A DNA stretch of 64,000 nucleotides, from NCBI RefSeq assembly GCF_016900045.1, contig NZ_JACSNP010000001.1, positions 1 through 64,000 on the forward strand. The letters run 5' to 3'. The position numbers were made by a program, and so were the translations under genes. Below, piece after piece: positions 1 through 64,000 of this stretch (within the stretch, counting starts at the first letter, position 1; each line of letters opens with the position of its first letter). Origin of the DNA: Fusobacterium mortiferum. Its GTDB lineage: Bacteria > Fusobacteriota > Fusobacteriia > Fusobacteriales > Fusobacteriaceae. The notes beneath the pieces are model-generated. The model was not told where the DNA came from. It saw only the letters and a program-made list of their open reading frames with translations, and ran no database searches.

Positions 1-366
1 ACAGATTTCTTAAATAAGTTGAGTACATATATTATCAAAAACCACGATATAATATGTATAGAAGACTTAAATACAAAGGGACTACTTCGTAATCATAAAT
101 TAGCTAAATCTATAGTTGATGTATCTTGGGCTAATTTTGTAAATAAACTTGAGTATAAAGCGAAATGGTATGGAAAAGAGATAATAAAAATAGATAGACT
201 ATATCCCTCAAGCCAAATATGCTCTGTATGTGGTCATAGAGATGGAAAGAAAGCTCTAAATATAAGAGAGTGGACTTGTCCAATTTGTAATACATACCAT
301 GATAGAGATATAAACTCAGCTAAAAATATATTGACTGAAGGTCTAAGAATAAAACAAGCAATATAA
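1..366 (+). CDS. tnpB: TnpB (IS200/IS605 OrfB) RNA-guided endonuclease, C-terminal part, cut by window start
   Basis: This is the C-terminal part of a transposon-encoded TnpB nuclease, the ancestor family of Cas12. The frame is open to the first base, so the gene starts outside the window. Visible elements are the IEDL segment carrying the RuvC-II glutamate, a zinc ribbon with CSVC and CPIC cysteine pairs, and the HDRDINSAKNI segment carrying the RuvC-III aspartate. The end GLRIKQAI is close to the typical TnpB C-terminus, so the end is probably intact. The structured right end of the element follows at once. No TnpA is visible. Whether the upstream half is intact cannot be judged. Confidence 0.9.
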   Translation, partial: TDFLNKLSTYIIKNHDIICIEDLNTKGLLRNHKLAKSIVDVSWANFVNKLEYKAKWYGKEIIKIDRLYPSSQICSVCGHRDGKKALNIREWTCPICNTYHDRDINSAKNILTEGLRIKQAI

Positions 367-512
367 GAAATAAAAAGAACCGTAGGAACTACGGGGATAG
401 CTTGGTAAATATAGTTGGCTAACAAAAGCAACTACTTCCCAAGAAGAAGCTCCCACTTCAAAAATTACAAAGTAATTTTAAGTGGGAGAGGTTCACATAA
501 GTTATAAGCAAC
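367..512 (+). ncRNA. Probable TnpB omegaRNA scaffold and element right end, with adjoining guide
   Basis: Directly after tnpB lies a structured region typical of IS605-family right ends: an ACCGTAG/CTACGG hairpin near 379-394, then a hairpin with arms CTCCCACTT (450-458) and AAGTGGGAG (480-488), and an ending GAGGTTCAC at 488-496. In this family the 3' part of the tnpB transcript forms the guide RNA and the flank outside the element serves as guide. By analogy the element should end near 496 and the next 16 or so bases would be the guide. The element boundary and the RNA ends are inferred. Confidence 0.55.
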
Positions 513-513
513 T

Positions 514-574
514 AAAAAAGGTTACTATAATTAATACTGGAGAAGACCAGTGATTGAAGAAAATAACCTTTTTC
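514..574. terminator. Bidirectional hairpin terminator between the TnpB element and the HAD gene
   Basis: Arms AAAAAGGTTA (515-524) and TAACCTTTTT (564-573) enclose an inner hairpin ACTGG/CCAGT. The A and T tracts on both sides let it act on either strand. It would end the leftward HAD transcript. Confidence 0.6.
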
Positions 575-584
575 TATTGGTTAT

Positions 585-1394
585 TTATTTTAAATTTGGA
601 AAATATTGTTTAATAGTTTCAACAACACCATTATTATCATTATCATTTTCAGTGATAAAATTTGCAACCTCTTTAAGTTGAGGGTGAGCATTTTTCATAG
701 CATAGCTATATTTTGCCTCCTTCATCATAGAGTAGTCATTTAAATAATCACCAAAGGCCATAGTTTCATCATATGATATTCCTAAGTTCTTTTGAGTCAT
801 TCTTATAGCCATTCCTTTACTTGTATCAATTTTTCCTAAATCCATCCAAACTTTCCCTGAAAGTACAACTTGGAATCTATCTTCATAATTTTTAAAATAA
901 TTATAACTGTTTTTTTCTGCAATTAGAGAGTCACAGATTGCTATTTTTAGGAATTCATCCTCAACTTCATCAAAGTTTTCAACGATTTGTAGTTTATTAT
1001 AGTACTTATTTATCTCAGGTTTAAAATCATATTTTTCATCAAAATAGCTTTTTCTTTCAACGTAAGCAGAATCTTTTCCACAAAGTATAGGTACAATCCC
1101 CTCAATATTTTTACATATATTCAATAGAAAGAATATATCCTCTCTTTTTATAACATTTGAATAGATCTCTTTACCTTGAAAAACAACATATGCTCCATTT
1201 TCACAGATAAAAAGCATGCTATCCATTAATGTTTTAAACTTTTCAACTAAATTATAGTAAGGTCTTCCACTTGCTACAGAAAAAATAACACCATCTTTTG
1301 CTAGCTTTTCTTGTATCTCCCAAAATTCATTGTTGATTTCATTTTTACTATTTAGTAATGTACCATCCATATCAGTAATAATTAATTTAACCAT
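585..1394 (-). CDS. Cof-type HAD-IIB family hydrolase
   Basis: A 269-residue cytoplasmic phosphatase of the HAD superfamily, Cof/YidA type, which dephosphorylates small sugar phosphates or similar metabolites. Motif I, DMDGTLL, holds the nucleophile Asp8 and Asp10. A cap domain fills the middle. Motif IV, GDYLND, lies near residue 215. The length is normal for the family. The gene is followed by a terminator and stands alone downstream of the broken MATE gene, 42 bp from its end. The substrate cannot be told from the sequence. Confidence 0.9.
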   Translation of the reverse strand: MVKLIITDMDGTLLNSKNEINNEFWEIQEKLAKDGVIFSVASGRPYYNLVEKFKTLMDSMLFICENGAYVVFQGKEIYSNVIKREDIFFLLNICKNIEGIVPILCGKDSAYVERKSYFDEKYDFKPEINKYYNKLQIVENFDEVEDEFLKIAICDSLIAEKNSYNYFKNYEDRFQVVLSGKVWMDLGKIDTSKGMAIRMTQKNLGISYDETMAFGDYLNDYSMMKEAKYSYAMKNAHPQLKEVANFITENDNDNNGVVETIKQYFPNLK

Positions 1395-1436
1395 CTTATA
1401 CCTCTTAAAATTTTTTTAATATTATAACATAAATTT

Positions 1437-2750
1437 CTATATTTTGAAAATAGGATTGTAGCTTTTTATAAAAATTATAGATACTACTAAAGTAAGTAAC
1501 TCTGTTACAAAAACTGTTATCCAAATTCCAGGGGTTCCAAAGAGTTTAGGTAGTAATAAAATTAAAGTAATAAGTAGAACAATACCCCTTAAGGAAGTTA
1601 TTATAGTAGAGAGTTTTACTCTGTCTAAAGCTGTAAAATAGCCAGCTATAAATATATTAAATCCACAGATAAGATATGCAAAACTATAGATAGTAAGAGC
1701 TCTTTGAGTTAAACTAATGTCCTTTATCTCGCTCAGGAATACAGTTACAATATTTAATGAGAAAATATTGATAATAGTATAGAAAAATATTCCAAGTAAA
1801 GCTAAAATAGAAAAACTTATTTTCATAATCTGTGATATCTTTTTATACTCTTTTGCTCCTAAATTAAAGCTGAAGATGGGTTGAACTCCTTGATTAAAGC
1901 CAATCATAGTCATAGTTATAAAAGAGGAGATATATCCAATAATTCCAAAGGCAGAGATTCCACTTTCACCTAATTGTTTTAAAATTACTAAATTAAAAAC
2001 AAAAATTGATATTCCAGTAGATACTTCAGCTAAGAATTCTGCAAAACCTACTTTCATTATTTTTAATAGATTAAAAATAGAGTAGGTAATTTTAGTAAAT
2101 TTAACTCTTTTAGTCTTAAAAAATATATAGTAAAAGAGTAATGAAGTTGTAGTTACTTGTGATAATCCAGTAGCTAGTGCAGCTCCTTTTATTCCAAAGT
2201 GGAAGAGTACTACAAAAATATAATCTAATAAAATATTTACAACTCCTCCTGTCACTACACAAAGAGTTGGATAGACTGGATTACCGTCAACTTTAATATA
2301 TATTTCTAAAGCATACCCAGTCATATAGCAGGTACAAAAAAGAATAATTATCCTCAAATAATCTTTAATATATGGATAAAGTATATCGTTTCCACCTAGG
2401 AAATATATGATAGGGTCAATAAAAATTGTAATAATTAATGAAATAAGAATACCACAGGTAAGAAGTGAGTATACTGCTGTTGTAAATATCTTATTTCCAG
2501 CTGTTCAGTCCCCTTCACCATAGTGTATAGCTATGAGAGTGGAACTTCCAACAGCTATCATTATTCCAATGGCAAAGGTAAGATTGATAAGTGGCATAGT
2601 TATATTTACTCCAGCAAGTCCTAAGGGACCAACATATCTTCCAATAAATATTCCATCTACCATAGTATATATAGTAAAAACCCACATAGATACAACAGAG
2701 GGAATAGTATACCTTAGAATAGTTTTTAAAATGTTTTTATCCTGTTTCAT
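1437..2750 (-). pseudogene. MATE family efflux transporter interrupted by an in-frame TGA
   Basis: A 437-codon frame encodes a MATE sodium- or proton-driven multidrug exporter with about 12 hydrophobic segments. The N-terminal part starts MKQDKNILKTILRYTIPS and contains the typical VDGIFIGRYVG. After GEGD the frame meets a TGA at 2505-2507 and continues without any shift as TAGNKIFTTAVYS and on to the normal C-terminus. One base change would therefore restore the gene. A restart near 2357 at TTG lacks a ribosome site, and both halves are probably non-functional unless the stop is read through. The divergent MerR gene and its operator remain intact. A sequencing error cannot be excluded. Confidence 0.8.
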
Positions 2751-2784
2751 AAAAAATCACTCCAATATAATTTATTCGGTATAT

Positions 2785-2815
2785 ATTGTAAACCTTAGAA
2801 TAGTTCAAGAGTCAA
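2785..2815 (-). promoter_or_regulatory. MerR-type promoter of the MATE gene with 19-bp spacer and operator
   Basis: Read leftward, TTGACT (2815-2810) and TACAAT (2790-2785) are separated by 19 bp, the overlong spacer typical of MerR-activated promoters. The spacer holds a dyad CTTaGAA-TAG-TTCaAG. The divergent MerR gene starts at 2850, which fits local control. Confidence 0.7.
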
Positions 2816-2849
2816 GAAAAATATGGTATAATATTGCTAGAGGTGTGTT

Positions 2850-3659
2850 ATGAAAAAGTTATATAAGATAGGTGAAATTAGTAAATTATACAATATTAGT
2901 AACGATATTTTAAGATATTATGAAAAGATAGGACTTTTAGTTCCAGATATAAAAAAGGAAAATGGTTATAGATATTATTCAGAAAAACAATTATGGAAAT
3001 TAAATAATATTAGAAGTTTAAGAAATTTAGGTGTCGGGTTAAAAGAGATTACAGATTTTCTTGAAACAAGGAGTATAGATAAAACTTCAGAAATGATAGA
3101 TTTTCAATTAGAAAAGATAGATGAGAATTTAAATAAATTATTGAAATTAAAGAAAGAATTGAAGCTAAAGAAAAAGAAGATAGCTTATTTTAAAAATTTT
3201 CAAGAATATGAGATACCCAAGATAAAAACTTTTGATAGAAGATATATTTTACTAAAAAGTGGAAAGTTCCAAGAAGAGAGTGAGATAAATTTAGAGTTAA
3301 AAAAGTTAAAGACAATATCTCAAGAGGACAATGATTTTATATTTACAGAGAGTGAGATAGGAACTATCATTAAATTGGAAAATTGGATTAAGGATGATTA
3401 CTATAACTACAGTGGAACATTTATAGTTACTACAGATAAAATGGAAACTTTTATAGAAGCTGGGGAGTATTTGACATATTTTTTTAGAGGAGATTATTCT
3501 ACTGTAAGAGAGCACTATAAAAAGCTGAAAAAATATATGGAAATAAATAGATTACAAGTTAATGGAGATATTATAGAGATTTATCACATAGAGATGCATA
3601 TTACAGAAAATAAAAATGAATATGTAACAGAAATACAAATTCCATTGGAAAAAATTTAA
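2850..3659 (+). CDS. MerR family transcriptional regulator with effector-binding C-terminus
   Basis: A 269-residue regulator. Residues 4-70 are a MerR winged helix (KIGEISKLYNIS, then LRYYEKIGLLVP and GYRYYSEKQL). A lysine-rich coiled coil at about 85-120 forms the dimer helix. The rest resembles the GyrI/BmrR-type ligand-binding domain, which senses drug-like molecules. It is divergent from the MATE exporter gene, whose promoter has a 19-bp spacer with a dyad, so activation of that exporter in response to a drug is the natural reading. Since the exporter gene carries a nonsense codon, this may now be a regulator without a working target. Confidence 0.88.
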   Translation: MKKLYKIGEISKLYNISNDILRYYEKIGLLVPDIKKENGYRYYSEKQLWKLNNIRSLRNLGVGLKEITDFLETRSIDKTSEMIDFQLEKIDENLNKLLKLKKELKLKKKKIAYFKNFQEYEIPKIKTFDRRYILLKSGKFQEESEINLELKKLKTISQEDNDFIFTESEIGTIIKLENWIKDDYYNYSGTFIVTTDKMETFIEAGEYLTYFFRGDYSTVREHYKKLKKYMEINRLQVNGDIIEIYHIEMHITENKNEYVTEIQIPLEKI

Positions 3660-3706
3660 AAAAAATTATATAATATGAAGAAACAAAAAATAAAAAGGGG
3701 TCAATA

Positions 3707-4267
3707 ATGATAAAAGATAAAAAATTTTACTTAAAACTTTTTCTTTCAACTTTTTCACTAAGTGCCTTTACATTTGGTGGTGGATATGTAATAGTGCCAC
3801 TTATGAGAAAAAAATTTGTAAATGAATATGGTTGGATAGATGAGCAAGAGATGTTGAACTTAATTGCTATTGCTCAATCATCACCTGGAGCTATAGCAAT
3901 TAATTCATCGCTTATAATAGGTTACAAATTGGCAGGTGTTTTAGGAGCAATAATAGCTTTAGTTGGGACTGTGTTACCTCCACTTATAATAATTTCAATA
4001 ATTTCACTATTTTATATAGCTTTTAGAGATAATAAGATAGTGAATGGAGCTATGAATGGTATGCAAGCAGGAGTGGCGGCAATTATTGTTGATGTAGTTT
4101 TTAATATGGTAAATGATGTTAGAAAAAAAGATAAAGTTTCTATTGGAATAATGATTGCAGTATTCATTGCAACTTTTTATGTCAATATAATGATTATTAT
4201 ATTGGTGTGTGGTATTTTTGGATTACTATATAATATGTATAGAAGGAAGAGAGGTAAAATACAATGA
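3707..4267 (+). CDS. Chromate transporter family protein, first half of a split pair
   Basis: A 186-residue short CHR-family membrane protein. It has FGGGYVIVPLM near the N-terminus and the QSSPGAIAINSS segment that matches the family PGPxA motif, followed by four or five hydrophobic segments. Short CHR proteins work as heterodimeric pairs; the partner starts inside this gene's stop codon (ATGA, 4264-4267), implying translational coupling. A ribosome site AAAAGGGG lies just before the ATG. CHR proteins export chromate in some bacteria, but the true anion here is unknown. Confidence 0.88.
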   Translation: MIKDKKFYLKLFLSTFSLSAFTFGGGYVIVPLMRKKFVNEYGWIDEQEMLNLIAIAQSSPGAIAINSSLIIGYKLAGVLGAIIALVGTVLPPLIIISIISLFYIAFRDNKIVNGAMNGMQAGVAAIIVDVVFNMVNDVRKKDKVSIGIMIAVFIATFYVNIMIIILVCGIFGLLYNMYRRKRGKIQ

Positions 4268-4821
4268 TTTATTTACAACTTTATTGGAGTTTTTTTAAGA
4301 TAGGACTTTTCAGTATTGGTGGAGGTTATGCTTCCTTACCACTTATTCAAAAAGAGGTAGTAGAGCTACAAAAATGGATAACGATGACAGAATTTACAGA
4401 TATTATAACTATATCTCAAATGACACCTGGACCTATAGCTATAAATACAGCTACCTTTGTAGGAACGCAAGTAGGAGGACTTTTAGGTGCTATAATAGCA
4501 ACTTTTGGTTGTGTAAGCCCATCTTTTATAATAGTTCTTTTCTTAGCACACATATATGTAAAATATAGAAATTTAAATAGTATGTCTGATATTTTATATG
4601 GATTAAGACCAGCAGTAGTAGCTTTAATAGCAACAGCAGGGATATCAATAACGCTTTTAGCTTTTATAGGGCAAAAAAGCTTAGGGTCAGAGATCTCTAT
4701 AAATTATGTATCTGTAGTATTTTTCTTAGTAGGTATGTTTTTCTTAAGAAAATATAAAGCAAATCCTATATATATTATGGTAGGATGTGGAATAGCAGGA
4801 GCAATAGTTTATAATATTTAG
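4264..4821 (+). CDS. Chromate transporter family protein, second half of a split pair
   Basis: A 185-residue short CHR-family protein with FSIGGGYASLPLIQ and the well kept motif TPGPIAINTATFVG, then hydrophobic helices to the C-terminus. It overlaps the stop codon of the first half by four bases. The two halves together would equal one long CHR protein with antiparallel halves. coaE follows 9 bp downstream, so the pair probably shares a transcript with housekeeping genes. Confidence 0.88.
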   Translation: MIYLQLYWSFFKIGLFSIGGGYASLPLIQKEVVELQKWITMTEFTDIITISQMTPGPIAINTATFVGTQVGGLLGAIIATFGCVSPSFIIVLFLAHIYVKYRNLNSMSDILYGLRPAVVALIATAGISITLLAFIGQKSLGSEISINYVSVVFFLVGMFFLRKYKANPIYIMVGCGIAGAIVYNI

Positions 4822-4830
4822 GAGCAAAAA

Positions 4831-5421
4831 ATGATAATAGGATTAACTGGAGGAATTGCTAGTGGAAAATCAACTGTTAGCAATTTTTTTAAGGAACTAG
4901 GTGTAAAAGTTATAGATGCTGATATAGTTGCAAGGGAGATAAGTGAAAGAAAAGCTACTATAGATAAGATTTGTAATATCTTTGGAAGGGATATTTTAGA
5001 TGAGAATGGAAGAATAGTCAGAGAAAAATTAAGAGAGAGAGTTTTTCAAGATAAGAGATTGGTTCAAAAGTTAAATAGTATCATACATCCACAAGTGATA
5101 GAGTATTTTAAAGAGAGAAGAGAGAGAAATAGGAGAGATGAGCTCTTAATATTTGATATTCCTTTACTATACGAAGCTAAAATGGATACTCTATGTGATA
5201 AAGTTATTGTGGTTGGTTTAGATAAAAAGAAACAGATTGAAAGAGTTGTTCAAAGAGATGGGAGTAGCGAAGAGGTAGCTAAAAATATAGTAGCTAATCA
5301 AATGCCATTAGAAGATAAAATAAAAAGAGCTAATTTTGTAATAATGAATGATGGAACATTAGAAGAGTTAAAGGGGAAAGTGTTAAAAGTATATAAAGAG
5401 TTAAGAGAGGTAATTAAATGA
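4831..5421 (+). CDS. coaE: Dephospho-CoA kinase
   Basis: The 196-residue last enzyme of coenzyme A synthesis, which phosphorylates the 3' hydroxyl of dephospho-CoA with ATP. The P-loop GGIASGKS lies at residues 7-14, followed by DADIVAREI in the substrate site, the HPQVIEYF segment, and FDIPLLYEA in the CoA-binding region. The length is normal. RBS GGAGC lies at 4821-4825. Its stop overlaps the start of the U32 gene (ATGA at 5418-5421). Confidence 0.96.
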   Translation: MIIGLTGGIASGKSTVSNFFKELGVKVIDADIVAREISERKATIDKICNIFGRDILDENGRIVREKLRERVFQDKRLVQKLNSIIHPQVIEYFKERRERNRRDELLIFDIPLLYEAKMDTLCDKVIVVGLDKKKQIERVVQRDGSSEEVAKNIVANQMPLEDKIKRANFVIMNDGTLEELKGKVLKVYKELREVIK

Positions 5422-7580
5422 AAATAGTAGCCCCAGCGGGAAATATGGAGAGATTTTATGCTGCTGTAAAAGCAGGAGCACAAGAGATATATATGGGATT
5501 AAAGGGATTTGGAGCTAGGAGAAATGCTGAAAATTTTACTTTAGAAGAGTATAAAGAAGCAATTGATTATGCTCATAAAAGAGGAGTAAAAATATTTTTA
5601 ACATTGAATACAATTATGATGGAGAAGGAGATGGAGTTTCTATATCCTAATCTGAAAGTATTGTATGAACATGGATTAGATGCTGTAATAGTTCAAGATT
5701 TAGGATATTTTAAATATATGAAAGAGAATTTCCCAAATATGGAGTACCATGGAAGTACTCAGATGACAGTTGGAAATCACTATGAGGCTGAATATCTTAG
5801 AAAATTAGGATTTACAAGGGTTGTATTACCTAGAGAGATGACTTTTGAAGAGATAAAAAAGATAAGGGAGAATACTTCGATTGAGTTAGAAATATTTGTT
5901 TCAGGAGCTCTGTGTATCTGTTACTCTGGAAATTGTTATATGAGTAGCTTTATAGGAAGTAGAAGTGGAAATAGAGGAATGTGTGCTCAACCTTGTAGAA
6001 AAAAATATGAGAATTCCAGTGGAGAAAAGGGATATTTACTTAGTCCAAAGGACCAACTTTTAGGTTTTGAAGAGATAAAGAAACTAAAAGATATTGGAAT
6101 AGAGAGTATAAAGATAGAGGGAAGAATGAAAGACCCTAATTATGTATTTGAAACAGTTTCATATTATAGAGATTTAATAGATGGGATAAAGGCACAGGAA
6201 AAATCTTCTGAACTATTTAATAGAGGATATAGTAAAGGTTATTTCTATGGAAATGATAACTATATTATGAATAAAGATTATTCATACAATTTAGGAAAAA
6301 ATTTAGGATTATTAAGTGGAAAAGAGTTAAAATTAAAAAGTAGAGTAGTATTAGGAGATGGAATAATATATCTTTCAAAGGATTTTGAGAAATTAGGTGG
6401 AGGATATATTAATAAAATAGAGTTAAAAAATGGAGATATGAGTAGGAAATCTGCTGAAGCTAATGAAGTAATAGTATTGAAAGATGTACCTAGAGGAAGT
6501 AAGTATATTTTTAAAAGTTACTCTAAAGAGGTAAATGATGATGCACAAAGTAAGATGAAGAAAGAGGAGCAAAGATTTTTAATTTCTGGAAATTTTATAG
6601 GGCATGTAGGTGAAAAACCAGTACTTGAGTTAGTTGCAAAAAATAATTTAGGTATTGAGGTAGCTGTAAAAGTCATAGGAGAAAAGGAGATTGAAAAAGC
6701 TAGTAAGAAATCTCTTACATCTGAAGAGTTAAGAGAAAAGATAGCTGAAATGGGAGATTCTACATTCACTTTAGGAGAGTTTTCTTGTGATATAGATGAG
6801 GGAATTTTTATGCCACTTTCAGTACTAAAATCTTTGAGAAGAGATTGTGTAAAAAAATTAGAAAAAGAGTTGGTTGAAAGCTATAGAAGAAAGGCTGGAA
6901 ACAGATATTCACTTCCTATAGTAGAGGAAAAGCCAAGAGAAATAGAACTTGTAGCTATAGTATCTAACCTTGTTCAAGAGAATATAGTAAAAAAATATGG
7001 AATAGAAAAGATATATAAAAGAGGAATTGATATAGCTAAAGAGGGAAGCTTAATAGAGCATGATTTAAATAGTAAATTAGCCTCAAATCTTTATCAATTA
7101 CTAGAAAATAATAATGATAAGGTTATGGTAAATTGGAACTTGAATATAACAAACAGATATAGTGTAGAGGTATTAGCAGAAACAGGAAAGGTGGAGAGTG
7201 TGATCATATCTCCAGAGTTAAGTTTTGAAAAGATAAAAGAGCTTGGAAAAACTTCTGTGAAAAAAGCTATATTAGGATATTCAAGACTTAAGGGAATGTA
7301 TATAGAGTTACCTTTATTTGAAAAGGAGAGAGAGATTCTTAAAAATGAAGAGGGAGATACATTTACAGCTATAAAAAATGATGTTGGAAATACTGAGATA
7401 TATTTAGAAAAGCCTTTAAATATTCTAAATGATTTAAAAAAATTGAACGATTTAATGATTGATGAGGTAGTATTGGAGTTTACAACTGAAACAGGGGCAG
7501 AGGTGGAAAAAGTACTAGAAGATATGAAAAACAGAACTGGATTCTACAAAGCTTATAACTATGAGAGAGGGGTATATTAA
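5418..7580 (+). CDS. Peptidase U32 family protein (RlhA/YhbU-like)
   Basis: A 720-residue cytoplasmic protein. An N-terminal barrel is followed by the U32 signature E-x-F-x2-G-A-L-C-x4-G-x-C around residues 158-175 and by NRGMCAQPCRKKY, whose cysteines belong to the probable Fe-S/Cys cluster. The long C-terminal half corresponds to the DUF3656-type extension. The family includes RlhA, needed for hydroxylation of a 23S rRNA cytidine, as well as TrhP for tRNA; protease activity is doubtful for most members. Overlap with coaE by four bases shows coupling. Assignment to RlhA rather than TrhP rests on length and is tentative. Confidence 0.85.
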   Translation: MKIVAPAGNMERFYAAVKAGAQEIYMGLKGFGARRNAENFTLEEYKEAIDYAHKRGVKIFLTLNTIMMEKEMEFLYPNLKVLYEHGLDAVIVQDLGYFKYMKENFPNMEYHGSTQMTVGNHYEAEYLRKLGFTRVVLPREMTFEEIKKIRENTSIELEIFVSGALCICYSGNCYMSSFIGSRSGNRGMCAQPCRKKYENSSGEKGYLLSPKDQLLGFEEIKKLKDIGIESIKIEGRMKDPNYVFETVSYYRDLIDGIKAQEKSSELFNRGYSKGYFYGNDNYIMNKDYSYNLGKNLGLLSGKELKLKSRVVLGDGIIYLSKDFEKLGGGYINKIELKNGDMSRKSAEANEVIVLKDVPRGSKYIFKSYSKEVNDDAQSKMKKEEQRFLISGNFIGHVGEKPVLELVAKNNLGIEVAVKVIGEKEIEKASKKSLTSEELREKIAEMGDSTFTLGEFSCDIDEGIFMPLSVLKSLRRDCVKKLEKELVESYRRKAGNRYSLPIVEEKPREIELVAIVSNLVQENIVKKYGIEKIYKRGIDIAKEGSLIEHDLNSKLASNLYQLLENNNDKVMVNWNLNITNRYSVEVLAETGKVESVIISPELSFEKIKELGKTSVKKAILGYSRLKGMYIELPLFEKEREILKNEEGDTFTAIKNDVGNTEIYLEKPLNILNDLKKLNDLMIDEVVLEFTTETGAEVEKVLEDMKNRTGFYKAYNYERGVY

Positions 7581-7582
7581 TT

Positions 7583-8080
7583 ATGGATAGAAAAGTGGTA
7601 AGAAATTTAGGAACTTGGTTTGGATTGGGAGATATACCAAAGGCACCTGGAACTTTTGGAACATTAGGTGGAATACCAGTGTTTATTCTTTTATCTTTTA
7701 TAAGAGGATTTTTCCCAAATAATATGGTATATAACTCATTTTACTTCATGTTTTTGATGACTTTTTTTGGAGTCTCTGTCTATGTATCTGATATATGTGA
7801 GAGAGAAATTTTTAAAAAAGAGGATCCTCAAAATGTAGTTATAGATGAAGTACTAGGATATCTTACAACACTTTTTCTAATCAATCCTGTAGGTGTATTT
7901 CAAAATTTAGTAGCAATGGGATTAGCTTTTATAATTTTTAGATTTTTAGATATAACAAAGATTGGTCCAATAGATAAAGCTCAACACTTTGATAATGGAA
8001 TAGGTGTTGTTTTAGATGATTTTCTAGCTGGAGTTATAGGAAACTTCATTATGGTTTGTATCTGGACTATTTTCTTTTAG
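7583..8080 (+). CDS. pgpA: Phosphatidylglycerophosphatase A
   Basis: A 165-residue membrane enzyme that removes phosphate from phosphatidylglycerol phosphate in phospholipid synthesis. It has the PgpA opening GLGDIPKAPGTFGTLGG, the acidic IDEVLGYL segment typical of the active site, and the conserved GIGVVLDDFLAG near the C-terminus, with about four hydrophobic helices. The start lies 2 bp after the U32 stop; AGAGAGG before it can serve as ribosome site. Part of the coaE-U32-pgpA-cinA operon. Confidence 0.92.
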   Translation: MDRKVVRNLGTWFGLGDIPKAPGTFGTLGGIPVFILLSFIRGFFPNNMVYNSFYFMFLMTFFGVSVYVSDICEREIFKKEDPQNVVIDEVLGYLTTLFLINPVGVFQNLVAMGLAFIIFRFLDITKIGPIDKAQHFDNGIGVVLDDFLAGVIGNFIMVCIWTIFF

Positions 8081-8092
8081 GGGGAAGATATA

Positions 8093-9298
8093 ATGAAAGT
8101 AGGAGTTATACTTGTAGGAACAGAGCTTTTAAATGGTGGAACTTTAGATACTAATAGTCTATATATAGCTGAAGAGTTAAATAAGTATGGAATGGAGATA
8201 GAGTTTAAAATCACTGTAAGAGATTTTAAAGAGGAGATATATAGAGCTATAGATTATTGTAAAAAATATGTAGACTTGATAATTATGTCTGGAGGGTTAG
8301 GACCTACTCTTGATGATATAACTAAAGAGGTAATAGCAGATTATGTGAAAAAACCACTTGTTGTAGATGAAGAAGAGTTGAAAGAATTAAAAGATAAGTT
8401 TGAAAAGGCAGGGTTAAAGTTTAAAAATCTAAATATCAAAGAGGTTGAAAAACCAGAGGGATCTGTAACTTTTAAAAATGATGTAGGAATGGCTCCAGCA
8501 GTTTATATAGATGATATAGTGGCTTTTCCTGGGGTACCTAAAGAGTTATATAATATGTTACCTAAATTTTTAACTTGGTATGCAAAGGAAAAAAAGTTAC
8601 TAGATGATGAAATATATATAAAGGATTTAATTACTTATGGTATGGCTGAGTCTTTATTAGATGAAGCTGTTAGGGAGTTTTTTACAGAAGAGGGGATATA
8701 CTATGAGTTCTTAGTTAAAGATTATGGTATCCTTATAAGACTTCAAAGTAAGATGAGCAATAAAAATAAAGTGGAAAAAATTGTGAAAAAGATATATAAT
8801 AGAATAGGTGAGTTCATTTTTGGAGAGGATAATGATAGATTAGAGAAAAAGGTTGTGGAGCTTCTTCAAAAATTAAATCTGAGTATATCAACGGCAGAGT
8901 CTTGTACTGGTGGAATGTTAGCAAGTAAGCTTATAGATGTTCCGGGAGTTTCAGATATATTTTATGAGGGAGTAGTTTCATATAGTAATGAAGCAAAGCA
9001 GAAAAGATTAAATGTAAAGGCTGAAACTTTAGAAAAATATGGTGCTGTCAGTGAAGAGGTAGCCAAAGAGATGGTACTGGGACTTCATACTGATGTGGCA
9101 CTTTCAACAACTGGGATAGCGGGACCAGGTGGGGGAAGTGATGAAAAACCAGTTGGACTTGTATATATGGGAATAAGGATTAAGGATAAAATATACGTAG
9201 AAAAGAGAGTGTTTAGAGGAGATAGAAATAAGATAAGGGAAAGAACAGTATCTCATACTCTTTTTACTTTAATAAAAATTTTAAGTGAGGATGTGTGA
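8093..9298 (+). CDS. cinA: CinA family protein (nicotinamide-nucleotide amidohydrolase with MoaB-like domain)
   Basis: A 401-residue two-domain protein. The N-terminal MoaB/MogA-like domain opens GVILVGTELLNGGTLDTNS and has SGGLGPTLDD. The C-terminal PncC domain, with STAESCTGGMLASKL and TGIAGPGGGSDEKPVG, deamidates NMN and so recycles pyridine nucleotide. The length matches full CinA. RBS GGGGGAAG is 7-8 bp before ATG. Four bases separate it from the following regulator. Confidence 0.95.
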   Translation: MKVGVILVGTELLNGGTLDTNSLYIAEELNKYGMEIEFKITVRDFKEEIYRAIDYCKKYVDLIIMSGGLGPTLDDITKEVIADYVKKPLVVDEEELKELKDKFEKAGLKFKNLNIKEVEKPEGSVTFKNDVGMAPAVYIDDIVAFPGVPKELYNMLPKFLTWYAKEKKLLDDEIYIKDLITYGMAESLLDEAVREFFTEEGIYYEFLVKDYGILIRLQSKMSNKNKVEKIVKKIYNRIGEFIFGEDNDRLEKKVVELLQKLNLSISTAESCTGGMLASKLIDVPGVSDIFYEGVVSYSNEAKQKRLNVKAETLEKYGAVSEEVAKEMVLGLHTDVALSTTGIAGPGGGSDEKPVGLVYMGIRIKDKIYVEKRVFRGDRNKIRERTVSHTLFTLIKILSEDV

Positions 9299-9301
9299 TA
9301 G

Positions 9302-9853
9302 ATGAGCAGTATAGGTGAGAGAATAAAAAAGAGTAGAAATGATAGAGGATTATCATTGAGAGAGTTAGCAACAAAGGTAGAGTTATCAGCAAGTTTCTTA
9401 TCACAAATAGAACAAGGAAAAGCTTCTCCTTCTATTGAAAACTTGAAAAAGATAGCAACTGCATTAGATGTGAAAGTAAGCTATCTTATAGAAGATGAAG
9501 AGGAAAGACAAAATACAGAGTTAGTAAGAAAAGAAGCTAGAAAATATATAGAGAGTTTAGATTCAAATACTAAGATGGCTCTTCTGACATCATCAAATAT
9601 GGAGAAAACTATGGAACCAATACTTTATGAAATAGGACCATATGGAGAGAGTGGAAGAAGTTACTATAGTCATCACGGGGAAGAGTTCATCTATATAGTT
9701 GAAGGAAAATTAGATGTGTATATAGATGATGTAGTACATAGTTTGAATGAAGGGGACAGCCTATATTTTAAATCGACTCAAAGACATAGATTTAAAAATA
9801 ATACAGATAAACCAACAAGAGCTATATGGGTTGTAAATCCTCCTACATTCTAG
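9302..9853 (+). CDS. XRE family regulator with cupin domain
   Basis: A 183-residue regulator. An XRE helix-turn-helix fills residues 5-62 (IGERIKKSRNDRGLSLRELA and FLSQIEQGKASPSIENLKKIA). A cupin barrel follows at about 105-180, with HHGEEFIYIVEGKLDVY and a histidine in RHRFKNN. Such proteins (PuuR/SinR-cupin type) sense small ligands such as polyamines or amino acids. It is co-transcribed with cinA and lies 26 bp before the fatty acid kinase gene. The target is unknown. Confidence 0.9.
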   Translation: MSSIGERIKKSRNDRGLSLRELATKVELSASFLSQIEQGKASPSIENLKKIATALDVKVSYLIEDEEERQNTELVRKEARKYIESLDSNTKMALLTSSNMEKTMEPILYEIGPYGESGRSYYSHHGEEFIYIVEGKLDVYIDDVVHSLNEGDSLYFKSTQRHRFKNNTDKPTRAIWVVNPPTF

Positions 9854-9879
9854 TAATTTATCGGAGGTAAAAATTTTAT

Positions 9880-12384
9880 ATGAAATTAGAAATAAAAGTC
9901 TTAAACTCAATGAGATTGACAAAACTTTTAATAGCAGCAAGTAGATGGCTTTCAAAATATGCTGATGTTTTAAATGATTTGAATGTGTATCCAGTTCCAG
10001 ATGGAGATACGGGAACTAATATGTCTATGACTTTGCAAGCTGTAGAGAATGAGTTGATTAAATTAAATCATGAGCCTAAGATGAAAGAGTTAGTAGAGAT
10101 AGTATCAGAAGCTATATTATTGGGAGCAAGGGGAAACTCAGGAACAATTTTATCACAAATTATTCAAGGTTTTTTAAGCTCTATTGAGGATAAGGAAGAG
10201 ATAACAGTTGATGATGTAATAAAAGCTTTTGGTATGGCAAAGGAGAGAGCTTATCAAGCAGTTTCTGAACCAGTAGAGGGAACTATGTTGACTGTGATTA
10301 GAAGAGTAGCAGAGGAAGCGGCTGTATATCAAGGTGATAGAGATGACTTTATACTTTTCTTAGTACATTTAAAAAATGTTGCAAAGGAAGCGGTAGAGGA
10401 AACACCTAATCTTTTACCAAAATTGAAAGAAGCTGGTGTTGTAGATGCTGGAGGAAAGGGAATTTTCTATGTTCTTGAAGGGTTTGAAAAATCTGTAACA
10501 GATCCAGAGATGTTAAAAGACTTAGAAAGAATTGTACAGTCTCAAGCTAAAAGAAAAGAGAGAATGGAGTATAGCTATCATACTACTGAAGAGATAAAGT
10601 ATAGATATTGTACAGAATTTATTATAGAAGAGGGAAATTTTGATTTAGAAGGATATAAGAAAGAGATTATGAGTTATGGAGATTCAATGGTTTGTGCTCA
10701 AACAACTCATAAGACAAAAACTCATATTCATACTAACAACCCTGGTCAAGTTTTAGAGATTGCTATAAAATATGGACAACTTAATAATATAAAGATTGAA
10801 AATATGGCTTTTCAACATAAAAATCTATTATTATCAGAGAGAGAGAGTAAAGATGATGAAAAGTACATAATAAATAATGAAAATTCAAGTGAAGTTGCAT
10901 ATTTTGCAATAGTAGATAATAAAAAATTAGGAGAATATTATATTGAAGCTGGAGCTACAGCTGTTTTAATTGGTGGGCAGACACAAAACCCAAGTGTTTT
11001 AGATATAGAAGAGGGAATAAAACAGATTAGAGCTGAGAGAATAATTATTTTACCAAATAATAAAAATATAATATCAACAGCTAAAATAGCAGCAGAGAGA
11101 TCTAAGAAAGATATATTAGTAATAGAAACTAAAACTATGCTAGAAGGATATTATTTAGTTAAGGATAGAGAGGAGAAGCTTGAGACAACTATTGAAAAAA
11201 TGAAAAGTAACTACTCTATCGAAATAACTCAAGCTGTAAGAGATACCAAAGTTGATGAATTGGTAATAAATGTTGGAGATTATATTGCTCTTGTAAATGG
11301 AAAGATTAAGGAAAAAAATACAAATTTAAAGAGTTTATTAGATGATATAGTAAGAAAATATGTTTCAAAGGATAGTTTAAATGTGACTGTATCTTATGGA
11401 AAAGATGCTGATGAAGAAGCAAATAAAGTTTTCAAAGAGTTAAATGAAGTAGAGAAAGTAGAATTAGGTGTAGGGCAGGAAAATTATCATTACTATATTT
11501 ATATTGAGCAAAGAGATATATCATTACCAGAAATTGCTATTGTAACAGATTCTACTTCTGACTTAACTCCTGAATTAATGGGGGATTTAAATATTGAAAT
11601 TATACCATTAAAAATAAAAATAGGGGATACTTATTATAAAGATGGAGTGGAACTTAGTAAGAGAGAGTTTTGGAAAAGAATAACAACTGAAACAATAATT
11701 CCTAAAACTTCACAGCCATCTCCAGCTGAATTTAAAGAAGTTTATGAAAGATTATTTAAAAAAGGTTATAAAAAAATAATATCTATTCATATATCAAGTA
11801 AATTAAGTGGAACACAACAAGCAGCAAGAGTTGCTAAGGGAATGGTTCATAAAGGTGAAAATATAACAATAGTAGATTCTAAAGCTGTAGCGATGTCATT
11901 GGGATATCAAGTACTTGAGGCAGCAAGAATGGCTAAAGATGGTGTAAGTATGGAGAATATACTTACTAGATTAGAGCAGTTACAAGATAGAATAAAACTG
12001 TATTTTGTTGTAAATGATATTAAATATTTAGAAAAGGGTGGAAGAATAGGAAGAGCTTCCTCAGTAATTGGAGGATTTTTAAAAGTAAAACCTATTTTAA
12101 AGCTTGAAAACGGAGAGATTACTGTTCATGGTAAAGCTTTTGGTGAAGCGGGAGCTTTTGGACAGATGGAAAGAATTATAAAAACAGAGAGTAAAAAAAC
12201 AAGTATGATACTTTATACAGCATGGGGAGGAACTCCTAAGGAACTTTTAAGTGCAGATGAGATAAAGAATCAACAAGAGGAGAATAGCAAGGTTGAATAT
12301 AAGGGAAGATTTGAGATTGGGGCAACAATTGGATCTCATTCTGGACCAGTGTATGGATTTGCAATTATCCCTAAAATAATGTAG
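9880..12384 (+). CDS. Fused FakA-FakB-like protein: DAK2/DhaL kinase domains plus DegV fatty-acid-binding domain
   Basis: An 834-residue protein that joins two usually separate proteins. Residues 1 to about 548 match FakA/YloV: a DhaL ATP-binding domain with PVPDGDTGTNM (39-48) and GARGNSG (82-88), then a middle domain with the conserved THIHTNNPGQ (281-290). Residues about 550-834 match DegV/FakB: IVTDSTSDLTPEL, the SSKLSGTQQAA fatty-acid site, and YLEKGGRIGRAS. In Firmicutes FakB presents an exogenous fatty acid and FakA phosphorylates it, giving acyl phosphate for phospholipid synthesis. The start has RBS GGAGG at 9863-9867 and is followed by a strong terminator. The reading frame is continuous with no stop at the junction. 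Confidence 0.9.
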   Translation: MKLEIKVLNSMRLTKLLIAASRWLSKYADVLNDLNVYPVPDGDTGTNMSMTLQAVENELIKLNHEPKMKELVEIVSEAILLGARGNSGTILSQIIQGFLSSIEDKEEITVDDVIKAFGMAKERAYQAVSEPVEGTMLTVIRRVAEEAAVYQGDRDDFILFLVHLKNVAKEAVEETPNLLPKLKEAGVVDAGGKGIFYVLEGFEKSVTDPEMLKDLERIVQSQAKRKERMEYSYHTTEEIKYRYCTEFIIEEGNFDLEGYKKEIMSYGDSMVCAQTTHKTKTHIHTNNPGQVLEIAIKYGQLNNIKIENMAFQHKNLLLSERESKDDEKYIINNENSSEVAYFAIVDNKKLGEYYIEAGATAVLIGGQTQNPSVLDIEEGIKQIRAERIIILPNNKNIISTAKIAAERSKKDILVIETKTMLEGYYLVKDREEKLETTIEKMKSNYSIEITQAVRDTKVDELVINVGDYIALVNGKIKEKNTNLKSLLDDIVRKYVSKDSLNVTVSYGKDADEEANKVFKELNEVEKVELGVGQENYHYYIYIEQRDISLPEIAIVTDSTSDLTPELMGDLNIEIIPLKIKIGDTYYKDGVELSKREFWKRITTETIIPKTSQPSPAEFKEVYERLFKKGYKKIISIHISSKLSGTQQAARVAKGMVHKGENITIVDSKAVAMSLGYQVLEAARMAKDGVSMENILTRLEQLQDRIKLYFVVNDIKYLEKGGRIGRASSVIGGFLKVKPILKLENGEITVHGKAFGEAGAFGQMERIIKTESKKTSMILYTAWGGTPKELLSADEIKNQQEENSKVEYKGRFEIGATIGSHSGPVYGFAIIPKIM

Positions 12385-12388
12385 AATT

Positions 12389-12430
12389 ACTATCCAATAA
12401 TAAAATTATTTTATTGTTGGATAGTTTTTT
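12389..12430 (+). terminator. Intrinsic terminator after the FakA-FakB gene
   Basis: Arms ACTATCCAA (12389-12397) and TTGGATAGT (12417-12425) with further A/T pairing inside, followed by TTTTTT. It ends the operon that begins near 3.7 kb. Confidence 0.85.
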
Positions 12431-12450
12431 ATTATGATTAAATAAAAGAG

Positions 12451-12520
12451 TTGCTTATTTTTAAAAATAGGAGTATACTAGTTAATACCAGAGTTAAGGG
12501 AGTTTTAACATAACTCTCTT
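12451..12520 (+). promoter_or_regulatory. Promoter and 5' hairpin upstream of the EIIA-CBS gene
   Basis: TTGCTT (12451-12456), a 17-bp spacer and TATACT (12474-12479) form a sigma-70-type promoter. Transcription would start near 12485, just before two overlapping alternative hairpins: AGAGTTA/TAACTCT (12490-12517) or AAGGGAGTT/AACTCTCTT (12496-12520). The mRNA would start with a stem-loop, perhaps a stabiliser or a weak attenuator. Confidence 0.55.
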
Positions 12521-12597
12521 TTGTTAAATTAAATTAAAATAAATATGTTTTTAAAGTTTTTAAATATTATAAATTTTTATTAAGGAGAGTGAAAATT

Positions 12598-13524
12598 ATG
12601 AAATTTTCAAGTTACCTAGATCCTAATTTTGTCTTCACTGATTTAAAGGGGAGAACTCCAGAAGAGATAATAGAGGAGATGGTAGAAAAAATAGGAGAGA
12701 AGGACAAAAAAGTAAAAGCTTCTCAAGTATCAATACAAGAGGCAATAATAAGAAGAGAAAAAGAGATATCTACTGGGATAGGAAGTGGAATAGCTATTCC
12801 TCATGCTAGAATAGAGAATTTTAACGACTTTATTGTAGCTATCGGATTACTTGATAATCCAATAGAGAGTGAAATAGCAGCTACACACCAAAAAGATAAA
12901 GTAGATTTAGTCTTTTTGATTATTTCAGATGTATTAAAAAATAAAAATATATTAAAGGTTATGAGTGCAGTCTCAAAACTTGCTTTAAGACAGACAGAAC
13001 TTTTAGAAAAAATAAGAAAAGAAAGAAACCCTAAAAAAGTAATTGAGTATTTTCAAGAGGCTAATATTGAATTTGAACATAGAATAGTAGCAGAAGATGT
13101 ACTTAGCCCAGATATTAAACCAGCTACTCCAGATAATACGCTAGAGGAGATAGCAAAAAGATTAATATTAGAAGAAACAAGTGGGCTTCCAGTTGTAGAT
13201 AAAAATGGAAAGTTTTTAGGAGAAATTACAGAAAGAGAGCTTATTGATTATGGTATGCCAGAATATCTTTCACTTATGGGAGATTTAAACTTCCTAACTG
13301 TGGGTGAGCCTTTTGAAGAGTATTTAGTAAATGAATCAAAAGTTACAATAAAAAATCTTTATAGAGTATCAGACGAGATAGTAATAGATAGAAAAACTCC
13401 TATCATGGAAATTTGTTTCATTATGGTAAATAAGGGAATAACAAGATTATATGTAGTTGATAATGGAAAATATTATGGGATGATAAAAAGATCAGATATA
13501 ATAAAAAAAGTTCTACATATATAA
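12598..13524 (+). CDS. PTS EIIA type-2 domain fused to a CBS pair
   Basis: A 308-residue cytoplasmic protein. Residues 1-150 form an EIIA of the fructose/nitrogen type; GIAIPHAR carries the phospho-accepting His69. A CBS pair follows from about 165 to 308 (VLSPDIKPATPDNTLEEIA, then GLPVVDKNGKFLGEI and later RLYVVDNGKYYGMIKRSDI). No EIIB or EIIC is nearby, and the next gene, 56 bp on, is an ArsB/NhaD permease, so it probably senses PTS phosphorylation and adenine nucleotides to adjust that transporter. I chose ATG at 12598: RBS AAGGAG (12582-12587) is too close to the GTG at 12589. Confidence 0.88.
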   Translation: MKFSSYLDPNFVFTDLKGRTPEEIIEEMVEKIGEKDKKVKASQVSIQEAIIRREKEISTGIGSGIAIPHARIENFNDFIVAIGLLDNPIESEIAATHQKDKVDLVFLIISDVLKNKNILKVMSAVSKLALRQTELLEKIRKERNPKKVIEYFQEANIEFEHRIVAEDVLSPDIKPATPDNTLEEIAKRLILEETSGLPVVDKNGKFLGEITERELIDYGMPEYLSLMGDLNFLTVGEPFEEYLVNESKVTIKNLYRVSDEIVIDRKTPIMEICFIMVNKGITRLYVVDNGKYYGMIKRSDIIKKVLHI

Positions 13525-13580
13525 AAATATTACTTTTACTAAAATAGTGGGGGAGATATTTTTAAGGAGGAAAATAAAAA

Positions 13581-14861
13581 ATGATATATATAATAGTAGG
13601 ATTGGTAGTTTTTATTTCAGTATTTTATCTGATGATAACAGAAAAGGTACCTCAAGCTTGGGCAACAATGATTGGTGGTTTAATAATGGCATTGATAGGT
13701 ATAATCAATGAAGAAGATGCTTTAGAAGCTGTTTCAGAGAGATTAGAGATTTTATTTTTATTGATTGGTATGATGATAATAGTTCATTTAGTATCAGAGA
13801 CTGGTGTATTCCAATGGTTTGCTATTAAAGTAGCACAACTAGTAAGAGGAGAACCATTTAGATTAGTAGTTTTACTAGCTGTTGTAACAGCTCTATGTTC
13901 AGCTTTTCTAGATAATGTTACTACAATTTTACTTATGGCACCAGTATCAATACTGTTAGCAAAACAATTAAAATTAGATCCATTTCCTTTTGTAATAACA
14001 GAGGTAATGTCTGCTAATATTGGTGGATTAGCAACTTTAATAGGGGATCCTACACAATTAATTATAGGTGCAGAGGGGAACTTAGGATTTAACTCTTTTC
14101 TATTTAATACAGCTCCAATGTCAATAATAGCTATGATTATTTTGATAATAAATGTTTATATAATCTATGGTAGACACATGGTTGTTTCGAATGAATTAAA
14201 AGCAAGAATTATGGAATTAGATTCTTCAAGAAGTTTGAAAGATCAAAAACTTTTACAACAAGCAGCTATAATATTTGCTTTGGTATTAGTAGGATTTATA
14301 TTAAATAATTTTATAAATAAAGGACTGGCTATAATATCTTTATCAGGAGCAATTTTATTAGTAATAATTGCTAAGAGACATCCAAAAGAGATTTTAGAAC
14401 ATGTAGAATGGGAAACTTTATTCTTCTTTATAGGATTATTTATGATGATTAGAGGAATTGAAAATCTAAATATTATTAATATAATAGGGGATAAAATAAT
14501 CCACTTAACAGAGGGAAAATTTGACATGGCTGTTATAGCTGTAACTTGGTTATCAGCTGCTTTCACATCTATAATAGGAAATGTTGCAAATGCGGCTACA
14601 GTTTCAAAAATCTTAGGTGTAATGGTACCTTCATTTGATGGATTAGGAAATACTCAAGCTTTCTGGTGGGCATTATCTTTTGGATCATGTTTAGGTGGAA
14701 ATATTACTATACTAAGTTCAGCAACTAACGTTGTTGCAGTTGGAGCTGCAGGTAAAGCTGGATGTAAGATAGATTTTATGAAATTCTTTAAATTTGGTGG
14801 ACTAATAGCTTTTGAAACTCTATTAGTAGGAACAATATATCTATATGTAAGATATATGTAA
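13581..14861 (+). CDS. ArsB/NhaD family ion permease
   Basis: A 426-residue inner-membrane protein with about 11-12 hydrophobic segments, of the ion transporter superfamily that includes ArsB, NhaD and SLC13 carriers. Typical segments are ETGVFQWFAIK, CSAFLDNVTTILLMAP, GGLATLIGDPTQLIIG and, in the second half, GNVANAATVSKILG and GGNITILSSATNVVA. The substrate could be sodium/proton, arsenite or a dicarboxylate-like anion; it cannot be settled here. RBS AAGGAGG lies 9 bp before the ATG. It is probably cotranscribed with the EIIA-CBS gene. Confidence 0.87.
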   Translation: MIYIIVGLVVFISVFYLMITEKVPQAWATMIGGLIMALIGIINEEDALEAVSERLEILFLLIGMMIIVHLVSETGVFQWFAIKVAQLVRGEPFRLVVLLAVVTALCSAFLDNVTTILLMAPVSILLAKQLKLDPFPFVITEVMSANIGGLATLIGDPTQLIIGAEGNLGFNSFLFNTAPMSIIAMIILIINVYIIYGRHMVVSNELKARIMELDSSRSLKDQKLLQQAAIIFALVLVGFILNNFINKGLAIISLSGAILLVIIAKRHPKEILEHVEWETLFFFIGLFMMIRGIENLNIINIIGDKIIHLTEGKFDMAVIAVTWLSAAFTSIIGNVANAATVSKILGVMVPSFDGLGNTQAFWWALSFGSCLGGNITILSSATNVVAVGAAGKAGCKIDFMKFFKFGGLIAFETLLVGTIYLYVRYM

Positions 14862-14888
14862 TAAAAAATTAGAAAATAAAGATGGGAT

Positions 14889-14922
14889 TAGAGGCTGTTA
14901 TGATAACAACCTCTTTTCTTCT
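14889..14922 (+). terminator. Intrinsic terminator after the ArsB/NhaD permease gene
   Basis: AGAGG-CT-GTTAT pairs with ATAAC-AA-CCTCT (about 14890-14914) with mismatches in the middle, followed by TTTTCTTCTTT. Confidence 0.75.
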
Positions 14923-14965
14923 TTAAAGATAATGAAATAAAATTTGGATTTTGAAAGGAGGAATT

Positions 14966-15661
14966 ATGAGAGTATTTAGATTTGATGAGATAGATTCTAC
15001 TAATAAATTTTTAAAAGAGCAAAATAATTTACAAGATTACGATTGTGTAATTGCTAAAACTCAAACTGCTGGAGTAGGACGTAGAGGGAATGTATGGGTA
15101 TCAAATGAGGGAATGGGAATATTTTCCTTCGCTTTAAAAGAGGAAGAAAATATTTCTTTAGAGGAGTATATGAGATTACCCTTAATTGTTGGAATATCTG
15201 TATTGAGTGGATTGAAAAAGATCGAGGATTTAGATTATAAGTTTAAGTGGACAAACGATATATATTTAGATGACAAAAAATTGTGTGGTATTTTAGTAGA
15301 AAAAACAAAAGATTTCTTTATAATAGGTATAGGAATAAATATAAATAATAGTGATTTTGGATATGCTCAAGATAGGGCAATATCTTTAAAAAATAAAACT
15401 GGAAATTTCTATAGGATAGAGGATATAATATTTTGTATAATAAATGAATTTAAGAGATATTTTTCAGAGGATTGGAGCTTTGTGTTAAAAGAGATAAATT
15501 CATATAATTATTTAAAAGATAAAGAGATAGAGATAGTAAAATATGGGGAAAGTCTAGGTGTTGGAGTTGCTAAAGATATAGCTGAAGATGGTAGATTGAT
15601 AGTTGAAATAGATGGTCAAGAAAAACTATTTAATATTGGAGAAATTCATATAAGAAAATAA
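14966..15661 (+). CDS. birA: Biotin--[acetyl-CoA-carboxylase] ligase, without HTH domain
   Basis: A 231-residue monofunctional biotin protein ligase that makes biotinyl-AMP and attaches biotin to carboxylase or decarboxylase carrier domains. IDSTNKFLKEQ opens the catalytic domain; GVGRRGNVW is the biotinyl-AMP loop; KWTNDIYLDDKKLCGILVE is the central motif; a small SH3-like C-terminal domain ends it. It lacks the N-terminal repressor helix-turn-helix, so it is not expected to regulate genes. ATG at 14966 is preceded by GGAGG (14957-14961); the in-frame TTG at 14951 has no ribosome site. mnmA starts 10 bp downstream. Confidence 0.93.
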   Translation: MRVFRFDEIDSTNKFLKEQNNLQDYDCVIAKTQTAGVGRRGNVWVSNEGMGIFSFALKEEENISLEEYMRLPLIVGISVLSGLKKIEDLDYKFKWTNDIYLDDKKLCGILVEKTKDFFIIGIGININNSDFGYAQDRAISLKNKTGNFYRIEDIIFCIINEFKRYFSEDWSFVLKEINSYNYLKDKEIEIVKYGESLGVGVAKDIAEDGRLIVEIDGQEKLFNIGEIHIRK

Positions 15662-15671
15662 GGAGATGATA

Positions 15672-16715
15672 ATGGATAGAAAAAAAGTTATATTGGGAAT
15701 GAGTGGAGGAGTTGATTCGTCTACTTCTGTATATTTACTTCAAGAGCAAGGTTATGAAGTAATTGGTGTTACTCTTAATCATAAAAAAGAGGAGAGTTTA
15801 AAAGCGGAGATAGAAGCGGCACAAAGGGTAGCTAAATTTTTTAAAATAAAACATATAGTTATAAATATTGAGGATATTTTTCAAAAGCAAGTAGTTGACA
15901 ATTTTTTAGAGGGATATTCAAGTGGAATAACACCTTCGCCATGTGTAATCTGTGATGAAAGAGTAAAAATGAAGATACTTTTTGATATAGCTGACAAAGA
16001 GGAAGCTTACTATGTAGCAACTGGACATTATTGTTCTACAGAGTATAGTGAAGAGTTTAATAAAACTCTTTTGAAGAAGGCAGAAGATAGTAAAAAAGAC
16101 CAAAGTTATATGTTATATAGATTAGACGGAGATAAAATACCTAGATTACTATTTCCTCTTTTTAAATATACTAAAGTAGAGATAAGAGAGATAGGAAAAA
16201 GCATTGGTTTAGAAGTTCATGATAAAAAGGATAGCCAAGGAATATGCTTTGCAAAGAAAGGGTATATTGACTTTTTAAAGGCAAACTTAGGAGAGAAGAT
16301 AAAAAAGGGAAATTTTGTAGATAAAGCTGGAAAAGTGATGGGTGAACATGAAGGATATCAGCTATATACTATTGGTCAAAGAAGAGGGTTAAATCTTAAA
16401 CTTCCAAGAGCATATTTTATTATAGCTATAAATCCTGAGAAAAATGAGATTGTTTTGGGAGAATATGATGAGTTATCAAGAAAAAGAGTGGAGTTAGTAG
16501 AGTTTAAAACTCCGTTAAATATTGAAGATATGATTGGAAAAGAAGTCATTGGAAGACCAAGATTTTCAAGTTTTGGAGCAAAGGGAAAACTTCTACTAGA
16601 GAATGAAAAAATATATTTTGAATATGAGGAAGAAAATGTACAAAATGCCCCTGGACAACATTTAGTAGTTTACTACGAGGATTTTGTTTTAGGTGGAGGA
16701 ATGATTAAATATTAA
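15672..16715 (+). CDS. mnmA: tRNA-specific 2-thiouridylase
   Basis: A 347-residue enzyme that installs the 2-thio group at wobble uridine 34 of tRNA Lys, Glu and Gln. The PP-loop GMSGGVDSSTS lies near the N-terminus. Catalytic cysteines fit CVICDERVKMK and SQGICFAKKGY, and the YTIGQRRGL segment contacts tRNA. The length is a little short of the usual 360. ATG at 15672 is 6 bp after AGGAG; the ATG at 15666 touches the ribosome site and is unlikely. It forms an operon with birA. Confidence 0.95.
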   Translation: MDRKKVILGMSGGVDSSTSVYLLQEQGYEVIGVTLNHKKEESLKAEIEAAQRVAKFFKIKHIVINIEDIFQKQVVDNFLEGYSSGITPSPCVICDERVKMKILFDIADKEEAYYVATGHYCSTEYSEEFNKTLLKKAEDSKKDQSYMLYRLDGDKIPRLLFPLFKYTKVEIREIGKSIGLEVHDKKDSQGICFAKKGYIDFLKANLGEKIKKGNFVDKAGKVMGEHEGYQLYTIGQRRGLNLKLPRAYFIIAINPEKNEIVLGEYDELSRKRVELVEFKTPLNIEDMIGKEVIGRPRFSSFGAKGKLLLENEKIYFEYEEENVQNAPGQHLVVYYEDFVLGGGMIKY

Positions 16716-16793
16716 AATTTTTTTTCAAAATATTACAAATAAAAAAATATGTACTAGAATAGTTAATTACTACTAAAATAAAACATAAAAATC

Positions 16794-16822
16794 TTTACTT
16801 ATTTATAGAAAAATAATATAAT
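16794..16822 (+). promoter_or_regulatory. Promoter of the malic enzyme gene
   Basis: TTTACT (16794-16799), a 17-bp spacer and TATAAT (16817-16822), 38 bp before the ATG. Confidence 0.6.
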
Positions 16823-16860
16823 TAAACTATAAGGAAATAAAAAAACTGGAGGAATAAAAA

Positions 16861-18039
16861 ATGGCAGATGTTTATGAAAGATCACTAGAGTTACATGAGA
16901 AAAATAAAGGTAAATTATCAGTAGTTTCTAAGGTAAAAGTAGGAAATAGAGAAGATTTAAGCTTGGCTTATTCTCCAGGAGTAGCAGAACCTTGTAGAAA
17001 GATAGCAAGCAATAAAGAGGATGTATATAAATATACAGCAAAGGGAAATTTAGTAGCAGTAGTTACTGATGGAACAGCAGTATTAGGATTGGGAGATATT
17101 GGACCAGAAGCAGCCTTACCTGTAATGGAAGGAAAATGTGTGCTATTCAAAGAGTTTGGAGATGTAGATGCAATTCCTATTTGTTTAGACACTAAGGATA
17201 CAGAGGAAATTATTAGAACTGTTAAATTGATAGCACCAGGGCTTGGTGGAATTAACTTAGAAGATATATCAGCACCTAGATGTATAGAAATAGAAACAAG
17301 ATTAAAACAAGAATTAGATATTCCAGTTTTTCATGATGACCAACATGGTACAGCAATAGTTGTAGCAGCTGGATTAATTAATGCTTTAAAAGTAGTAAAT
17401 AAAAAAATAGAAGATATAAAAGTAGTTGTAAATGGAGCTGGGGCAGCAGGAAGTTCTATTATAAAATTAGTAAAGAAACTTGGAGCTAAAGAGATAATAG
17501 CCATAGATAGAGTTGGTATTTTAAGAAGAAGTGATAAAGATAAGTATGATTTTTCTAAAAAGGAGTTAGCAGAAATTACAAACTCTAAAGATATTGCTGG
17601 AGGATTAGCAGATGCAATAGTTGGAGCAGATGTATTTATTGGAGTATCAGCACCAAATGTATTAAGTAAAGATATGGTAAGATCAATGAATAAAGATGCT
17701 ATAGTTTTTGCAATGGCAAATCCAACACCTGAAATTATGCCGGAAGAAGCATTAGAGGCTGGAGCAGCAATAGTTGGAACAGGAAGATCAGATTATCCAA
17801 ATCAAATAAATAATGTCTTAGTGTTTCCAGGGTTATTTAAAGGAGCTTTAAGAGCAAAATCTAAAAAAATAACAGAAGAGATGAAAATTGCAGCAGCGGA
17901 GGGACTGGCTTCTTTAATCAAGGATGAGGAATTAAGAAAAGATTATATAATTCCAGATCCATTTGATAAAAGAGTAGCTGAAGCAGTAGCTACAGCTGTA
18001 GAAAAAATAGCTAAAGAACAAGGTATATGTAGAGATTAA
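16861..18039 (+). CDS. NAD(P)-dependent malic enzyme
   Basis: A 392-residue cytoplasmic enzyme that converts malate to pyruvate and CO2 with reduction of NAD(P). The conserved N-terminal segment LAYSPGVAEPC is present, as are the metal-site region GGINLEDISAPRC and FHDDQHGTAIVV, and the Rossmann loop NGAGAAGSSI. The C-terminal phosphotransacetylase domain of long MaeB is absent, so this is the short bacterial form. RBS GGAGG is 7-8 bp before the ATG. Transcribed alone with its own promoter and terminator. Confidence 0.93.
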   Translation: MADVYERSLELHEKNKGKLSVVSKVKVGNREDLSLAYSPGVAEPCRKIASNKEDVYKYTAKGNLVAVVTDGTAVLGLGDIGPEAALPVMEGKCVLFKEFGDVDAIPICLDTKDTEEIIRTVKLIAPGLGGINLEDISAPRCIEIETRLKQELDIPVFHDDQHGTAIVVAAGLINALKVVNKKIEDIKVVVNGAGAAGSSIIKLVKKLGAKEIIAIDRVGILRRSDKDKYDFSKKELAEITNSKDIAGGLADAIVGADVFIGVSAPNVLSKDMVRSMNKDAIVFAMANPTPEIMPEEALEAGAAIVGTGRSDYPNQINNVLVFPGLFKGALRAKSKKITEEMKIAAAEGLASLIKDEELRKDYIIPDPFDKRVAEAVATAVEKIAKEQGICRD

Positions 18040-18041
18040 TA

Positions 18042-18074
18042 AAAAGGGCGGTTGTAAGTTCAACTGCCCTTTTA
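18042..18074. terminator. Bidirectional terminator between malic enzyme and PTS EIICB genes
   Basis: AAAAGGGCGGTTG pairs with CAACTGCCCTTTT (one mismatch), with A and T tracts on both sides, so it serves both converging genes. Confidence 0.9.
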
Positions 18075-18093
18075 CTGTTATGAGATATATAGC

Positions 18094-19704
18094 TTATAAT
18101 CCATATTTTTTAATAATTTTATTTTTATAAATTTCAGCTTGTGTACCATATATTATTTGGATACCCTCTCCACTTCTGATTACACCTTGAGATTTTAATT
18201 CTCTCCATCTAGCATCATCAGCAACCTTAGAACTATCTTTAACAGTTACTCTAAGTCTTGTTATACAAGCATCAATTCCTTTAATATTATCTACTCCTCC
18301 AAGAGCTTCAACGATATCATCAGTTAAATCTTCGTTAGAATTTCCTTGATAATCTTTTCTAGTGTAAAGTTTAGCTTCAGCTTCATTTCTTCCAGGAGTG
18401 CTATAGTTGAATTTTTCTATCATAAATTTAAAAATAAAGTAATACATGATAGAATAGAAAGGTCCTATTATTAAAATCCATTGATATGAAGTTTTAGCCA
18501 TTCCTTGTAAAAGTCCAAAGAAACTGAAATCTATTATACCTCTTGAGAAAGTAATTCCAACTGCTACATTTAAGAAATGTAAAAGTCCATAAGCAACACC
18601 TTCTAAGAAAGCATGAATTACATAAAGAGGTGGAGCAACAAATAGGAATGTAAATTCTAAAGGTTCAGTTATTCCAGTTAAGAAAGATGTAAGAGCTGCA
18701 GAAGCTAAGATACCTTTTACTTTAGCTTTATTGCTAGCATCAGCACATCTATACATAGCAAAAGCTGCTGCTGGAAGTCCAAACATCATTGGTAAGAAAC
18801 CACCAGTCATAGTTCTTGTAGCATCAGCTGAATAGTGAACTACAGTAGGATCAGCAAGTTGAGCAAAGAAAATTCTTTGTCCACCAGCAACTAGTTGACC
18901 AGCAACTTCCATAGTTCCTCCAAGCTCTGTATACCAGAATAGTGGATAAACTGCATGGTGAAGTCCAAATACATTTAAAAGTCTAGCTGTAAATCCATAA
19001 AGGAAAGTTCCAATAGGTCCCATAGCTGTAAAAGCTGCTCCAGCTTTAACTACTCCAGCAAATATTGAAGGCCAAATGAATGGAACAATTGCTCCTAGAG
19101 GAATAAAGAAAACCATTGTAAGAACTGGAACTAATCTATTCCCACTGAAGAAAGCTAGATAATCTGGTAAAGTCTTATTAGAAAACTTATTAGTTATCAT
19201 AGCAGAAACACATCCACAGATAATACCACCAAGTACACCAGTTTGTAGTGTAAATATTCCAAGCTCTTTAGTATATAGAGCAGCTTTTCCAACTGCTACA
19301 TCATAAGTGAACCCTCTATCCATAAAAGCTTGAACAGTAGTTGTTTCAGGAGTATATCCCATAAATCCTAAAACAGTTCCAATTACTGTATGGAAAAGTA
19401 AAAAACCTAGTAATCCAGATAAAGCTGCTGTTTCTTTATTTTGATTAGCAAGCCCAATAGCTACCCCAACTGCAAATATAACAGAAAGATTAGCAAAAAC
19501 AAAAGATCCAGAGTTAGAGAAAAGAACAAGTATTTTATTTAATAATGTTCCTGGCTCTAAAAATGTAAGATGATATGTTTCAATAACTGCTTTTGAAGTA
19601 AAAGCTCCTCCTACTCCTAAAAGTATCCCCGCCATAGGTAACACTGCTATAGGAAGCATAAAAGCTCTACCTACTCTTTGTAAGATAGAAAACCCTTTTT
19701 TCAT
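18094..19704 (-). CDS. PTS glucose/alpha-glucoside-family EIICB component
   Basis: A 536-residue sugar phosphotransferase permease. The EIIC membrane domain (about residues 1-430) opens LQRVGRAFMLPIAVLPMAGILLG and has TGITEPLEFTFLFVAP. The EIIB domain follows with the phosphorylated cysteine Cys480 in GIDACITRLRV. No EIIA domain is present or adjacent, so a separate EIIA must serve it. The family covers glucose, maltose and N-acetylglucosamine carriers; fusobacteria such as F. mortiferum have a related maltose EIICB, but the sugar here is not certain. RBS AGGAGG lies 8-9 bp before the start. Confidence 0.9.
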   Translation of the reverse strand: MKKGFSILQRVGRAFMLPIAVLPMAGILLGVGGAFTSKAVIETYHLTFLEPGTLLNKILVLFSNSGSFVFANLSVIFAVGVAIGLANQNKETAALSGLLGFLLFHTVIGTVLGFMGYTPETTTVQAFMDRGFTYDVAVGKAALYTKELGIFTLQTGVLGGIICGCVSAMITNKFSNKTLPDYLAFFSGNRLVPVLTMVFFIPLGAIVPFIWPSIFAGVVKAGAAFTAMGPIGTFLYGFTARLLNVFGLHHAVYPLFWYTELGGTMEVAGQLVAGGQRIFFAQLADPTVVHYSADATRTMTGGFLPMMFGLPAAAFAMYRCADASNKAKVKGILASAALTSFLTGITEPLEFTFLFVAPPLYVIHAFLEGVAYGLLHFLNVAVGITFSRGIIDFSFFGLLQGMAKTSYQWILIIGPFYSIMYYFIFKFMIEKFNYSTPGRNEAEAKLYTRKDYQGNSNEDLTDDIVEALGGVDNIKGIDACITRLRVTVKDSSKVADDARWRELKSQGVIRSGEGIQIIYGTQAEIYKNKIIKKYGL

Positions 19705-19743
19705 AAAAAAATCCTCCTAAATTGTTTTATTTTTACATTCTTA

Positions 19744-19772
19744 AGTATACCGAACAATATTTTAGAAGTCAA
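19744..19772 (-). promoter_or_regulatory. Promoter of the PTS EIICB gene
   Basis: Read leftward: TTGACT (19772-19767), a 17-bp spacer and TATACT (19749-19744), about 40 bp before the start codon. Confidence 0.7.
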
Positions 19773-19828
19773 TATATTAAAAATGGACGAATAGGAATAG
19801 AATTAACATAAATAGAACTTAAGAAAAA

Positions 19829-19928
19829 TGTTTCTTAAGAAACAATACAGAAATAAAACATTTACTTTTTTTTATAGAAAAATATTGATAAATAAAGAGA
19901 TCTGAGATATAATGTTTCCTAAGAAACT
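19829..19928 (+). promoter_or_regulatory. marR promoter with two palindromic operators
   Basis: TTGATA (19885-19890), a 17-bp spacer and TATAAT (19908-19913) drive the MarR gene. A perfect 16-bp palindrome TGTTTCTTAAGAAACA lies at 19829-19844. A near-copy TGTTTCCTAAGAAACT at 19913-19928 starts at the last base of the -10 box. Occupation of the second site would block the start, fitting autorepression. Confidence 0.75.
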
Positions 19929-19946
19929 ATCAGAAATAGGAAGAGG

Positions 19947-20498
19947 GTGAAAAAAATTTCTAATAAAGTAATAAAAAAATTTTTTAATTTAATTGAGGAT
20001 AGTAGAGAATTTTATAAAGAGTTTTTAAAAAGCGATAAAGGTGAAAGTTATATCCCAGAAATATATTTAGAGATGCAGGAATTTATATACGCAAATGAGA
20101 AATATCATAATGTTTTAAAAGATAGATTGGATAAAAATTTGACTTTTACAGATTATAATTATCTCTATTGTATAGGATCAAATGAAAAAATAAATGTAAC
20201 ACAATTATCCAAAAAAATAAAAAATAGCAAGGGTTATACAAGTAAAGTAATAAAAAAATTAATATCCTTAAATTATATAAAGACATATCAAGACGAAGGA
20301 AATAAAAAGGATATATATATAGAATTAACTAAAAGTGGGAAGGAAGCATATAAGGATGTATGTGAGAAAGTAGAGGGAATAGAGAGTAGTTTTTATAAAT
20401 TTTTATATGAAAACTATAGTGAATCGGAATTAAAATTTTTACATAATTTTTTTATAAAGATAAATAAATTTCAAAATGAAGAATTAGCTAAGAAATAG
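19947..20498 (+). CDS. MarR family transcriptional regulator
   Basis: A 183-residue regulator with a winged-helix core (FTDYNYLYCIGSNEKINVTQLSKKI, then SKGYTSKVIKKLISLNYI and a basic wing around DEGNKKDIYIELT). It has a longer N-terminal helical part than most MarR proteins. The start is GTG at 19947, with AGGAAGAG upstream. Two copies of one palindrome lie in front of the gene, one across the promoter, so it very likely represses itself. Whether it also controls the divergent PTS gene is open; the distal palindrome lies 57 bp upstream of that gene's -35 box. Confidence 0.85.
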   Translation: MKKISNKVIKKFFNLIEDSREFYKEFLKSDKGESYIPEIYLEMQEFIYANEKYHNVLKDRLDKNLTFTDYNYLYCIGSNEKINVTQLSKKIKNSKGYTSKVIKKLISLNYIKTYQDEGNKKDIYIELTKSGKEAYKDVCEKVEGIESSFYKFLYENYSESELKFLHNFFIKINKFQNEELAKK

Positions 20499-20504
20499 TA
20501 AAAG

Positions 20505-20537
20505 AGATTAAAAATAAAAAAATTTTAATCTATCTTT
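20505..20537 (+). terminator. Weak intrinsic terminator after the MarR gene
   Basis: AGATTAAAA (20505-20513) pairs with TTTTAATCT (20523-20531), followed by ATCTTTTT. The stem is almost all A/T. Confidence 0.5.
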
Positions 20538-20597
20538 TTAAAAGTAGATCTTTATGATATAATTGTTTAGAGATACTCTAAATATAGGGGGAACTAA

Positions 20598-21239
20598 ATG
20601 GAGAAAAAAAAAGAAACGGAAAAATATAGAAGATATGGTACAATACTTTATTATCTTCTTCAAATTATAAGAAAAACATTGAAAGTAAAAGTGATAAAAA
20701 ATGAAAAGATAAAAGAGAATCAAGAGAGCTATATTTTTGCTTTTTGGCATAATAAATTAGTAGCCTCAACACTGTGCTTAGATTATATAGAAAAAAGAGC
20801 TGTGTTAGCAAGTCCCTCTAAAGACGGTGAATTGATATCTGTTCCTTTAGAAAAGTTGGGGTATGAGATGATAAGAGGATCATCTGATAAAAATTCAACT
20901 TCAAGCTTAATATCATTAATTAAGTATATGAAAAAGGGCTACAGTATAGGAACACCTGTAGATGGACCTAAAGGACCAATATATGAAGTTAAACCAGGGA
21001 TGATATATCTGGCACAAAAGGGGAAAAAATATATAATTCCAACAGGAACAGCTTATAAAAGTAAATGGGAGTTTAGAAAGGCTTGGGATAAGTTTCAATT
21101 TCCAAAACCTTTTACGAAGATGGTATATATAATGGGAGAACCAATAGAAGTTCCTATAGATGCCAATATAGATGAGTACTGTGAAAAAATAAAAAATGAA
21201 TTAAATAGATTAGATAGAGAAGCTGAAAAATATATTTAA
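20598..21239 (+). CDS. DUF374 lysophospholipid-acyltransferase-like protein
   Basis: A 213-residue protein of the DUF374 branch of the LPLAT superfamily, which in Gram-negative bacteria is linked to lipid A or phospholipid acylation. The family marks are FAFWHNKLVAS, SPSKDGELISVPLEKLGYEMIRGSS, and GTPVDGPKGPIYEVKPG; the histidine and aspartates fit the catalytic HxxxxD-type site in modified form. A short hydrophobic stretch near the N-terminus suggests membrane association. RBS AGGGGG precedes the ATG, and a TATAAT box lies near 20558. metG starts 37 bp downstream. Confidence 0.85.
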   Translation: MEKKKETEKYRRYGTILYYLLQIIRKTLKVKVIKNEKIKENQESYIFAFWHNKLVASTLCLDYIEKRAVLASPSKDGELISVPLEKLGYEMIRGSSDKNSTSSLISLIKYMKKGYSIGTPVDGPKGPIYEVKPGMIYLAQKGKKYIIPTGTAYKSKWEFRKAWDKFQFPKPFTKMVYIMGEPIEVPIDANIDEYCEKIKNELNRLDREAEKYI

Positions 21240-21276
21240 ATATAAAGAGTAGTTTAAAATAGAGAGGAGAAATATC

Positions 21277-23202
21277 GTGAGTAAAAATTTTTATGTAACA
21301 ACACCTATATACTATGTAAATGGTGATCCACATGTAGGAAGTGCTTACACTACAATAGCAGCAGATGTAATAGCAAGATATAAAAGAACAATGGGGTATG
21401 ATGCATACTTCTTAACAGGAACAGATGAACATGGACAAAAGGTAGAGGAGACTGCAAAGCAAAAGGGATACACTCCACAACAATGGACAGATATAATGGC
21501 TCCGAGATTTAAAGAGATGTGGGCTAAGTTAGGAATAGAGTATTCTGATTTTATAAGAACAACTGAGCCAAGACATAAGGAAGCAGTAAAGAAAATTCTT
21601 AAAAAAGTTTATGAGAATGGAGATATCTATAAGGGAGAGTATTCAGGAAAATATTGTGTTTCTTGTGAAACATTTGTACCTGAAAATCAAATAGTAAATG
21701 GAAATCACTGTCCTGATTGTGGAAAAGAATTAAGAATAGTAAAGGAGGAGTCATACTTCTTCAGAATGTCAAAATACCAAGATGCTTTATTAGAGCATAT
21801 TGATAAACATCCAGATTTTATTCTTCCACGTTCAAGAAGAAATGAAGTAGTTTCATTTATAAAGCAAGGATTACAAGACCTTTCAATTTCAAGAAATACC
21901 TTTGAATGGGGGATACCAATTGAGTTTGCTCCAGGACATATAACTTATGTTTGGTTTGATGCTTTAACTAACTACTTAACTGCTGTAGGTTATGAAAATA
22001 ATCCAGAGATGTTTGATAAATATTGGAATAATGCTGAGGTAATGCATCTGTTAGGAAAGGATATAGTGAGATTCCATGCTATAATTTGGCCATGTATGTT
22101 ATTATCAGCAGGAATAAAACTTCCAGATAAAGTAGTTGCACATGGATGGTGGACTTCTGAGGGAGAAAAAATGTCAAAATCTAAAGGAAATGTAGTAGAT
22201 CCTATATCTGAAATAGAAAAGTATGGAGTAGATGCATTTAGATATTGTCTAATGAGAGAGGTACAGTTTGGAAATGATGGAGACTACTCTACAAAATCAG
22301 TAGTTACAAGAATAAATTCAGATCTTGCTAACGATTTAGGAAATTTATTAAATAGAACATTGGGAATGTATAAAAAATATTTTAATGGAGTAATTACTAC
22401 TGGAGTTACTAGAGATAAATATGATGATGAGATAGAAGCACTTTGGACAGAAGTAGTAAAAGAAGTTGATGAGCAAATGAATATAGTTCAATACTCAAAA
22501 GCTCTTGAAGCTATCTGGAGATTTATCTCAAGATTAAATAAATATATAGATGAGACTGCACCTTGGACACTAGCAAAGGATGAAGCTAATAAGGATAGAT
22601 TAGCAGTTGTAATGAATCATCTAATAGATGGACTATATAAAGCTGCAGTAATGGTTTATCCATATATGCCAACTTCAGCTCAAAAAATATGGAATCAATT
22701 AGGTGAAAATAGAGACATACATACAGCAAAAGTAGAAGAGATTATGGGATGGAATTTATTAAAAGAGGGACATGTTTTAGGAAATGCAGAGCCAATATTC
22801 CCAAGACTTGATCTAGAAGCTTTAGAGGCTCCTAAAAAAGATCCTATGCAAGTAGATGAAAATATGGAAGTGGAAAATCCAATTGATATAACTGATTTTG
22901 ATAAGGTTAATATTCAAGTTGTAGAAATTTTAGAAGCTGGAAAAGTTCAGGGAGCGGACAAGCTTTTAAAATTTAAGGTTAGTGTTGGAGATCATGTAAG
23001 ACAAATTCTTTCAGGAATAGCAAAGTTTTATCCAGAGCCAGAAAAATTAGTAGGTAAGAAAGTTTTAGCTATAACTAACTTAAAACCTAGAAAAATGAGA
23101 GGAGAGATCTCTCAAGGAATGCTACTTAGTACAGAAGATAAGAGTGGATTAAGACTTATTGAAGTAAATACAGCAGTAGAGAATGGATCAAAGGCAAAAT
23201 AA
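21277..23202 (+). CDS. metG: Methionine--tRNA ligase
   Basis: A 641-residue class I aminoacyl-tRNA synthetase that charges tRNA Met. The HIGH-like motif is PHVGS (18-22) and the second signature GEKMSKSKGN. A zinc knuckle has Cys127, Cys130, Cys145 and Cys148. The C-terminal 100 residues form the EMAP/Arc1p-like tRNA-binding domain (VQVVEILEAGKVQGADKLLKFKV and LKPRKMRGEISQGM), which dimerises the enzyme. The start is GTG at 21277 with RBS GAGAGGAG. No T-box leader is present in the short upstream gap. Confidence 0.97.
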   Translation: MSKNFYVTTPIYYVNGDPHVGSAYTTIAADVIARYKRTMGYDAYFLTGTDEHGQKVEETAKQKGYTPQQWTDIMAPRFKEMWAKLGIEYSDFIRTTEPRHKEAVKKILKKVYENGDIYKGEYSGKYCVSCETFVPENQIVNGNHCPDCGKELRIVKEESYFFRMSKYQDALLEHIDKHPDFILPRSRRNEVVSFIKQGLQDLSISRNTFEWGIPIEFAPGHITYVWFDALTNYLTAVGYENNPEMFDKYWNNAEVMHLLGKDIVRFHAIIWPCMLLSAGIKLPDKVVAHGWWTSEGEKMSKSKGNVVDPISEIEKYGVDAFRYCLMREVQFGNDGDYSTKSVVTRINSDLANDLGNLLNRTLGMYKKYFNGVITTGVTRDKYDDEIEALWTEVVKEVDEQMNIVQYSKALEAIWRFISRLNKYIDETAPWTLAKDEANKDRLAVVMNHLIDGLYKAAVMVYPYMPTSAQKIWNQLGENRDIHTAKVEEIMGWNLLKEGHVLGNAEPIFPRLDLEALEAPKKDPMQVDENMEVENPIDITDFDKVNIQVVEILEAGKVQGADKLLKFKVSVGDHVRQILSGIAKFYPEPEKLVGKKVLAITNLKPRKMRGEISQGMLLSTEDKSGLRLIEVNTAVENGSKAK

Positions 23203-23221
23203 GTTTTGAAGGGGAGATTAT

Positions 23222-24103
23222 ATGAGGAAGGTTACAAAAGCTGTAATACCTGCAGCGGGTTTGGGAACAAGAGTACTACCAGCGACTAAGGCACAACCAA
23301 AAGAGATGCTTGTTATCGTAGATAAACCATCTCTTCAATACATAGTTGAAGAATTAGTGGAATCTGGGATAAAGGATATAATAATTGTTACTGGAAGAAA
23401 TAAAAACTCAATAGAGGATCATTTTGACTTTTCTTATGAGCTTGAAAATACACTAGAAAAAGATGGAAAAGATGAACTTTTAGAAAAGGTAGAAAAAATA
23501 TCTTCAATGGCAAATATATGCTATGTTAGACAAAATCACCCAAAGGGATTAGGACATGCAATATTAAAGGCTAAACCATTTGTTGGAGATGAACCTTTTG
23601 TTATAGCGTTGGGAGATGATATAGTATACAATCCAGATGCACCAGTGGCTAAACAACTTATAGAAAAGTATGAAAAATATGGGAATAGTATAGTAGGATG
23701 TCAAGAGGTAAGAGCAGAAGATGTTTCTAAGTATGGTATAGTTAAACCAACAAAACATTTAGATGAAAAGACTGTAGAAATGGATGACTTTATAGAGAAA
23801 CCAGCTATAGAGGAAGCACCATCAAGACTAGCTTGTCTTGGAAGATATCTATTAACTCCTAAGATTTTTGAATATTTAGAGAAGGAAAAGCCAGGTAAAG
23901 GTGGAGAAATTCAGCTGACTGATGCTATTTTAGATATGTTAAAAGATGGCGAAAAAGTTATAGCTTATGAGTTTGAAGGTAAAAGATACGATATAGGGAA
24001 CAAGTTTGGACTTCTAAAAGCTAATATTGAGTTTGGACTTAGAAATGAAGAAACAAGAGATGAGCTATTAGCTTATTTAAAAAATGACTTAAACTTAGAT
24101 TAA
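23222..24103 (+). CDS. galU: UTP--glucose-1-phosphate uridylyltransferase
   Basis: A 293-residue enzyme that makes UDP-glucose for envelope polysaccharides and galactose use. The nucleotide loop is AAGLGTRVLPATKAQPKEML. Further marks are GLGHAI, ALGDDIVYNP and the DFIEKP segment, with GKGGEIQLTDAI near the C-terminus. RBS GGGGAG lies 8 bp before the ATG. It starts 19 bp after metG, so it is probably cotranscribed with it. Confidence 0.96.
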   Translation: MRKVTKAVIPAAGLGTRVLPATKAQPKEMLVIVDKPSLQYIVEELVESGIKDIIIVTGRNKNSIEDHFDFSYELENTLEKDGKDELLEKVEKISSMANICYVRQNHPKGLGHAILKAKPFVGDEPFVIALGDDIVYNPDAPVAKQLIEKYEKYGNSIVGCQEVRAEDVSKYGIVKPTKHLDEKTVEMDDFIEKPAIEEAPSRLACLGRYLLTPKIFEYLEKEKPGKGGEIQLTDAILDMLKDGEKVIAYEFEGKRYDIGNKFGLLKANIEFGLRNEETRDELLAYLKNDLNLD

Positions 24104-24112
24104 ATAAAAATA

Positions 24113-24165
24113 AAGAGTAATAAGAGTAGCTTGGAGAATACAACTTTAGCTACTCTTTATTCTTT
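24113..24165 (+). terminator. Intrinsic terminator after galU
   Basis: AAGAGTAGCT (from about 24123) pairs with AGCTACTCTT (to about 24158), followed by a T-rich run (TATTCTTT). Confidence 0.75.
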
Positions 24166-24207
24166 AAATAAAAATTTTTTGTATAAGATAGAATGGGAGA
24201 TGATTTT

Positions 24208-25065
24208 ATGGGAGCAAAATTGAGAAATATCATAGCTATGTTAATCTTTGGAACAATAGGATTATTCGTAAAAAATATAGATTTAAATTCAAGTGAAATA
24301 GCATTAACAAGAGGTTTTATAGGTGGAATTACCTTGTTATTTGCTATGGTATTATTGAGGAAAAAAGTTTCTATTGAAGCAATAAAAAGGAATATATATC
24401 TGTTAATTTTTTCTGGTTTTGCAGTTGGACTTAACTGGATATTTTTATTCCAAGGGTATAAATACACATCTATTTCAAATGCTACTTTGAGCTATTATTT
24501 TGCACCAATATTTGTAACAATATTAGCTCCATTTATACTAAAGGAAAAATTAACATTATCAAAATTTTTATGTGTTTTAATGGCTTTAGTAGGAATGTTT
24601 TGTATAGTAGGAGTAGATGGAATAAATGGTGGAAGTGATTTAATAGGAATAGCCTATGGATTATTAGCAGCTGGATTTTATGCAAGTGTTATTTTAATGA
24701 ATAAATTTTTGAAGGGAATAGATAGCCTAGAGATAACAATAATTCAACTTCTTTCTGCTACAATTACTCTATTACCTTATGTTTTATATATGGATAGCGG
24801 AAAATCTTTAAATATCTCTTTAAATTCTATTCCATATATATTAATTTTAGGTATAGTTCATACTGGAATAGCCTATCTACTTTATTTTTCGTCATTACAG
24901 GAGTTAAAAGGACAAACAATAGCGGTACTTAGCTATATAGATCCAGTATTTGCTATTATTATATCGGCTATAATATTGAAAGAACATCTAGGGATTTTGC
25001 AAATAATTGGTGGAGTTTTGATACTTGGATCAAGTTTTTTAAGCGAAATTTTAAATAGAAAATAG
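24208..25065 (+). CDS. EamA/DMT family transporter
   Basis: A 285-residue inner-membrane protein of the drug/metabolite transporter superfamily with ten predicted helices in two EamA repeats (about 5-135 and 145-280). The hinge and repeat ends show the usual glycine-rich segments (GFAVGLNWIFLFQGYKYTSISNA; later GIVHTGIAYLLYFSSLQ). The substrate is unknown; such proteins export amino acids or other metabolites. The ATG at 24208 is preceded by GGGAGA (24195-24200); the ATG at 24193 lacks a ribosome site. Confidence 0.85.
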   Translation: MGAKLRNIIAMLIFGTIGLFVKNIDLNSSEIALTRGFIGGITLLFAMVLLRKKVSIEAIKRNIYLLIFSGFAVGLNWIFLFQGYKYTSISNATLSYYFAPIFVTILAPFILKEKLTLSKFLCVLMALVGMFCIVGVDGINGGSDLIGIAYGLLAAGFYASVILMNKFLKGIDSLEITIIQLLSATITLLPYVLYMDSGKSLNISLNSIPYILILGIVHTGIAYLLYFSSLQELKGQTIAVLSYIDPVFAIIISAIILKEHLGILQIIGGVLILGSSFLSEILNRK

Positions 25066-25099
25066 AAAAAAGAGGAGTCTTGTGAAAATTAGGCTCCTC
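25065..25099 (-). terminator. Terminator of the proBA operon
   Basis: GAGGAG (25072-25077) pairs with CTCCTC (25094-25099). Read leftward the stem is followed by a run of T, so it acts on proBA; the right-hand side also has AAAATTTT. Confidence 0.75.
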
Positions 25100-25111
25100 A
25101 AAATTTTAATA

Positions 25112-26359
25112 TTATTCTCTTATTTGTCCATTTCCAGTGATTACATACTTAGTAGTAGTAAGTTCCTTTAATCCCATAGGTCCTCTAGCATGAAGTTTTT
25201 GAGTACTAATACCAATTTCAGCTCCAAATCCAAATTGTCCACCATCTGTAAATCTAGTAGAAGCATTTACATAAACAGCAGCAGCATCTACCTCATTTAA
25301 AAATCTTTGAGCATTAGAGTAGTTTTCAGTAACTATACATTCAGAGTGTTTAGTACCATATTTAGTAATGTGTTTTATAACTTCATCTAAATTTTCTACA
25401 ACTTTAATAGCTACAATGTAATCTTCATACTCAGTTGCCCAATCTTCTTCTGTAGCAGGAATAGATGAAGGAATATACTTTCTTGTGATTTCATCTCCTC
25501 TAATCTCTACATTTCTTTTTATCAATTCTTCTCCAAGTTGAGGAAGAATATTTTCAGCACAATTTTTATGTATAAGAAGAGTTTCTACAGCGTTACAAAC
25601 TCCAGGTCTTTGAGTTTTTGCATTGATAATAATATTTACAGCTTTAGTTATATCGGCACTTTCATCTACAAATATATGGCAATTTCCAATTCCAGTCTGA
25701 ATACAAGGGATTGTAGAGTTTTCAATAACTGTATTGATAAGTCTAGCACTACCTCTAGGAATTAAAACATCTATATATTGGTGAGCTTTCATAAGTTTAT
25801 TAGCTGTATCATGGCTTGTATCTTCTAAGATTTGTACTGCATTTTCATTTATATTACAAGCTTTTAAAACATTTTTGAATACATTAACAATAGCTATATT
25901 TGTATTAATAGCTTCTTTTCCACCTCTTAGGATAACAGCATTTCCACTCTTTAAGCATAGTCCAAAAGCATCAGCAGTTACATTAGGACGAGATTCAAAT
26001 ATGATAGCTATTACTCCTAATGGAACTCTTTTTTGTTGAATAATAAGACCATTAGGTAGTGTTTTACCATAAGTAAATTCCCCAACTGGGTCATTTAAAG
26101 AAGCTATTTGCTTAAGACCATCAGCCATATCCTCTACTCTTTTTTCTGTAAGAGTTAATCTATCAATAAAAGCTTTTTTTACTCCTGAATTAATTGCATT
26201 TTCAACATCTTTTTTATTTATTTCTAATATTTTATTACAGTTATCTAAAAGAGCTTGAGCAGCTTTTAAAAGAATCTCATTTTTTATTTTAGTTGAAAGT
26301 TGAGCTATTTGAATTTCAGCTTCTTTAGCAGCAACTCCAAGTTTTTCAATATACTCCAT
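25112..26359 (-). CDS. proA: Gamma-glutamyl phosphate reductase
   Basis: The 415-residue second enzyme of proline synthesis, reducing gamma-glutamyl phosphate to glutamate semialdehyde with NADPH. The aldehyde-dehydrogenase-like catalytic cysteine is Cys255 in TQRPGVCNAVE. IFESRPNVTADAF and the GGKEAINTN loop bind cofactor and substrate, and ARGPMGLKELTTTKYV closes the protein. It follows proB by 9 bp and ends in a terminator. Length and motifs are normal. Confidence 0.96.
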   Translation of the reverse strand: MEYIEKLGVAAKEAEIQIAQLSTKIKNEILLKAAQALLDNCNKILEINKKDVENAINSGVKKAFIDRLTLTEKRVEDMADGLKQIASLNDPVGEFTYGKTLPNGLIIQQKRVPLGVIAIIFESRPNVTADAFGLCLKSGNAVILRGGKEAINTNIAIVNVFKNVLKACNINENAVQILEDTSHDTANKLMKAHQYIDVLIPRGSARLINTVIENSTIPCIQTGIGNCHIFVDESADITKAVNIIINAKTQRPGVCNAVETLLIHKNCAENILPQLGEELIKRNVEIRGDEITRKYIPSSIPATEEDWATEYEDYIVAIKVVENLDEVIKHITKYGTKHSECIVTENYSNAQRFLNEVDAAAVYVNASTRFTDGGQFGFGAEIGISTQKLHARGPMGLKELTTTKYVITGNGQIRE

Positions 26360-26368
26360 AAATTCCTC

Positions 26369-27175
26369 CTATTTTCCATTACCAAAAACTGTTCCAATAT
26401 CCTTACCATTGATAAGTTCTTCAATAAATGACGGATTTGAACCATCTAATATTGCCATCATAACTCCATGATCAAAACATTCTCTAGCAGCAAGAAGTTT
26501 TGTTTCCATACCACCAACACTAAATTCGCTTCCTTTTTCTCCACCCATAGCAAGAATTTCATCAGTTACTTTTTCAACATATGGTATTCTTTTTGCCTCA
26601 GGATGAGTTTTAGGATTAGCATCATATAGAGCATCAATATCAGTAAGAATTATTAAAAGGTCTGCTTTTAATAGAGAAGCAACACTTGCTGATAATCTAT
26701 CATTATCACTAAATTCTATTTCAAAAGTAGATATAGTGTCGTTAGCATTGATAATAGGGATAACCCCAAAGTCAAGAAGAGTTTCAAGAGTATTATTTGT
26801 ATTTGTTTTTCTTTCTCCCTCTTTAAAATCATCCTTTGTAAGAAGAATTTGAGCAACTCTTTGATTGTATTCTCCCATAAAGTTTTTGTATATATGCATA
26901 AGTTCAGCTTGACCTACAGCAGCAGCAGCTTGTTTTTCTCTTGTGGTTGTAGGTCTTTTTTCAAAGTTTAAACTTTTTGAACCAACACCTATAGCTCCTG
27001 ATGTTACAAGTATAACATCTCTTCCCTGATTTCTAAGATCAGCTAATATCCAAGCTAATTTATTCATTAAATTAAAATTTAAATTTCCGTTGGGGTATGT
27101 AAGAGTAGATGTTCCCACTTTAATAACGATTCTTTTTGAAGTTTTAATTTGTTCCCTAATCTTTTTATTATTCAT
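26369..27175 (-). CDS. proB: Glutamate 5-kinase, without PUA domain
   Basis: A 268-residue amino-acid kinase that phosphorylates glutamate to start proline synthesis. KVGTSTLTYPNG, GAIGVGSKSL and NANDTIST are the typical substrate segments, and LLIILTDIDALYDANP the nucleotide region. The C-terminal PUA domain of longer ProB proteins is absent, as in several other bacteria; proline feedback normally acts on the kinase domain. ATG at 27175 follows AAGGTG; the GTG at 27184 overlaps that site and lacks its own. First gene of proBA. Confidence 0.95.
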   Translation of the reverse strand: MNNKKIREQIKTSKRIVIKVGTSTLTYPNGNLNFNLMNKLAWILADLRNQGRDVILVTSGAIGVGSKSLNFEKRPTTTREKQAAAAVGQAELMHIYKNFMGEYNQRVAQILLTKDDFKEGERKTNTNNTLETLLDFGVIPIINANDTISTFEIEFSDNDRLSASVASLLKADLLIILTDIDALYDANPKTHPEAKRIPYVEKVTDEILAMGGEKGSEFSVGGMETKLLAARECFDHGVMMAILDGSNPSFIEELINGKDIGTVFGNGK

Positions 27176-27217
27176 ATAAATCACCTTAAAATTATTGATA
27201 ATATATATTATACATGT

Positions 27218-27263
27218 AAATCTATTTTTTTAATATCTTTTTTTTAAAAAAATAGATTTTTTT
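27218..27263. repeat. Perfect 16-bp inverted repeat between divergent proB and S9 peptidase genes
   Basis: AAATCTATTTTTTTAA (27218-27233) pairs perfectly with its complement at 27244-27259 around a 10-nt loop, followed on the + strand by TTTTT. It sits in the divergent promoter region, so it may be an operator or a cruciform rather than a terminator of a known gene. Confidence 0.55.
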
Positions 27264-27314
27264 AAATAAATTTTGTAAAATATATAAATAGAAAATATTA
27301 AAGGGGTGTTGAAT

Positions 27315-29291
27315 ATGGAAAATTTAAAATTAAAAGATTTTTTGGAGTATAAGTATCTATCTGGAATAGAGGTTTCACCTGATGGAAGAAATAGTGCTTT
27401 TATAGTTCATAAGGGAGATTATGAAGAAAATAATTACAATTCTAATATTTGGATAATGAATAATAGCACAAAAGAATATATTAAGCTAACTGGAATGAAT
27501 GAGGAAAAAAGTTTTCTATGGTTAGATGAAACTAAGATACTATTCCCAAGTATGAGAGATAAAAAGTTAAAGGCTAGAGTAGAAGAAGGAGAAAATTGGA
27601 CTTGTTTTTATGTAATTGATATAAGAGGTGGAGAAGCTCAAGAGTATATGAGAATTCCAATGTTAGTAACATCTATTAAGAGTATAGATAAGGATAATTT
27701 TATAATCACTGCTAAATATGATAATTACGGAATAAATTTAAATGAGCTTGTAGGCGACGAAAGAGCAGAGGCTGTTAAAAAGATAAAAGAAAGTAAAGAT
27801 TATGAAATTTTAGATGAGATACCATTTTGGAGTAATGGAAATGGATTTACTAATAAAAAAAGAAATAGATTATATGTATACAATAGAATAAATGGAGAAT
27901 TAACTCCGATATCTGATACAATATCAAATGTAAGTTATTATTCATATAAAGATGGGGTAATCTTATATGTAATAAATAGATATAAAGATAAGCAGGAGCA
28001 GAGAGAAGCTATATATAGTTATGATATAAAGAATAAAAAAACAGGATTAATACTTCCAGGAGAAGATTATAGAGTTAATTTTGTAGAGTTTTTTGGTGAA
28101 GGAATACTATGTGGTTTGAATGATACACTAAAATATGGAATAAACCAAAATCCAGATTTTTATATGATAAAAAATGGAAAGCTTGAACTATTTAAGAAAC
28201 ATGATACTTGGATGGTAAATACAGTTGGCTCAGATTGTAGATATGGTGGTGGAAAAAGTTTTAGAGTAAAGGATAATAAGCTTTACTTTTTAACAACAGT
28301 AATGCACGATGCTTTTTTAAGTACAATAGATACAGATGGTAATGAAAAAATATTAACAAAAGCTAAGGGATCGGTAGATAGTTATGCTATAGGTGAAGGA
28401 GAGATATACTTTATTGGACTTAGAGGAATCAAGCTTCAAGAGTTATACTCTTTAAAAAATGGTGAAGAAAAACAACTTACGAAATTTAATGAGAGTATAG
28501 TAGAGAGTAAAAAATTATCTATTCCAGAAAAATTTAATATTATAAATGATGGAGTAGAGATAGAAGGTTGGGTAATGAAACCAGTAGATTATGAAGAAGG
28601 AAAGAGATACCCAGGAATTTTAGATATACATGGTGGACCTAAAACTGTATATGGAGAAGTATTTTATCATGAGATGCAAGTTTGGGCAAATATGGGGTAC
28701 TTTGTATTTTTCTGTAATCCACGTGGTGGAGATGGAAGAGGAAATGAATTTGCTGATATCAGAGGCAAATATGGAACAATTGATTATGAAGACTTAATGG
28801 AGTTTACAGATGAAGTAATAAAAGCTTATCCGATAGATGAAACAAAAATTGGAGTTACTGGGGGATCATATGGTGGATTTATGACTAACTGGATAATAGG
28901 ACATACAGATAGATTTGCTTGTGCTGCCTCTCAAAGAAGTATAGCTAATTGGTTTTCAAAGTTTGGAACTACAGATATAGGATACTATTTTAATGTAGAT
29001 CAAAATGCTTCTAGTCCGTGGGATAATCCAGAGAAACTATGGTGGCACTCTCCAATGAGATATGCTGATAGAGTAAAAACTCCGACACTATTTATACATT
29101 CAGAAGAAGATTATAGATGTTGGGTAGTAGAGGGAATACAGATGTTTACTTCACTAAAATATCATGGTGTTCCAGCTAAATTATGTATGTTTAGAGGAGA
29201 AAATCATGAGTTGTCAAGAAGTGGAAAACCTAGACATAGAGTTAAAAGGCTAGAAGAGATAACAAATTGGTTTGAGTTCTATTTAAAGTAG
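27315..29291 (+). CDS. S9 family peptidase (acylaminoacyl-peptidase/prolyl oligopeptidase type)
   Basis: A 658-residue serine peptidase without signal peptide, so probably cytoplasmic. An N-terminal beta-propeller (about 1-400, with WDxxx-like repeats and SPDGRNSAFIVHKGDY) precedes an alpha/beta hydrolase domain. The nucleophile is about Ser518 in GGSYGGFM; the later acid and base fit HSEEDYRCW and the GENHELS histidine. It cleaves short peptides, in line with an amino-acid-fermenting lifestyle. ATG at 27315 lies 8 bp after AAGGGG; the GTG at 27306 overlaps that site. Confidence 0.92.
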   Translation: MENLKLKDFLEYKYLSGIEVSPDGRNSAFIVHKGDYEENNYNSNIWIMNNSTKEYIKLTGMNEEKSFLWLDETKILFPSMRDKKLKARVEEGENWTCFYVIDIRGGEAQEYMRIPMLVTSIKSIDKDNFIITAKYDNYGINLNELVGDERAEAVKKIKESKDYEILDEIPFWSNGNGFTNKKRNRLYVYNRINGELTPISDTISNVSYYSYKDGVILYVINRYKDKQEQREAIYSYDIKNKKTGLILPGEDYRVNFVEFFGEGILCGLNDTLKYGINQNPDFYMIKNGKLELFKKHDTWMVNTVGSDCRYGGGKSFRVKDNKLYFLTTVMHDAFLSTIDTDGNEKILTKAKGSVDSYAIGEGEIYFIGLRGIKLQELYSLKNGEEKQLTKFNESIVESKKLSIPEKFNIINDGVEIEGWVMKPVDYEEGKRYPGILDIHGGPKTVYGEVFYHEMQVWANMGYFVFFCNPRGGDGRGNEFADIRGKYGTIDYEDLMEFTDEVIKAYPIDETKIGVTGGSYGGFMTNWIIGHTDRFACAASQRSIANWFSKFGTTDIGYYFNVDQNASSPWDNPEKLWWHSPMRYADRVKTPTLFIHSEEDYRCWVVEGIQMFTSLKYHGVPAKLCMFRGENHELSRSGKPRHRVKRLEEITNWFEFYLK

Positions 29292-29335
29292 GATTTTCAA
29301 TTATTTTTAGATGTGTTATAATATAAAATATTTAA

Positions 29336-29375
29336 ATTATAAGAACTTTAATCTTATAATATTTATTGGAGGTGG
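29336..29375 (+). promoter_or_regulatory. Leader hairpin next to the aminotransferase ribosome site
   Basis: ATTATAAGA (29336-29344) pairs with TCTTATAAT (29352-29360), 7 bases before GGAGGTGG (29368-29375). A TATAAT box lies near 29317-29322, so the hairpin is inside the 5' leader. Confidence 0.5.
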
Positions 29376-29380
29376 ACTTT

Positions 29381-30493
29381 TTGAAAAGAGCAAACTATCT
29401 TATGATGACACCTGGACCAACTATGGCTAGGGAGAACGTATTACATGCGAGGGGAAATTATTATGGGAACTCAGATTTCGATCCTAAATTTTTTGAATTT
29501 TATGGACAATTATGTAAAAAAATAGGGAAAATTTTTGGGGCTAAGAAAGCACAAACTATAATTATGGCAGGAGAAGGAATGCTTGGATTAGATAGTGCTT
29601 GTGCTTCTCTTACTGAAAAAGGAGATAAAGTTTTAGTAATAGCTAATGGAATATATGGAGCAGGTTTTAAAGACTTAGTAGAGATCTATGGTGGTGAAGT
29701 TACACTTTTTGAAAGTGATTTAGGTAATCAAGTAAATACAGATAAGTTGAGAGTATTTTTAGAGCAAAATAAAGATGTGGGGTATAAATATGCTACTGTC
29801 GTTCATTGTGATACTCCGTCAGGTGTTTTAAATAATGTTAAGGATATATGTAAAACATTAAAATCTATGGGAATAATGACAGTGGTAGACTCTGTTTCAT
29901 CTGTAGGAGGAACAGAGTTAAAAGTTGATGAGTGGGGAATTGATATTGCTTTAGGAGCTTCACAAAAAGTCTTTTCAGCTACAACAGGGCTTACAATAAT
30001 GACAATAAGTGATGATGCTTGGAATGTTATTGAAAGTAGAAAAACTCCAATACCATCTTTTTATTGTAATCTTTCTTTATGGAAAAATTGTGTGGAGAAA
30101 AAATTATTTCCATATACAATGCCAATGTCTGCAATAGTTGCTTTAGGAGTAGCTATAGACAATATGTTTGAAGAGGGGCTTGATAAGGTAAGAGAAAGAC
30201 ATTATACAGCAGCAGAGTACACAAGAATAAAATTAATGGACTTAGGATTAGAATTATATTTAAAAGGTGGATATTCTCCTACAGTGACTGCATTTTACAT
30301 TCCTGAAGGATACAGCATTGAGGAGGTATATAATTATATGCTAGAGCATCATGAAGTAATGTTAGGAAAATCATATGGATATCTAGCTGATAAAGTATTA
30401 AGAATAGGTCATATGGGGGAAAATGCACGTTATTTTAGAATAGATTACACACTAAGAGCTTTAGAGAAAACTTTACAGGCATTAAAGAGATAA
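29381..30493 (+). CDS. Class V aminotransferase (serine--pyruvate/alanine--glyoxylate type)
   Basis: A 370-residue PLP enzyme of the AGXT/PucG group. MMTPGPTMARENVL is the usual opening. The PLP lysine is Lys196 in GASQKVFSATTG, and VVDSVSSVGG carries the cofactor aspartate. The family transfers amino groups among serine, alanine and glyoxylate, or breaks down ureidoglycine; the exact substrate is not clear. The start is TTG at 29381, 5-8 bp after GGAGGTGG; the TTG at 29366 lies upstream of that site and has none of its own. A leader hairpin precedes the ribosome site. Confidence 0.88.
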   Translation: MKRANYLMMTPGPTMARENVLHARGNYYGNSDFDPKFFEFYGQLCKKIGKIFGAKKAQTIIMAGEGMLGLDSACASLTEKGDKVLVIANGIYGAGFKDLVEIYGGEVTLFESDLGNQVNTDKLRVFLEQNKDVGYKYATVVHCDTPSGVLNNVKDICKTLKSMGIMTVVDSVSSVGGTELKVDEWGIDIALGASQKVFSATTGLTIMTISDDAWNVIESRKTPIPSFYCNLSLWKNCVEKKLFPYTMPMSAIVALGVAIDNMFEEGLDKVRERHYTAAEYTRIKLMDLGLELYLKGGYSPTVTAFYIPEGYSIEEVYNYMLEHHEVMLGKSYGYLADKVLRIGHMGENARYFRIDYTLRALEKTLQALKR

Positions 30494-30697
30494 CTAGTAA
30501 TCATAAAATGTTTTAAAAAAGAAAAAAACATGCAAAAAAAGTAAAAAAAAGTAAAAAAAATATTTTTTATATTTAAAAACTTGAATTTTCCTAAATAAGA
30601 TAATATAATAAAATGTCGTGCTTTTTTCTTAAAAAGTTATAAATATTGAAGTTTTAGAGAAAAGTTATATAAATTCTTATTTATTTTAGGAGGTAAA

Positions 30698-32329
30698 ATG
30701 TATCTGGATATAATTTTTAAGGTTCTTGGAGGACTTGGAATTTTCCTTTATGGAATGGATAACATGTCTTCTGGAATGCAAAAATTAGCAGGGAAGAAGT
30801 TAAAAAGATTTTTAGCTATTTTAACTACTAATAGAGTTGTAGCTATATTGATGGGGATGTTTGTTACAATGCTTGTACAATCATCATCTGTAAGTACTGT
30901 AATGACGATTGGATTTGTCAACGCATCGTTACTTACATTGAAACAAGCATTGGGAGTAATATTTGGAGCAAATATTGGAACAACTATTACTGGATGGATA
31001 TTGGTTCTTAATATTGGAAAATACGGATTACCAATTGTAGGAGCTGCTGCAATAGCACATATGTTCTTAAAAGGAGATAAAGCTAAAACTAGAGCTTTAA
31101 CAATAATGGGATTAGGAATGATATTCTTAGGACTAGAGTTGATGAGCAGTGGACTTAAGCCTGTAAGAACTATGCCAGAATTTGTAAGATTATTCCATAT
31201 GTTTTCAGCTGATACATATTTTGGTGTTTTAAAGGCTGCTTTAGTAGGTGCTATGGTAACAGCTATAGTTCAATCATCTTCAGCAACGTTAGGAATAACA
31301 ATAACTTTAGCTGTACAAGGATTAATTACTTATGAAACAGCAGTAGCTTTAGTTTTAGGAGAAAATGTAGGTACTACTATAACTGCTATCTTAGCTACAT
31401 TAAAAGCAAATGTAAATGCAAAAAGAGCAGCATATGCTCATACAATTATCAATACTTTTGGAGTTATTTGGGTAACAGCGGTATTTCCATTTTATTTAAG
31501 ATTTTTAGCTTTATTCAGTAATCCAGAAGCTAATATGACAATGGCAATTGCAACAGCTCATACAACATTTAATGTTGTAAATGTTATTATGTTTACTCCA
31601 TTTATAGGATATTTAGCAGATTTTCTATGTAAAGTTGTAAAAGATGATGGAAAAGTAAGTGATAGAAAAACTAAGATAGATGAGCTTATGTTAAAAACTT
31701 CGGGAGTTGTTGTAGAGCAAACGAAGGTAGAAGTTGGAAATATGGGTAAAATGATTCAAATAATGTTTGATGAAGTTAGAAATATGTATAGTAACTCTAA
31801 GAATTTAACTGATGATAAAATAAAGGATTTAAGAAAAATAGAGGACGACTTAGATCTTTATCAAAAAGAGATTACAGATGCCAATTTCGTAATTTTAAAT
31901 AATAAAGATATAAACAATAGTTTAAGAAGAGATATTAGAAATAACTTAATTGTTTCAGATGAATATGAGACAATTAGTGATTATTTATTGAGAATCGCTA
32001 ATGGATTAAAGAAATTACATGATAATGCTGTTTTTCTAACAGAAAATGAAATAGAAGTAGTAATGAGTTTACATGAAAAAACAAATGATTTCTTTAAACA
32101 CATAGATAGAGGATATCAAGAAAAAAATCCAATTCTTATAAAAGAGTGTGTTGTAGATGCTAAAGAAGTTACAAGTCTATATAAATCAGCAAAGAAAAAT
32201 TATATGGATCACGGAATAAAGGAAGCAGCTACTACAATGACTACTACAAACTTTATGGATATTATAAATTTCTATAGAAGAGTTGGAGATCATTTAACAA
32301 ATATAATAGAAGGATATACTGATAAGTAA
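30698..32329 (+). CDS. Na/Pi cotransporter family protein with PhoU-like C-terminus
   Basis: A 543-residue membrane protein of the NptA/YjbB type. Two inverted repeats carry the diagnostic QSSS motifs (MLVQSSSVSTVMT and AIVQSSSATLGIT) with GANIGTTITG and GENVGTTITA partners. About eight helices are followed from residue 330 by a PhoU-like helical domain (EQTKVEVGNMGKMIQIMFDEV). Such proteins move phosphate with sodium, often outward in bacteria. RBS AGGAGG is 6 bp before the ATG. Transcribed alone and closed by a strong terminator. Confidence 0.92.
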   Translation: MYLDIIFKVLGGLGIFLYGMDNMSSGMQKLAGKKLKRFLAILTTNRVVAILMGMFVTMLVQSSSVSTVMTIGFVNASLLTLKQALGVIFGANIGTTITGWILVLNIGKYGLPIVGAAAIAHMFLKGDKAKTRALTIMGLGMIFLGLELMSSGLKPVRTMPEFVRLFHMFSADTYFGVLKAALVGAMVTAIVQSSSATLGITITLAVQGLITYETAVALVLGENVGTTITAILATLKANVNAKRAAYAHTIINTFGVIWVTAVFPFYLRFLALFSNPEANMTMAIATAHTTFNVVNVIMFTPFIGYLADFLCKVVKDDGKVSDRKTKIDELMLKTSGVVVEQTKVEVGNMGKMIQIMFDEVRNMYSNSKNLTDDKIKDLRKIEDDLDLYQKEITDANFVILNNKDINNSLRRDIRNNLIVSDEYETISDYLLRIANGLKKLHDNAVFLTENEIEVVMSLHEKTNDFFKHIDRGYQEKNPILIKECVVDAKEVTSLYKSAKKNYMDHGIKEAATTMTTTNFMDIINFYRRVGDHLTNIIEGYTDK

Positions 32330-32335
32330 TGATAT

Positions 32336-32390
32336 AGATGGAGTATAAAATGATGACTAAAAATTATTGATTTATACTCCATCTTTTTCT
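32336..32390 (+). terminator. Intrinsic terminator after the Na/Pi cotransporter gene
   Basis: AGATGGAGTATAAA (32336-32349) pairs perfectly with its complement at 32371-32384, followed by TTTTTCTTTTT. The remaining 200 bp up to the MBL gene hold nothing I can support. Confidence 0.9.
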
Positions 32391-32601
32391 TTTTATAAGA
32401 AATATGAATCTTTTTATTATTAGATATTCTTATCTTTTAAAAAGATCTTTGATAAATGAAATAGAGCTTTTTTACTTTTCTTTCTTTGAATTAGATAATT
32501 CAAATTTTAAGATAATAACAAAATTTTAAAAATAAGAAAAAATGAAATTAAATCCTGAAGTGGTATTAAAATTATAGCAGTTCCTTATAAAGAGATTTTA
32601 G

Positions 32602-33411
32602 TTAAAAATCATAAATCTGTCCATCATTTGGAATAAGAATTTCTTGCTCAATTCCTTTTTGGATTAATTTATATAATAATATATTTCTTGTAAGATAAGC
32701 ATGAGCAACGTTATCTAAATGAGAAGCAATTATTTTTGCATTTGGAGCTAATTTATGAATGATATCAATTGCTTCTTCATCCATTATTAAATGGCCATAT
32801 TTAATAAAAAAAGCATCAGCAACATTTAAAATTATTATATCTGGTTTAAATTTCTCTATTACAGATTTTACTCCATCATACATAATTGTATCCCCAGCAA
32901 AATATATTGTGGGTTCTCTTTCAGCTTCAAAAATAAGACCGCTAGCTGGACCACACGGAGTTAGGGAACCATGTAAAGCTTCTACTCTAGTAAGTTTTAT
33001 TTTTCCTAAAGAACTTCCATTTTCTTGTAATATCTTAATATCTTTAAATCCTAAATTTTTCATAAAATCAGCTTCTGCATTATTTTGAATAAAAATAGGA
33101 ATATTTCTATCTAATACTTCATTATAATTATCCATATCAAAGTGATCTGGATGTAAATGTGTTACAATATAAAAATCTACATCTTCTAAAATTTCAGTAG
33201 TGGAAAAAGGTAAATCACATATTGGCATTCTTATACTTTCTTTTACTAATTCTTTTACCTTAAACTCTCCTTTATTTAATTCTAATAAACTTCCTGTTGC
33301 ACCTTTAGGAGCAAGCCATGGATCAATAAGAAAGATATAGCCTCCATAGCTTAATTTTATAGTTGCATTACGAATTTGCTGTATTTGTGTTCCTATTTTT
33401 TTTAACTTCAT
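32602..33411 (-). CDS. MBL-fold metal-dependent hydrolase (UlaG-like)
   Basis: A 269-residue cytoplasmic metallo-beta-lactamase-fold enzyme. THLHPDHFD holds the metal-binding histidines and aspartate, FAGDTIMYDG a further ligand, and ASHLDNVAH the last histidine. The pattern resembles the UlaG/UPF0173 group, which hydrolyses lactones, but the substrate is unknown. ATG at 33411 lies 8 bp after AAGGAG; the upstream ATG at 33450 would put that ribosome site inside the gene. It is divergent from a TetR regulator, which probably controls it. Confidence 0.85.
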   Translation of the reverse strand: MKLKKIGTQIQQIRNATIKLSYGGYIFLIDPWLAPKGATGSLLELNKGEFKVKELVKESIRMPICDLPFSTTEILEDVDFYIVTHLHPDHFDMDNYNEVLDRNIPIFIQNNAEADFMKNLGFKDIKILQENGSSLGKIKLTRVEALHGSLTPCGPASGLIFEAEREPTIYFAGDTIMYDGVKSVIEKFKPDIIILNVADAFFIKYGHLIMDEEAIDIIHKLAPNAKIIASHLDNVAHAYLTRNILLYKLIQKGIEQEILIPNDGQIYDF

Positions 33412-33443
33412 CAAATTTTCTCCTTTTTTAATTTTTAAATTAA

Positions 33444-33549
33444 TTGACATGTTGTCTATAAATATATTATAATCTTAAATATAAAATTTCTACAATTACA
33501 ATTATTAAAAAAATGTATTTTTATTTACATATTTTAAAATATGTAAATA
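33444..33549. promoter_or_regulatory. Divergent promoters and a 28-bp perfect palindrome, MBL-TetR intergenic
   Basis: Rightward: TTGACA (33444-33449), 18 bp, TATAAT (33468-33473). Leftward: TTGTAG (33495-33490), 18 bp, TATAAT (33471-33466), so the -10 boxes overlap. A perfect palindrome at 33522-33549, left arm TATTTACATATTTT, lies downstream of the rightward start, in the tetR leader. A further dyad GACA-TGT-TGTC overlaps the rightward -35 box. Confidence 0.7.
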
Positions 33550-33563
33550 TTTTTGAGGTAAAA

Positions 33564-34115
33564 ATGAAAAAAAGAAAAAATGATATAAGAGCTAAGTATA
33601 CTTGTAGATTAATTAAAGATACGTTTTTAGAATTATTAGAAAATATATCTTATGAAAAATTGAATATTTCAATAATTTGTAAAAAAGCTAAAATAGCAAG
33701 AGCAACATTTTATTTACACTATAATAATCTTAATCAAGTTTTAATAGAAGTTTTAGATGACGCTTTAGAACTAACAGATAATATTAATAATAAAAATTTA
33801 AATGAATCGAACAAAGAACCACTATGTCAAAAATCAATAACTTCAAAATATCAAGTACTCTTTAATGATTTTTATCTATCTAATTATATTGCTAGTAGAT
33901 TATATAACTATGCAAAAAAAGACAGTATAAAAAAATTTATGAAAAATTATAATTTAACAGAATATGAGGCTGAAAAGTTATTTCTTTTTATCTTTTATGG
34001 AAGTTTTTCAATTAACAAATCATTAAAATGGGAAAAAAACGAAGAATGGAATAAAGTTCAAAATTTAATATCTAAATTTGTAGAATATGGGTTAAAACAC
34101 AGTTCAAATTCTTAG
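33564..34115 (+). CDS. TetR/AcrR family transcriptional regulator
   Basis: A 183-residue regulator with a typical N-terminal DNA-binding domain (RLIKDTFLELLENISYEKLNISIICKKAKIARATFYLHYNN, about residues 12-55) and a helical C-terminus of the TetR_C_7-like type. It stands divergent from the MBL hydrolase. I chose ATG at 33564, 6 bp after GAGGT (33555-33559). An upstream start at 33513 would place a 28-bp palindromic operator inside the gene, which argues against it. Its ligand is unknown. Confidence 0.85.
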   Translation: MKKRKNDIRAKYTCRLIKDTFLELLENISYEKLNISIICKKAKIARATFYLHYNNLNQVLIEVLDDALELTDNINNKNLNESNKEPLCQKSITSKYQVLFNDFYLSNYIASRLYNYAKKDSIKKFMKNYNLTEYEAEKLFLFIFYGSFSINKSLKWEKNEEWNKVQNLISKFVEYGLKHSSNS

Positions 34116-34191
34116 CTTTTATTCAATTAATTTGTTATAGATGTATTATATTGAAAATTTGAAAAAATTTTAAATACTTGATAGTTTTTAT

Positions 34192-34226
34192 AAAAAAAGC
34201 TAAGGAGATAAAAAAGCTCCTTAGTC
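34192..34226 (-). terminator. Terminator of the amidohydrolase-binding protein operon
   Basis: CTAAGGAG (34200-34207) pairs with CTCCTTAG (34217-34224). Read leftward it is followed by CTTTTTTTAT. It lies about 45 bp after the binding-protein gene. Confidence 0.85.
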
Positions 34227-34271
34227 AATTTTAAAGTTTTAAATTATTTAAAGTTACAATAGTCTCTTTCA

Positions 34272-35801
34272 TTATTTTTGATTGAAATCTAAATTTGTAA
34301 GATCAATATCTCCGTTTTTCTTAAATACAAGTCCAGTTAAATTTTTGTTTTTAGCTAAATTAATTTTTGGATAGGCTAATGGATAAATAGCTAAATCCTC
34401 TTGTAAAATTTGTTGAACTTCTTTATATAGAGTGGTTCTTTCTTCTTCGTTAACAGAAACTCTAGCTTTATCTAATAATTCATCTACTTTTTTATTAGAG
34501 TAAAAACTTCTATTTCCAGGAGCTCCATGTTGAGATGAATGAAATAGTGGATATAGGGCAACATCTCCATCACCAGATGAGTTCCAAGATAGGAAGTATA
34601 ACTCTTTATTAGGAAGAGCAGTTTTAGAAACATAAGCACCAAATTCAAAAACTTTAATCTCTACATTGATACCAATCTTTTTTAATTGATCTTGAATGAT
34701 TACACACATATCTACTCTAGGACCATCATCCATACACCATAATTCAATGTTTAATCCATTAGGATAACCAGCTTCAGTTAATAATTTTTTAGCTTTTTCT
34801 AAATTTTGCTTATATTTTTTTACATTTCCATCATAAGCAGGACTTGCTTTTGGAAGAGGAGAGTCTCCAGCTACTGCAGAACCTCTGAATACAACATCTA
34901 CAAATGTTTGATTATCAATAGCATAAGCAATAGCTTCCCTTAATTTTTTATTTTGATAGATAGGATTAGTTTGGTCAAATCCTAGATAAAGTAAAGCAGG
35001 GGATTCAACTTCCACAAGTTCTAAATTATTATTTTTTTCAATAGTCTCTTTATCCATAATTCCAATATCAAAGGCTACATCAACTTCTCCAGTTTCAAGA
35101 GCAATCATTCTATTGCTAACTTCTGGAATAGTAAGATAACTTAACTCTTCAAATTTAGGAGCTCCTAAATAATAATCTTTAAAACCTTCAAAAACAATTT
35201 TATTTCCAGGTAACCACTCTTTAAACTTATATTGTCCAGTTCCAATAGGATGATTTACATAATCATCTCCATATTCTAGAACGGCTTTCTTAGAAACAAT
35301 TCCCCCTTGAACGGCAGCAAGATTATTGAGTAATGCTCCAAAAGGCTTATCAGTACTAACTTTTACAGTATAATCATCAATAACTGTAACATTACTAATA
35401 GGTTTAAAAAGATAAAGAGTTTGAGGAGAAGAGGCAGCTCTTTCTAAAGTAAACTTCACATCCTCTGCTTTTAATTCCTCACCATTATGAAATTTAACTC
35501 CTTTTCTTAGATGAAAAACCACATTACAATCATCTAATCTTTCCCAAGATTCAGCAAGCCCTGGTTTTAAATTTAAATTTTCATCCAAATCTACAAGTGT
35601 ATCATATAACAATGTGATTGATTTGTTAGACATTGTATCTATACTTTTTTGAGGATCTAAGGTTTTGGGGTCAGCTTTCATGGCAATAGTAATCTTATTT
35701 TTCTTTAATTCTTGGGCTTTTATATCTTTAGAAGAAAATTTAAGATAACCAGCAACTACTAATACAATCATAAAAAATAATACAACTACTTTTTTATTCA
35801 T
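34272..35801 (-). CDS. ABC transporter substrate-binding protein, family 5 (peptide/nickel type)
   Basis: A 509-residue exported binding protein of the DppA/OppA family. The N-terminus is a membrane-spanning signal (KKVVVLFFMIVLVVAGYLKF) without a lipobox cysteine, so it may stay anchored. The core shows KITIAMKADPKTLDPQKS, SWERLDDCNVVFHLRKGVKFHNGE and NHPIGTGQYKFKEW. No permease or ATPase genes are nearby, so it must use a transporter encoded elsewhere. It follows an amidohydrolase by about 20 bp. The ATG at 35801 is 12 bp from AAAGGAG; a TTG at 35807 at 6 bp is a real alternative. Confidence 0.88.
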   Translation of the reverse strand: MNKKVVVLFFMIVLVVAGYLKFSSKDIKAQELKKNKITIAMKADPKTLDPQKSIDTMSNKSITLLYDTLVDLDENLNLKPGLAESWERLDDCNVVFHLRKGVKFHNGEELKAEDVKFTLERAASSPQTLYLFKPISNVTVIDDYTVKVSTDKPFGALLNNLAAVQGGIVSKKAVLEYGDDYVNHPIGTGQYKFKEWLPGNKIVFEGFKDYYLGAPKFEELSYLTIPEVSNRMIALETGEVDVAFDIGIMDKETIEKNNNLELVEVESPALLYLGFDQTNPIYQNKKLREAIAYAIDNQTFVDVVFRGSAVAGDSPLPKASPAYDGNVKKYKQNLEKAKKLLTEAGYPNGLNIELWCMDDGPRVDMCVIIQDQLKKIGINVEIKVFEFGAYVSKTALPNKELYFLSWNSSGDGDVALYPLFHSSQHGAPGNRSFYSNKKVDELLDKARVSVNEEERTTLYKEVQQILQEDLAIYPLAYPKINLAKNKNLTGLVFKKNGDIDLTNLDFNQK

Positions 35802-35822
35802 AATCAATCACATCTCCTTTAA

Positions 35823-37007
35823 TTAACACTCCGATGGAGTTTTATTTGTATTAAGATAATCTAAAGCATATTGAGAATAATATGCTACACCGTATATAAA
35901 GGCATCTTCATCAACTTCAAATTTTCCATGATGATGAGGATAACAAGCATCTTTTTCAGGATTTCCAGCTCCTAATTTTGTCATAACACCTGGAACAATT
36001 GAAGAAAACTCAGAAAAATCCTCTCCTCCAGTTTCAGGGCCAACAGTTACAACATTTTGAGCTCCTACTATTTTAGCTGCTGTTTCTTGAGCAAGCTTAG
36101 CACAACTTTCATCATTTATAGTAGGTTTTACAGCGTTTTCATATTCTACACTAGCTTCTGCTCTATAAGTTTCTGCTGTAAGTTTAGCTATTCTTTCAAT
36201 AGCTTGAGATATAGTTTTAAAATATTCAGGTTCATAGTATCTAACAGTTCCTTCTAATACAGCTGTTGGAGCTATCACATTAAATCTAGTTCCAGAGTGG
36301 ATAGAACCAACTGTAACAACTGCTGGTTTTAAAGGAGTAAGCTCTCTACTAACAATACTTTGTAAGTTCATAATAGTAGCAGCACCAACTACTACAGCAT
36401 CTACACATTGATGAGGAGCAGAACCGTGTCCACCTTTTCCTGTTATAGTTATCTTAAACTTATCAGCAGCAGCCATTCTAGGACCTGGTTCAGCATTTAT
36501 AGTTCCTACAGGTAACATTGAAGCTATATGTATTCCCATAATTGAATCAACACCTTCAAGAGCTCCTTCTTCCACCATTTTTCTTGCTCCCTTTCCAACT
36601 TCTTCTCCAGGTTGAAAGAAAAATTTAATAGTACCATGAATCTCATCTTGCATCTCTTTTAGAACTTTAACAGCTCCTAAAAGCATTGAAGCATGAGTAT
36701 CGTGCCCACATGCATGCATAAGACCATGATTTTTAGAAGCATATTCTTTTTTATTTTCTTCGACAACTGCTAGAGCATCAATATCACCTCTTAAAGCTAT
36801 GCATTTTCCAGGAAATTTTCCTTTTAAAGTAGCTACAACCCCAGTTCCAGCAATACTTCTATATTCTACTCCCATTTTTTCTAACTCCTCTTTAATTCTT
36901 TTAGAAGTATTATACTCTTCCATACTTGCTTCTGGATTTTGGTGAAATTCCCTTCTCATAGATACAACATAGTTGTGATATTTTTTAGCTAGTTCCATTG
37001 TTTTCAT
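35823..37007 (-). CDS. M20 family amidohydrolase (IAA-amino acid hydrolase/aminoacylase type)
   Basis: A 394-residue metal-dependent enzyme that cleaves N-acyl amino acids or similar conjugates. It opens with MRREFHQNPEASMEEYNT and has ALRGDIDALAV, HACGHDTHASMLLGA and PGEEVGKGARKMVEEGA around the two-metal site, with the dimerisation domain inserted at about 185-300. The final metal ligand lies in PHHHGKFEVDE. No signal peptide. It shares an operon with a downstream peptide-binding protein, which suggests uptake and cleavage of a modified peptide or acyl amino acid. RBS AGGAGG precedes the ATG. Confidence 0.93.
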   Translation of the reverse strand: MKTMELAKKYHNYVVSMRREFHQNPEASMEEYNTSKRIKEELEKMGVEYRSIAGTGVVATLKGKFPGKCIALRGDIDALAVVEENKKEYASKNHGLMHACGHDTHASMLLGAVKVLKEMQDEIHGTIKFFFQPGEEVGKGARKMVEEGALEGVDSIMGIHIASMLPVGTINAEPGPRMAAADKFKITITGKGGHGSAPHQCVDAVVVGAATIMNLQSIVSRELTPLKPAVVTVGSIHSGTRFNVIAPTAVLEGTVRYYEPEYFKTISQAIERIAKLTAETYRAEASVEYENAVKPTINDESCAKLAQETAAKIVGAQNVVTVGPETGGEDFSEFSSIVPGVMTKLGAGNPEKDACYPHHHGKFEVDEDAFIYGVAYYSQYALDYLNTNKTPSEC

Positions 37008-37035
37008 AATTATTTTCCTCCTAGATGTAAAAAAA

Positions 37036-37066
37036 GTATAAAAAAAACAGCCAAGTTAGGCTGTTC
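37036..37066 (-). terminator. Terminator of the 51-residue membrane peptide gene
   Basis: AACAGCC (37047-37053) and GGCTGTT (37059-37065) pair around a 5-base loop; read leftward the stem is followed by eight T. It separates the small gene from the amidohydrolase gene. Confidence 0.85.
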
Positions 37067-37110
37067 AAGTTCAAAAATGGATAATCTTATAAAACTAAAT
37101 AAAGTATAGA

Positions 37111-37266
37111 TTATACAATATTTTTTGACATTTCAAATTTTGATTTGAAGAATGCTTTAAACAAATTCCTAACATAATTTTTTTTATATAAAATTTGATC
37201 CATAATAAGTATTATGAATAGTATTATACATATGACAAAAATTATTATGTTAAGTGTCATCATCAT
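37111..37266 (-). CDS. Small membrane peptide, 51 residues, function unknown
   Basis: A short gene with a full transcription unit of its own. The promoter is 40 bp upstream, RBS GGGGAGG (37281-37275) is 8 bp before ATG at 37266, and a terminator lies 45 bp after the stop. The peptide begins MMMTLN, then has one very hydrophobic helix (about residues 5-22, nearly all I, L, F, V) and a basic tail with LYKKNYVRNLFKAFFKSKF. The pattern fits a single-pass membrane peptide. I do not recognise a family. Small regulatory peptides and type I toxins look like this, but no antisense RNA promoter is obvious. Confidence 0.65.
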   Translation of the reverse strand: MMMTLNIIIFVICIILFIILIMDQILYKKNYVRNLFKAFFKSKFEMSKNIV

Positions 37267-37304
37267 TCTTCAAACCTCCCCAAATGTTTTATATCTTGTA
37301 GAGA

Positions 37305-37333
37305 AGTATAATACTAAATTAAAAAAAAAGCAA
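37305..37333 (-). promoter_or_regulatory. Promoter of the small membrane peptide gene
   Basis: Read leftward: TTGCTT (37333-37328), a 17-bp spacer and TATACT (37310-37305). Start would be near 37298, giving a leader of about 32 nt. Confidence 0.6.
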
Positions 37334-37394
37334 GCATTTTTTTAAAAAAAATTTTTAAAATTAGAAAAAACTAGAAAAATTAAGGAGTTTATAG

Positions 37395-37426
37395 TAAGAT
37401 AATTTAAGAGAACTTATCTTAGGAGG
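37395..37426 (+). promoter_or_regulatory. Hairpin touching the ribosome site of the YitT/YczE-like gene
   Basis: TAAGATAA (37395-37402) pairs with TTATCTTA (37414-37421), whose last base is the first of AGGAGG. A stable stem here could restrict ribosome access. Confidence 0.5.
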
Positions 37427-37433
37427 GATTTAT

Positions 37434-38096
37434 TTGAAAAAAGAGAGTATTAGATTTTTAAAATTGTTTATTGGGCTATTTATCTGTTCATTGGGATGTG
37501 TTACTATTCTGAAAGCAAACTTGGGGTTGGCACCATGGGATGTATTACATCAAGGAGTATCAAAAGTTACTGGAATAACAATAGGACAGGCAAGTATCAG
37601 TCTAGGAGTAATAATAGTTTTGATGGACATATTTTTAGGACAACCAATAGGGATAGGAACAGTTTTAAATTTTATATTTATTGGGCTTTTTATGGACTTG
37701 ATAATAGTTTTAGATTTCATACCTATATTTGAAAATTTATTTTTTAGAATATTGGAGTTACTAGTGGGTATATTTTTCTATAGTTATGGAACATATTTAT
37801 ATATGACACAGGGAATGGGGTGTGGTCCTAGAGATGGATTTATGCAGATATTAACAAAAAAATTTAATAAGCCAGTAAGTGTTATAAAAAATGGAATAGA
37901 GATAATAGCCTTCGTAGTTGGGTGGTTATTAGGAGGAAAATTAGGATTAGGAACAATTGCTACAGCTCTTATTATGGGAGTATGGTTACAGTGGATGTTT
38001 AAGATAGGTGGAATAGATATAAGAAAATTACATCATAGAAATATAAAAGAGGAGATTTTACATCTAAATAAAGTGGTAAGAGGATTTAATGATTAA
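37434..38096 (+). CDS. YitT/YczE family membrane protein
   Basis: A 220-residue membrane protein with about five hydrophobic segments. The opening (FLKLFIGLFICSLGCVTILKA, then LGLAPWDVLHQGVSK) and GMGCGPRDGFMQILTKK are the family marks. Function in the family is not settled; transport of small metabolites is often suspected. The start is TTG at 37434, 7-8 bp after GGAGG. Its stop lies 10 bp before cobyric acid synthase, so the two are almost surely one operon, hinting at a role in corrinoid or precursor movement. That link is inference. Confidence 0.8.
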   Translation: MKKESIRFLKLFIGLFICSLGCVTILKANLGLAPWDVLHQGVSKVTGITIGQASISLGVIIVLMDIFLGQPIGIGTVLNFIFIGLFMDLIIVLDFIPIFENLFFRILELLVGIFFYSYGTYLYMTQGMGCGPRDGFMQILTKKFNKPVSVIKNGIEIIAFVVGWLLGGKLGLGTIATALIMGVWLQWMFKIGGIDIRKLHHRNIKEEILHLNKVVRGFND

Positions 38097-38106
38097 CGGA
38101 GGTTAT

Positions 38107-39612
38107 ATGCATAAGAAAATTATGATACAAGGCACTGGTTCATCTGTTGGAAAATCTATAATAACAGCAGGTTTATGTAGAATATTTGTTCAAGATGGCT
38201 ATAGAGTTTCACCTTTTAAGTCACAGAATATGGCTCTAAATTCTTACGTAGATATAGAGGGATTAGAGATGGGAAGAGCCCAAGTAGTACAAGCTGAAGC
38301 AGCAAAAGAGAGAGCAAGGGCTTTTATGAATCCAATATTGTTAAAACCAAATTCAGATAATAACTCACAGATTATAATTGAAGGAAAACCAATTCAAAAT
38401 AGTGAAGCAAAGGAGTATTTTTCAAATTCAAAATATTGGAAAGAGGTTGCATTAAGAAATTATAAAAAGATTGAGAAAGAATTTGATATAGGGGTATTAG
38501 AAGGTGGAGGAAGTCCAGCTGAGATAAATTTGAGAGAATATGATTGTGTCAATATGGGGATGGCAGAATTAGTAGATGCACCAGTAATTTTAGTAGGAAA
38601 TATAGAGATAGGAGGAGTTTTTGCTTCTTTATATGGAACAATAGCCTTACTAGAAGAGAGAGATAGAAAAAGAATAAAAGGGATTATTATTAATAAGTTT
38701 AGAGGGGACTTAGAACTTTTAAAGCCAGGAATAGATATGTTAATGGACAGATTAAAGAGAGAGAGGATAGATATAAAGTTTTTAGGAGTAGTTCCTCATA
38801 TGGAGATAGAGATTGAGGAAGAGGATACTCTAGCAAAAAAAATAAATAAATTTAATTCAAATAAAGGGGAGATTAAAATTAGTGTAATTAGAACAGATAA
38901 AATGTCTAATTATACTGACTTTGATGTCTTAAGTCACTATTCAGATGTTGCATTAAATTATATTTTTTCAAAAGATGAGCTGGGAGAAGAGGATATTATA
39001 ATTTTACCGGGAAGTAAAAATACAATATCTGATTTAGAAAAATTAAAGGATAATGGAATTTATGATAAAATAAAAGAACTATATAACAAGGGAACATGTA
39101 TAGTGGGAATATGTGGTGGTTTTCAGATGTTAGGAAGAGAGATTAGAGATCCTTTTAACATAGAAGGAGATAAAATTTCAACAAAAGGATTTGAGATTTT
39201 AGATATGATAACCACTATGGAGAAAATGAAATGCACTCAACAGAGTGAAAATAGAATAGTAGGTGATCTAAGTGGGACAATATTAGCTGGTTGTGAAAAT
39301 ATTGTAGTTAAAGGTTATGAAATTCATCAAGGGGTTACAAATGGTAATGAAAAAAATCTTATTGGAAGTGAAAATTTATTATTTGTAGCTAAAGAGAATC
39401 TTTTTGCAACATATATACATGGTATTTTTGATAATGATAAATTTACTAGAACTTTTTTAAATAATATAAGAGAGAGAAAAGGATTAAAACCGTTAGAGGA
39501 AAAATTCTCTTTTTATGAATTTAAAGAGAGAGAGTATGATAAATTAGCGACCACTTTAAGAGAAAATTTAAATATAGAAGAGATATATAAAATTATGGGG
39601 ATAGAAAAATAA
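38107..39612 (+). CDS. cbiP: Cobyric acid synthase
   Basis: A 501-residue amidotransferase that amidates four side chains of adenosylcobyrinic acid a,c-diamide in cobalamin synthesis. The N-terminal ATPase domain starts MIQGTGSSVGKSIITAGLCR. The C-terminal class I glutaminase domain has its nucleophile in GICGGFQMLG and histidine in TYIHGIFDN. No other corrin gene is present in the window. ATG at 38107 follows GGAGG (38098-38102) by 4 bp; an upstream in-frame start at 38089 would overlap the YitT-like gene. Confidence 0.95.
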   Translation: MHKKIMIQGTGSSVGKSIITAGLCRIFVQDGYRVSPFKSQNMALNSYVDIEGLEMGRAQVVQAEAAKERARAFMNPILLKPNSDNNSQIIIEGKPIQNSEAKEYFSNSKYWKEVALRNYKKIEKEFDIGVLEGGGSPAEINLREYDCVNMGMAELVDAPVILVGNIEIGGVFASLYGTIALLEERDRKRIKGIIINKFRGDLELLKPGIDMLMDRLKRERIDIKFLGVVPHMEIEIEEEDTLAKKINKFNSNKGEIKISVIRTDKMSNYTDFDVLSHYSDVALNYIFSKDELGEEDIIILPGSKNTISDLEKLKDNGIYDKIKELYNKGTCIVGICGGFQMLGREIRDPFNIEGDKISTKGFEILDMITTMEKMKCTQQSENRIVGDLSGTILAGCENIVVKGYEIHQGVTNGNEKNLIGSENLLFVAKENLFATYIHGIFDNDKFTRTFLNNIRERKGLKPLEEKFSFYEFKEREYDKLATTLRENLNIEEIYKIMGIEK

Positions 39613-39781
39613 AAAATTACTCTAATATTAAAATAACTTAAGAAAATATCAAGAATTGAAAATTTTGTTAACTAATTCTGATTCTTTTTAAAATAAAAAA
39701 TAAGTAAGTTATTGAAAACAAAGTTGATTAAAATGGGCAATTATTTTACTGTTTTTACTCAAAAAATGAAATTAAATTTAT

Positions 39782-39815
39782 TTGAAAAAAGTAGATGTAA
39801 ATAGTATACTATTTA
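39782..39815 (+). promoter_or_regulatory. nox promoter with an 18-bp perfect palindrome over the -10 box
   Basis: TTGAAA (39782-39787), a 17-bp spacer and TATACT (39805-39810). The palindrome TAAATAGTATACTATTTA covers 39798-39815. It does not match the usual Rex site. The rest of the 250-bp gap after cbiP shows nothing else clear. Confidence 0.65.
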
Positions 39816-39863
39816 AAAATAGAAAAAGTTTAAATTTCAGGTATAGAATTATGGAGGATATAT

Positions 39864-41195
39864 ATGAGTAAAATAGTAGTAGTAGGAGCAAACCATGCAG
39901 GAACAGCTGCAATAAATACAATTTTAAATAATTATCCAGAGCAAGAGGTAGTTGTATTTGATAGAAACTCAAATATAAGTTTTTTAGGTTGTGGAATGGC
40001 ACTATGGATAGGAAAACAAATTTCAGGTCCAGAAGGATTATTTTATGCAACAAAAGAAGGATTAGAAGCTAAGGGAGCTAAAATCCATATGGAAACAGAG
40101 GTAGAAAAAATAGATTTTGAAAATAAGAAAGTTTATGCTACAGGTAAAAATGGAGAGAAGTATGAAGAGTCTTATGATAAATTAATACTTTCAACAGGAT
40201 CTTTACCAATAGATTTAAATATTCCTGGAAAAGATCTAGAGAATGTACAATTTGTAAAGCTTTACCAAAATGCAGAGGAAGTAATAAAAAAATTAGAAAA
40301 TAAGGATATAAAGGATATCGTAGTAGTAGGAGCTGGATATATTGGAGTAGAACTAGCAGAAGCTTTCCAAAGAATAGGAAAGAATGTTGAATTAATAGAT
40401 TTAGCTGATAGTTGTTTATCAGGATATTATGATAAAGAATTTAGAGATTTAATGAATAAGAATTTAGCAGATAATGGTATCAATCTAAATTATGGTGAGA
40501 AAGTACTTGAGATAAAAGGAAATGGAAAAGTAGAAGAGGTAGTTACAGATAAAAAATCATATAAAGCAGATATGGTAATTTTAGCTGTAGGATTTGTACC
40601 AAATACAAAATTAGGAAAAGAAAATTTAGAGTTATTTAAAAATGCTTATAGAGTGGATTTAACTCAAAAAACAAGTATGGAAGATGTGTATGCAATAGGA
40701 GACTGTGCAACTGTATATGACAACTCTATAAAGGATACTAACTATATAGCACTAGCAACAAATGCTGTACGTTCTGGAGTAGTAGCAGCTCACAATGTAT
40801 GTGGAACAAAATTAGAGAGTGTTGGAGTTCAAGGGTCAAATGGAATATCTATCTATGGATTAAACATGGTTTCAACAGGACTGACTTTAGAAAAAGCTAA
40901 AAGATTAGGATATAATGCAGTGGCAACTTCATATGAGGATTTACAAAAGCCAGGATTTATTGAACATAATAATGATAAAGTATTAATTAGTATAGTTTAT
41001 GACATGGATACAAGAAGAATTTTAGGAGCTCAAATAGCATCAAAACAAGATATCTCAATGGGAATCCACATGTTCTCATTAGCTATTCAAGAGGGAGTAA
41101 CTATAGATAAGTTAAAATTATTAGATATTTTCTTCTTACCACACTTTAACCAACCATATAACTATATAACAATGGCAGCTTTAGGTGCTAAATAG
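39864..41195 (+). CDS. nox: NADH oxidase / CoA-disulfide reductase family flavoprotein
   Basis: A 443-residue FAD enzyme of the peroxidase-oxidase-reductase family. FAD-binding [12 protein letters not shown] includes His11; the redox cysteine is Cys43 in [12 protein letters not shown]-binding is [16 protein letters not shown]; the second FAD segment is VYAIGDCA. A single redox cysteine with His11 fits the water-forming NADH oxidase, which removes oxygen in anaerobes, though CoA-disulfide reductase is close. RBS GGAGG lies 7 bp before ATG. The palindrome over its promoter suggests redox or oxygen control. Confidence 0.92.
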
Positions 41196-41202
41196 AGAAA
41201 AT

Positions 41203-41240
41203 AAAGGGGAGAGTTACAGTTTAAGTAACCTCTCCTTTTT
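41203..41240. terminator. Bidirectional terminator between nox and yaaA
   Basis: AAAGGGGAGAGTTAC pairs with GTAACCTCTCCTTT with one bulge, with T tracts on both strands. Confidence 0.85.
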
Positions 41241-41243
41241 AAA

Positions 41244-41966
41244 TTATTTTATAAAGAATAACTTATTTTCTGTAGAATTTTCTGGGGAGAATCTATAGCC
41301 ATCTTCAGAGAATTTTTTTATTTTTTCTATGTCTTCAATAGAGTTTAAAGTCATGTAATTAAGCATCATTCCTCTAGCTTTTTTCCCTTCAGTACTAATA
41401 TTTTTTAATTTTTCATCAATTTTCTGCCTAAATTCAATATCAATAACCTTAAACTTTTTATAATCTAAAATTTTAGAAAATTCTTTAGAGGCAAGATTAA
41501 TAAAAATTTCTGTTGAATAACTTTCAAGAAAATTATTAATATCTTTACTCCAAAATTTGTACATACTCTCTTCTAAAATATTTATAGTCATATCTAAACG
41601 ATAAGGCTTAATTTTTGTATTTGGTGATATGACTCCATAAAGAGCTGAAAAAATAAAAAGGTTTTTATTTAGATATTCGATCTCTTTATCAGTAAATTTT
41701 TCTATCTCTAATTGTCTAAAGGTAACTCCTTCATAGAGAGAAAGAGCCTCACATTCAGAAAGAATTTCAAAATTTTGAATATTACTATATGTTTCTTCTA
41801 GAAGTTTACCTTTTAATTTAAAAAAACTACCAACCTCTTCTATTGAAAAAGTTTTTAATTTTTTAATCAAAGTTTCAGTATGATTAGAAAACTCAATAGC
41901 TTTAGTTGCTTTAAAATTTATATTTTTATATTTCATTGTCTTACTAGGTGAAAAAATTATTTTCAT
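41244..41966 (-). CDS. yaaA: Peroxide stress protein YaaA (DUF328/UPF0246)
   Basis: A 240-residue protein of the YaaA family, which in E. coli lowers free iron and protects DNA during peroxide stress. Family marks are IIFSPSKTMKY at the N-terminus, ALSLYEGVTFRQL, LFIFSALYGVISPNTKIKPYRLDM, and the C-terminal KARGMMLNYM. ATG at 41966 follows GTGAGG by 6 bp; the GTG at 41978 is part of that ribosome site. It sits tail to tail with nox, another oxygen-defence gene. Confidence 0.92.
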   Translation of the reverse strand: MKIIFSPSKTMKYKNINFKATKAIEFSNHTETLIKKLKTFSIEEVGSFFKLKGKLLEETYSNIQNFEILSECEALSLYEGVTFRQLEIEKFTDKEIEYLNKNLFIFSALYGVISPNTKIKPYRLDMTINILEESMYKFWSKDINNFLESYSTEIFINLASKEFSKILDYKKFKVIDIEFRQKIDEKLKNISTEGKKARGMMLNYMTLNSIEDIEKIKKFSEDGYRFSPENSTENKLFFIK

Positions 41967-42085
41967 AAATAACCTCACTTTTTTATAATATTTTATCTAA
42001 TTTTAAAAAGAAGTTCAAGAAATTTATTTACTTGATATAAAATAGTTGGTACAATGAAAGAGAAAATAAAGTGAAGGAATAAATT

Positions 42086-42518
42086 ATGAATATAATTATA
42101 AGAAAAGAAGAAGAAAAAGATTATAGAAAAGTTGAAGAGATTGCAAGAGAAGCTTTTTGAAATCTATATTTTCCAGGAACAGATATACATATAGTAGTAA
42201 ATAAGTTACGTAAAAGTCCAGATTTTATAAAAGAATTAACTTATGTTATTGAAGTAAATGGAGAAGTAGAAGGAGCTATTTTTTATACTAATTCTAAGAT
42301 AGTAGATAAAATGGGAGTAGAATATCCTATAATTTCTTTTGGACCTGTATTTATATCACCACAATTTCATAAACAGGGATTGGGAAGAAAGTTAATAAAT
42401 TATACAATAGAAAAAGCTAAGGAGATGGGATATAGAGCAATTATAACTTTATAAAGAAAAGGGATTTCAAGCAAGTCAATTAGAGTATGAAAAAGCTTGT
42501 ACTGAATTAGATGAATAA
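42086..42518 (+). pseudogene. GNAT family N-acetyltransferase, broken by TGA and a frameshift
   Basis: The frame from ATG 42086 reads as a GNAT acetyltransferase: MNIIIRKEEEKDYRKVEEIAREAF, then a TGA at 42158-42160, then NLYFPGTDIHIVVNKL. Relatives have tryptophan at this point, so TGA probably replaced TGG. The acetyl-CoA loop QGLGRKLINYTIEKAKEMGYRA is kept. Near 42447 the frame shifts and a short deletion seems to have occurred; the C-terminus LYKEKGFQASQLEYEKACTELDE continues in the next frame. Two independent lesions make it a true pseudogene. A promoter and RBS AAGGA remain. Confidence 0.85.
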
Positions 42519-42520
42519 TA

Positions 42521-42568
42521 AAAAAAGAGTTTTTGAGTAATATATTACTTGAAAACTCTTTTTATTTT
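42521..42568. terminator. Terminator after the GNAT pseudogene, bidirectional
   Basis: AAAAGAGTTTT-TG-AGTAAT pairs with ATTACT-TG-AAAACTCTTTT, followed by T-rich sequence; A-rich on the other side, so it also serves the leftward ferredoxin gene. Confidence 0.85.
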
Positions 42569-42578
42569 TTAAAGAGAA

Positions 42579-43340
42579 TTAATTTCTAATAATTTCATCT
42601 AATACAATATTGGGATTATGATATTTTCTTCTATTTTTGATTGTAAAATTTTTCATTGAGATAGCTTCTTTTGGACACCAATGAAAACAGGATAAACAAT
42701 GTGTACAATTAGAACCGAATAAAGGTCTCTTATTATTAAGTTCTATATTTTTACAGGGACATACTTGTTTACAGATTCCACACCCAATACAGTTATTATT
42801 TACTTTAAATTTTTTAGGTGAAAACTCCCATTCAGAAAAAAGTTTCATAAAGAATGTTTGAAGTATTTGAGTGTAAGTTGTAGGTGTATTTGGAGTAATA
42901 ATTCTATTCTTAATATCATTAAGAATAGGTAAGATAGTTTTTTCAATTTCTTCAAGTTTTTCCTGATCTTTCTCTATAGGAAAAAGTATCGCATTATCAG
43001 GCATAAATAAAACATTTCTATAACTTATATTTTTATTTTTAGATTTTAAAAGTTTTTCAAAAGTGAGAAAAGTTTTTCCAAGGATACTATAGCAATTAGG
43101 AATAACAAAAATATAATTAACAGTTGAGAAATTAAACTTTTTTATTGTAGATTCTACAATCTTTGGAATATCTCCGAAGTATACAGGAAAAATAAAACCA
43201 ACTTCAGAAGAGAGTGGCTTTATCTCATTAAGTTGTGAAACATTTTCGATAGGAATGAGTACAGAATTATCAATATATTTCTTTACTCTTTTAGCAATAT
43301 ACAAAGAATTACCAGTTCCAGAAAAATAATATATTTCCAT
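42579..43340 (-). CDS. EFR1-type flavodoxin-ferredoxin fusion protein
   Basis: A 253-residue cytoplasmic electron carrier. The N-terminal flavodoxin-like domain begins EIYYFSGTGNSLYIAKRV with the FMN phosphate loop SGTGNS. The C-terminus carries two [4Fe-4S] clusters (CIGCGICKQVCPC and CTHCLSCFHWCPK). The family (EFR1) is common in anaerobes and moves electrons between unknown partners. The small YchJ-like gene lies just upstream (17 bp), probably in the same transcript. Confidence 0.9.
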   Translation of the reverse strand: MEIYYFSGTGNSLYIAKRVKKYIDNSVLIPIENVSQLNEIKPLSSEVGFIFPVYFGDIPKIVESTIKKFNFSTVNYIFVIPNCYSILGKTFLTFEKLLKSKNKNISYRNVLFMPDNAILFPIEKDQEKLEEIEKTILPILNDIKNRIITPNTPTTYTQILQTFFMKLFSEWEFSPKKFKVNNNCIGCGICKQVCPCKNIELNNKRPLFGSNCTHCLSCFHWCPKEAISMKNFTIKNRRKYHNPNIVLDEIIRN

Positions 43341-43356
43341 AGTAACACCCCACTTA

Positions 43357-43692
43357 TTATTTAATAGGTAACCATCCCTTATAGTACCAGTGTCTACCTT
43401 TTTTTACAAAATAGCTTCTTTCATGATGAATAATCTCTTCACCAGTAGCCATATCAATATATTTAGCCTTAAATTCGACAATTCCCTCTTTATCAAATTG
43501 AGTTCCAGCAATAGTTTCAACAATCTCAAGACCCAACCATTTAGAATTTTTAGACCACTCCTCTGCCTCTTTCCAATCTATTCCTCTAGCAGTTTTAGGG
43601 TCGTGAGTTTTTTTTATAAATTCAATATCTCCTTTGGTATATGCTTCATATCTAGCTTTCATAAGTTCAAGTGCTGTTTTAGGATTGCTCAT
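43357..43692 (-). CDS. YchJ-family NTF2-like domain protein
   Basis: A 111-residue protein matching the middle domain of YchJ/UPF0225: KTALELMKARYEAYTKGDIEFIKKTHDP, GLEIVETIAG, EFKAKYIDMATGEEIIHHERSYFVKKGRHWYY. The fold is NTF2-like. The SEC-C zinc motif usually found at the ends of YchJ is missing, so this is the bare domain. Function is unknown. RBS GGAGG lies about 7 bp before the ATG. It precedes the EFR1 protein in a probable two-gene operon. Confidence 0.82.
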   Translation of the reverse strand: MSNPKTALELMKARYEAYTKGDIEFIKKTHDPKTARGIDWKEAEEWSKNSKWLGLEIVETIAGTQFDKEGIVEFKAKYIDMATGEEIIHHERSYFVKKGRHWYYKGWLPIK

Positions 43693-43724
43693 TTTTACCT
43701 CCCAATTAATTTAATAAAATAAGA

Positions 43725-43750
43725 AAGAACCCTAATTTGGGGTTCTTAAT
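43725..43750 (-). terminator. Terminator of the secreted EEP-family gene
   Basis: AAGAACCC (43725-43732) pairs with GGGTTCTT (43740-43747). Read leftward it is followed by TCTTATTTT. It lies between the EEP-family gene and the YchJ-like gene. Confidence 0.7.
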
Positions 43751-43754
43751 AAAT

Positions 43755-44585
43755 TTATTTTGCTTCAAATGTAGCAATCACAGGAAGATGATCACTTATA
43801 ATTCTCCAATCTATTCCTGTTTCATTTCTATACTCTTCAGTTGACGGAACAAAAGCATTTATATTCCATTGTTTTTCAGGACTAACAAATATAAAATCAA
43901 TACCTTTAAAAGGCTCAGTAGCAGAATAAGTATATGTTTTAGAAGTTTCTTCATCAAATACACATTTCCAATTATATTTAAGTAGTGTCATTGAATCAGA
44001 ATTAATTCTATCATTCATATCACCAACCAAAAATTTAAGCCCTTTTATTTTAGTAGCATAATCATTAATAACCTTAGCTTGTCTAACTCTAATTGAACTA
44101 TCTCTAGCTAATTCTTCATCAGTTTTAGCATTCAAAACTATTCCAAGATGTGTATTTATGAAATTCACAGGTTCTTGGATAGTAGGAACTTTTACTTGAG
44201 CCATTAAAGCAACTCTAGGTTCTTCATTTGGTTCATTTGGTAAATCAATTTTTTCTGCTTTTAAGATTGGATGTTTAGTTAGAATTCCTATTCCATATTC
44301 ACCACCATCAAAATCAATAGTTTTTCCAAAAACAAAATTATATCCTGTTAAATCTGCTAATACTTTAATTTGATCAACATAACCACTACGTTTTGTAAGT
44401 CTATCAACTTCTTGTATTCCAATAATATCTGCATCCAAAGCTTTAATTGCATCCGCAGTTTTATTTAAATCTGCCTTAAAATTTTTAGCTCCAGCTGCAA
44501 TATTGAAAGATACAACTTTAATTTTTTCTTCTGCAAATGTTATAATGGATAAAATTAATGTGAAAATAAAAATAAGTTTTTTCAT
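43755..44585 (-). CDS. Secreted endonuclease/exonuclease/phosphatase family protein
   Basis: A 276-residue protein with a signal peptide (MKKLIFIFTLILSIITFA, cleavage likely after FA). The EEP fold is shown by KVVSFNIAAGA, DIIGIQEVDRL with the metal-binding glutamate, FINTHLGIV, FLVGDMNDR and ISDHLPVIATFE with the catalytic histidine. The fold covers DNase I-like nucleases, sphingomyelinases and other phosphodiesterases; export to the periplasm or outside is clear, the substrate is not. RBS AGGAGG precedes the ATG. Single-gene unit. Confidence 0.9.
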   Translation of the reverse strand: MKKLIFIFTLILSIITFAEEKIKVVSFNIAAGAKNFKADLNKTADAIKALDADIIGIQEVDRLTKRSGYVDQIKVLADLTGYNFVFGKTIDFDGGEYGIGILTKHPILKAEKIDLPNEPNEEPRVALMAQVKVPTIQEPVNFINTHLGIVLNAKTDEELARDSSIRVRQAKVINDYATKIKGLKFLVGDMNDRINSDSMTLLKYNWKCVFDEETSKTYTYSATEPFKGIDFIFVSPEKQWNINAFVPSTEEYRNETGIDWRIISDHLPVIATFEAK

Positions 44586-44805
44586 ACTTTCCTCCTAAGA
44601 AAATGTTTTTTTAATTCATATAATGATATTAACACGAATTTTTAAAATTGTCAATATGAAAATATGAATGTTATTTATTAAAAAAATATTAATATAATAC
44701 ATTTTAAACTGAAATAATAGTGTAAGTGTTATGAAAATAAAAAAGAAATAAATAGTTGAATATATGTTATAATAAAAAATATAAAATGAGAAAGGAAGTG
44801 AGGAG

Positions 44806-46857
44806 ATGATATACAGTAAAATATATTGGCCATTGGAAAATATTGAATTGGGGATAGATACTAAAAATATAAAGAGGTTAGAAAAATTAGGGATAAACTC
44901 CATAGCTGATATGCTTTACTACTTTCCAAGAGCTTATGATGATAGAACTAATATAAAAAAGATAGGAGAATTAAGAGGAGAGGAGTATGTAGTATTAAAA
45001 GCTACTCTTATGACAGTTTCAGCACCTCCTACTCGTAGTGGGCTTAAGATGGTAAAGGCTACAGCCACAGATGGAAGTGGAGTAATAGAGTTAGTTTGGT
45101 TTCAGATGCCGTATCTTAGAAAGAGTTTAAAGATAGGAGAGGAATATATATTCATAGGACAGGTAAAGAGAGGGTATATATTTCAACTTGTAAATCCAGA
45201 GTTTAAGTTAAGTAGTAATCAAAAGAGAGTAGATGAGGGAGAGATTTTACCAATATATAGTTCAAGTAAGGAGTTACCTCAAAACTCTTTGAGAAAGTTG
45301 ATGGAATTAACTTTAAAAAATACTCTTGCAATTATAGAGGAGAATATTCCAGAAGAGATTATAAAAAAATATAGGCTTATAGGGAGAAAAGAGGCCCTTA
45401 GAGAGATTCATTTTCCAAGAAATAATAAAAACTTAGAGGAGGCTAAGAGACGTTTTGCTGTAGAAGAATTATTAGTTCTGGAGATGGGAATACTTCAAAA
45501 AAGATTTGAAGTAGACAATCAAAATATAGAGAGATATCATCTTGAGGATAAAAAGACGTTAGTAAAACAATACTTAGCTTCTCTTCCCTTTGAACTAACA
45601 AATGCCCAAAAGAGAGTGATTACAGAGATATATAGAGATTTAGCAAATGGAAGAATAGTAAATAGATTGGTACAAGGAGATGTTGGGAGTGGAAAAACAG
45701 CAGTATCAATGGTACTTCTTCTCTACATGTTAGAAAACTCTTATCAAGGAGTTTTAATGGCTCCAACTGAAATTTTAGCGGTTCAACACTATTTATCTGT
45801 AAAAGATAAGTTTGAAAAACTGGGAGTGAGAGTTGAATTACTCACAGGAAGCTTTACTGGAAAGAAAAAGCAAAAACTTTTAGAGGATATAGCTAATGGT
45901 GAAGTAGGAATAGTTATAGGAACACACGCTCTTATAGAGGAGAGTGTAGTTTTTTATAAATTAGGAATGATAATTATAGATGAACAGCATAGGTTTGGAG
46001 TTTTACAGAGAAAAGCTTTAAGAGATAAAGGAGTACTAGCTAATCTTGTAGTAATGAGTGCTACCCCTATTCCACGTTCATTAGCTCTCAGTATATATGG
46101 AGATTTAGATGTATCTGTAATAGATGAGTTACCACCTGGAAGAAAACCAATACGTACAAAATGGATAGCTACAGATGAAGAGATAGAAACTATGTATGAA
46201 TTTATAGAGAAAAAATTATCTCAGGGAAGACAAGCTTATTTTATAGCTCCTCTTATAGAAGAGAGTGAGAAACTTTCAGCAAAATCTACACAGGAGTTAA
46301 TGGAAGAGGTGGAGAAGTTTCTACCTAGCTACAAGATAGGTGTACTACATGGAAAGATGAAAAATTCTGAAAAAGATGAGGTTATGAGTAGATTTAAAAA
46401 TAGAGAGTTAGATATTTTGGTATCTACAACAGTAATAGAAGTAGGAGTAGACGTACCAAACTCATCTATAATTGTAATCAACAATGCTGAAAGATTTGGA
46501 CTCTCAGCTTTACACCAACTTCGAGGAAGAGTTGGAAGGGGAGAGCATCAATCTTATTGTTTTTTAGTTTCAAAGACAGAGAATGCTACTTCAAAGGCTA
46601 GACTTCAAGTTATGGAAGAGACTCAAGATGGGTTTAAGATAGCTGAAGAGGACCTAAGACTTAGAAAATCTGGAGAGATTTTTGGAACAAAACAAAGTGG
46701 ACTTAGTGATTTGAAGTTTATAGATATAGTACACGATGTAAAAACTATAAAGTTGGTTAAAGATATATGTTATGAGTATCTAAAGGAGAATAACGGAGAG
46801 ATAAAAAATGAGTATCTAATTGAGGATATCTCACAAAAATTCAAAGAGGTAAAATAA
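44806..46857 (+). CDS. recG: ATP-dependent DNA helicase RecG
   Basis: A 683-residue branch-migration helicase that remodels stalled forks and Holliday junctions. The N-terminal wedge OB domain (YYFPRAYDDRT) is followed by the SF2 core: Walker A GDVGSGKTA, DEQHRFGV (motif II), SATPIPRS, and the C-terminal GRVGRGEHQSYCFL. The length is close to the usual 680-690. AAAGGAAG (44791-44798) is a suitable ribosome site for ATG at 44806. proS lies 86 bp downstream. Confidence 0.96.
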   Translation: MIYSKIYWPLENIELGIDTKNIKRLEKLGINSIADMLYYFPRAYDDRTNIKKIGELRGEEYVVLKATLMTVSAPPTRSGLKMVKATATDGSGVIELVWFQMPYLRKSLKIGEEYIFIGQVKRGYIFQLVNPEFKLSSNQKRVDEGEILPIYSSSKELPQNSLRKLMELTLKNTLAIIEENIPEEIIKKYRLIGRKEALREIHFPRNNKNLEEAKRRFAVEELLVLEMGILQKRFEVDNQNIERYHLEDKKTLVKQYLASLPFELTNAQKRVITEIYRDLANGRIVNRLVQGDVGSGKTAVSMVLLLYMLENSYQGVLMAPTEILAVQHYLSVKDKFEKLGVRVELLTGSFTGKKKQKLLEDIANGEVGIVIGTHALIEESVVFYKLGMIIIDEQHRFGVLQRKALRDKGVLANLVVMSATPIPRSLALSIYGDLDVSVIDELPPGRKPIRTKWIATDEEIETMYEFIEKKLSQGRQAYFIAPLIEESEKLSAKSTQELMEEVEKFLPSYKIGVLHGKMKNSEKDEVMSRFKNRELDILVSTTVIEVGVDVPNSSIIVINNAERFGLSALHQLRGRVGRGEHQSYCFLVSKTENATSKARLQVMEETQDGFKIAEEDLRLRKSGEIFGTKQSGLSDLKFIDIVHDVKTIKLVKDICYEYLKENNGEIKNEYLIEDISQKFKEVK

Positions 46858-46943
46858 TATTAAGAAAATTAAAAACCTTTAGACAAAGTAAGAGACAATA
46901 TGATAAAATATATAGTAAAATAAATTTTAATACGGAGGAAGAG

Positions 46944-48653
46944 ATGAGATTCAGTAAGAGTTATATTAAGACACTTAAAGAAACTCCAAAAGAAGCAGAA
47001 ATAGCAAGTCATAAGCTTCTTTTGAGAGCAGGAATGATTAAAAAATTAACTAGTGGAGTGTATACTTACCTACCATTAGGATTAAAAGCTCTTAAGAAAG
47101 TAGAGAATATTGTAAGAAGAGAGATGGATAGAGCAGGAGCTCAAGAGATATTCATGCCTGTATTACAACCAGCTGAACTTTGGAAAGAGAGTGGAAGATG
47201 GGAAGTAATGGGACCATTAATGATGAAATTACAAGATAGAGCAAAGAGAGATTTCGTATTAGGGCCAACACATGAAGAGGTAGTAACTGATGTAATTAGA
47301 AATGATGTTGCTTCATACAAACAATTACCATTAAACCTTTATCAAATCCAAACTAAATTCAGAGATGAGATAAGACCAAGATTTGGACTTATGAGAGGAA
47401 GAGAGTTCATAATGAAGGATGCTTACTCTTTCCACTCTACAAAGGAGTCTTTAGATGAAGAGTTTGATAATATGGAAGCTACTTATAAGAGAATTTTCTC
47501 TAGCTGTGGATTAAAATTCAGACCTGTTGAGGCTGATTCAGGAGCAATAGGTGGAAGTGGATCAAAAGAGTTCCATGTATTAGCTGATTCAGGAGAGGAC
47601 GAAATCATCTACTGTGAGAGCTGTGATTATGCAGCAAACGTAGAAACTGCTGTAAGTAAAATATTCCATGCTGAGAAAGAGGAGTTAAAGGCTACTGAAT
47701 TAGTAGATACTCCAAATGTATCAAAAATAGAAGATGTAGTTGAATATCTAAATGTTCCTGTAGAAAGAACAGTTAAAGCTATGATGTACAGAGATATGGG
47801 AACGGATCAAGTGTATATGGTTTTAATCAGAGGAGATTACGAAGTTAATGAGACTAAACTTAAAAACGCTGTAGACGCAATAGAAGTTGAGCTATTAACT
47901 GATGAGCAATTAGAAAAATTAGGACTAGTAAAAGGGTTTATTGGACCATTTGGAAAAGATTTAGGAGATATAAAAATTGTAGCTGACGATACAGTTTTAG
48001 AAATCACTAACCATACAGCTGGTGGAAATAGATTAGATACTCACTATATCAATGTAAATTATGGAAGAGATTACAAAGCTGATATAGTAAAAGATGTAAA
48101 AACTGTAAAACCAGGACATGTATGTGAAAAATGTGGAGGAACACTTGCTTCAGCAAGAGGAATAGAAGTAGGACATATATTTAAATTAGGAACTAAATAT
48201 TCTGAAAAGTTAGAAGCTACATTTATAGATGAGAAAGGTGTAACTCATCCAATTATAATGGGATGTTATGGAATTGGAGTTTCAAGAACACTTGCTTCTG
48301 CTATTGAGCAAAACAATGATGAATTTGGAATTGTTTGGCCTACAGCAATAGCTCCATATGTAGTTGATGTAATTCCAGCTAATATGAAGGATGAAGCTCA
48401 AGTTGCACTTGCAGAAGAGCTATATAATTCATTATTAGATAATGGAATAGATACAATGATAGATGATAGAGATGAGAGACCTGGATTCAAATTTAAAGAT
48501 GCTGACTTAATTGGATTCCCATTTAAAGTAATTTGTGGTAAAAAAACTAATGAGGGAATTGTAGAGTTAAAAATAAGAAAAACAGGAGAAACTTTTGAAA
48601 TCTCTAAAGATGAAGTTATCTCTAAAGTAAGAGAATTAATGAAGCAATATTAA
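46944..48653 (+). CDS. proS: Proline--tRNA ligase, bacterial type with editing domain
   Basis: A 569-residue class II synthetase charging tRNA Pro. Motif 2 is TKFRDEIRPRFGLMRGREF. An insertion at about 225-405 is the INS editing domain that clears alanyl-tRNA Pro, with the catalytic lysine region VERTVKAMMYR. Motif 3 and the anticodon-binding domain follow (MGCYGIGVSRTLAS; DDRDERPGFKFKDADLIGFP). RBS GGAGGAAGAG precedes the ATG. The gene ends in a terminator. Confidence 0.97.
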   Translation: MRFSKSYIKTLKETPKEAEIASHKLLLRAGMIKKLTSGVYTYLPLGLKALKKVENIVRREMDRAGAQEIFMPVLQPAELWKESGRWEVMGPLMMKLQDRAKRDFVLGPTHEEVVTDVIRNDVASYKQLPLNLYQIQTKFRDEIRPRFGLMRGREFIMKDAYSFHSTKESLDEEFDNMEATYKRIFSSCGLKFRPVEADSGAIGGSGSKEFHVLADSGEDEIIYCESCDYAANVETAVSKIFHAEKEELKATELVDTPNVSKIEDVVEYLNVPVERTVKAMMYRDMGTDQVYMVLIRGDYEVNETKLKNAVDAIEVELLTDEQLEKLGLVKGFIGPFGKDLGDIKIVADDTVLEITNHTAGGNRLDTHYINVNYGRDYKADIVKDVKTVKPGHVCEKCGGTLASARGIEVGHIFKLGTKYSEKLEATFIDEKGVTHPIIMGCYGIGVSRTLASAIEQNNDEFGIVWPTAIAPYVVDVIPANMKDEAQVALAEELYNSLLDNGIDTMIDDRDERPGFKFKDADLIGFPFKVICGKKTNEGIVELKIRKTGETFEISKDEVISKVRELMKQY

Positions 48654-48682
48654 TAAGATAATTTAGTAAAAGTTATAAAATA

Positions 48683-48722
48683 GGCTCAAGAGTGGTGAGT
48701 TAATCATTCTTGAGCTTTTTAT
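48683..48722 (+). terminator. Intrinsic terminator after proS
   Basis: GCTCAAGAGTG pairs with CATTCTTGAGC (one G-T), followed by TTTTT. Confidence 0.85.
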
Positions 48723-48835
48723 ATTTAGTTTATCAACCTTCTAAAACTTTATTTACAGAGAAAATAAATTATGTTAATATAATAATATTAGTAAAACTTT
48801 TAAAAAACTAGAATTTAATAGTGGAAAGGAGTAAG

Positions 48836-49660
48836 ATGAAGGATTACTTAACAATAGGAGAGATTTCAAAAATTACAAACTTACCAATTTCAACTTTAAG
48901 ATACTATGATAGTGAAGGGATAATATCTCCTGATTACAAGGATGAGAAAACTAACTATAGATACTATAGATTTTTTCAAATACCAATTATTAAGATGATC
49001 GTACATCTAAAAAAATTGGGATTTAGTAATTTAAAAATAAAAAGTCACTTAGAAAATTTGAGTTATAGTCATACATTGGAATTAATGAATAAGATGATAG
49101 AACAGACTCAAAAAGAAATAGAGAGATTGAAAAAAATTGAGTTAGAACTTAAAAAGAATGCACTACAGATGAGATATTTAATAAATCTTGAAAATAATAT
49201 AGATAAATTTTTTATAGAGGAGGAGGAGATAAGAGGAATATATGCAAAGATAGCTCCAAATACAAGAGATAATGGAATTTCTAAAGCTTTTAAAGAGATT
49301 GATAAATTTTTGATATCAGTTAATCAAAATAGTATTCCAATTGGAATGTTTGCATTTGCAATGAAGGAAGAGAATATTAAAAAAGAAAATTATGAATATG
49401 ATAAACTGATATATCTAAAAGATTATATAAACTATGAAAAGAGATGCAACTATTCTAAAAGAGAGTACGCTAGTATGATATGCCAAGGTAAATTTGCAGA
49501 GATGGGGGATAATATTAAAAAAGTTATCAAATGGTCAGAAGAAAAGGGATATATTATGAAAGGAGATACAATTATTCATATTTTATCCGGACCAGCTTTT
49601 GAAAAAGATCCTTCAGAGGTAATGTACATACTAAGAGTTCCTATAAAAAGCATAAATTAA
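48836..49660 (+). CDS. MerR family transcriptional regulator
   Basis: A 274-residue regulator with an N-terminal MerR winged helix (LTIGEISKITNLPISTLRYYDSEGIISP, then NYRYYRFFQIPIIKMI), a coiled coil at about 80-120, and a C-terminal effector-binding-like domain. It is not closely similar to the MerR protein near 3 kb. No transporter gene lies beside it; the next genes are a tRNA methyltransferase and an exporter. ATG at 48836 follows AAAGGAG by 4 bp; the GTG at 48821 has no ribosome site. Confidence 0.85.
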   Translation: MKDYLTIGEISKITNLPISTLRYYDSEGIISPDYKDEKTNYRYYRFFQIPIIKMIVHLKKLGFSNLKIKSHLENLSYSHTLELMNKMIEQTQKEIERLKKIELELKKNALQMRYLINLENNIDKFFIEEEEIRGIYAKIAPNTRDNGISKAFKEIDKFLISVNQNSIPIGMFAFAMKEENIKKENYEYDKLIYLKDYINYEKRCNYSKREYASMICQGKFAEMGDNIKKVIKWSEEKGYIMKGDTIIHILSGPAFEKDPSEVMYILRVPIKSIN

Positions 49661-49671
49661 TAAGATAAATT

Positions 49672-49716
49672 AGGATTTTAGAAATTTATTAAGGTGAATT
49701 TCAAAATCCTTTTTTC
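49672..49716 (+). terminator. Intrinsic terminator after the MerR gene
   Basis: AGGATTTT and GAAATT pair with AATTTC and AAAATCCT around a 10-nt loop, followed by TTTTTT. Confidence 0.8.
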
Positions 49717-49790
49717 ATTAAAATGAATAATTTTATTTTTTGTATTATTATTATAAATTTGCTATAATATTCAAGGAGGTATTATATTTT

Positions 49791-50528
49791 ATGAATGATG
49801 GAAAACAATTTGAAACAGTAATAGATTTACTAGAAAAGGGTATGAAAATTATACAGAGAGCTGATCACTTCTCTTTTTCAATAGATTCTTTATTAGTAGC
49901 AGAGTTTGCTACAATCACAAGAACTACAAAGAATATTATAGACTTAGGGACAGGAAATGGTGTTATTCCTCTATTTCTTTCTAAAAGAACAAAGGCTAAT
50001 ATTATAGGGGTAGAAATTCAGAAAATTTCAAGTGAGTTAGCACAAAGAAATATAGAGTTAAACGGCTTAGAAGAGCAGATAAAAATAGTTAATGATGATA
50101 TGAAAAATTGGAAAAACCATTTTAAAAAAGGTAGCTTTGATTTAGTAGTTACCAATCCACCTTTTTTTAAATTTCATGGAGAGGATAAACAATTAAATGA
50201 TTTAGATCAATTATCTTTAGCTAGACATGAAATAACTATAAATTTAGATTCACTATTAGAAACGGCTTCTAGCCTTTTAAAAGATAAAGGATATTTTGTA
50301 ATGGTACATAGAGTGGATAGATTGATTGATATAATAGAAACAATGAAAAAATACTCCATTGAACCAAAAAGAATCCAGTTTTGCTATACAAAATTAGAAA
50401 AAGAAGGAAAAATACTTTTAATAGAAGGAGTAAAGAATGGAAATTCAGGATTGAGAGTATTACCACCACTTATTGCTCATAATGAAGATGGAAGTTATTC
50501 AGATACGATTTTAGAGATGTTTAAATAA
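49791..50528 (+). CDS. trmN6: tRNA1(Val) (adenine(37)-N6)-methyltransferase family protein
   Basis: A 245-residue SAM-dependent methyltransferase of the YfiC/TrmN6 type. SAM binding is IIDLGTGNGVIPLFLSK and the N6-adenine motif is VVTNPPFFK. The target by family is A37 of tRNA Val or a similar substrate. ATG at 49791 is preceded by AAGGAGG (49773-49779); upstream in-frame codons would lie in the promoter, where a TATAAT box is seen near 49763. The ThrE genes follow 12 bp later, probably in one operon. Confidence 0.88.
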   Translation: MNDGKQFETVIDLLEKGMKIIQRADHFSFSIDSLLVAEFATITRTTKNIIDLGTGNGVIPLFLSKRTKANIIGVEIQKISSELAQRNIELNGLEEQIKIVNDDMKNWKNHFKKGSFDLVVTNPPFFKFHGEDKQLNDLDQLSLARHEITINLDSLLETASSLLKDKGYFVMVHRVDRLIDIIETMKKYSIEPKRIQFCYTKLEKEGKILLIEGVKNGNSGLRVLPPLIAHNEDGSYSDTILEMFK

Positions 50529-50540
50529 AATGGGGGAGCT

Positions 50541-51299
50541 ATGGTCAACGAGAATAGAATTTTAACACTTGCCAATTTAACAGGAAAAATAGCTCTACAA
50601 AGTGGAGCTGAGACATATAGAGTAGAGGATATTATCTCAAGAATTTGTAAACATTATGGTCTCAATGCCCAGTGCTTTGTTTCTATAACTTGTATTATTA
50701 CTTCTGTTAGAAATTATAAAGGGGAGCTATTTAGCTCTGTAGAAAGAGTAGCTTCAAGAACAACAAACTTAAATAAAGTTCATTCAATAAATCAGTTAGT
50801 TAGAGATCTCAAAAAGTATAGTTTTGAAGAGTTTTATAGTGCTGTAATTGCTATAGACAAAGAGATCCCCTATAATAAATTTATTTATTTTTTAGCATAT
50901 AGTTTTGGAGCTTTTTTCTTTGCACTACTATTTAGAGGTGGAATTAGAGATGCTATTAGTGCTTTTATAGGTGGAGGGATTATCTTTTTAATCTCAGATT
51001 TTGCAAATAGGTTACAGACAAATACTTTTTTCTTAAATACATTGGGAGGTTTTTTCTGTACTTTATTTTCATATTTAAGTGTAAAGGTAGGATTTACAGA
51101 AACAGTTTCATATTCAACAATAGGAACTATTATGCTTTTAGTTCCTGGAATTGCTTTAACAAATGCAATTAGGGATTTAGTGGCTGGAGATTTACTTTCT
51201 GGGATGTCTAGGGCAGTAGAGGCTTTTTTAGTTGGTGCGGCCCTTGCTTCTGGAACAGGATTTGCCTTATTTATAATTTTAAAATTAGGAGAGATATAG
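50541..51299 (+). CDS. Threonine/serine exporter ThrE, large half (DUF1212)
   Basis: A 252-residue protein forming the first half of a split ThrE exporter. The N-terminal soluble part (LANLTGKIALQSGAETYRVEDII) holds the family's hydrolase-like region. Four or five membrane helices follow, with LVPGIALTNAIRDLVAGDLLSGMSR as the characteristic loop. It works with the small half encoded next to it to export threonine or serine. RBS GGGGGAG precedes the start. One base separates the two genes. Confidence 0.9.
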   Translation: MVNENRILTLANLTGKIALQSGAETYRVEDIISRICKHYGLNAQCFVSITCIITSVRNYKGELFSSVERVASRTTNLNKVHSINQLVRDLKKYSFEEFYSAVIAIDKEIPYNKFIYFLAYSFGAFFFALLFRGGIRDAISAFIGGGIIFLISDFANRLQTNTFFLNTLGGFFCTLFSYLSVKVGFTETVSYSTIGTIMLLVPGIALTNAIRDLVAGDLLSGMSRAVEAFLVGAALASGTGFALFIILKLGEI

Positions 51300-51300
51300 T

Positions 51301-51783
51301 ATGGAGCAGGTATTAATTGAAATTATTGCTGCTGCTGGAAGTACTTTAGCCTTTGGAATTATTTTTAATTTGAAAGGAAAAAAACTTGTTTTTGCTAGCA
51401 TAGGAGGAGCTCTAGGTTGGGCTATTTACATATTTTTTAAATATCAAAATTATTCTGAACCAGCTTCTTTTTTTTGTTCGGCTGTAGGGATTACAATCTA
51501 TTCTGAAATAATGGCAAGAATTTTAAAAACTCCGGTAACATCGACACTTATAGCTAGTCTTATTCCATTGGTTCCCGGTAGTGGGGTATATTTTACTATG
51601 TCTTATTTTATAGAAAATAAGAGTGTTGAAGCAGCACAAAGAGGTATTGCAACATTGATGATAACAATAGCTATAACTTTAGGAATAGTTATGGTTTCAA
51701 CATTTTCTCAAATATATTATAAATTTAGAAGATATCAGACTATAAAGAAGAAATATAAAAGTAGAAAAAAAGGATTGCTATAA
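51301..51783 (+). CDS. Threonine/serine exporter ThrE, small half (DUF3815)
   Basis: A 160-residue membrane protein, the second half of the split exporter, with four or five hydrophobic helices. ASLIPLVPGSGVYFTMSYFIEN repeats the LVPG loop seen in the large half. The basic tail KFRRYQTIKKKYKSRKKG is probably cytoplasmic. The last codons lie inside the terminator hairpin. Confidence 0.9.
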   Translation: MEQVLIEIIAAAGSTLAFGIIFNLKGKKLVFASIGGALGWAIYIFFKYQNYSEPASFFCSAVGITIYSEIMARILKTPVTSTLIASLIPLVPGSGVYFTMSYFIENKSVEAAQRGIATLMITIAITLGIVMVSTFSQIYYKFRRYQTIKKKYKSRKKGLL

Positions 51784-51801
51784 TTTTAGCAATCCTTTTT
51801 A
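51766..51801 (+). terminator. Terminator overlapping the end of the ThrE small-half gene
   Basis: AAAAAGGATTGCTA pairs with TAGCAATCCTTTTT. The stop codon lies in the loop region. Confidence 0.9.
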
Positions 51802-51813
51802 TAAAAATAAAGA

Positions 51814-52473
51814 TTAAGCAGATGGTTGTATATATTTACTATTTGCAAAGTAATTTTCATCATTTCCATTAATATATAAAACTGTACCACCCTTTATATA
51901 ATCAATAACCTCTTTTGAAATCTCTTCTGGAATAGCAGGGCATCCAAGACTTCTTCCTAAAAATCCATATTTATCCATAAACTCCTTTGTAGCATAATTA
52001 GCTCCATGTACTACAATATGTCTATCCATAGCATTAGAGTTTATTCCAGGTTCTAGTCCTAATAATCTCAAAGAGTAACCATTACTTCCTTCATAGGTAT
52101 TTTTAGTGACATAAAATCCTAGTGAACTTTGATAGGAATTTATATTGTTAGAAAATTTTACTGCTGTTCCAAGTCCAGTATTTTTTCCATGACTTACATA
52201 AGTTGCATAGTCTACTTTTTTATTTTCAAGGTCAATTACAAAGAATCTCTCTTCATTAGATGGTTTAGAAAAATCTATGATAGTTATATATCCAGGTTTT
52301 TTATCTTCAATTTTATTATAACCTTGAATAGCTTTAAAAAAAGTAGAGTACTCTAACTTATTTTCTATTCCTAAATTTTTGTATATCTCTTTTATATCTT
52401 CTTCAGTACTTAAGTCAGCTCCAAACAGTATACTACCACATAGGGTAAGTCCAAGAAATAACTTCCTTAACAT
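51814..52473 (-). CDS. Murein L,D-transpeptidase catalytic-domain family protein
   Basis: A 219-residue exported protein (signal peptide MLRKLFLGLTLCGSILFGA). The catalytic site fits the YkuD_2-type family: IVVHGANYATKEF and GRSLGCPAI, with the nucleophilic cysteine in SLGC. Such enzymes form 3-3 peptidoglycan cross-links or attach proteins to murein in the periplasm. RBS GAGGAGTG precedes the start. It is divergent from the OLD-like gene. Confidence 0.88.
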   Translation of the reverse strand: MLRKLFLGLTLCGSILFGADLSTEEDIKEIYKNLGIENKLEYSTFFKAIQGYNKIEDKKPGYITIIDFSKPSNEERFFVIDLENKKVDYATYVSHGKNTGLGTAVKFSNNINSYQSSLGFYVTKNTYEGSNGYSLRLLGLEPGINSNAMDRHIVVHGANYATKEFMDKYGFLGRSLGCPAIPEEISKEVIDYIKGGTVLYINGNDENYFANSKYIQPSA

Positions 52474-52614
52474 CTTTTTGAATCACTCCTCGTATAATAT
52501 TTATATAATATGAATTATAGTTACTTTTAATCAAAAAGTCAATGAAAATAGAAGTTATCATATCTTTTTCAATATTATATGATATAATAAAACTACTAGA
52601 ATAGGAGGGTTAAG

Positions 52615-53961
52615 ATGTATTTAAAAGAATTAAAAATTAAAAATTGGCAATGTATAGAGGAAACTGATATAAAATTTGAAAACTTAATGCTTTTTATTGG
52701 ACAAAGTAATAGTGGAAAATCAAGTATAATGTCAGCAATTATGTTTTTTTTAAAATATAGAAATTTTAGAAGTAGAGATTTAAGAAATGGTACTAACTTT
52801 TTATCAATAGAAGGATCTTTTTATAATTATTATAAACAAAGTTTTCAAGTGGCAGATATGACTATTACAGGAAAAAATATTCATTTGAAAGTAACTAAGA
52901 CATATGATGGGGATATCTATTATTTTGTATTTTATAATAATATTTGGAATAGAATAACAGAAGAGGAATATCAGAGTATAACAGAACATGTTTCTATTTT
53001 ATTTATTCCATCATTTTCAGAGAAGGAACAAACAGAATTTTTTATTTTATCTCTTTTAAAAATATTAGAGAAGAGGAAGATTAATCAACCGAAAGCTTTA
53101 AATAAAATAGTAGCTACTTTTAATGAATTACAGAGTGAGTATACAAGTAGAGGATTATACAGAAATTTACTATTTGAGATTTTTGGAGTATTAGCTCAAT
53201 ATTCAAGAGATACAGGACATTCTGTATTAGATAATACCTTGATATTATTTGAAGAACCGGAGCTGTATCTTCATCCTCAAAAACAAAAAGAGCTATTTTT
53301 TAATATCTGTGTATTAACAAAACTCGGAACTCAAATATATGTAGCAACGCATTCAAATAATTTTATAAATTTACATATGTATAAATCTATCTGTATAGTA
53401 AGAAAGAGTGAAAATAGTGGAAGTAAAGTATTTCAATTTAAAGGCTATCTTTTTTCTGGAGACGAGATAAAAAATTTTAATATGAACTATTGGATAAATC
53501 CAGATAGAAGTGAGTTATTTTTTGCTAAAAAAGTTATACTTGTAGAGGGACAAACAGACAAGATAGTATTGGGATACCTTTCAAAAAAATTAGATATTTA
53601 CAAATATGATTACTCTATTTTAGAGTGTGGAAGTAAAAGTTTAATTCCACAATTTATAAAATTATTAAATGTTTTTAAAATCCCTTATGTAGCTGTATAT
53701 GACAAAGACAACCATCTTTGGAGAACTCCTGAAGAGATAGAGAATTCAAACCAAAAAAATAGAATAATAGAAAATAGTATAAAGAAGGATATTGGAAGTT
53801 GTATAATGTTTGAAAATGATATTGAAGAGGAGATATATCAGGAGAATAGAGAGAGAAAAAACTATAAAAATAAACCATTTTATGCCTTGAAAACAGTAAC
53901 AAATAAAGAGTTTATTATTCCTGAAAAACTGGAGGAGAAAATCAGATTTATATTTAAATAA
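52615..53961 (+). CDS. OLD-family ATPase with TOPRIM nuclease-like domain
   Basis: A 448-residue protein of the overcoming-lysogenization-defect type. The ATPase part has Walker A GQSNSGKSS (29-37), an ABC-like Walker B ILFEEPELYLHP, and the following ATHSNNF histidine. From about residue 300 a TOPRIM domain has ILVEGQTDKIV and VAVYDKDNH with its metal-binding acids. It is shorter than most OLD proteins (about 550-600), mostly in the ATPase insertion. OLD proteins act in phage defence or DNA repair; no partner such as GajB lies nearby, so this looks like a solitary class 1 form. RBS AGGAGGG precedes ATG. Confidence 0.85.
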   Translation: MYLKELKIKNWQCIEETDIKFENLMLFIGQSNSGKSSIMSAIMFFLKYRNFRSRDLRNGTNFLSIEGSFYNYYKQSFQVADMTITGKNIHLKVTKTYDGDIYYFVFYNNIWNRITEEEYQSITEHVSILFIPSFSEKEQTEFFILSLLKILEKRKINQPKALNKIVATFNELQSEYTSRGLYRNLLFEIFGVLAQYSRDTGHSVLDNTLILFEEPELYLHPQKQKELFFNICVLTKLGTQIYVATHSNNFINLHMYKSICIVRKSENSGSKVFQFKGYLFSGDEIKNFNMNYWINPDRSELFFAKKVILVEGQTDKIVLGYLSKKLDIYKYDYSILECGSKSLIPQFIKLLNVFKIPYVAVYDKDNHLWRTPEEIENSNQKNRIIENSIKKDIGSCIMFENDIEEEIYQENRERKNYKNKPFYALKTVTNKEFIIPEKLEEKIRFIFK

Positions 53962-53982
53962 AAATGGGGGTTATAGCCCCCA
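53955..53982 (-). terminator. Terminator overlapping the end of kdpD
   Basis: TGGGGG (53965-53970) pairs with CCCCCA (53977-53982). Read leftward it is followed by TTTTTATTTAAAT. The kdpD stop codon is in the loop region. Confidence 0.75.
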
Positions 53983-55110
53983 TGGAACAACTCTTATTTC
54001 AACACCTTTAGAATGCTCTATAATTTTGTTGATTACAGATCCCTTAAAAAAAGTAGTTAATTTATTTCTCTTACTATGACCTAAAACTATTTGAGTAATT
54101 CTTTTTTCTTCTGAAAACTTCAAAATCTCTTTTACAATATTTTTACCCTGTAATCTGATTGTTTCTGCTCCTAAACTTCTAGCTAATTCCTCATGTTTTT
54201 CAATGACTTTCCAATCTTCTGGAGAGTATCCCTTAGCCAAAAATCCTATTTGTTCAACACAGATTACATAGAATTCACACTTATATTTTTGAGCAATTCT
54301 AGCTCCATATCTTATAACTTTATTAGCTTTTGGACTTGAAGAGATAGAAACAAGTACTCTTTCAGCTGTATACCAGTTAGTTTTGATATTTTTATTATTC
54401 AAGTACTCATTGAGATTATTATCTACCTCCTGTGCTATTTGACGTAAAGCAATCTCTCTTAAGGCACTTAAATTTCCTTTTCTAAAAAAATTTCGTAAAG
54501 CTTGAGAAGCTGTTTTTAAATTGTATATCTCTCCCCTTTCTAATCTTTTTTTTAAACTTTCAAATGAGATATCAATTACCTCCACCTCATCAGCTTCTGC
54601 CAAAATAGTGTCAGGAACTGTTTCTCTTACAGCTATTCCAGTGATAGTCTGAACTACATCATTTAAGCTTTCAAGATGTTGGATATTAACTGTGGTATGT
54701 ACATTTATACCAGCATTTAAAATTTCAAGAACATCTTGATATCTTTTCTCGTTTTTGCTGCCTTTTATATTTGTATGGGCTAGCTCATCAATTAGGACTA
54801 TTTCTGGTCCTCTCTCAATAATTTTTTCAATATTGACTTCTTTATATATTTTACCAGCATACTCAATCTCTTTTACAGGAATTTGTTCCAAAATTCCAAT
54901 TTGTTCAGTAGTAGCTTTTCTATCATGTGGTTCTATATATCCTATACAGATATCTTCTCCTCTTTTGACTCTAATATTAGCCTCACGAAGCATTGTATAT
55001 GTTTTTCCTACTCCTGGAGCATATCCTAAATATATCTTTAATCTTCCTTTTTTCTCCTTATTATATATTTTTAATGCTTCTTCAGGTGTAAGTCTCTTTT
55101 CTTCTGACAT
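53971..55110 (-). CDS. kdpD: Kinase-less KdpD: sensor ATPase plus universal-stress domain
   Basis: A 379-residue protein equal to the N-terminal cytoplasmic part of KdpD. The KdpD domain has Walker A YAPGVGKT (30-37) and IVLIDELAHTN (104-114). A universal-stress domain follows from about 250 to the end, with the nucleotide motif LGHSKRNKL...GSV. The four membrane helices, GAF and histidine kinase parts of full KdpD are absent, and the protein ends cleanly with its own terminator. In S. aureus the KdpD stress domain binds cyclic-di-AMP; here the mRNA also has a cyclic-di-AMP riboswitch. Divergent from kdpFABC; no kdpE is visible. Confidence 0.93.
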   Translation of the reverse strand: MSEEKRLTPEEALKIYNKEKKGRLKIYLGYAPGVGKTYTMLREANIRVKRGEDICIGYIEPHDRKATTEQIGILEQIPVKEIEYAGKIYKEVNIEKIIERGPEIVLIDELAHTNIKGSKNEKRYQDVLEILNAGINVHTTVNIQHLESLNDVVQTITGIAVRETVPDTILAEADEVEVIDISFESLKKRLERGEIYNLKTASQALRNFFRKGNLSALREIALRQIAQEVDNNLNEYLNNKNIKTNWYTAERVLVSISSSPKANKVIRYGARIAQKYKCEFYVICVEQIGFLAKGYSPEDWKVIEKHEELARSLGAETIRLQGKNIVKEILKFSEEKRITQIVLGHSKRNKLTTFFKGSVINKIIEHSKGVEIRVVPWGL

Positions 55111-55227
55111 AGATATCTCCCTAAATTAAAAAATTTAAATAAAACTTAGTTTTTAAGCTAAGATAGGAGTAAAATAAACAAACTCTAAAACATTTAAATA
55201 ATATCATAAATTACCTCTAGACTTTGT

Positions 55228-55262
55228 AAAAAAATAACACCATAACAAAAAGTCATGGTGTT
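55228..55262 (-). terminator. Expression-platform terminator of the c-di-AMP riboswitch
   Basis: AACACCATAAC (55236-55246) pairs with GTCATGGTGTT (55252-55262) with one G-T pair. Read leftward the stem is followed by ATTTTTTT. It lies between the aptamer and the kdpD start. Confidence 0.9.
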
Positions 55263-55267
55263 GATAC

Positions 55268-55412
55268 TATACAAAACCAGGCTCTTTTCAATGCTGACGA
55301 GGTTAGCTGTCGGGCTCGGATTGAAAAGTATCCTATTCTCTAAAAGAGAAATACGCCCCAAGAAGGTTGGGTCCCCCGCTCTATTTAAAATAGATTAAGC
55401 GAATTGGTAATA
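55268..55412 (-). promoter_or_regulatory. Cyclic-di-AMP (ydaO/yuaA-type) riboswitch upstream of kdpD
   Basis: Read leftward, the core segments of this riboswitch class are present in order: AATTCGCTTAATCT, AGAGCGGGGGACCCAA, TTGGGGCGTAT, CCGAGCCCGACAGCTAACC and TCGTCAGC, with a helix CTTTTCAAT/ATTGAAAAG around the last part. This class binds cyclic-di-AMP and usually turns genes for potassium uptake and wall enzymes off. With the terminator next to it, binding should stop kdpD transcription. Edges of the aptamer are approximate. Confidence 0.93.
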
Positions 55413-55427
55413 TTCTTTTACAGGTAA

Positions 55428-55455
55428 ATTATACTCTTAAATAACAAAAAGTCAA
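55428..55455 (-). promoter_or_regulatory. kdpD promoter
   Basis: Read leftward: TTGACT (55455-55450), a 16-bp spacer and TATAAT (55433-55428). The aptamer begins within about 20 nt of the start. Confidence 0.75.
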
Positions 55456-55478
55456 GTATTATTTTTTTTAAAATTTTG

Positions 55479-55507
55479 TTGACAAAAAAATAAAAAAGTG
55501 ATATGAT
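55479..55507 (+). promoter_or_regulatory. kdpFABC promoter
   Basis: TTGACA (55479-55484), a 17-bp spacer and TATGAT (55502-55507), back to back with the kdpD promoter. Start near 55514 gives a leader of about 250 nt before kdpF. Confidence 0.7.
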
Positions 55508-55587
55508 TCAAAATCATAAAACAAAACCTCTAGACATTTAAGATATATTACAAAAAAATATAATTTTGATATATTTTATAAAAATTA

Positions 55588-55723
55588 AGTTTATTCAGAT
55601 ATTTATTTATCCGAGTTAATTTATGAAGGGGATTTATTCTGAAAATTTATACCTATGTAATAAACTGTTTTTTAATATTCTTAGAATAAGGATATTAGGG
55701 GCAGTTTTTATTTTGCTTTTTTT
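55588..55723 (+). promoter_or_regulatory. kdpFABC leader: candidate attenuator with terminator and competing helix
   Basis: A hairpin with arms 55662-55683 and 55687-55707 (loop GAA, one bulged T, several G-T pairs) is followed by the T-rich tract 55705-55723, like an intrinsic terminator. Its 5' arm overlaps AATAAACT (55659-55666), which can pair perfectly with AGTTTATT (55588-55595). That helix would enclose about 63 nt holding CAGA (55596-55599) and TCTG (55638-55641). The two folds exclude each other. No known riboswitch class is recognised here. Confidence 0.5.
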
Positions 55724-55763
55724 AAGTTAAAAGCCTAAAAGTTGAATAATTTAGGAGGGAGAA

Positions 55764-55841
55764 ATGTTAATTTTAGGAATTATTGTATTTTTACTTTTTA
55801 TTTATTTAATTTATGCACTATTCAATCCAGATAAATTTTAA
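55764..55841 (+). CDS. kdpF: KdpF small subunit of the potassium ATPase
   Basis: A 25-residue hydrophobic peptide, MLILGIIVFLLFIYLIYALF then NPDKF. KdpF is a single-pass membrane peptide that stabilises the KdpABC complex; the closing NPDKF-like ending is typical. RBS AGGAGGG (55753-55759) lies 4 bp before the ATG, and kdpA starts 15 bp later. Confidence 0.9.
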   Translation: MLILGIIVFLLFIYLIYALFNPDKF

Positions 55842-55856
55842 GGAGGAAATTTTATT

Positions 55857-57488
55857 ATGAATTTATTAAGTTTAATACTTTTTTTATGTGCGTTCATTAT
55901 TTTAATAGTTCCAATCGGAAAGTATCTATCTAAGCTAATAGCACATGAAAAAACATTAGGAGAAAGATTATTTACAACTATAGAGGTTCCAATTTTTAAA
56001 TTATTAAAATGTAAAAATGAAAATATGGGACTGAAGAGCTATATTGTATCATTTTTAAGTGTTAATTTTATTATGTTTATCTTTACATATATAATTTTAT
56101 ATATACAAGGGGATTCTCTGTCTCTAGCTTTTAATACAGCAATAAGTTTTGTAACAAATACAAATTTACAACACTATTCTGGCGAGGTCTTAAATAGTAC
56201 TATTTCAAGATTGATATTGATAAACCTTATGTTTACCTCAGCAGCAACTGGGATGGTAATTTGTATGGCTGTAATAAGAGGAATTATGGGAATTAAGCTT
56301 GGTAACTTTTATGAGGATTTAGTGAAGGTGGTTATAAGATTATTACTTCCTATCTCATTAGTAGTGGCAATACTTTTAGTAATTTGTGGCTTACCTCAAA
56401 CATTTGATAATCAAGTAATAGTAAGAACTTTAGAAGGAAAATATCAAGCCATAGCTTTAGGACCTGTAGCAGCATGGGAAGCAATAAAGCATTTAGGAAA
56501 TAATGGAGGAGGATTATTCACAGCTAACTCTGCTCATCCATTTGAAAATATTTCAATATGGTCTAACTATATAGAGATGTTATCTATGATGGTATTTCCA
56601 GGGGCAACAATAATAGCTTTTGGAATTGTAGCTAAAAATAAAAAGCAAGGTTGGTATATTTTTATCTCTGTATTTATTTTATTTATATTATCATTCTTTA
56701 TGATATATCATTTTGAAAAACAAGGAACACCAATTTTAAAAGAATTAGGGATATCAGGAATAAATATGGAGGGAAAAGAAGTAAGGTTTGGATTATTTGC
56801 TTCTACACTATTTACTAATATAACAACTTCATTTACAACAGGAAGCATAAATAATATGCATGATTCACTTACACCATTAGCCGGTATGTTTGCACTAGGA
56901 AATATGATGCTTAACTGTATTTTCGGTGGTAAGGGAGTTGGATTTATAAATATACTAATGTATATGATTTTAGGAGTATTTTTATGTGGACTAATGGTAG
57001 GAAGAACTCCAGAATTTTTTGGTAAAAAAGTTGAGGCTAAAGAGATTCAAATTATAACATTTTTAATACTATTACATCCATTAATTATATTATTACCAAG
57101 TGCGATATCATTGATGGTGAGATATGGGTATGAGGGGATATCAACTGCAGGTTTTCACGGAATAACTCAGGTATTGTATGAATATGTATCAAGTGCAGCT
57201 AACAATGGTTCTGGATTTGAAGGGTTAAAAGATAATACTTCTTTTTGGAATATTATGACAGGAATAGTTATTCTCTTAGGAAGATATGTAAATATGGTAT
57301 TAATGACAATCGTTGGATACTCTTTTTATAAGAAAAAAGTTGTACCTACAACTGAGACAAGTTTCAGAACAGATAATATAATATTTTCATTGGTGTTAAT
57401 ATTTATAATATTAACAATAGGTGCTCTTACATTTTTACCAGCTTTAGCATTAGGACCTATTGCAGAGCACTTAAGTATTTGGAGGTAA
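55857..57488 (+). CDS. kdpA: Potassium-transporting ATPase potassium-binding subunit KdpA
   Basis: The 543-residue channel-like subunit that selects potassium in the membrane. About ten helices are visible; the pore loops show NTNLQHYSGE, GNNGGGLFTANSAHPFEN and TTSFTTGSINNMHD, with AANNGSGFEGL as the last. KdpA resembles potassium channels with four pore repeats. RBS AGGAGG precedes ATG. kdpB starts 7 bp after the stop. The length is near the usual 555-560. Confidence 0.97.
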   Translation: MNLLSLILFLCAFIILIVPIGKYLSKLIAHEKTLGERLFTTIEVPIFKLLKCKNENMGLKSYIVSFLSVNFIMFIFTYIILYIQGDSLSLAFNTAISFVTNTNLQHYSGEVLNSTISRLILINLMFTSAATGMVICMAVIRGIMGIKLGNFYEDLVKVVIRLLLPISLVVAILLVICGLPQTFDNQVIVRTLEGKYQAIALGPVAAWEAIKHLGNNGGGLFTANSAHPFENISIWSNYIEMLSMMVFPGATIIAFGIVAKNKKQGWYIFISVFILFILSFFMIYHFEKQGTPILKELGISGINMEGKEVRFGLFASTLFTNITTSFTTGSINNMHDSLTPLAGMFALGNMMLNCIFGGKGVGFINILMYMILGVFLCGLMVGRTPEFFGKKVEAKEIQIITFLILLHPLIILLPSAISLMVRYGYEGISTAGFHGITQVLYEYVSSAANNGSGFEGLKDNTSFWNIMTGIVILLGRYVNMVLMTIVGYSFYKKKVVPTTETSFRTDNIIFSLVLIFIILTIGALTFLPALALGPIAEHLSIWR

Positions 57489-57495
57489 TTAAATT

Positions 57496-59550
57496 ATGAG
57501 TAAACAAAAATCAAAAAGTATAGATAGTACTATTTTAAAGCAGGCATTTATAGAAGCTTTTAGAAAATTAAATCCCAAAATTCTTATGAAGAATCCAGTT
57601 ATTTTTATAGTTGAAGTAGGTTTTTTCTTAACACTTCTTTTAAGTATAAAACCTGATATTTTTAGTGAGAAAGAAGCAAATTTAAGATTATTCAATATAA
57701 TAATTTGTTTAATATTATTTGTAACAGTTCTTTTTGCTAATTTTGCCGAAGCAATAGCTGAGGGAAGAGGAAAAGCACAAGCAGACAGTTTAAAGAAAAC
57801 AAGAAAGAGTACAGTTGCAAATCTGTTGAAAGAAGATGGAACAACCGTTCAAGTTGACGCAAGCTCATTAAAGAAAGGTGATATTGTAATTGTAAATACT
57901 GGAGAGATAATTCCAAATGACGGGGTTGTAATAGAGGGAATAGCTTCAGTAGATGAGTCGGCAATAACAGGTGAATCAGCACCAGTTGTTAAAGAGGCTG
58001 GAGGAGATTTTTCAGCAGTAACTGGAGGAACACGTGTAGTAAGTGATAAGATAAAAATAGAGATATCTGTTTCAGCTGGAGAGTCATTTTTAGATAAGAT
58101 GATTAACTTAGTAGAGGGAGCAGAGAGAAAGAAAACTCCAAATGAGATTGCGTTAAATACTTTATTAGTTGGCTTGACATTGATTTTTTTAGTTGTTATA
58201 GTTACTTTACTTCCAATGGGGCTTTATGTTGGTATACATCTTCCACTTTCTACTTTAATTGCTTTACTTGTGTGTTTAATACCTACAACAATAGGAGGTC
58301 TACTTTCAGCAATAGGAATAGCAGGAATGGATAGAGTTAATAAGTTTAATGTGATTGCTATGTCTGGAAAAGCTGTTGAAAATTGTGGAGATATTAATAC
58401 TATAATTTTGGATAAAACAGGGACAGTTACATTTGGAAATAGATTGGCGAGTGAATTTATTCCAGTGGAAGGAGTAACTTCTGAGGAAATAATGGAGTAC
58501 TCAGTTATTTCATCTTTAAAAGATTTAACTCCTGAAGGACGTTCAATAGTTGAATTAGGAAAGAGATTAGGGTATATTGCAGATGAAAGTAAATATACAA
58601 AAGCAGAGTTTTTAGAGTTTTCTGCTCAAACAAAAACAAGTGGAGTTAATTTAGAAGATGGAAGAAAGATTAGAAAAGGTTCTGGTTCATCAATTAAAAA
58701 ATTTGTAGAAAATGAAAATGGTGTAATACCAAGAGATTTAGATGAAAAAGTAGATAGAGTTTCTAGGTTAGGAGGAACACCATTAGTTTTAGCTGTGGAT
58801 AATAGAGTTTTAGGAGTTATCTATTTAAAGGATACAGTAAAACCAGGATTAAAAGAGAGATTTGATAATATAAGAAGAATGGGAATAAAAACTATAATGT
58901 GTACAGGAGATAATGCTCTTACAGCTGAAACAATAGCTAAAGAGGCTGGAATTGATGAATTTGTTGCTGAATGTACACCAGAAAATAAGATAGAAGTAAT
59001 TAGAAGGGAGCAGGAACAAGGAAAACTTGTAGCTATGACTGGAGATGGAACAAATGATGCTCCAGCTTTAGCTCAAGCTGATGTAGGAATAGCTATGAAT
59101 AGTGGAACAATAGCAGCTAAAGAAGCAGCTAATATGGTAGACTTAGATTCAGACCCAACTAAAATTTTAGAGGTTGTAGAGATTGGAAAACAACTTTTAA
59201 TAACTCGTGGAGCTTTAACAACATTTAGTATAGCTAATGATATTGCAAAATATTTTGCAATAATACCAGCAATATTTATAATTGCTATTCCTCAAATGGA
59301 GATTTTAAATATTATGAAACTATCATCACCAACAACTGCTATTATATCAACTTTGATATTTAATGCTATCATAATTCCATTACTTGTACCAATCGCCTTA
59401 AGAGGAGTAGCATATAAACCTATGAAGGCAGAATTAATGTTGCTTAAAAATCTAGCTATTTATGGAATTGGTGGATTAATAGCTCCATTTATAGGAATTA
59501 AATTAATAGATATAATTATTACTCCAATATTAAGAGTTCTAGGAGTATAG
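57496..59550 (+). CDS. kdpB: Potassium-transporting ATPase ATP-binding subunit KdpB
   Basis: The 684-residue P-type ATPase subunit that drives potassium uptake. The phosphorylated aspartate is Asp306 in DKTGT (306-310), and the actuator loop is TGES (158-161), whose serine is an inhibitory phosphorylation site in E. coli Kdp[23 protein letters not shown] is the hinge motif. Seven membrane helices are as in the family. RBS is weak (GGAGG at the end of kdpA, 57481-57485), suggesting coupling with kdpA. Confidence 0.97.
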
Positions 59551-59567
59551 AATAGGAGGAAATATAG

Positions 59568-60137
59568 ATGGAAAATTTAAAAAAAGGGATACTTATAACA
59601 TTAGTATTATTTTTAATAACAACTATTTATACCTATATGATAAATGGTTTTGCTCAAGTATTTTTCCATGAAAGTGCAAATGGAAGTATTATTTTAAAAA
59701 ATGGAGAAGGGATAGGAAGTAAATATATAGGTCAAAATTTTGAAAGTGATAAATATTTCCATGGAAGAGCTTCAATTTTTAACTATAATACATATTCAAC
59801 ATTGAAAGAAGCTCAAATGATTCCAAGTTCTGGTGGAAGTAATTTAGGAGGAAGCAATTTGGAATATAATAAAAATATAAAGGAAAGAATAGAGAAGATA
59901 TTATCTAAAAATCCAAGTATTGAAATAAAAGATATTCCAGTAGATATGGTTACAGCTTCAGCCTCTGGACTTGATCCACATATTACTACACAGGGAGCCT
60001 TAATTCAAGTTGAAAGAGTGGCTAGAGTAAATGGAATTACAAAAGAAGAGGTTATTAATCTAGTTAAAAAAATGGAGAAAAATGGAATAATAAATGTATT
60101 AGAACTTAATTTAGCTTTAGAAAATTTAATTAAATGA
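59568..60137 (+). CDS. kdpC: Potassium-transporting ATPase KdpC subunit
   Basis: A 189-residue subunit with one N-terminal membrane helix (GILITLVLFLITTIYTYMI) and a periplasmic domain. Family segments are GSKYIGQNFESDKYFHGRAS, ASASGLDPHITTQGALIQVERVA and the GITKEEVINLV stretch. KdpC is the extracytoplasmic subunit of the pump. RBS AGGAGG lies 8 bp before the ATG. Last gene of the operon; no kdpDE genes follow. Confidence 0.95.
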   Translation: MENLKKGILITLVLFLITTIYTYMINGFAQVFFHESANGSIILKNGEGIGSKYIGQNFESDKYFHGRASIFNYNTYSTLKEAQMIPSSGGSNLGGSNLEYNKNIKERIEKILSKNPSIEIKDIPVDMVTASASGLDPHITTQGALIQVERVARVNGITKEEVINLVKKMEKNGIINVLELNLALENLIK

Positions 60138-60159
60138 GCGATAATAATATAAATATCTG

Positions 60160-60178
60160 AGTTTATTCAGTTATTTAT
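60160..60178 (+). repeat. Near-copy of the kdp leader segment after kdpC
   Basis: AGTTTATTCAGTTATTTAT here differs at one of 19 positions from 55588-55606 in the kdp leader. It may be chance in AT-rich DNA. Confidence 0.4.
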
Positions 60179-60232
60179 AAGTATTCATGAGTATTTTATT
60201 TTAAAAAAAAATTATCCATTAATAAAAATTAA

Positions 60233-60272
60233 TAGCGGAGTAGTTACAAAGATTGTAACTATTCCGCTAAAA
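60233..60272. terminator. Bidirectional terminator between kdpC and rdgB
   Basis: TAGCGGAGTAGTTAC (60233-60247) pairs with GTAACTATTCCGCTA (60255-60269), with a T-rich tract on the left strand and AAAATTTTA on the right. It overlaps the rdgB stop. Confidence 0.85.
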
Positions 60273-60849
60273 TTTTAGCTAACTCTTTTTCTAATTTTTT
60301 TAAAGCATTAGCTCTATGACTTATCTTATTTTTAATTTCTGGCATTTCAGCTAGAGATTTTTTATACTCAGCTACATAAAAATATGGGTCATAACCAAAT
60401 CCATCTTTACCTTTTGGTTCATATAGCAACTCTCCTTCAATCTCCCCTCTAAAAGAGTATACCCTTCCATCTGGCTTACCAAGAGTAATTACACTTACAA
60501 AGTGACATTTTCTATTAGGTTCATCTTTCATTACTTCCATAAGTTTAGCGTTGTTTGATTCATCAGTAGCATTTTCTCCAGAGTATCTAGCTGAATATAC
60601 CCCAGGAGCTCCATTAAGAGCATCTACACATAGTCCAGAATCATCAGCTATAGTTATCATTCCAGTAAATTTTGCTATCTCTAAGGCTTTTTTAGCTGAG
60701 TTAGCTTCAAAAGTTTCACCATCTTCTATAACTTCTGGAATCTCAATTCCATCTTTTATAGAAAGTATCTCTACATTCTCAATATTACTAAATATAGCTT
60801 TAATTTCATCAATTTTATGTTTATTTCCAGTAGCTAAAAATATTTTCAT
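60259..60849 (-). CDS. rdgB: XTP/dITP diphosphatase (RdgB/HAM1)
   Basis: A 196-residue house-cleaning pyrophosphatase that removes inosine and xanthosine triphosphates from the nucleotide pool. FLATGNKHKIDEIK opens it; TIADDSGLCVDALNGAPGVYSARYSG is the metal and substrate region; KGKDGFGYDPYF and SHRANALKKL complete the site. ATG at 60849 lies 8 bp after AGGAG; the GTG at 60858 is part of that site. It follows rph by about 14 bp, a common bacterial pair. Confidence 0.96.
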   Translation of the reverse strand: MKIFLATGNKHKIDEIKAIFSNIENVEILSIKDGIEIPEVIEDGETFEANSAKKALEIAKFTGMITIADDSGLCVDALNGAPGVYSARYSGENATDESNNAKLMEVMKDEPNRKCHFVSVITLGKPDGRVYSFRGEIEGELLYEPKGKDGFGYDPYFYVAEYKKSLAEMPEIKNKISHRANALKKLEKELAKILAE

Positions 60850-60863
60850 AGTATTCACTCCTA

Positions 60864-61631
60864 TTATCCCTCAATTATTCTATTTTGTAGCTCCATTATC
60901 TCTTTTAGTCCTTTTTCAGCTAAATCGAGCATATCGTTTAACTCTTTTCTAGTATAAGTTGCTTCTTCACCAGTCCCCTGTACTTCAACAAATTTTCCTT
61001 CACCATTCATTACAACATTCATATCAACTTCAGCAGCAGAATCTTCAGTATACTTAAGGTCTAATACAGGAGTACCATTTACAATTCCAACACTTATAGC
61101 AGCAACATTAGAGATGATTGGATTTTCTGCTAACACTCCATCAGCTACAAGTTTTTTCATAGCAAGGGCAAGGGCAATAAATCCACCAGTTATAGAAGTA
61201 GTTCTAGTTCCACCATCAGCTTGAATAACATCACAATCGATAGTGATAGTTCTTTCACCTAGTTTTTCTAAATCTACAGCTGTTCTTAAAGTTCTTCCTA
61301 TTAATCTTTGAATCTCCATAGTTCTACCAGTTAATTTTCCCTTGGCAGATTCTCTTTGGTTTCTTTCTCCAGTTGCTCTAGGTATCATAGAGTACTCAGC
61401 TGTAAGCCAACCTTTACCTTGATTTTTTAAGAAAGGAGGAACTTTATCACTGACAGTAGCAGTACATATTACTTTAGTGTTTCCACACTCCATAAGTACA
61501 GACCCCTCAGCATATAGGTTAAAATCTTTAGTAGCTTTTAAAACTCTAAGTTCATCAACATCTCTACCATCTTCTCTAAGTTTTCTTGTCCTCATATCAG
61601 CTTCTATTATCATCTCTTTTATCATATTCAT
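60864..61631 (-). CDS. rph: Ribonuclease PH
   Basis: A 255-residue phosphorolytic 3'-5' exoribonuclease that trims tRNA 3' ends. [15 protein letters not shown] is the opening of the domain, and [29 protein letters not shown] carries the phosphate and RNA-binding arginines. [19 protein letters not shown] is the catalytic segment. The N-terminus is about 10 residues longer than usual; an ATG two codons on is also possible. GGAGAG stands before the start. Operon: lpxB-msbA-rph-rdgB. Confidence 0.95.
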
Positions 61632-61640
61632 ACATCTCTC

Positions 61641-63416
61641 CTATATCTTCATTTCATCTCTTTGTTTTACTTCTTTTCCAAATTGGATATCATAAAAATG
61701 TTTATATAGACCATTTTTATCTAATAGCTCTTGGTGTCTTCCAATCTCTTTTATTTTACCATTTTCCATAACAACAATCTTATCAGCATTAATGATAGTA
61801 GAAAGTCTGTGAGCTATTACAAAAGTAGTTCTATTAACCATTAATCTATCAAGAGCATCTTGCACCAATCTTTCTGATTCAGTATCCAGTGCTGAAGTAG
61901 CTTCATCAAGGATCAATATTTCAGGATTTTGTATCAATGCTCTAGCAATAGCAATTCTTTGTTTTTGTCCTCCTGAAAGCATAACTCCTCTCTCTCCCAC
62001 TTCTGTTTCAAATCCTTCAGGTAAATTTTTTATAAATTCATAAGCATTTGCCATTTTAGCAGCTTTTATTATATCATCTATAGTTACATTTTCTTTACCA
62101 AAAGATATATTTTCAGCAATTGTTCCAGAGAAAAGGAAGCTTTCTTGAGGTACAATACCAATTAAATCTCTATATTTTTTAAGAGATATATTCTTAATAT
62201 CTTTTCCATTTATAAGAAGTTTTCCTTCAGTAGCTTCAAAAAATCTAGGAATAAGGTTTACAATAGTAGTTTTTCCACTTCCACTCTTTCCAACAAAGGC
62301 AACAACTTCTCCAGCTTCAATATCTAAATTTATATTTTTTAAGGCGTTACTTTTACCATCAGAATAAGTAAATGAAACATTTTTAAAATTAATATTTTGT
62401 ATTTTTCCACCTAACTCCTCTTCAGGTTCACAGTGATCTACTTCAACTGGGATATCTAATATCTCAATAACTCTATCAGCAGAAGGGATAGCTTCTTGTA
62501 CATCATTATTTTTAGAAATCAATCTTTTTAAAGGTTGGCTCATAAGCCCCATAGCAGTTACAAAGGATATCAAATCTCCAGGAGACATAGTTTTTGTAAC
62601 AACGATTTGATAACCACCATAAGCAGCTACTAAAACTACCATAAGAGTAGTTATAACTTCGTTTATAGGTGATACCTTGGCTTTAATCTTTGTACTTTTA
62701 TAAGACTTTTGAAATTCATCCATACTAATCTCTTTGAATCTATCAATAATCATATCACTATTATTGAAAGCTTTAATTACAAAAATGCCAGATAAACTCT
62801 CTTGAATAAAAGCAGTTACTGCTCCTGATGTATCCTGTCTGATTCTACCAGATTTTCTAATTTTCTTAGTATATTTCTTCACCGTTGAAATAATAAGTGG
62901 CATAACTGTTAAAGATATTAATGCTAACAACCAATCAACTTGAAACATTCTAAAAATAAGAGCTACAACAGTGATGAACTCTTTTAACATATCAAATAGC
63001 ATAAACCCTATTCTTCCCAATGTAGAAGAATCTCCAGAAAGTCTAGCCATAATATCTCCTAATTTATTTTTTCTAAAATATGAGATAGGAAGTTTTTGTA
63101 GATGATTAAAAACATCAATTTTGATATCTCTTTTTATTGTTTCAGTTACATAGTTTGATGAAATACTAGCATAGTAAGCTGAGATCACCTTTACAACTGT
63201 AGATAAAAAGATAGCTGATATTACAATAACCATCATTTTAGGATCTTTTTTTACAAGTACATCATCAATGAGATACTTACTAAGCCATGCTGGTACAGCT
63301 CCCATTGTTGAAGTTAATATGGACATAAGTATTACTGCAACCATAGCCCATTTATATTTAAAACTATATTTTAAGAATGTATTTAATGATTTATTTTTAA
63401 ATATATTTAGTTTCAT
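61641..63416 (-). CDS. ABC exporter, MsbA-like lipid flippase family
   Basis: A 591-residue half-transporter. The six-helix membrane domain covers about 1-310 and the ATPase 340-580, with Walker A GKSGSGKTT, signature MLSGGQKQRIAIARAL, Walker B ILILDEATSALD and the switch histidine in IAHRLSTI. Its start overlaps the lpxB stop by four bases, which strongly suggests that it flips the lipid A core across the inner membrane like MsbA. A general multidrug role is the alternative. ATG is preceded by AAGGAGAGAG. Confidence 0.9.
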   Translation of the reverse strand: MKLNIFKNKSLNTFLKYSFKYKWAMVAVILMSILTSTMGAVPAWLSKYLIDDVLVKKDPKMMVIVISAIFLSTVVKVISAYYASISSNYVTETIKRDIKIDVFNHLQKLPISYFRKNKLGDIMARLSGDSSTLGRIGFMLFDMLKEFITVVALIFRMFQVDWLLALISLTVMPLIISTVKKYTKKIRKSGRIRQDTSGAVTAFIQESLSGIFVIKAFNNSDMIIDRFKEISMDEFQKSYKSTKIKAKVSPINEVITTLMVVLVAAYGGYQIVVTKTMSPGDLISFVTAMGLMSQPLKRLISKNNDVQEAIPSADRVIEILDIPVEVDHCEPEEELGGKIQNINFKNVSFTYSDGKSNALKNINLDIEAGEVVAFVGKSGSGKTTIVNLIPRFFEATEGKLLINGKDIKNISLKKYRDLIGIVPQESFLFSGTIAENISFGKENVTIDDIIKAAKMANAYEFIKNLPEGFETEVGERGVMLSGGQKQRIAIARALIQNPEILILDEATSALDTESERLVQDALDRLMVNRTTFVIAHRLSTIINADKIVVMENGKIKEIGRHQELLDKNGLYKHFYDIQFGKEVKQRDEMKI

Positions 63417-64000
63417 CTCTCTCCTTTTACAAGAAAGTCTCCATAACTTTCTACCACATTTTTTCCTGAAAGTTTATCTCTTACCTCTTGAATATCTCTA
63501 TCTATTCTTTCTCTCTCTGTATCCAATTTAATAAGATATTTTTTTATCTCCTCTACATTACATCTCTCTTGTAGAAGTTCTGGAAATACCTCTCTATCCA
63601 AAGTAAGATTTGGAAGAGAAACAAAACCAATTTTTAAAATATGTCTAGCGATAAAAGCATTGATAAATCCAGTTTTATATATCACTATTGTAGGAAGTCC
63701 CATAAGAGCTAACTCTAAAGTTACAGTTCCAGAAGCAGCTATTGCAACTTTGGAGTTTTTAACACACTCTGGAAGCTTTTTTTCAAACTCTAAATAGAGA
63801 TTAGGATATTCACATAGATTTTCAGATATCCACTTTAAATGCTCTTCACTAGAAAGTTTTAGTAAGAACTTACTTTCTTTACTCTCTTTAACTAATTCTA
63901 ACATAATTGGAAGAAGAGTTTTTATCTCTTGTTTTCTACTTCCAGGTAAAAGGAGTATATACTCTTCCTCTCTTTTTTCTACAATATATTTATCCACAAA
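63413..64000 (-). CDS. lpxB: Lipid-A-disaccharide synthase, C-terminal part, cut by window end
   Basis: At least 195 residues of the glycosyltransferase that joins two lipid A precursors. The frame is open to the last base, so the gene begins outside. The nucleotide-sugar site is LLLPGSRKQEI, and VAIAASGTVTLELALMGLPTIVIYKT is the donor-binding segment typical of LpxB, with IGFVSLPNLTLDREVFPELLQ after it. It proves a lipopolysaccharide-bearing outer membrane. The stop overlaps the exporter start (ATGA). Confidence 0.93.
   Translation of the reverse strand, partial: FVDKYIVEKREEEYILLLPGSRKQEIKTLLPIMLELVKESKESKFLLKLSSEEHLKWISENLCEYPNLYLEFEKKLPECVKNSKVAIAASGTVTLELALMGLPTIVIYKTGFINAFIARHILKIGFVSLPNLTLDREVFPELLQERCNVEEIKKYLIKLDTERERIDRDIQEVRDKLSGKNVVESYGDFLVKGER

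What the first reader, a model, noticed from the sequence alone, without database searches (positions are those of the whole stretch)
55508..55763. Candidate new RNA switch in the kdpFABC leader
The kdp promoter gives a leader of about 250 nt. It holds a long hairpin (arms 55662-55683 and 55687-55707, loop GAA, one bulge) followed by a T-rich tract. The 5' arm of this hairpin overlaps AATAAACT (55659-55666), which pairs perfectly with AGTTTATT (55588-55595). If that helix forms, the terminator cannot. The enclosed 63 nt have further pairing (CAGA with TCTG; ATCC with GGAT). This is the layout of a riboswitch of the on type, and no known class fits. A ligand tied to potassium or osmotic state would be logical. 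Caution: four successive G-T pairs weaken the stem.
Basis: partly seen in the sequence, partly recalled or inferred. Interest (0 to 1): 0.78.

Follow-up and report, generated by a model that had tools for sequence, protein, structure and literature searches.

The report
Potassium-pump leader RNA paired across strands
The potassium-pump genes of this Fusobacterium-like bacterium start with a conserved regulatory RNA leader that ends in a real stop signal; it is probably not an independent small-molecule switch as first proposed, but its first bases match, in step across seven related species, an RNA made from the opposite strand under control of a known c-di-AMP switch.

Summary
The kdpFABC leader is real. 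A promoter at 55479-55507 gives about 250 nt before kdpF. The terminator hairpin (55657-55711 plus a U tract) is far stronger than shuffles and is kept in a relative (G010) whose upper stem has a different sequence. Upstream of it, an 83-nt block (55586-55668) differs from G010 at only 3 positions, fewer than any equally long stretch of kdpA, so it is under selection. The proposed antiterminator AGTTTATT/AATAAACT is at chance level (43.5% of shuffles do as well). It never varies, so covariation cannot test it, and it is energetically poor in G010. Five other Fusobacterium species with kdp lack the block. An independent riboswitch is therefore not shown. The sequence just past its terminator (55213-55222, minus strand) is complementary to the 5' end of the kdp leader (55526-55535). 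The same pairing recurs in all seven kdp-plus-ydaO species (9-16 bp) with changes on both sides at six positions. Best reading: an attenuator leader whose input may be this ydaO read-through RNA. The pairing is well supported. Its effect is inferred.

The parts
55479..55507 (+). kdp promoter TTGACA-17-TATGAT with TG before the -10
   Evidence: an equivalent promoter is seen by eye in the relatives
55513..55763 (+). kdpFABC leader (start inferred from promoter spacing)
55526..55535 (+). R2, ACCTCTAGAC near the 5' end of the leader; complementary to the ydaO read-through RNA; also pairs in cis with purine-rich sites
55527..55531 (+). P1 5' strand CCUCU (pairs with 55627-55631)
   Evidence: three-way junction -18.8 vs -12.1 +/- 2.8 in shuffles, 20/1000
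55627..55631 (+). P1 3' strand AGGGG
55539..55578 (+). P2 hairpin, variable between species
55586..55623 (+). P3 hairpin, conserved, with a 1x1 mismatch (A.C here, U.U in G010)
55586..55668 (+). conserved block, 80 of 83 bases identical in G010
   Evidence: found only in G000, G072 and G010
55588..55595 (+). proposed antiterminator 5' arm AGTTTATT
   Evidence: present, but chance-level pairing
55659..55666 (+). proposed antiterminator 3' arm AATAAACT, shared with the terminator base
55657..55711 (+). intrinsic terminator hairpin
   Evidence: 0/1000 shuffles; kept in G010 with changed sequence
55705..55723 (+). U-rich tract of the terminator (TTTTTATTTTGCTTTTTTT)
55623..55730 (+). ORF of 35 codons over the terminator, no good Shine-Dalgarno site; only 16 codons in G010
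55764..55841 (+). kdpF, 25 aa
   Evidence: Pfam Potass_KdpF
55857..57488 (+). kdpA (kdpB and kdpC follow)
55428..55455 (-). promoter of the opposite transcript
55277..55411 (-). ydaO c-di-AMP riboswitch aptamer
   Evidence: Rfam RF00379, 92.6 bits, E 1.8e-20
55236..55262 (-). terminator of the ydaO riboswitch
55213..55222 (-). R1, GUCUAGAGGU just past the ydaO terminator (read-through RNA only); complementary to 55526-55535
53971..55110 (-). gene under ydaO control: KdpD sensor domain plus Usp, no kinase
   Evidence: Pfam PF02702 and PF00582

Best explanation
The kdpFABC mRNA starts with a transcription-attenuation leader that ends in an intrinsic terminator (terminator and selection on the preceding 83 nt: shown by computation). 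In this species the ground state is predicted to be a three-way junction closed by CCUCU/AGGGG, followed by the terminator. The most likely input is RNA rather than a ligand bound by this leader. The neighbouring minus-strand transcript carries a ydaO riboswitch; when c-di-AMP is low (potassium short) it reads through its terminator and exposes a stretch complementary to the first 25 nt of the kdp leader. Pairing there would take the 5' CCUC strand away from its cis partner and shift the leader towards expression of the pump. The complementarity and its covariation across seven species are shown. That the two RNAs meet, and the direction of the effect, are inferred.
For: Terminator. Block conservation of 80/83, against at most 74/83 in any 83-nt window of kdpA and 60% identity at fourfold sites. 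ydaO on the other strand at all seven kdp loci of the genus. Complementary stretch just past the ydaO terminator in all seven, 9-16 bp. Own-species pairing is best or near best in the duplex matrix. Six columns vary on both sides while staying paired in 7 of 7 species, and one column shows all four Watson-Crick types; 59 of 63 pairs, reached by 6 of 5040 species permutations. Position-restricted shuffles combined over four clades give p about 7e-7, post hoc; unrestricted, 3e-4. The five ydaO loci without kdp whose downstream sequence was printed lack the stretch. Occluding the 5' end in the window sequence raises the antiterminator helix from 0.03-0.18 to 0.5-0.9 before the terminator forms. 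The linked two-component system is lost in this species, and where present its response regulators lack a DNA-binding domain. In B. thuringiensis a c-di-AMP riboswitch controls kdpFABC directly and represses it when bound (PMC6488665).
Against: In G010 occlusion of the 5' end does not stably populate the antiterminator (0.28 falling to 0.01). Occlusion hardly changes kdpF Shine-Dalgarno accessibility in any species. Part of the match (CCUC/GAGG) is expected of any Shine-Dalgarno-like pair. Single-species p values are modest, the anchor was chosen after seeing the match, and the four larger-genome species are close relatives. No RNA data were available.
Confidence: 0.38

Rival explanations
1. 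A new ligand-binding riboswitch class: the 83-nt block plus CCUCU/AGGGG is an aptamer and the terminator is its expression platform.
For: High sequence conservation of the block with only 3 changes; three-way junction beats shuffles, 20/1000; near-equal alternative folds in the window sequence; no Rfam match on that strand.
Against: Only two species; no covarying pair inside the block; P3 contains a mismatch in both species; antiterminator at chance level and poor in G010; no second gene context; AT-rich and low in information.
Confidence: 0.2
2. Translation-coupled attenuation: a short upstream ORF ends in or crosses the terminator, so translation of it prevents termination.
For: In the four larger-genome species an upstream ORF with a good Shine-Dalgarno site ends inside a strong hairpin; in the window an ORF at 55623-55730 spans the terminator, and in G010 it stops in the terminator 5' arm.
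Against: The window ORF has no good Shine-Dalgarno site. All 13 conserved degenerate codons are identical between window and G010, expected at 0.002 from kdpA, so the block is conserved as nucleic acid and not as a peptide. The peptides are unrelated.
Confidence: 0.14
3. The reverse direction: the terminated kdp leader is a small RNA that binds the minus-strand mRNA and lowers synthesis of the kinase or KdpD-Usp protein.
For: The minus-strand partner looks like a Shine-Dalgarno site (AAAGAGG, AAAGGGG, TAGAGG), and in two of the larger-genome species a second 10-nt match, TTTCACCATT, to the start region of the kinase gene is the longest shared run.
Against: In the window and G007 the site is about 100 nt or more from the KdpD start codon; no RNA data.
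Confidence: 0.14
4. The repeated CCTCT stretches are DNA sites for a protein regulator, and the leader is an unregulated terminator.
For: A direct repeat on the same strand flanks both promoters, about 313 bp apart.
Against: The sequence changes greatly between species yet stays matched within each; the linked response regulators have no DNA-binding domain.
Confidence: 0.12

Closest known systems
c-di-AMP (ydaO, RF00379) riboswitch of the Bacillus thuringiensis kdpFABC operon (PMC6488665)
   Same: Kdp pump, a truncated KdpD without kinase, and a c-di-AMP riboswitch in the same locus
   Different: Here ydaO is on the opposite strand, in front of the KdpD-Usp gene or a histidine-kinase operon; the kdpF leader itself has no ydaO
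Trans-acting riboswitch RNAs such as SreA of Listeria (from memory; a terminated riboswitch fragment pairing with a target Shine-Dalgarno region is described in general in PMC9943018)
   Same: A riboswitch-controlled RNA would act by base pairing on a second transcript
   Different: Here the pairing segment lies past the terminator, so only read-through RNA carries it, and the target is the divergent neighbour
Antisense-acting riboswitches (PMC9943018)
   Same: A riboswitch on the opposite strand is linked to the regulated gene
   Different: There the riboswitch lies at the 3' end and is transcribed through the target; here the transcripts diverge and do not overlap
Small hydrophobic peptides upstream of kdpA (kdpZYABCXDE of Clostridium acetobutylicum, cited in PMC5401905)
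   Same: Short hydrophobic ORFs precede kdpFABC in the relatives
   Different: The window has no such ORF with a good ribosome site; homology was not tested

Membership tests
Metabolite riboswitch (new class) in the kdpF leader | Conserved aptamer with covarying helices across species | tested here: not met
   Block conserved in two species only, no compensatory change inside it
Metabolite riboswitch (new class) in the kdpF leader | Mutually exclusive antiterminator and terminator | tested here: inconclusive
   Exclusive and near equal in energy in the window, but chance-level and weak in G010
Metabolite riboswitch (new class) in the kdpF leader | Direct ligand binding | not testable with these tools
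   needs in-line probing
Transcription attenuator leader | Intrinsic terminator between promoter and first gene | tested here: met
   0/1000 shuffles in both species, followed by a U tract
Transcription attenuator leader | Regulated read-through | not testable with these tools
   needs Term-seq or reporter data
ydaO c-di-AMP riboswitch (RF00379), plus-strand leader | Score above the gathering threshold | tested here: not met
   No match on the plus strand
ydaO c-di-AMP riboswitch (RF00379), minus strand 55277-55411 | Score above the gathering threshold, full-length aptamer | tested here: met
   92.6 bits vs 38, model 1-134 of 134
Trans-acting riboswitch-controlled RNA | Conserved, covarying complementarity to a second RNA | tested here: met
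   Seven species, six two-sided variable columns all paired
Trans-acting riboswitch-controlled RNA | Demonstrated effect on the target RNA | not testable with these tools
   folding predictions of the effect are mixed

The most novel reading that the evidence does not exclude
A c-di-AMP riboswitch controls two divergent operons at once: in cis its own KdpD or kinase gene, and in trans the kdpFABC operon, through a short segment of its read-through RNA that pairs with the 5' end of the divergent kdp leader.
Probability: 0.28. Interest if true: 0.8.

Novelty: new variant of a known kind. Interest (0 to 1): 0.5.

Why it matters
If true, one c-di-AMP sensor sets both arms of a divergent potassium-uptake locus by RNA pairing, which would explain control of kdp in bacteria that have lost the KdpD kinase and have no linked DNA-binding regulator. 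Riboswitches acting on a non-overlapping neighbour through read-through RNA would be a rare design that can be tested directly with compensatory changes in a reporter.

Tried and rejected
DNA search of the block in 98 genomes of the phylum: only own species and G010; the other hits are AT-rich noise. A covariance model of the block gave the same result plus one marginal hit (33 bits) over sequence unlike the block, taken as chance. Pattern scan of viral contigs: none. Rfam at permissive threshold on the leader: only sub-threshold chance hits. A scan for more kdpA loci with names returned one Fusobacterium MAG already held. Idea that 5'-end pairing opens the kdpF Shine-Dalgarno site: occlusion changes accessibility little in all seven species. 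Idea that 5'-end pairing drives the antiterminator: works in the window, fails in G010. Coding explanation of the block: no synonymous changes, so rejected. Papers: none found describing a kdp leader in Fusobacteria.

Full report
Observation. The leader lies between a good plus-strand promoter (55479-55507) and kdpF at 55764 (KdpF by Pfam). The hairpin is highly significant (-16.6 kcal/mol against -6.5 +/- 1.9, 0 of 1000 shuffles). In G010, the closest other species with kdp, it is equally strong although its upper stem is different in sequence and the window's G-U pairs are A-U pairs there. The same species' second genome, G072, also turns one G-U into A-U. This is structure kept through change, so the terminator is real.

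Conservation. Between window and G010 the 83 nt before the terminator (55586-55668) differ at three positions. kdpA is 76.5% identical at the DNA level, its fourfold sites 60%, and its best 83-nt window has 74 matches. The block is therefore selected as nucleic acid. It is not selected as a peptide: an ORF from 55623 shows 13 of 13 identical degenerate codons, expected at 0.002 from kdpA. The block exists only in this species and G010. The other five species with kdp have a different leader with short hydrophobic upstream ORFs.

The proposed switch. The antiterminator arms are invariant, so there is no covariation to count. A pairing run as long arises in 43.5% of shuffles. In the window the two folds are close in energy before the terminator is complete, but in G010 the antiterminator is rarely populated. 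The predicted ground state is a three-way junction of CCUCU/AGGGG, a variable hairpin and a conserved hairpin (20 of 1000 shuffles as good). A ligand-binding riboswitch is possible but has no direct support.

The other strand. Rfam finds a c-di-AMP riboswitch at 55277-55411 on the minus strand, 92.6 bits. All seven kdp loci in the genus have it at this place. It precedes either a gene for the KdpD sensor domain plus Usp without kinase (this species and G007) or a histidine kinase, response regulator(s) and KdpD-Usp operon. The response regulators carry no DNA-binding domain.

Cross-strand match. Immediately past the ydaO terminator, the minus-strand RNA reads GUCUAGAGGU; the kdp leader begins with ...ACCUCUAGAC. 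The other species have AGCUAGAGG with CCUCUAGCU, a 16-base match in G007, and ACAAAGAGG with CCUCUUUGU, extended in G008 and G003 in step on both sides. Nine consecutive columns are paired in all seven species; six of them vary on both sides, and one shows all four Watson-Crick types. Only 6 of 5040 permutations of species reach the observed number of pairs. Longest-match tests give p about 3e-4 over four clades without, and 7e-7 with, restriction to the two positions; the restriction was set after seeing the match. The five ydaO loci outside kdp whose downstream sequence was printed (in front of an osmoprotectant-type transporter, named by eye) lack the stretch.

Mechanism. Read-through of ydaO happens when c-di-AMP is low; c-di-AMP represses kdpFABC through such a switch in B. 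thuringiensis (PMC6488665). The read-through RNA could bind the 5' end of the kdp leader and free the partner of CCUC. In the window this favours the antiterminator (0.03-0.18 to 0.5-0.9). In G010 it does not hold, and access to the kdpF ribosome site barely changes in any species. The pairing is thus well supported and its consequence is not. The reverse action, leader RNA on the minus-strand mRNA, is also possible.

Verdict. The leader is a conserved regulatory leader with a genuine terminator. The claim of a new riboswitch class is not supported beyond possibility. The most interesting feature of the region is the covarying complementarity between the two divergent transcripts.

Noticed in passing
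window 55277-55411 (-): Strong c-di-AMP (ydaO) riboswitch in front of a KdpD gene that has only the sensor and Usp domains.
   Followed up: yes
L057, L058: In G010 and G002 the ydaO-controlled operon begins with a histidine kinase and response regulator(s) without DNA-binding domain (receiver plus TPR); the kinase has no match in the window species or in the incomplete genome G007.
   Followed up: partly
L002, L003, L004, L005, L006, L009 upstream of kdpF: Short hydrophobic ORFs with good ribosome sites (for example MIKLFSLLSAALFVLIFFYILRFLVF) precede kdpF in the relatives; in the four larger-genome species the stop codon lies inside a strong hairpin.
   Followed up: partly
L008, L009 (G001): The kdp locus of G001 looks broken: kdpA is split with a stop, the kinase and KdpD matches are also in pieces.
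   Followed up: no
L034, L038, L039, L040, L041: ydaO elements outside the kdp locus sit in front of a gene that looks like an osmoprotectant transporter permease (named by eye).
   Followed up: no
window 55731-55756 (+): A small hairpin (CCTAAA/TTTAGG) overlaps the kdpF Shine-Dalgarno site in the window species; in G010 short ORFs lie between the terminator and kdpF instead.
   Followed up: no
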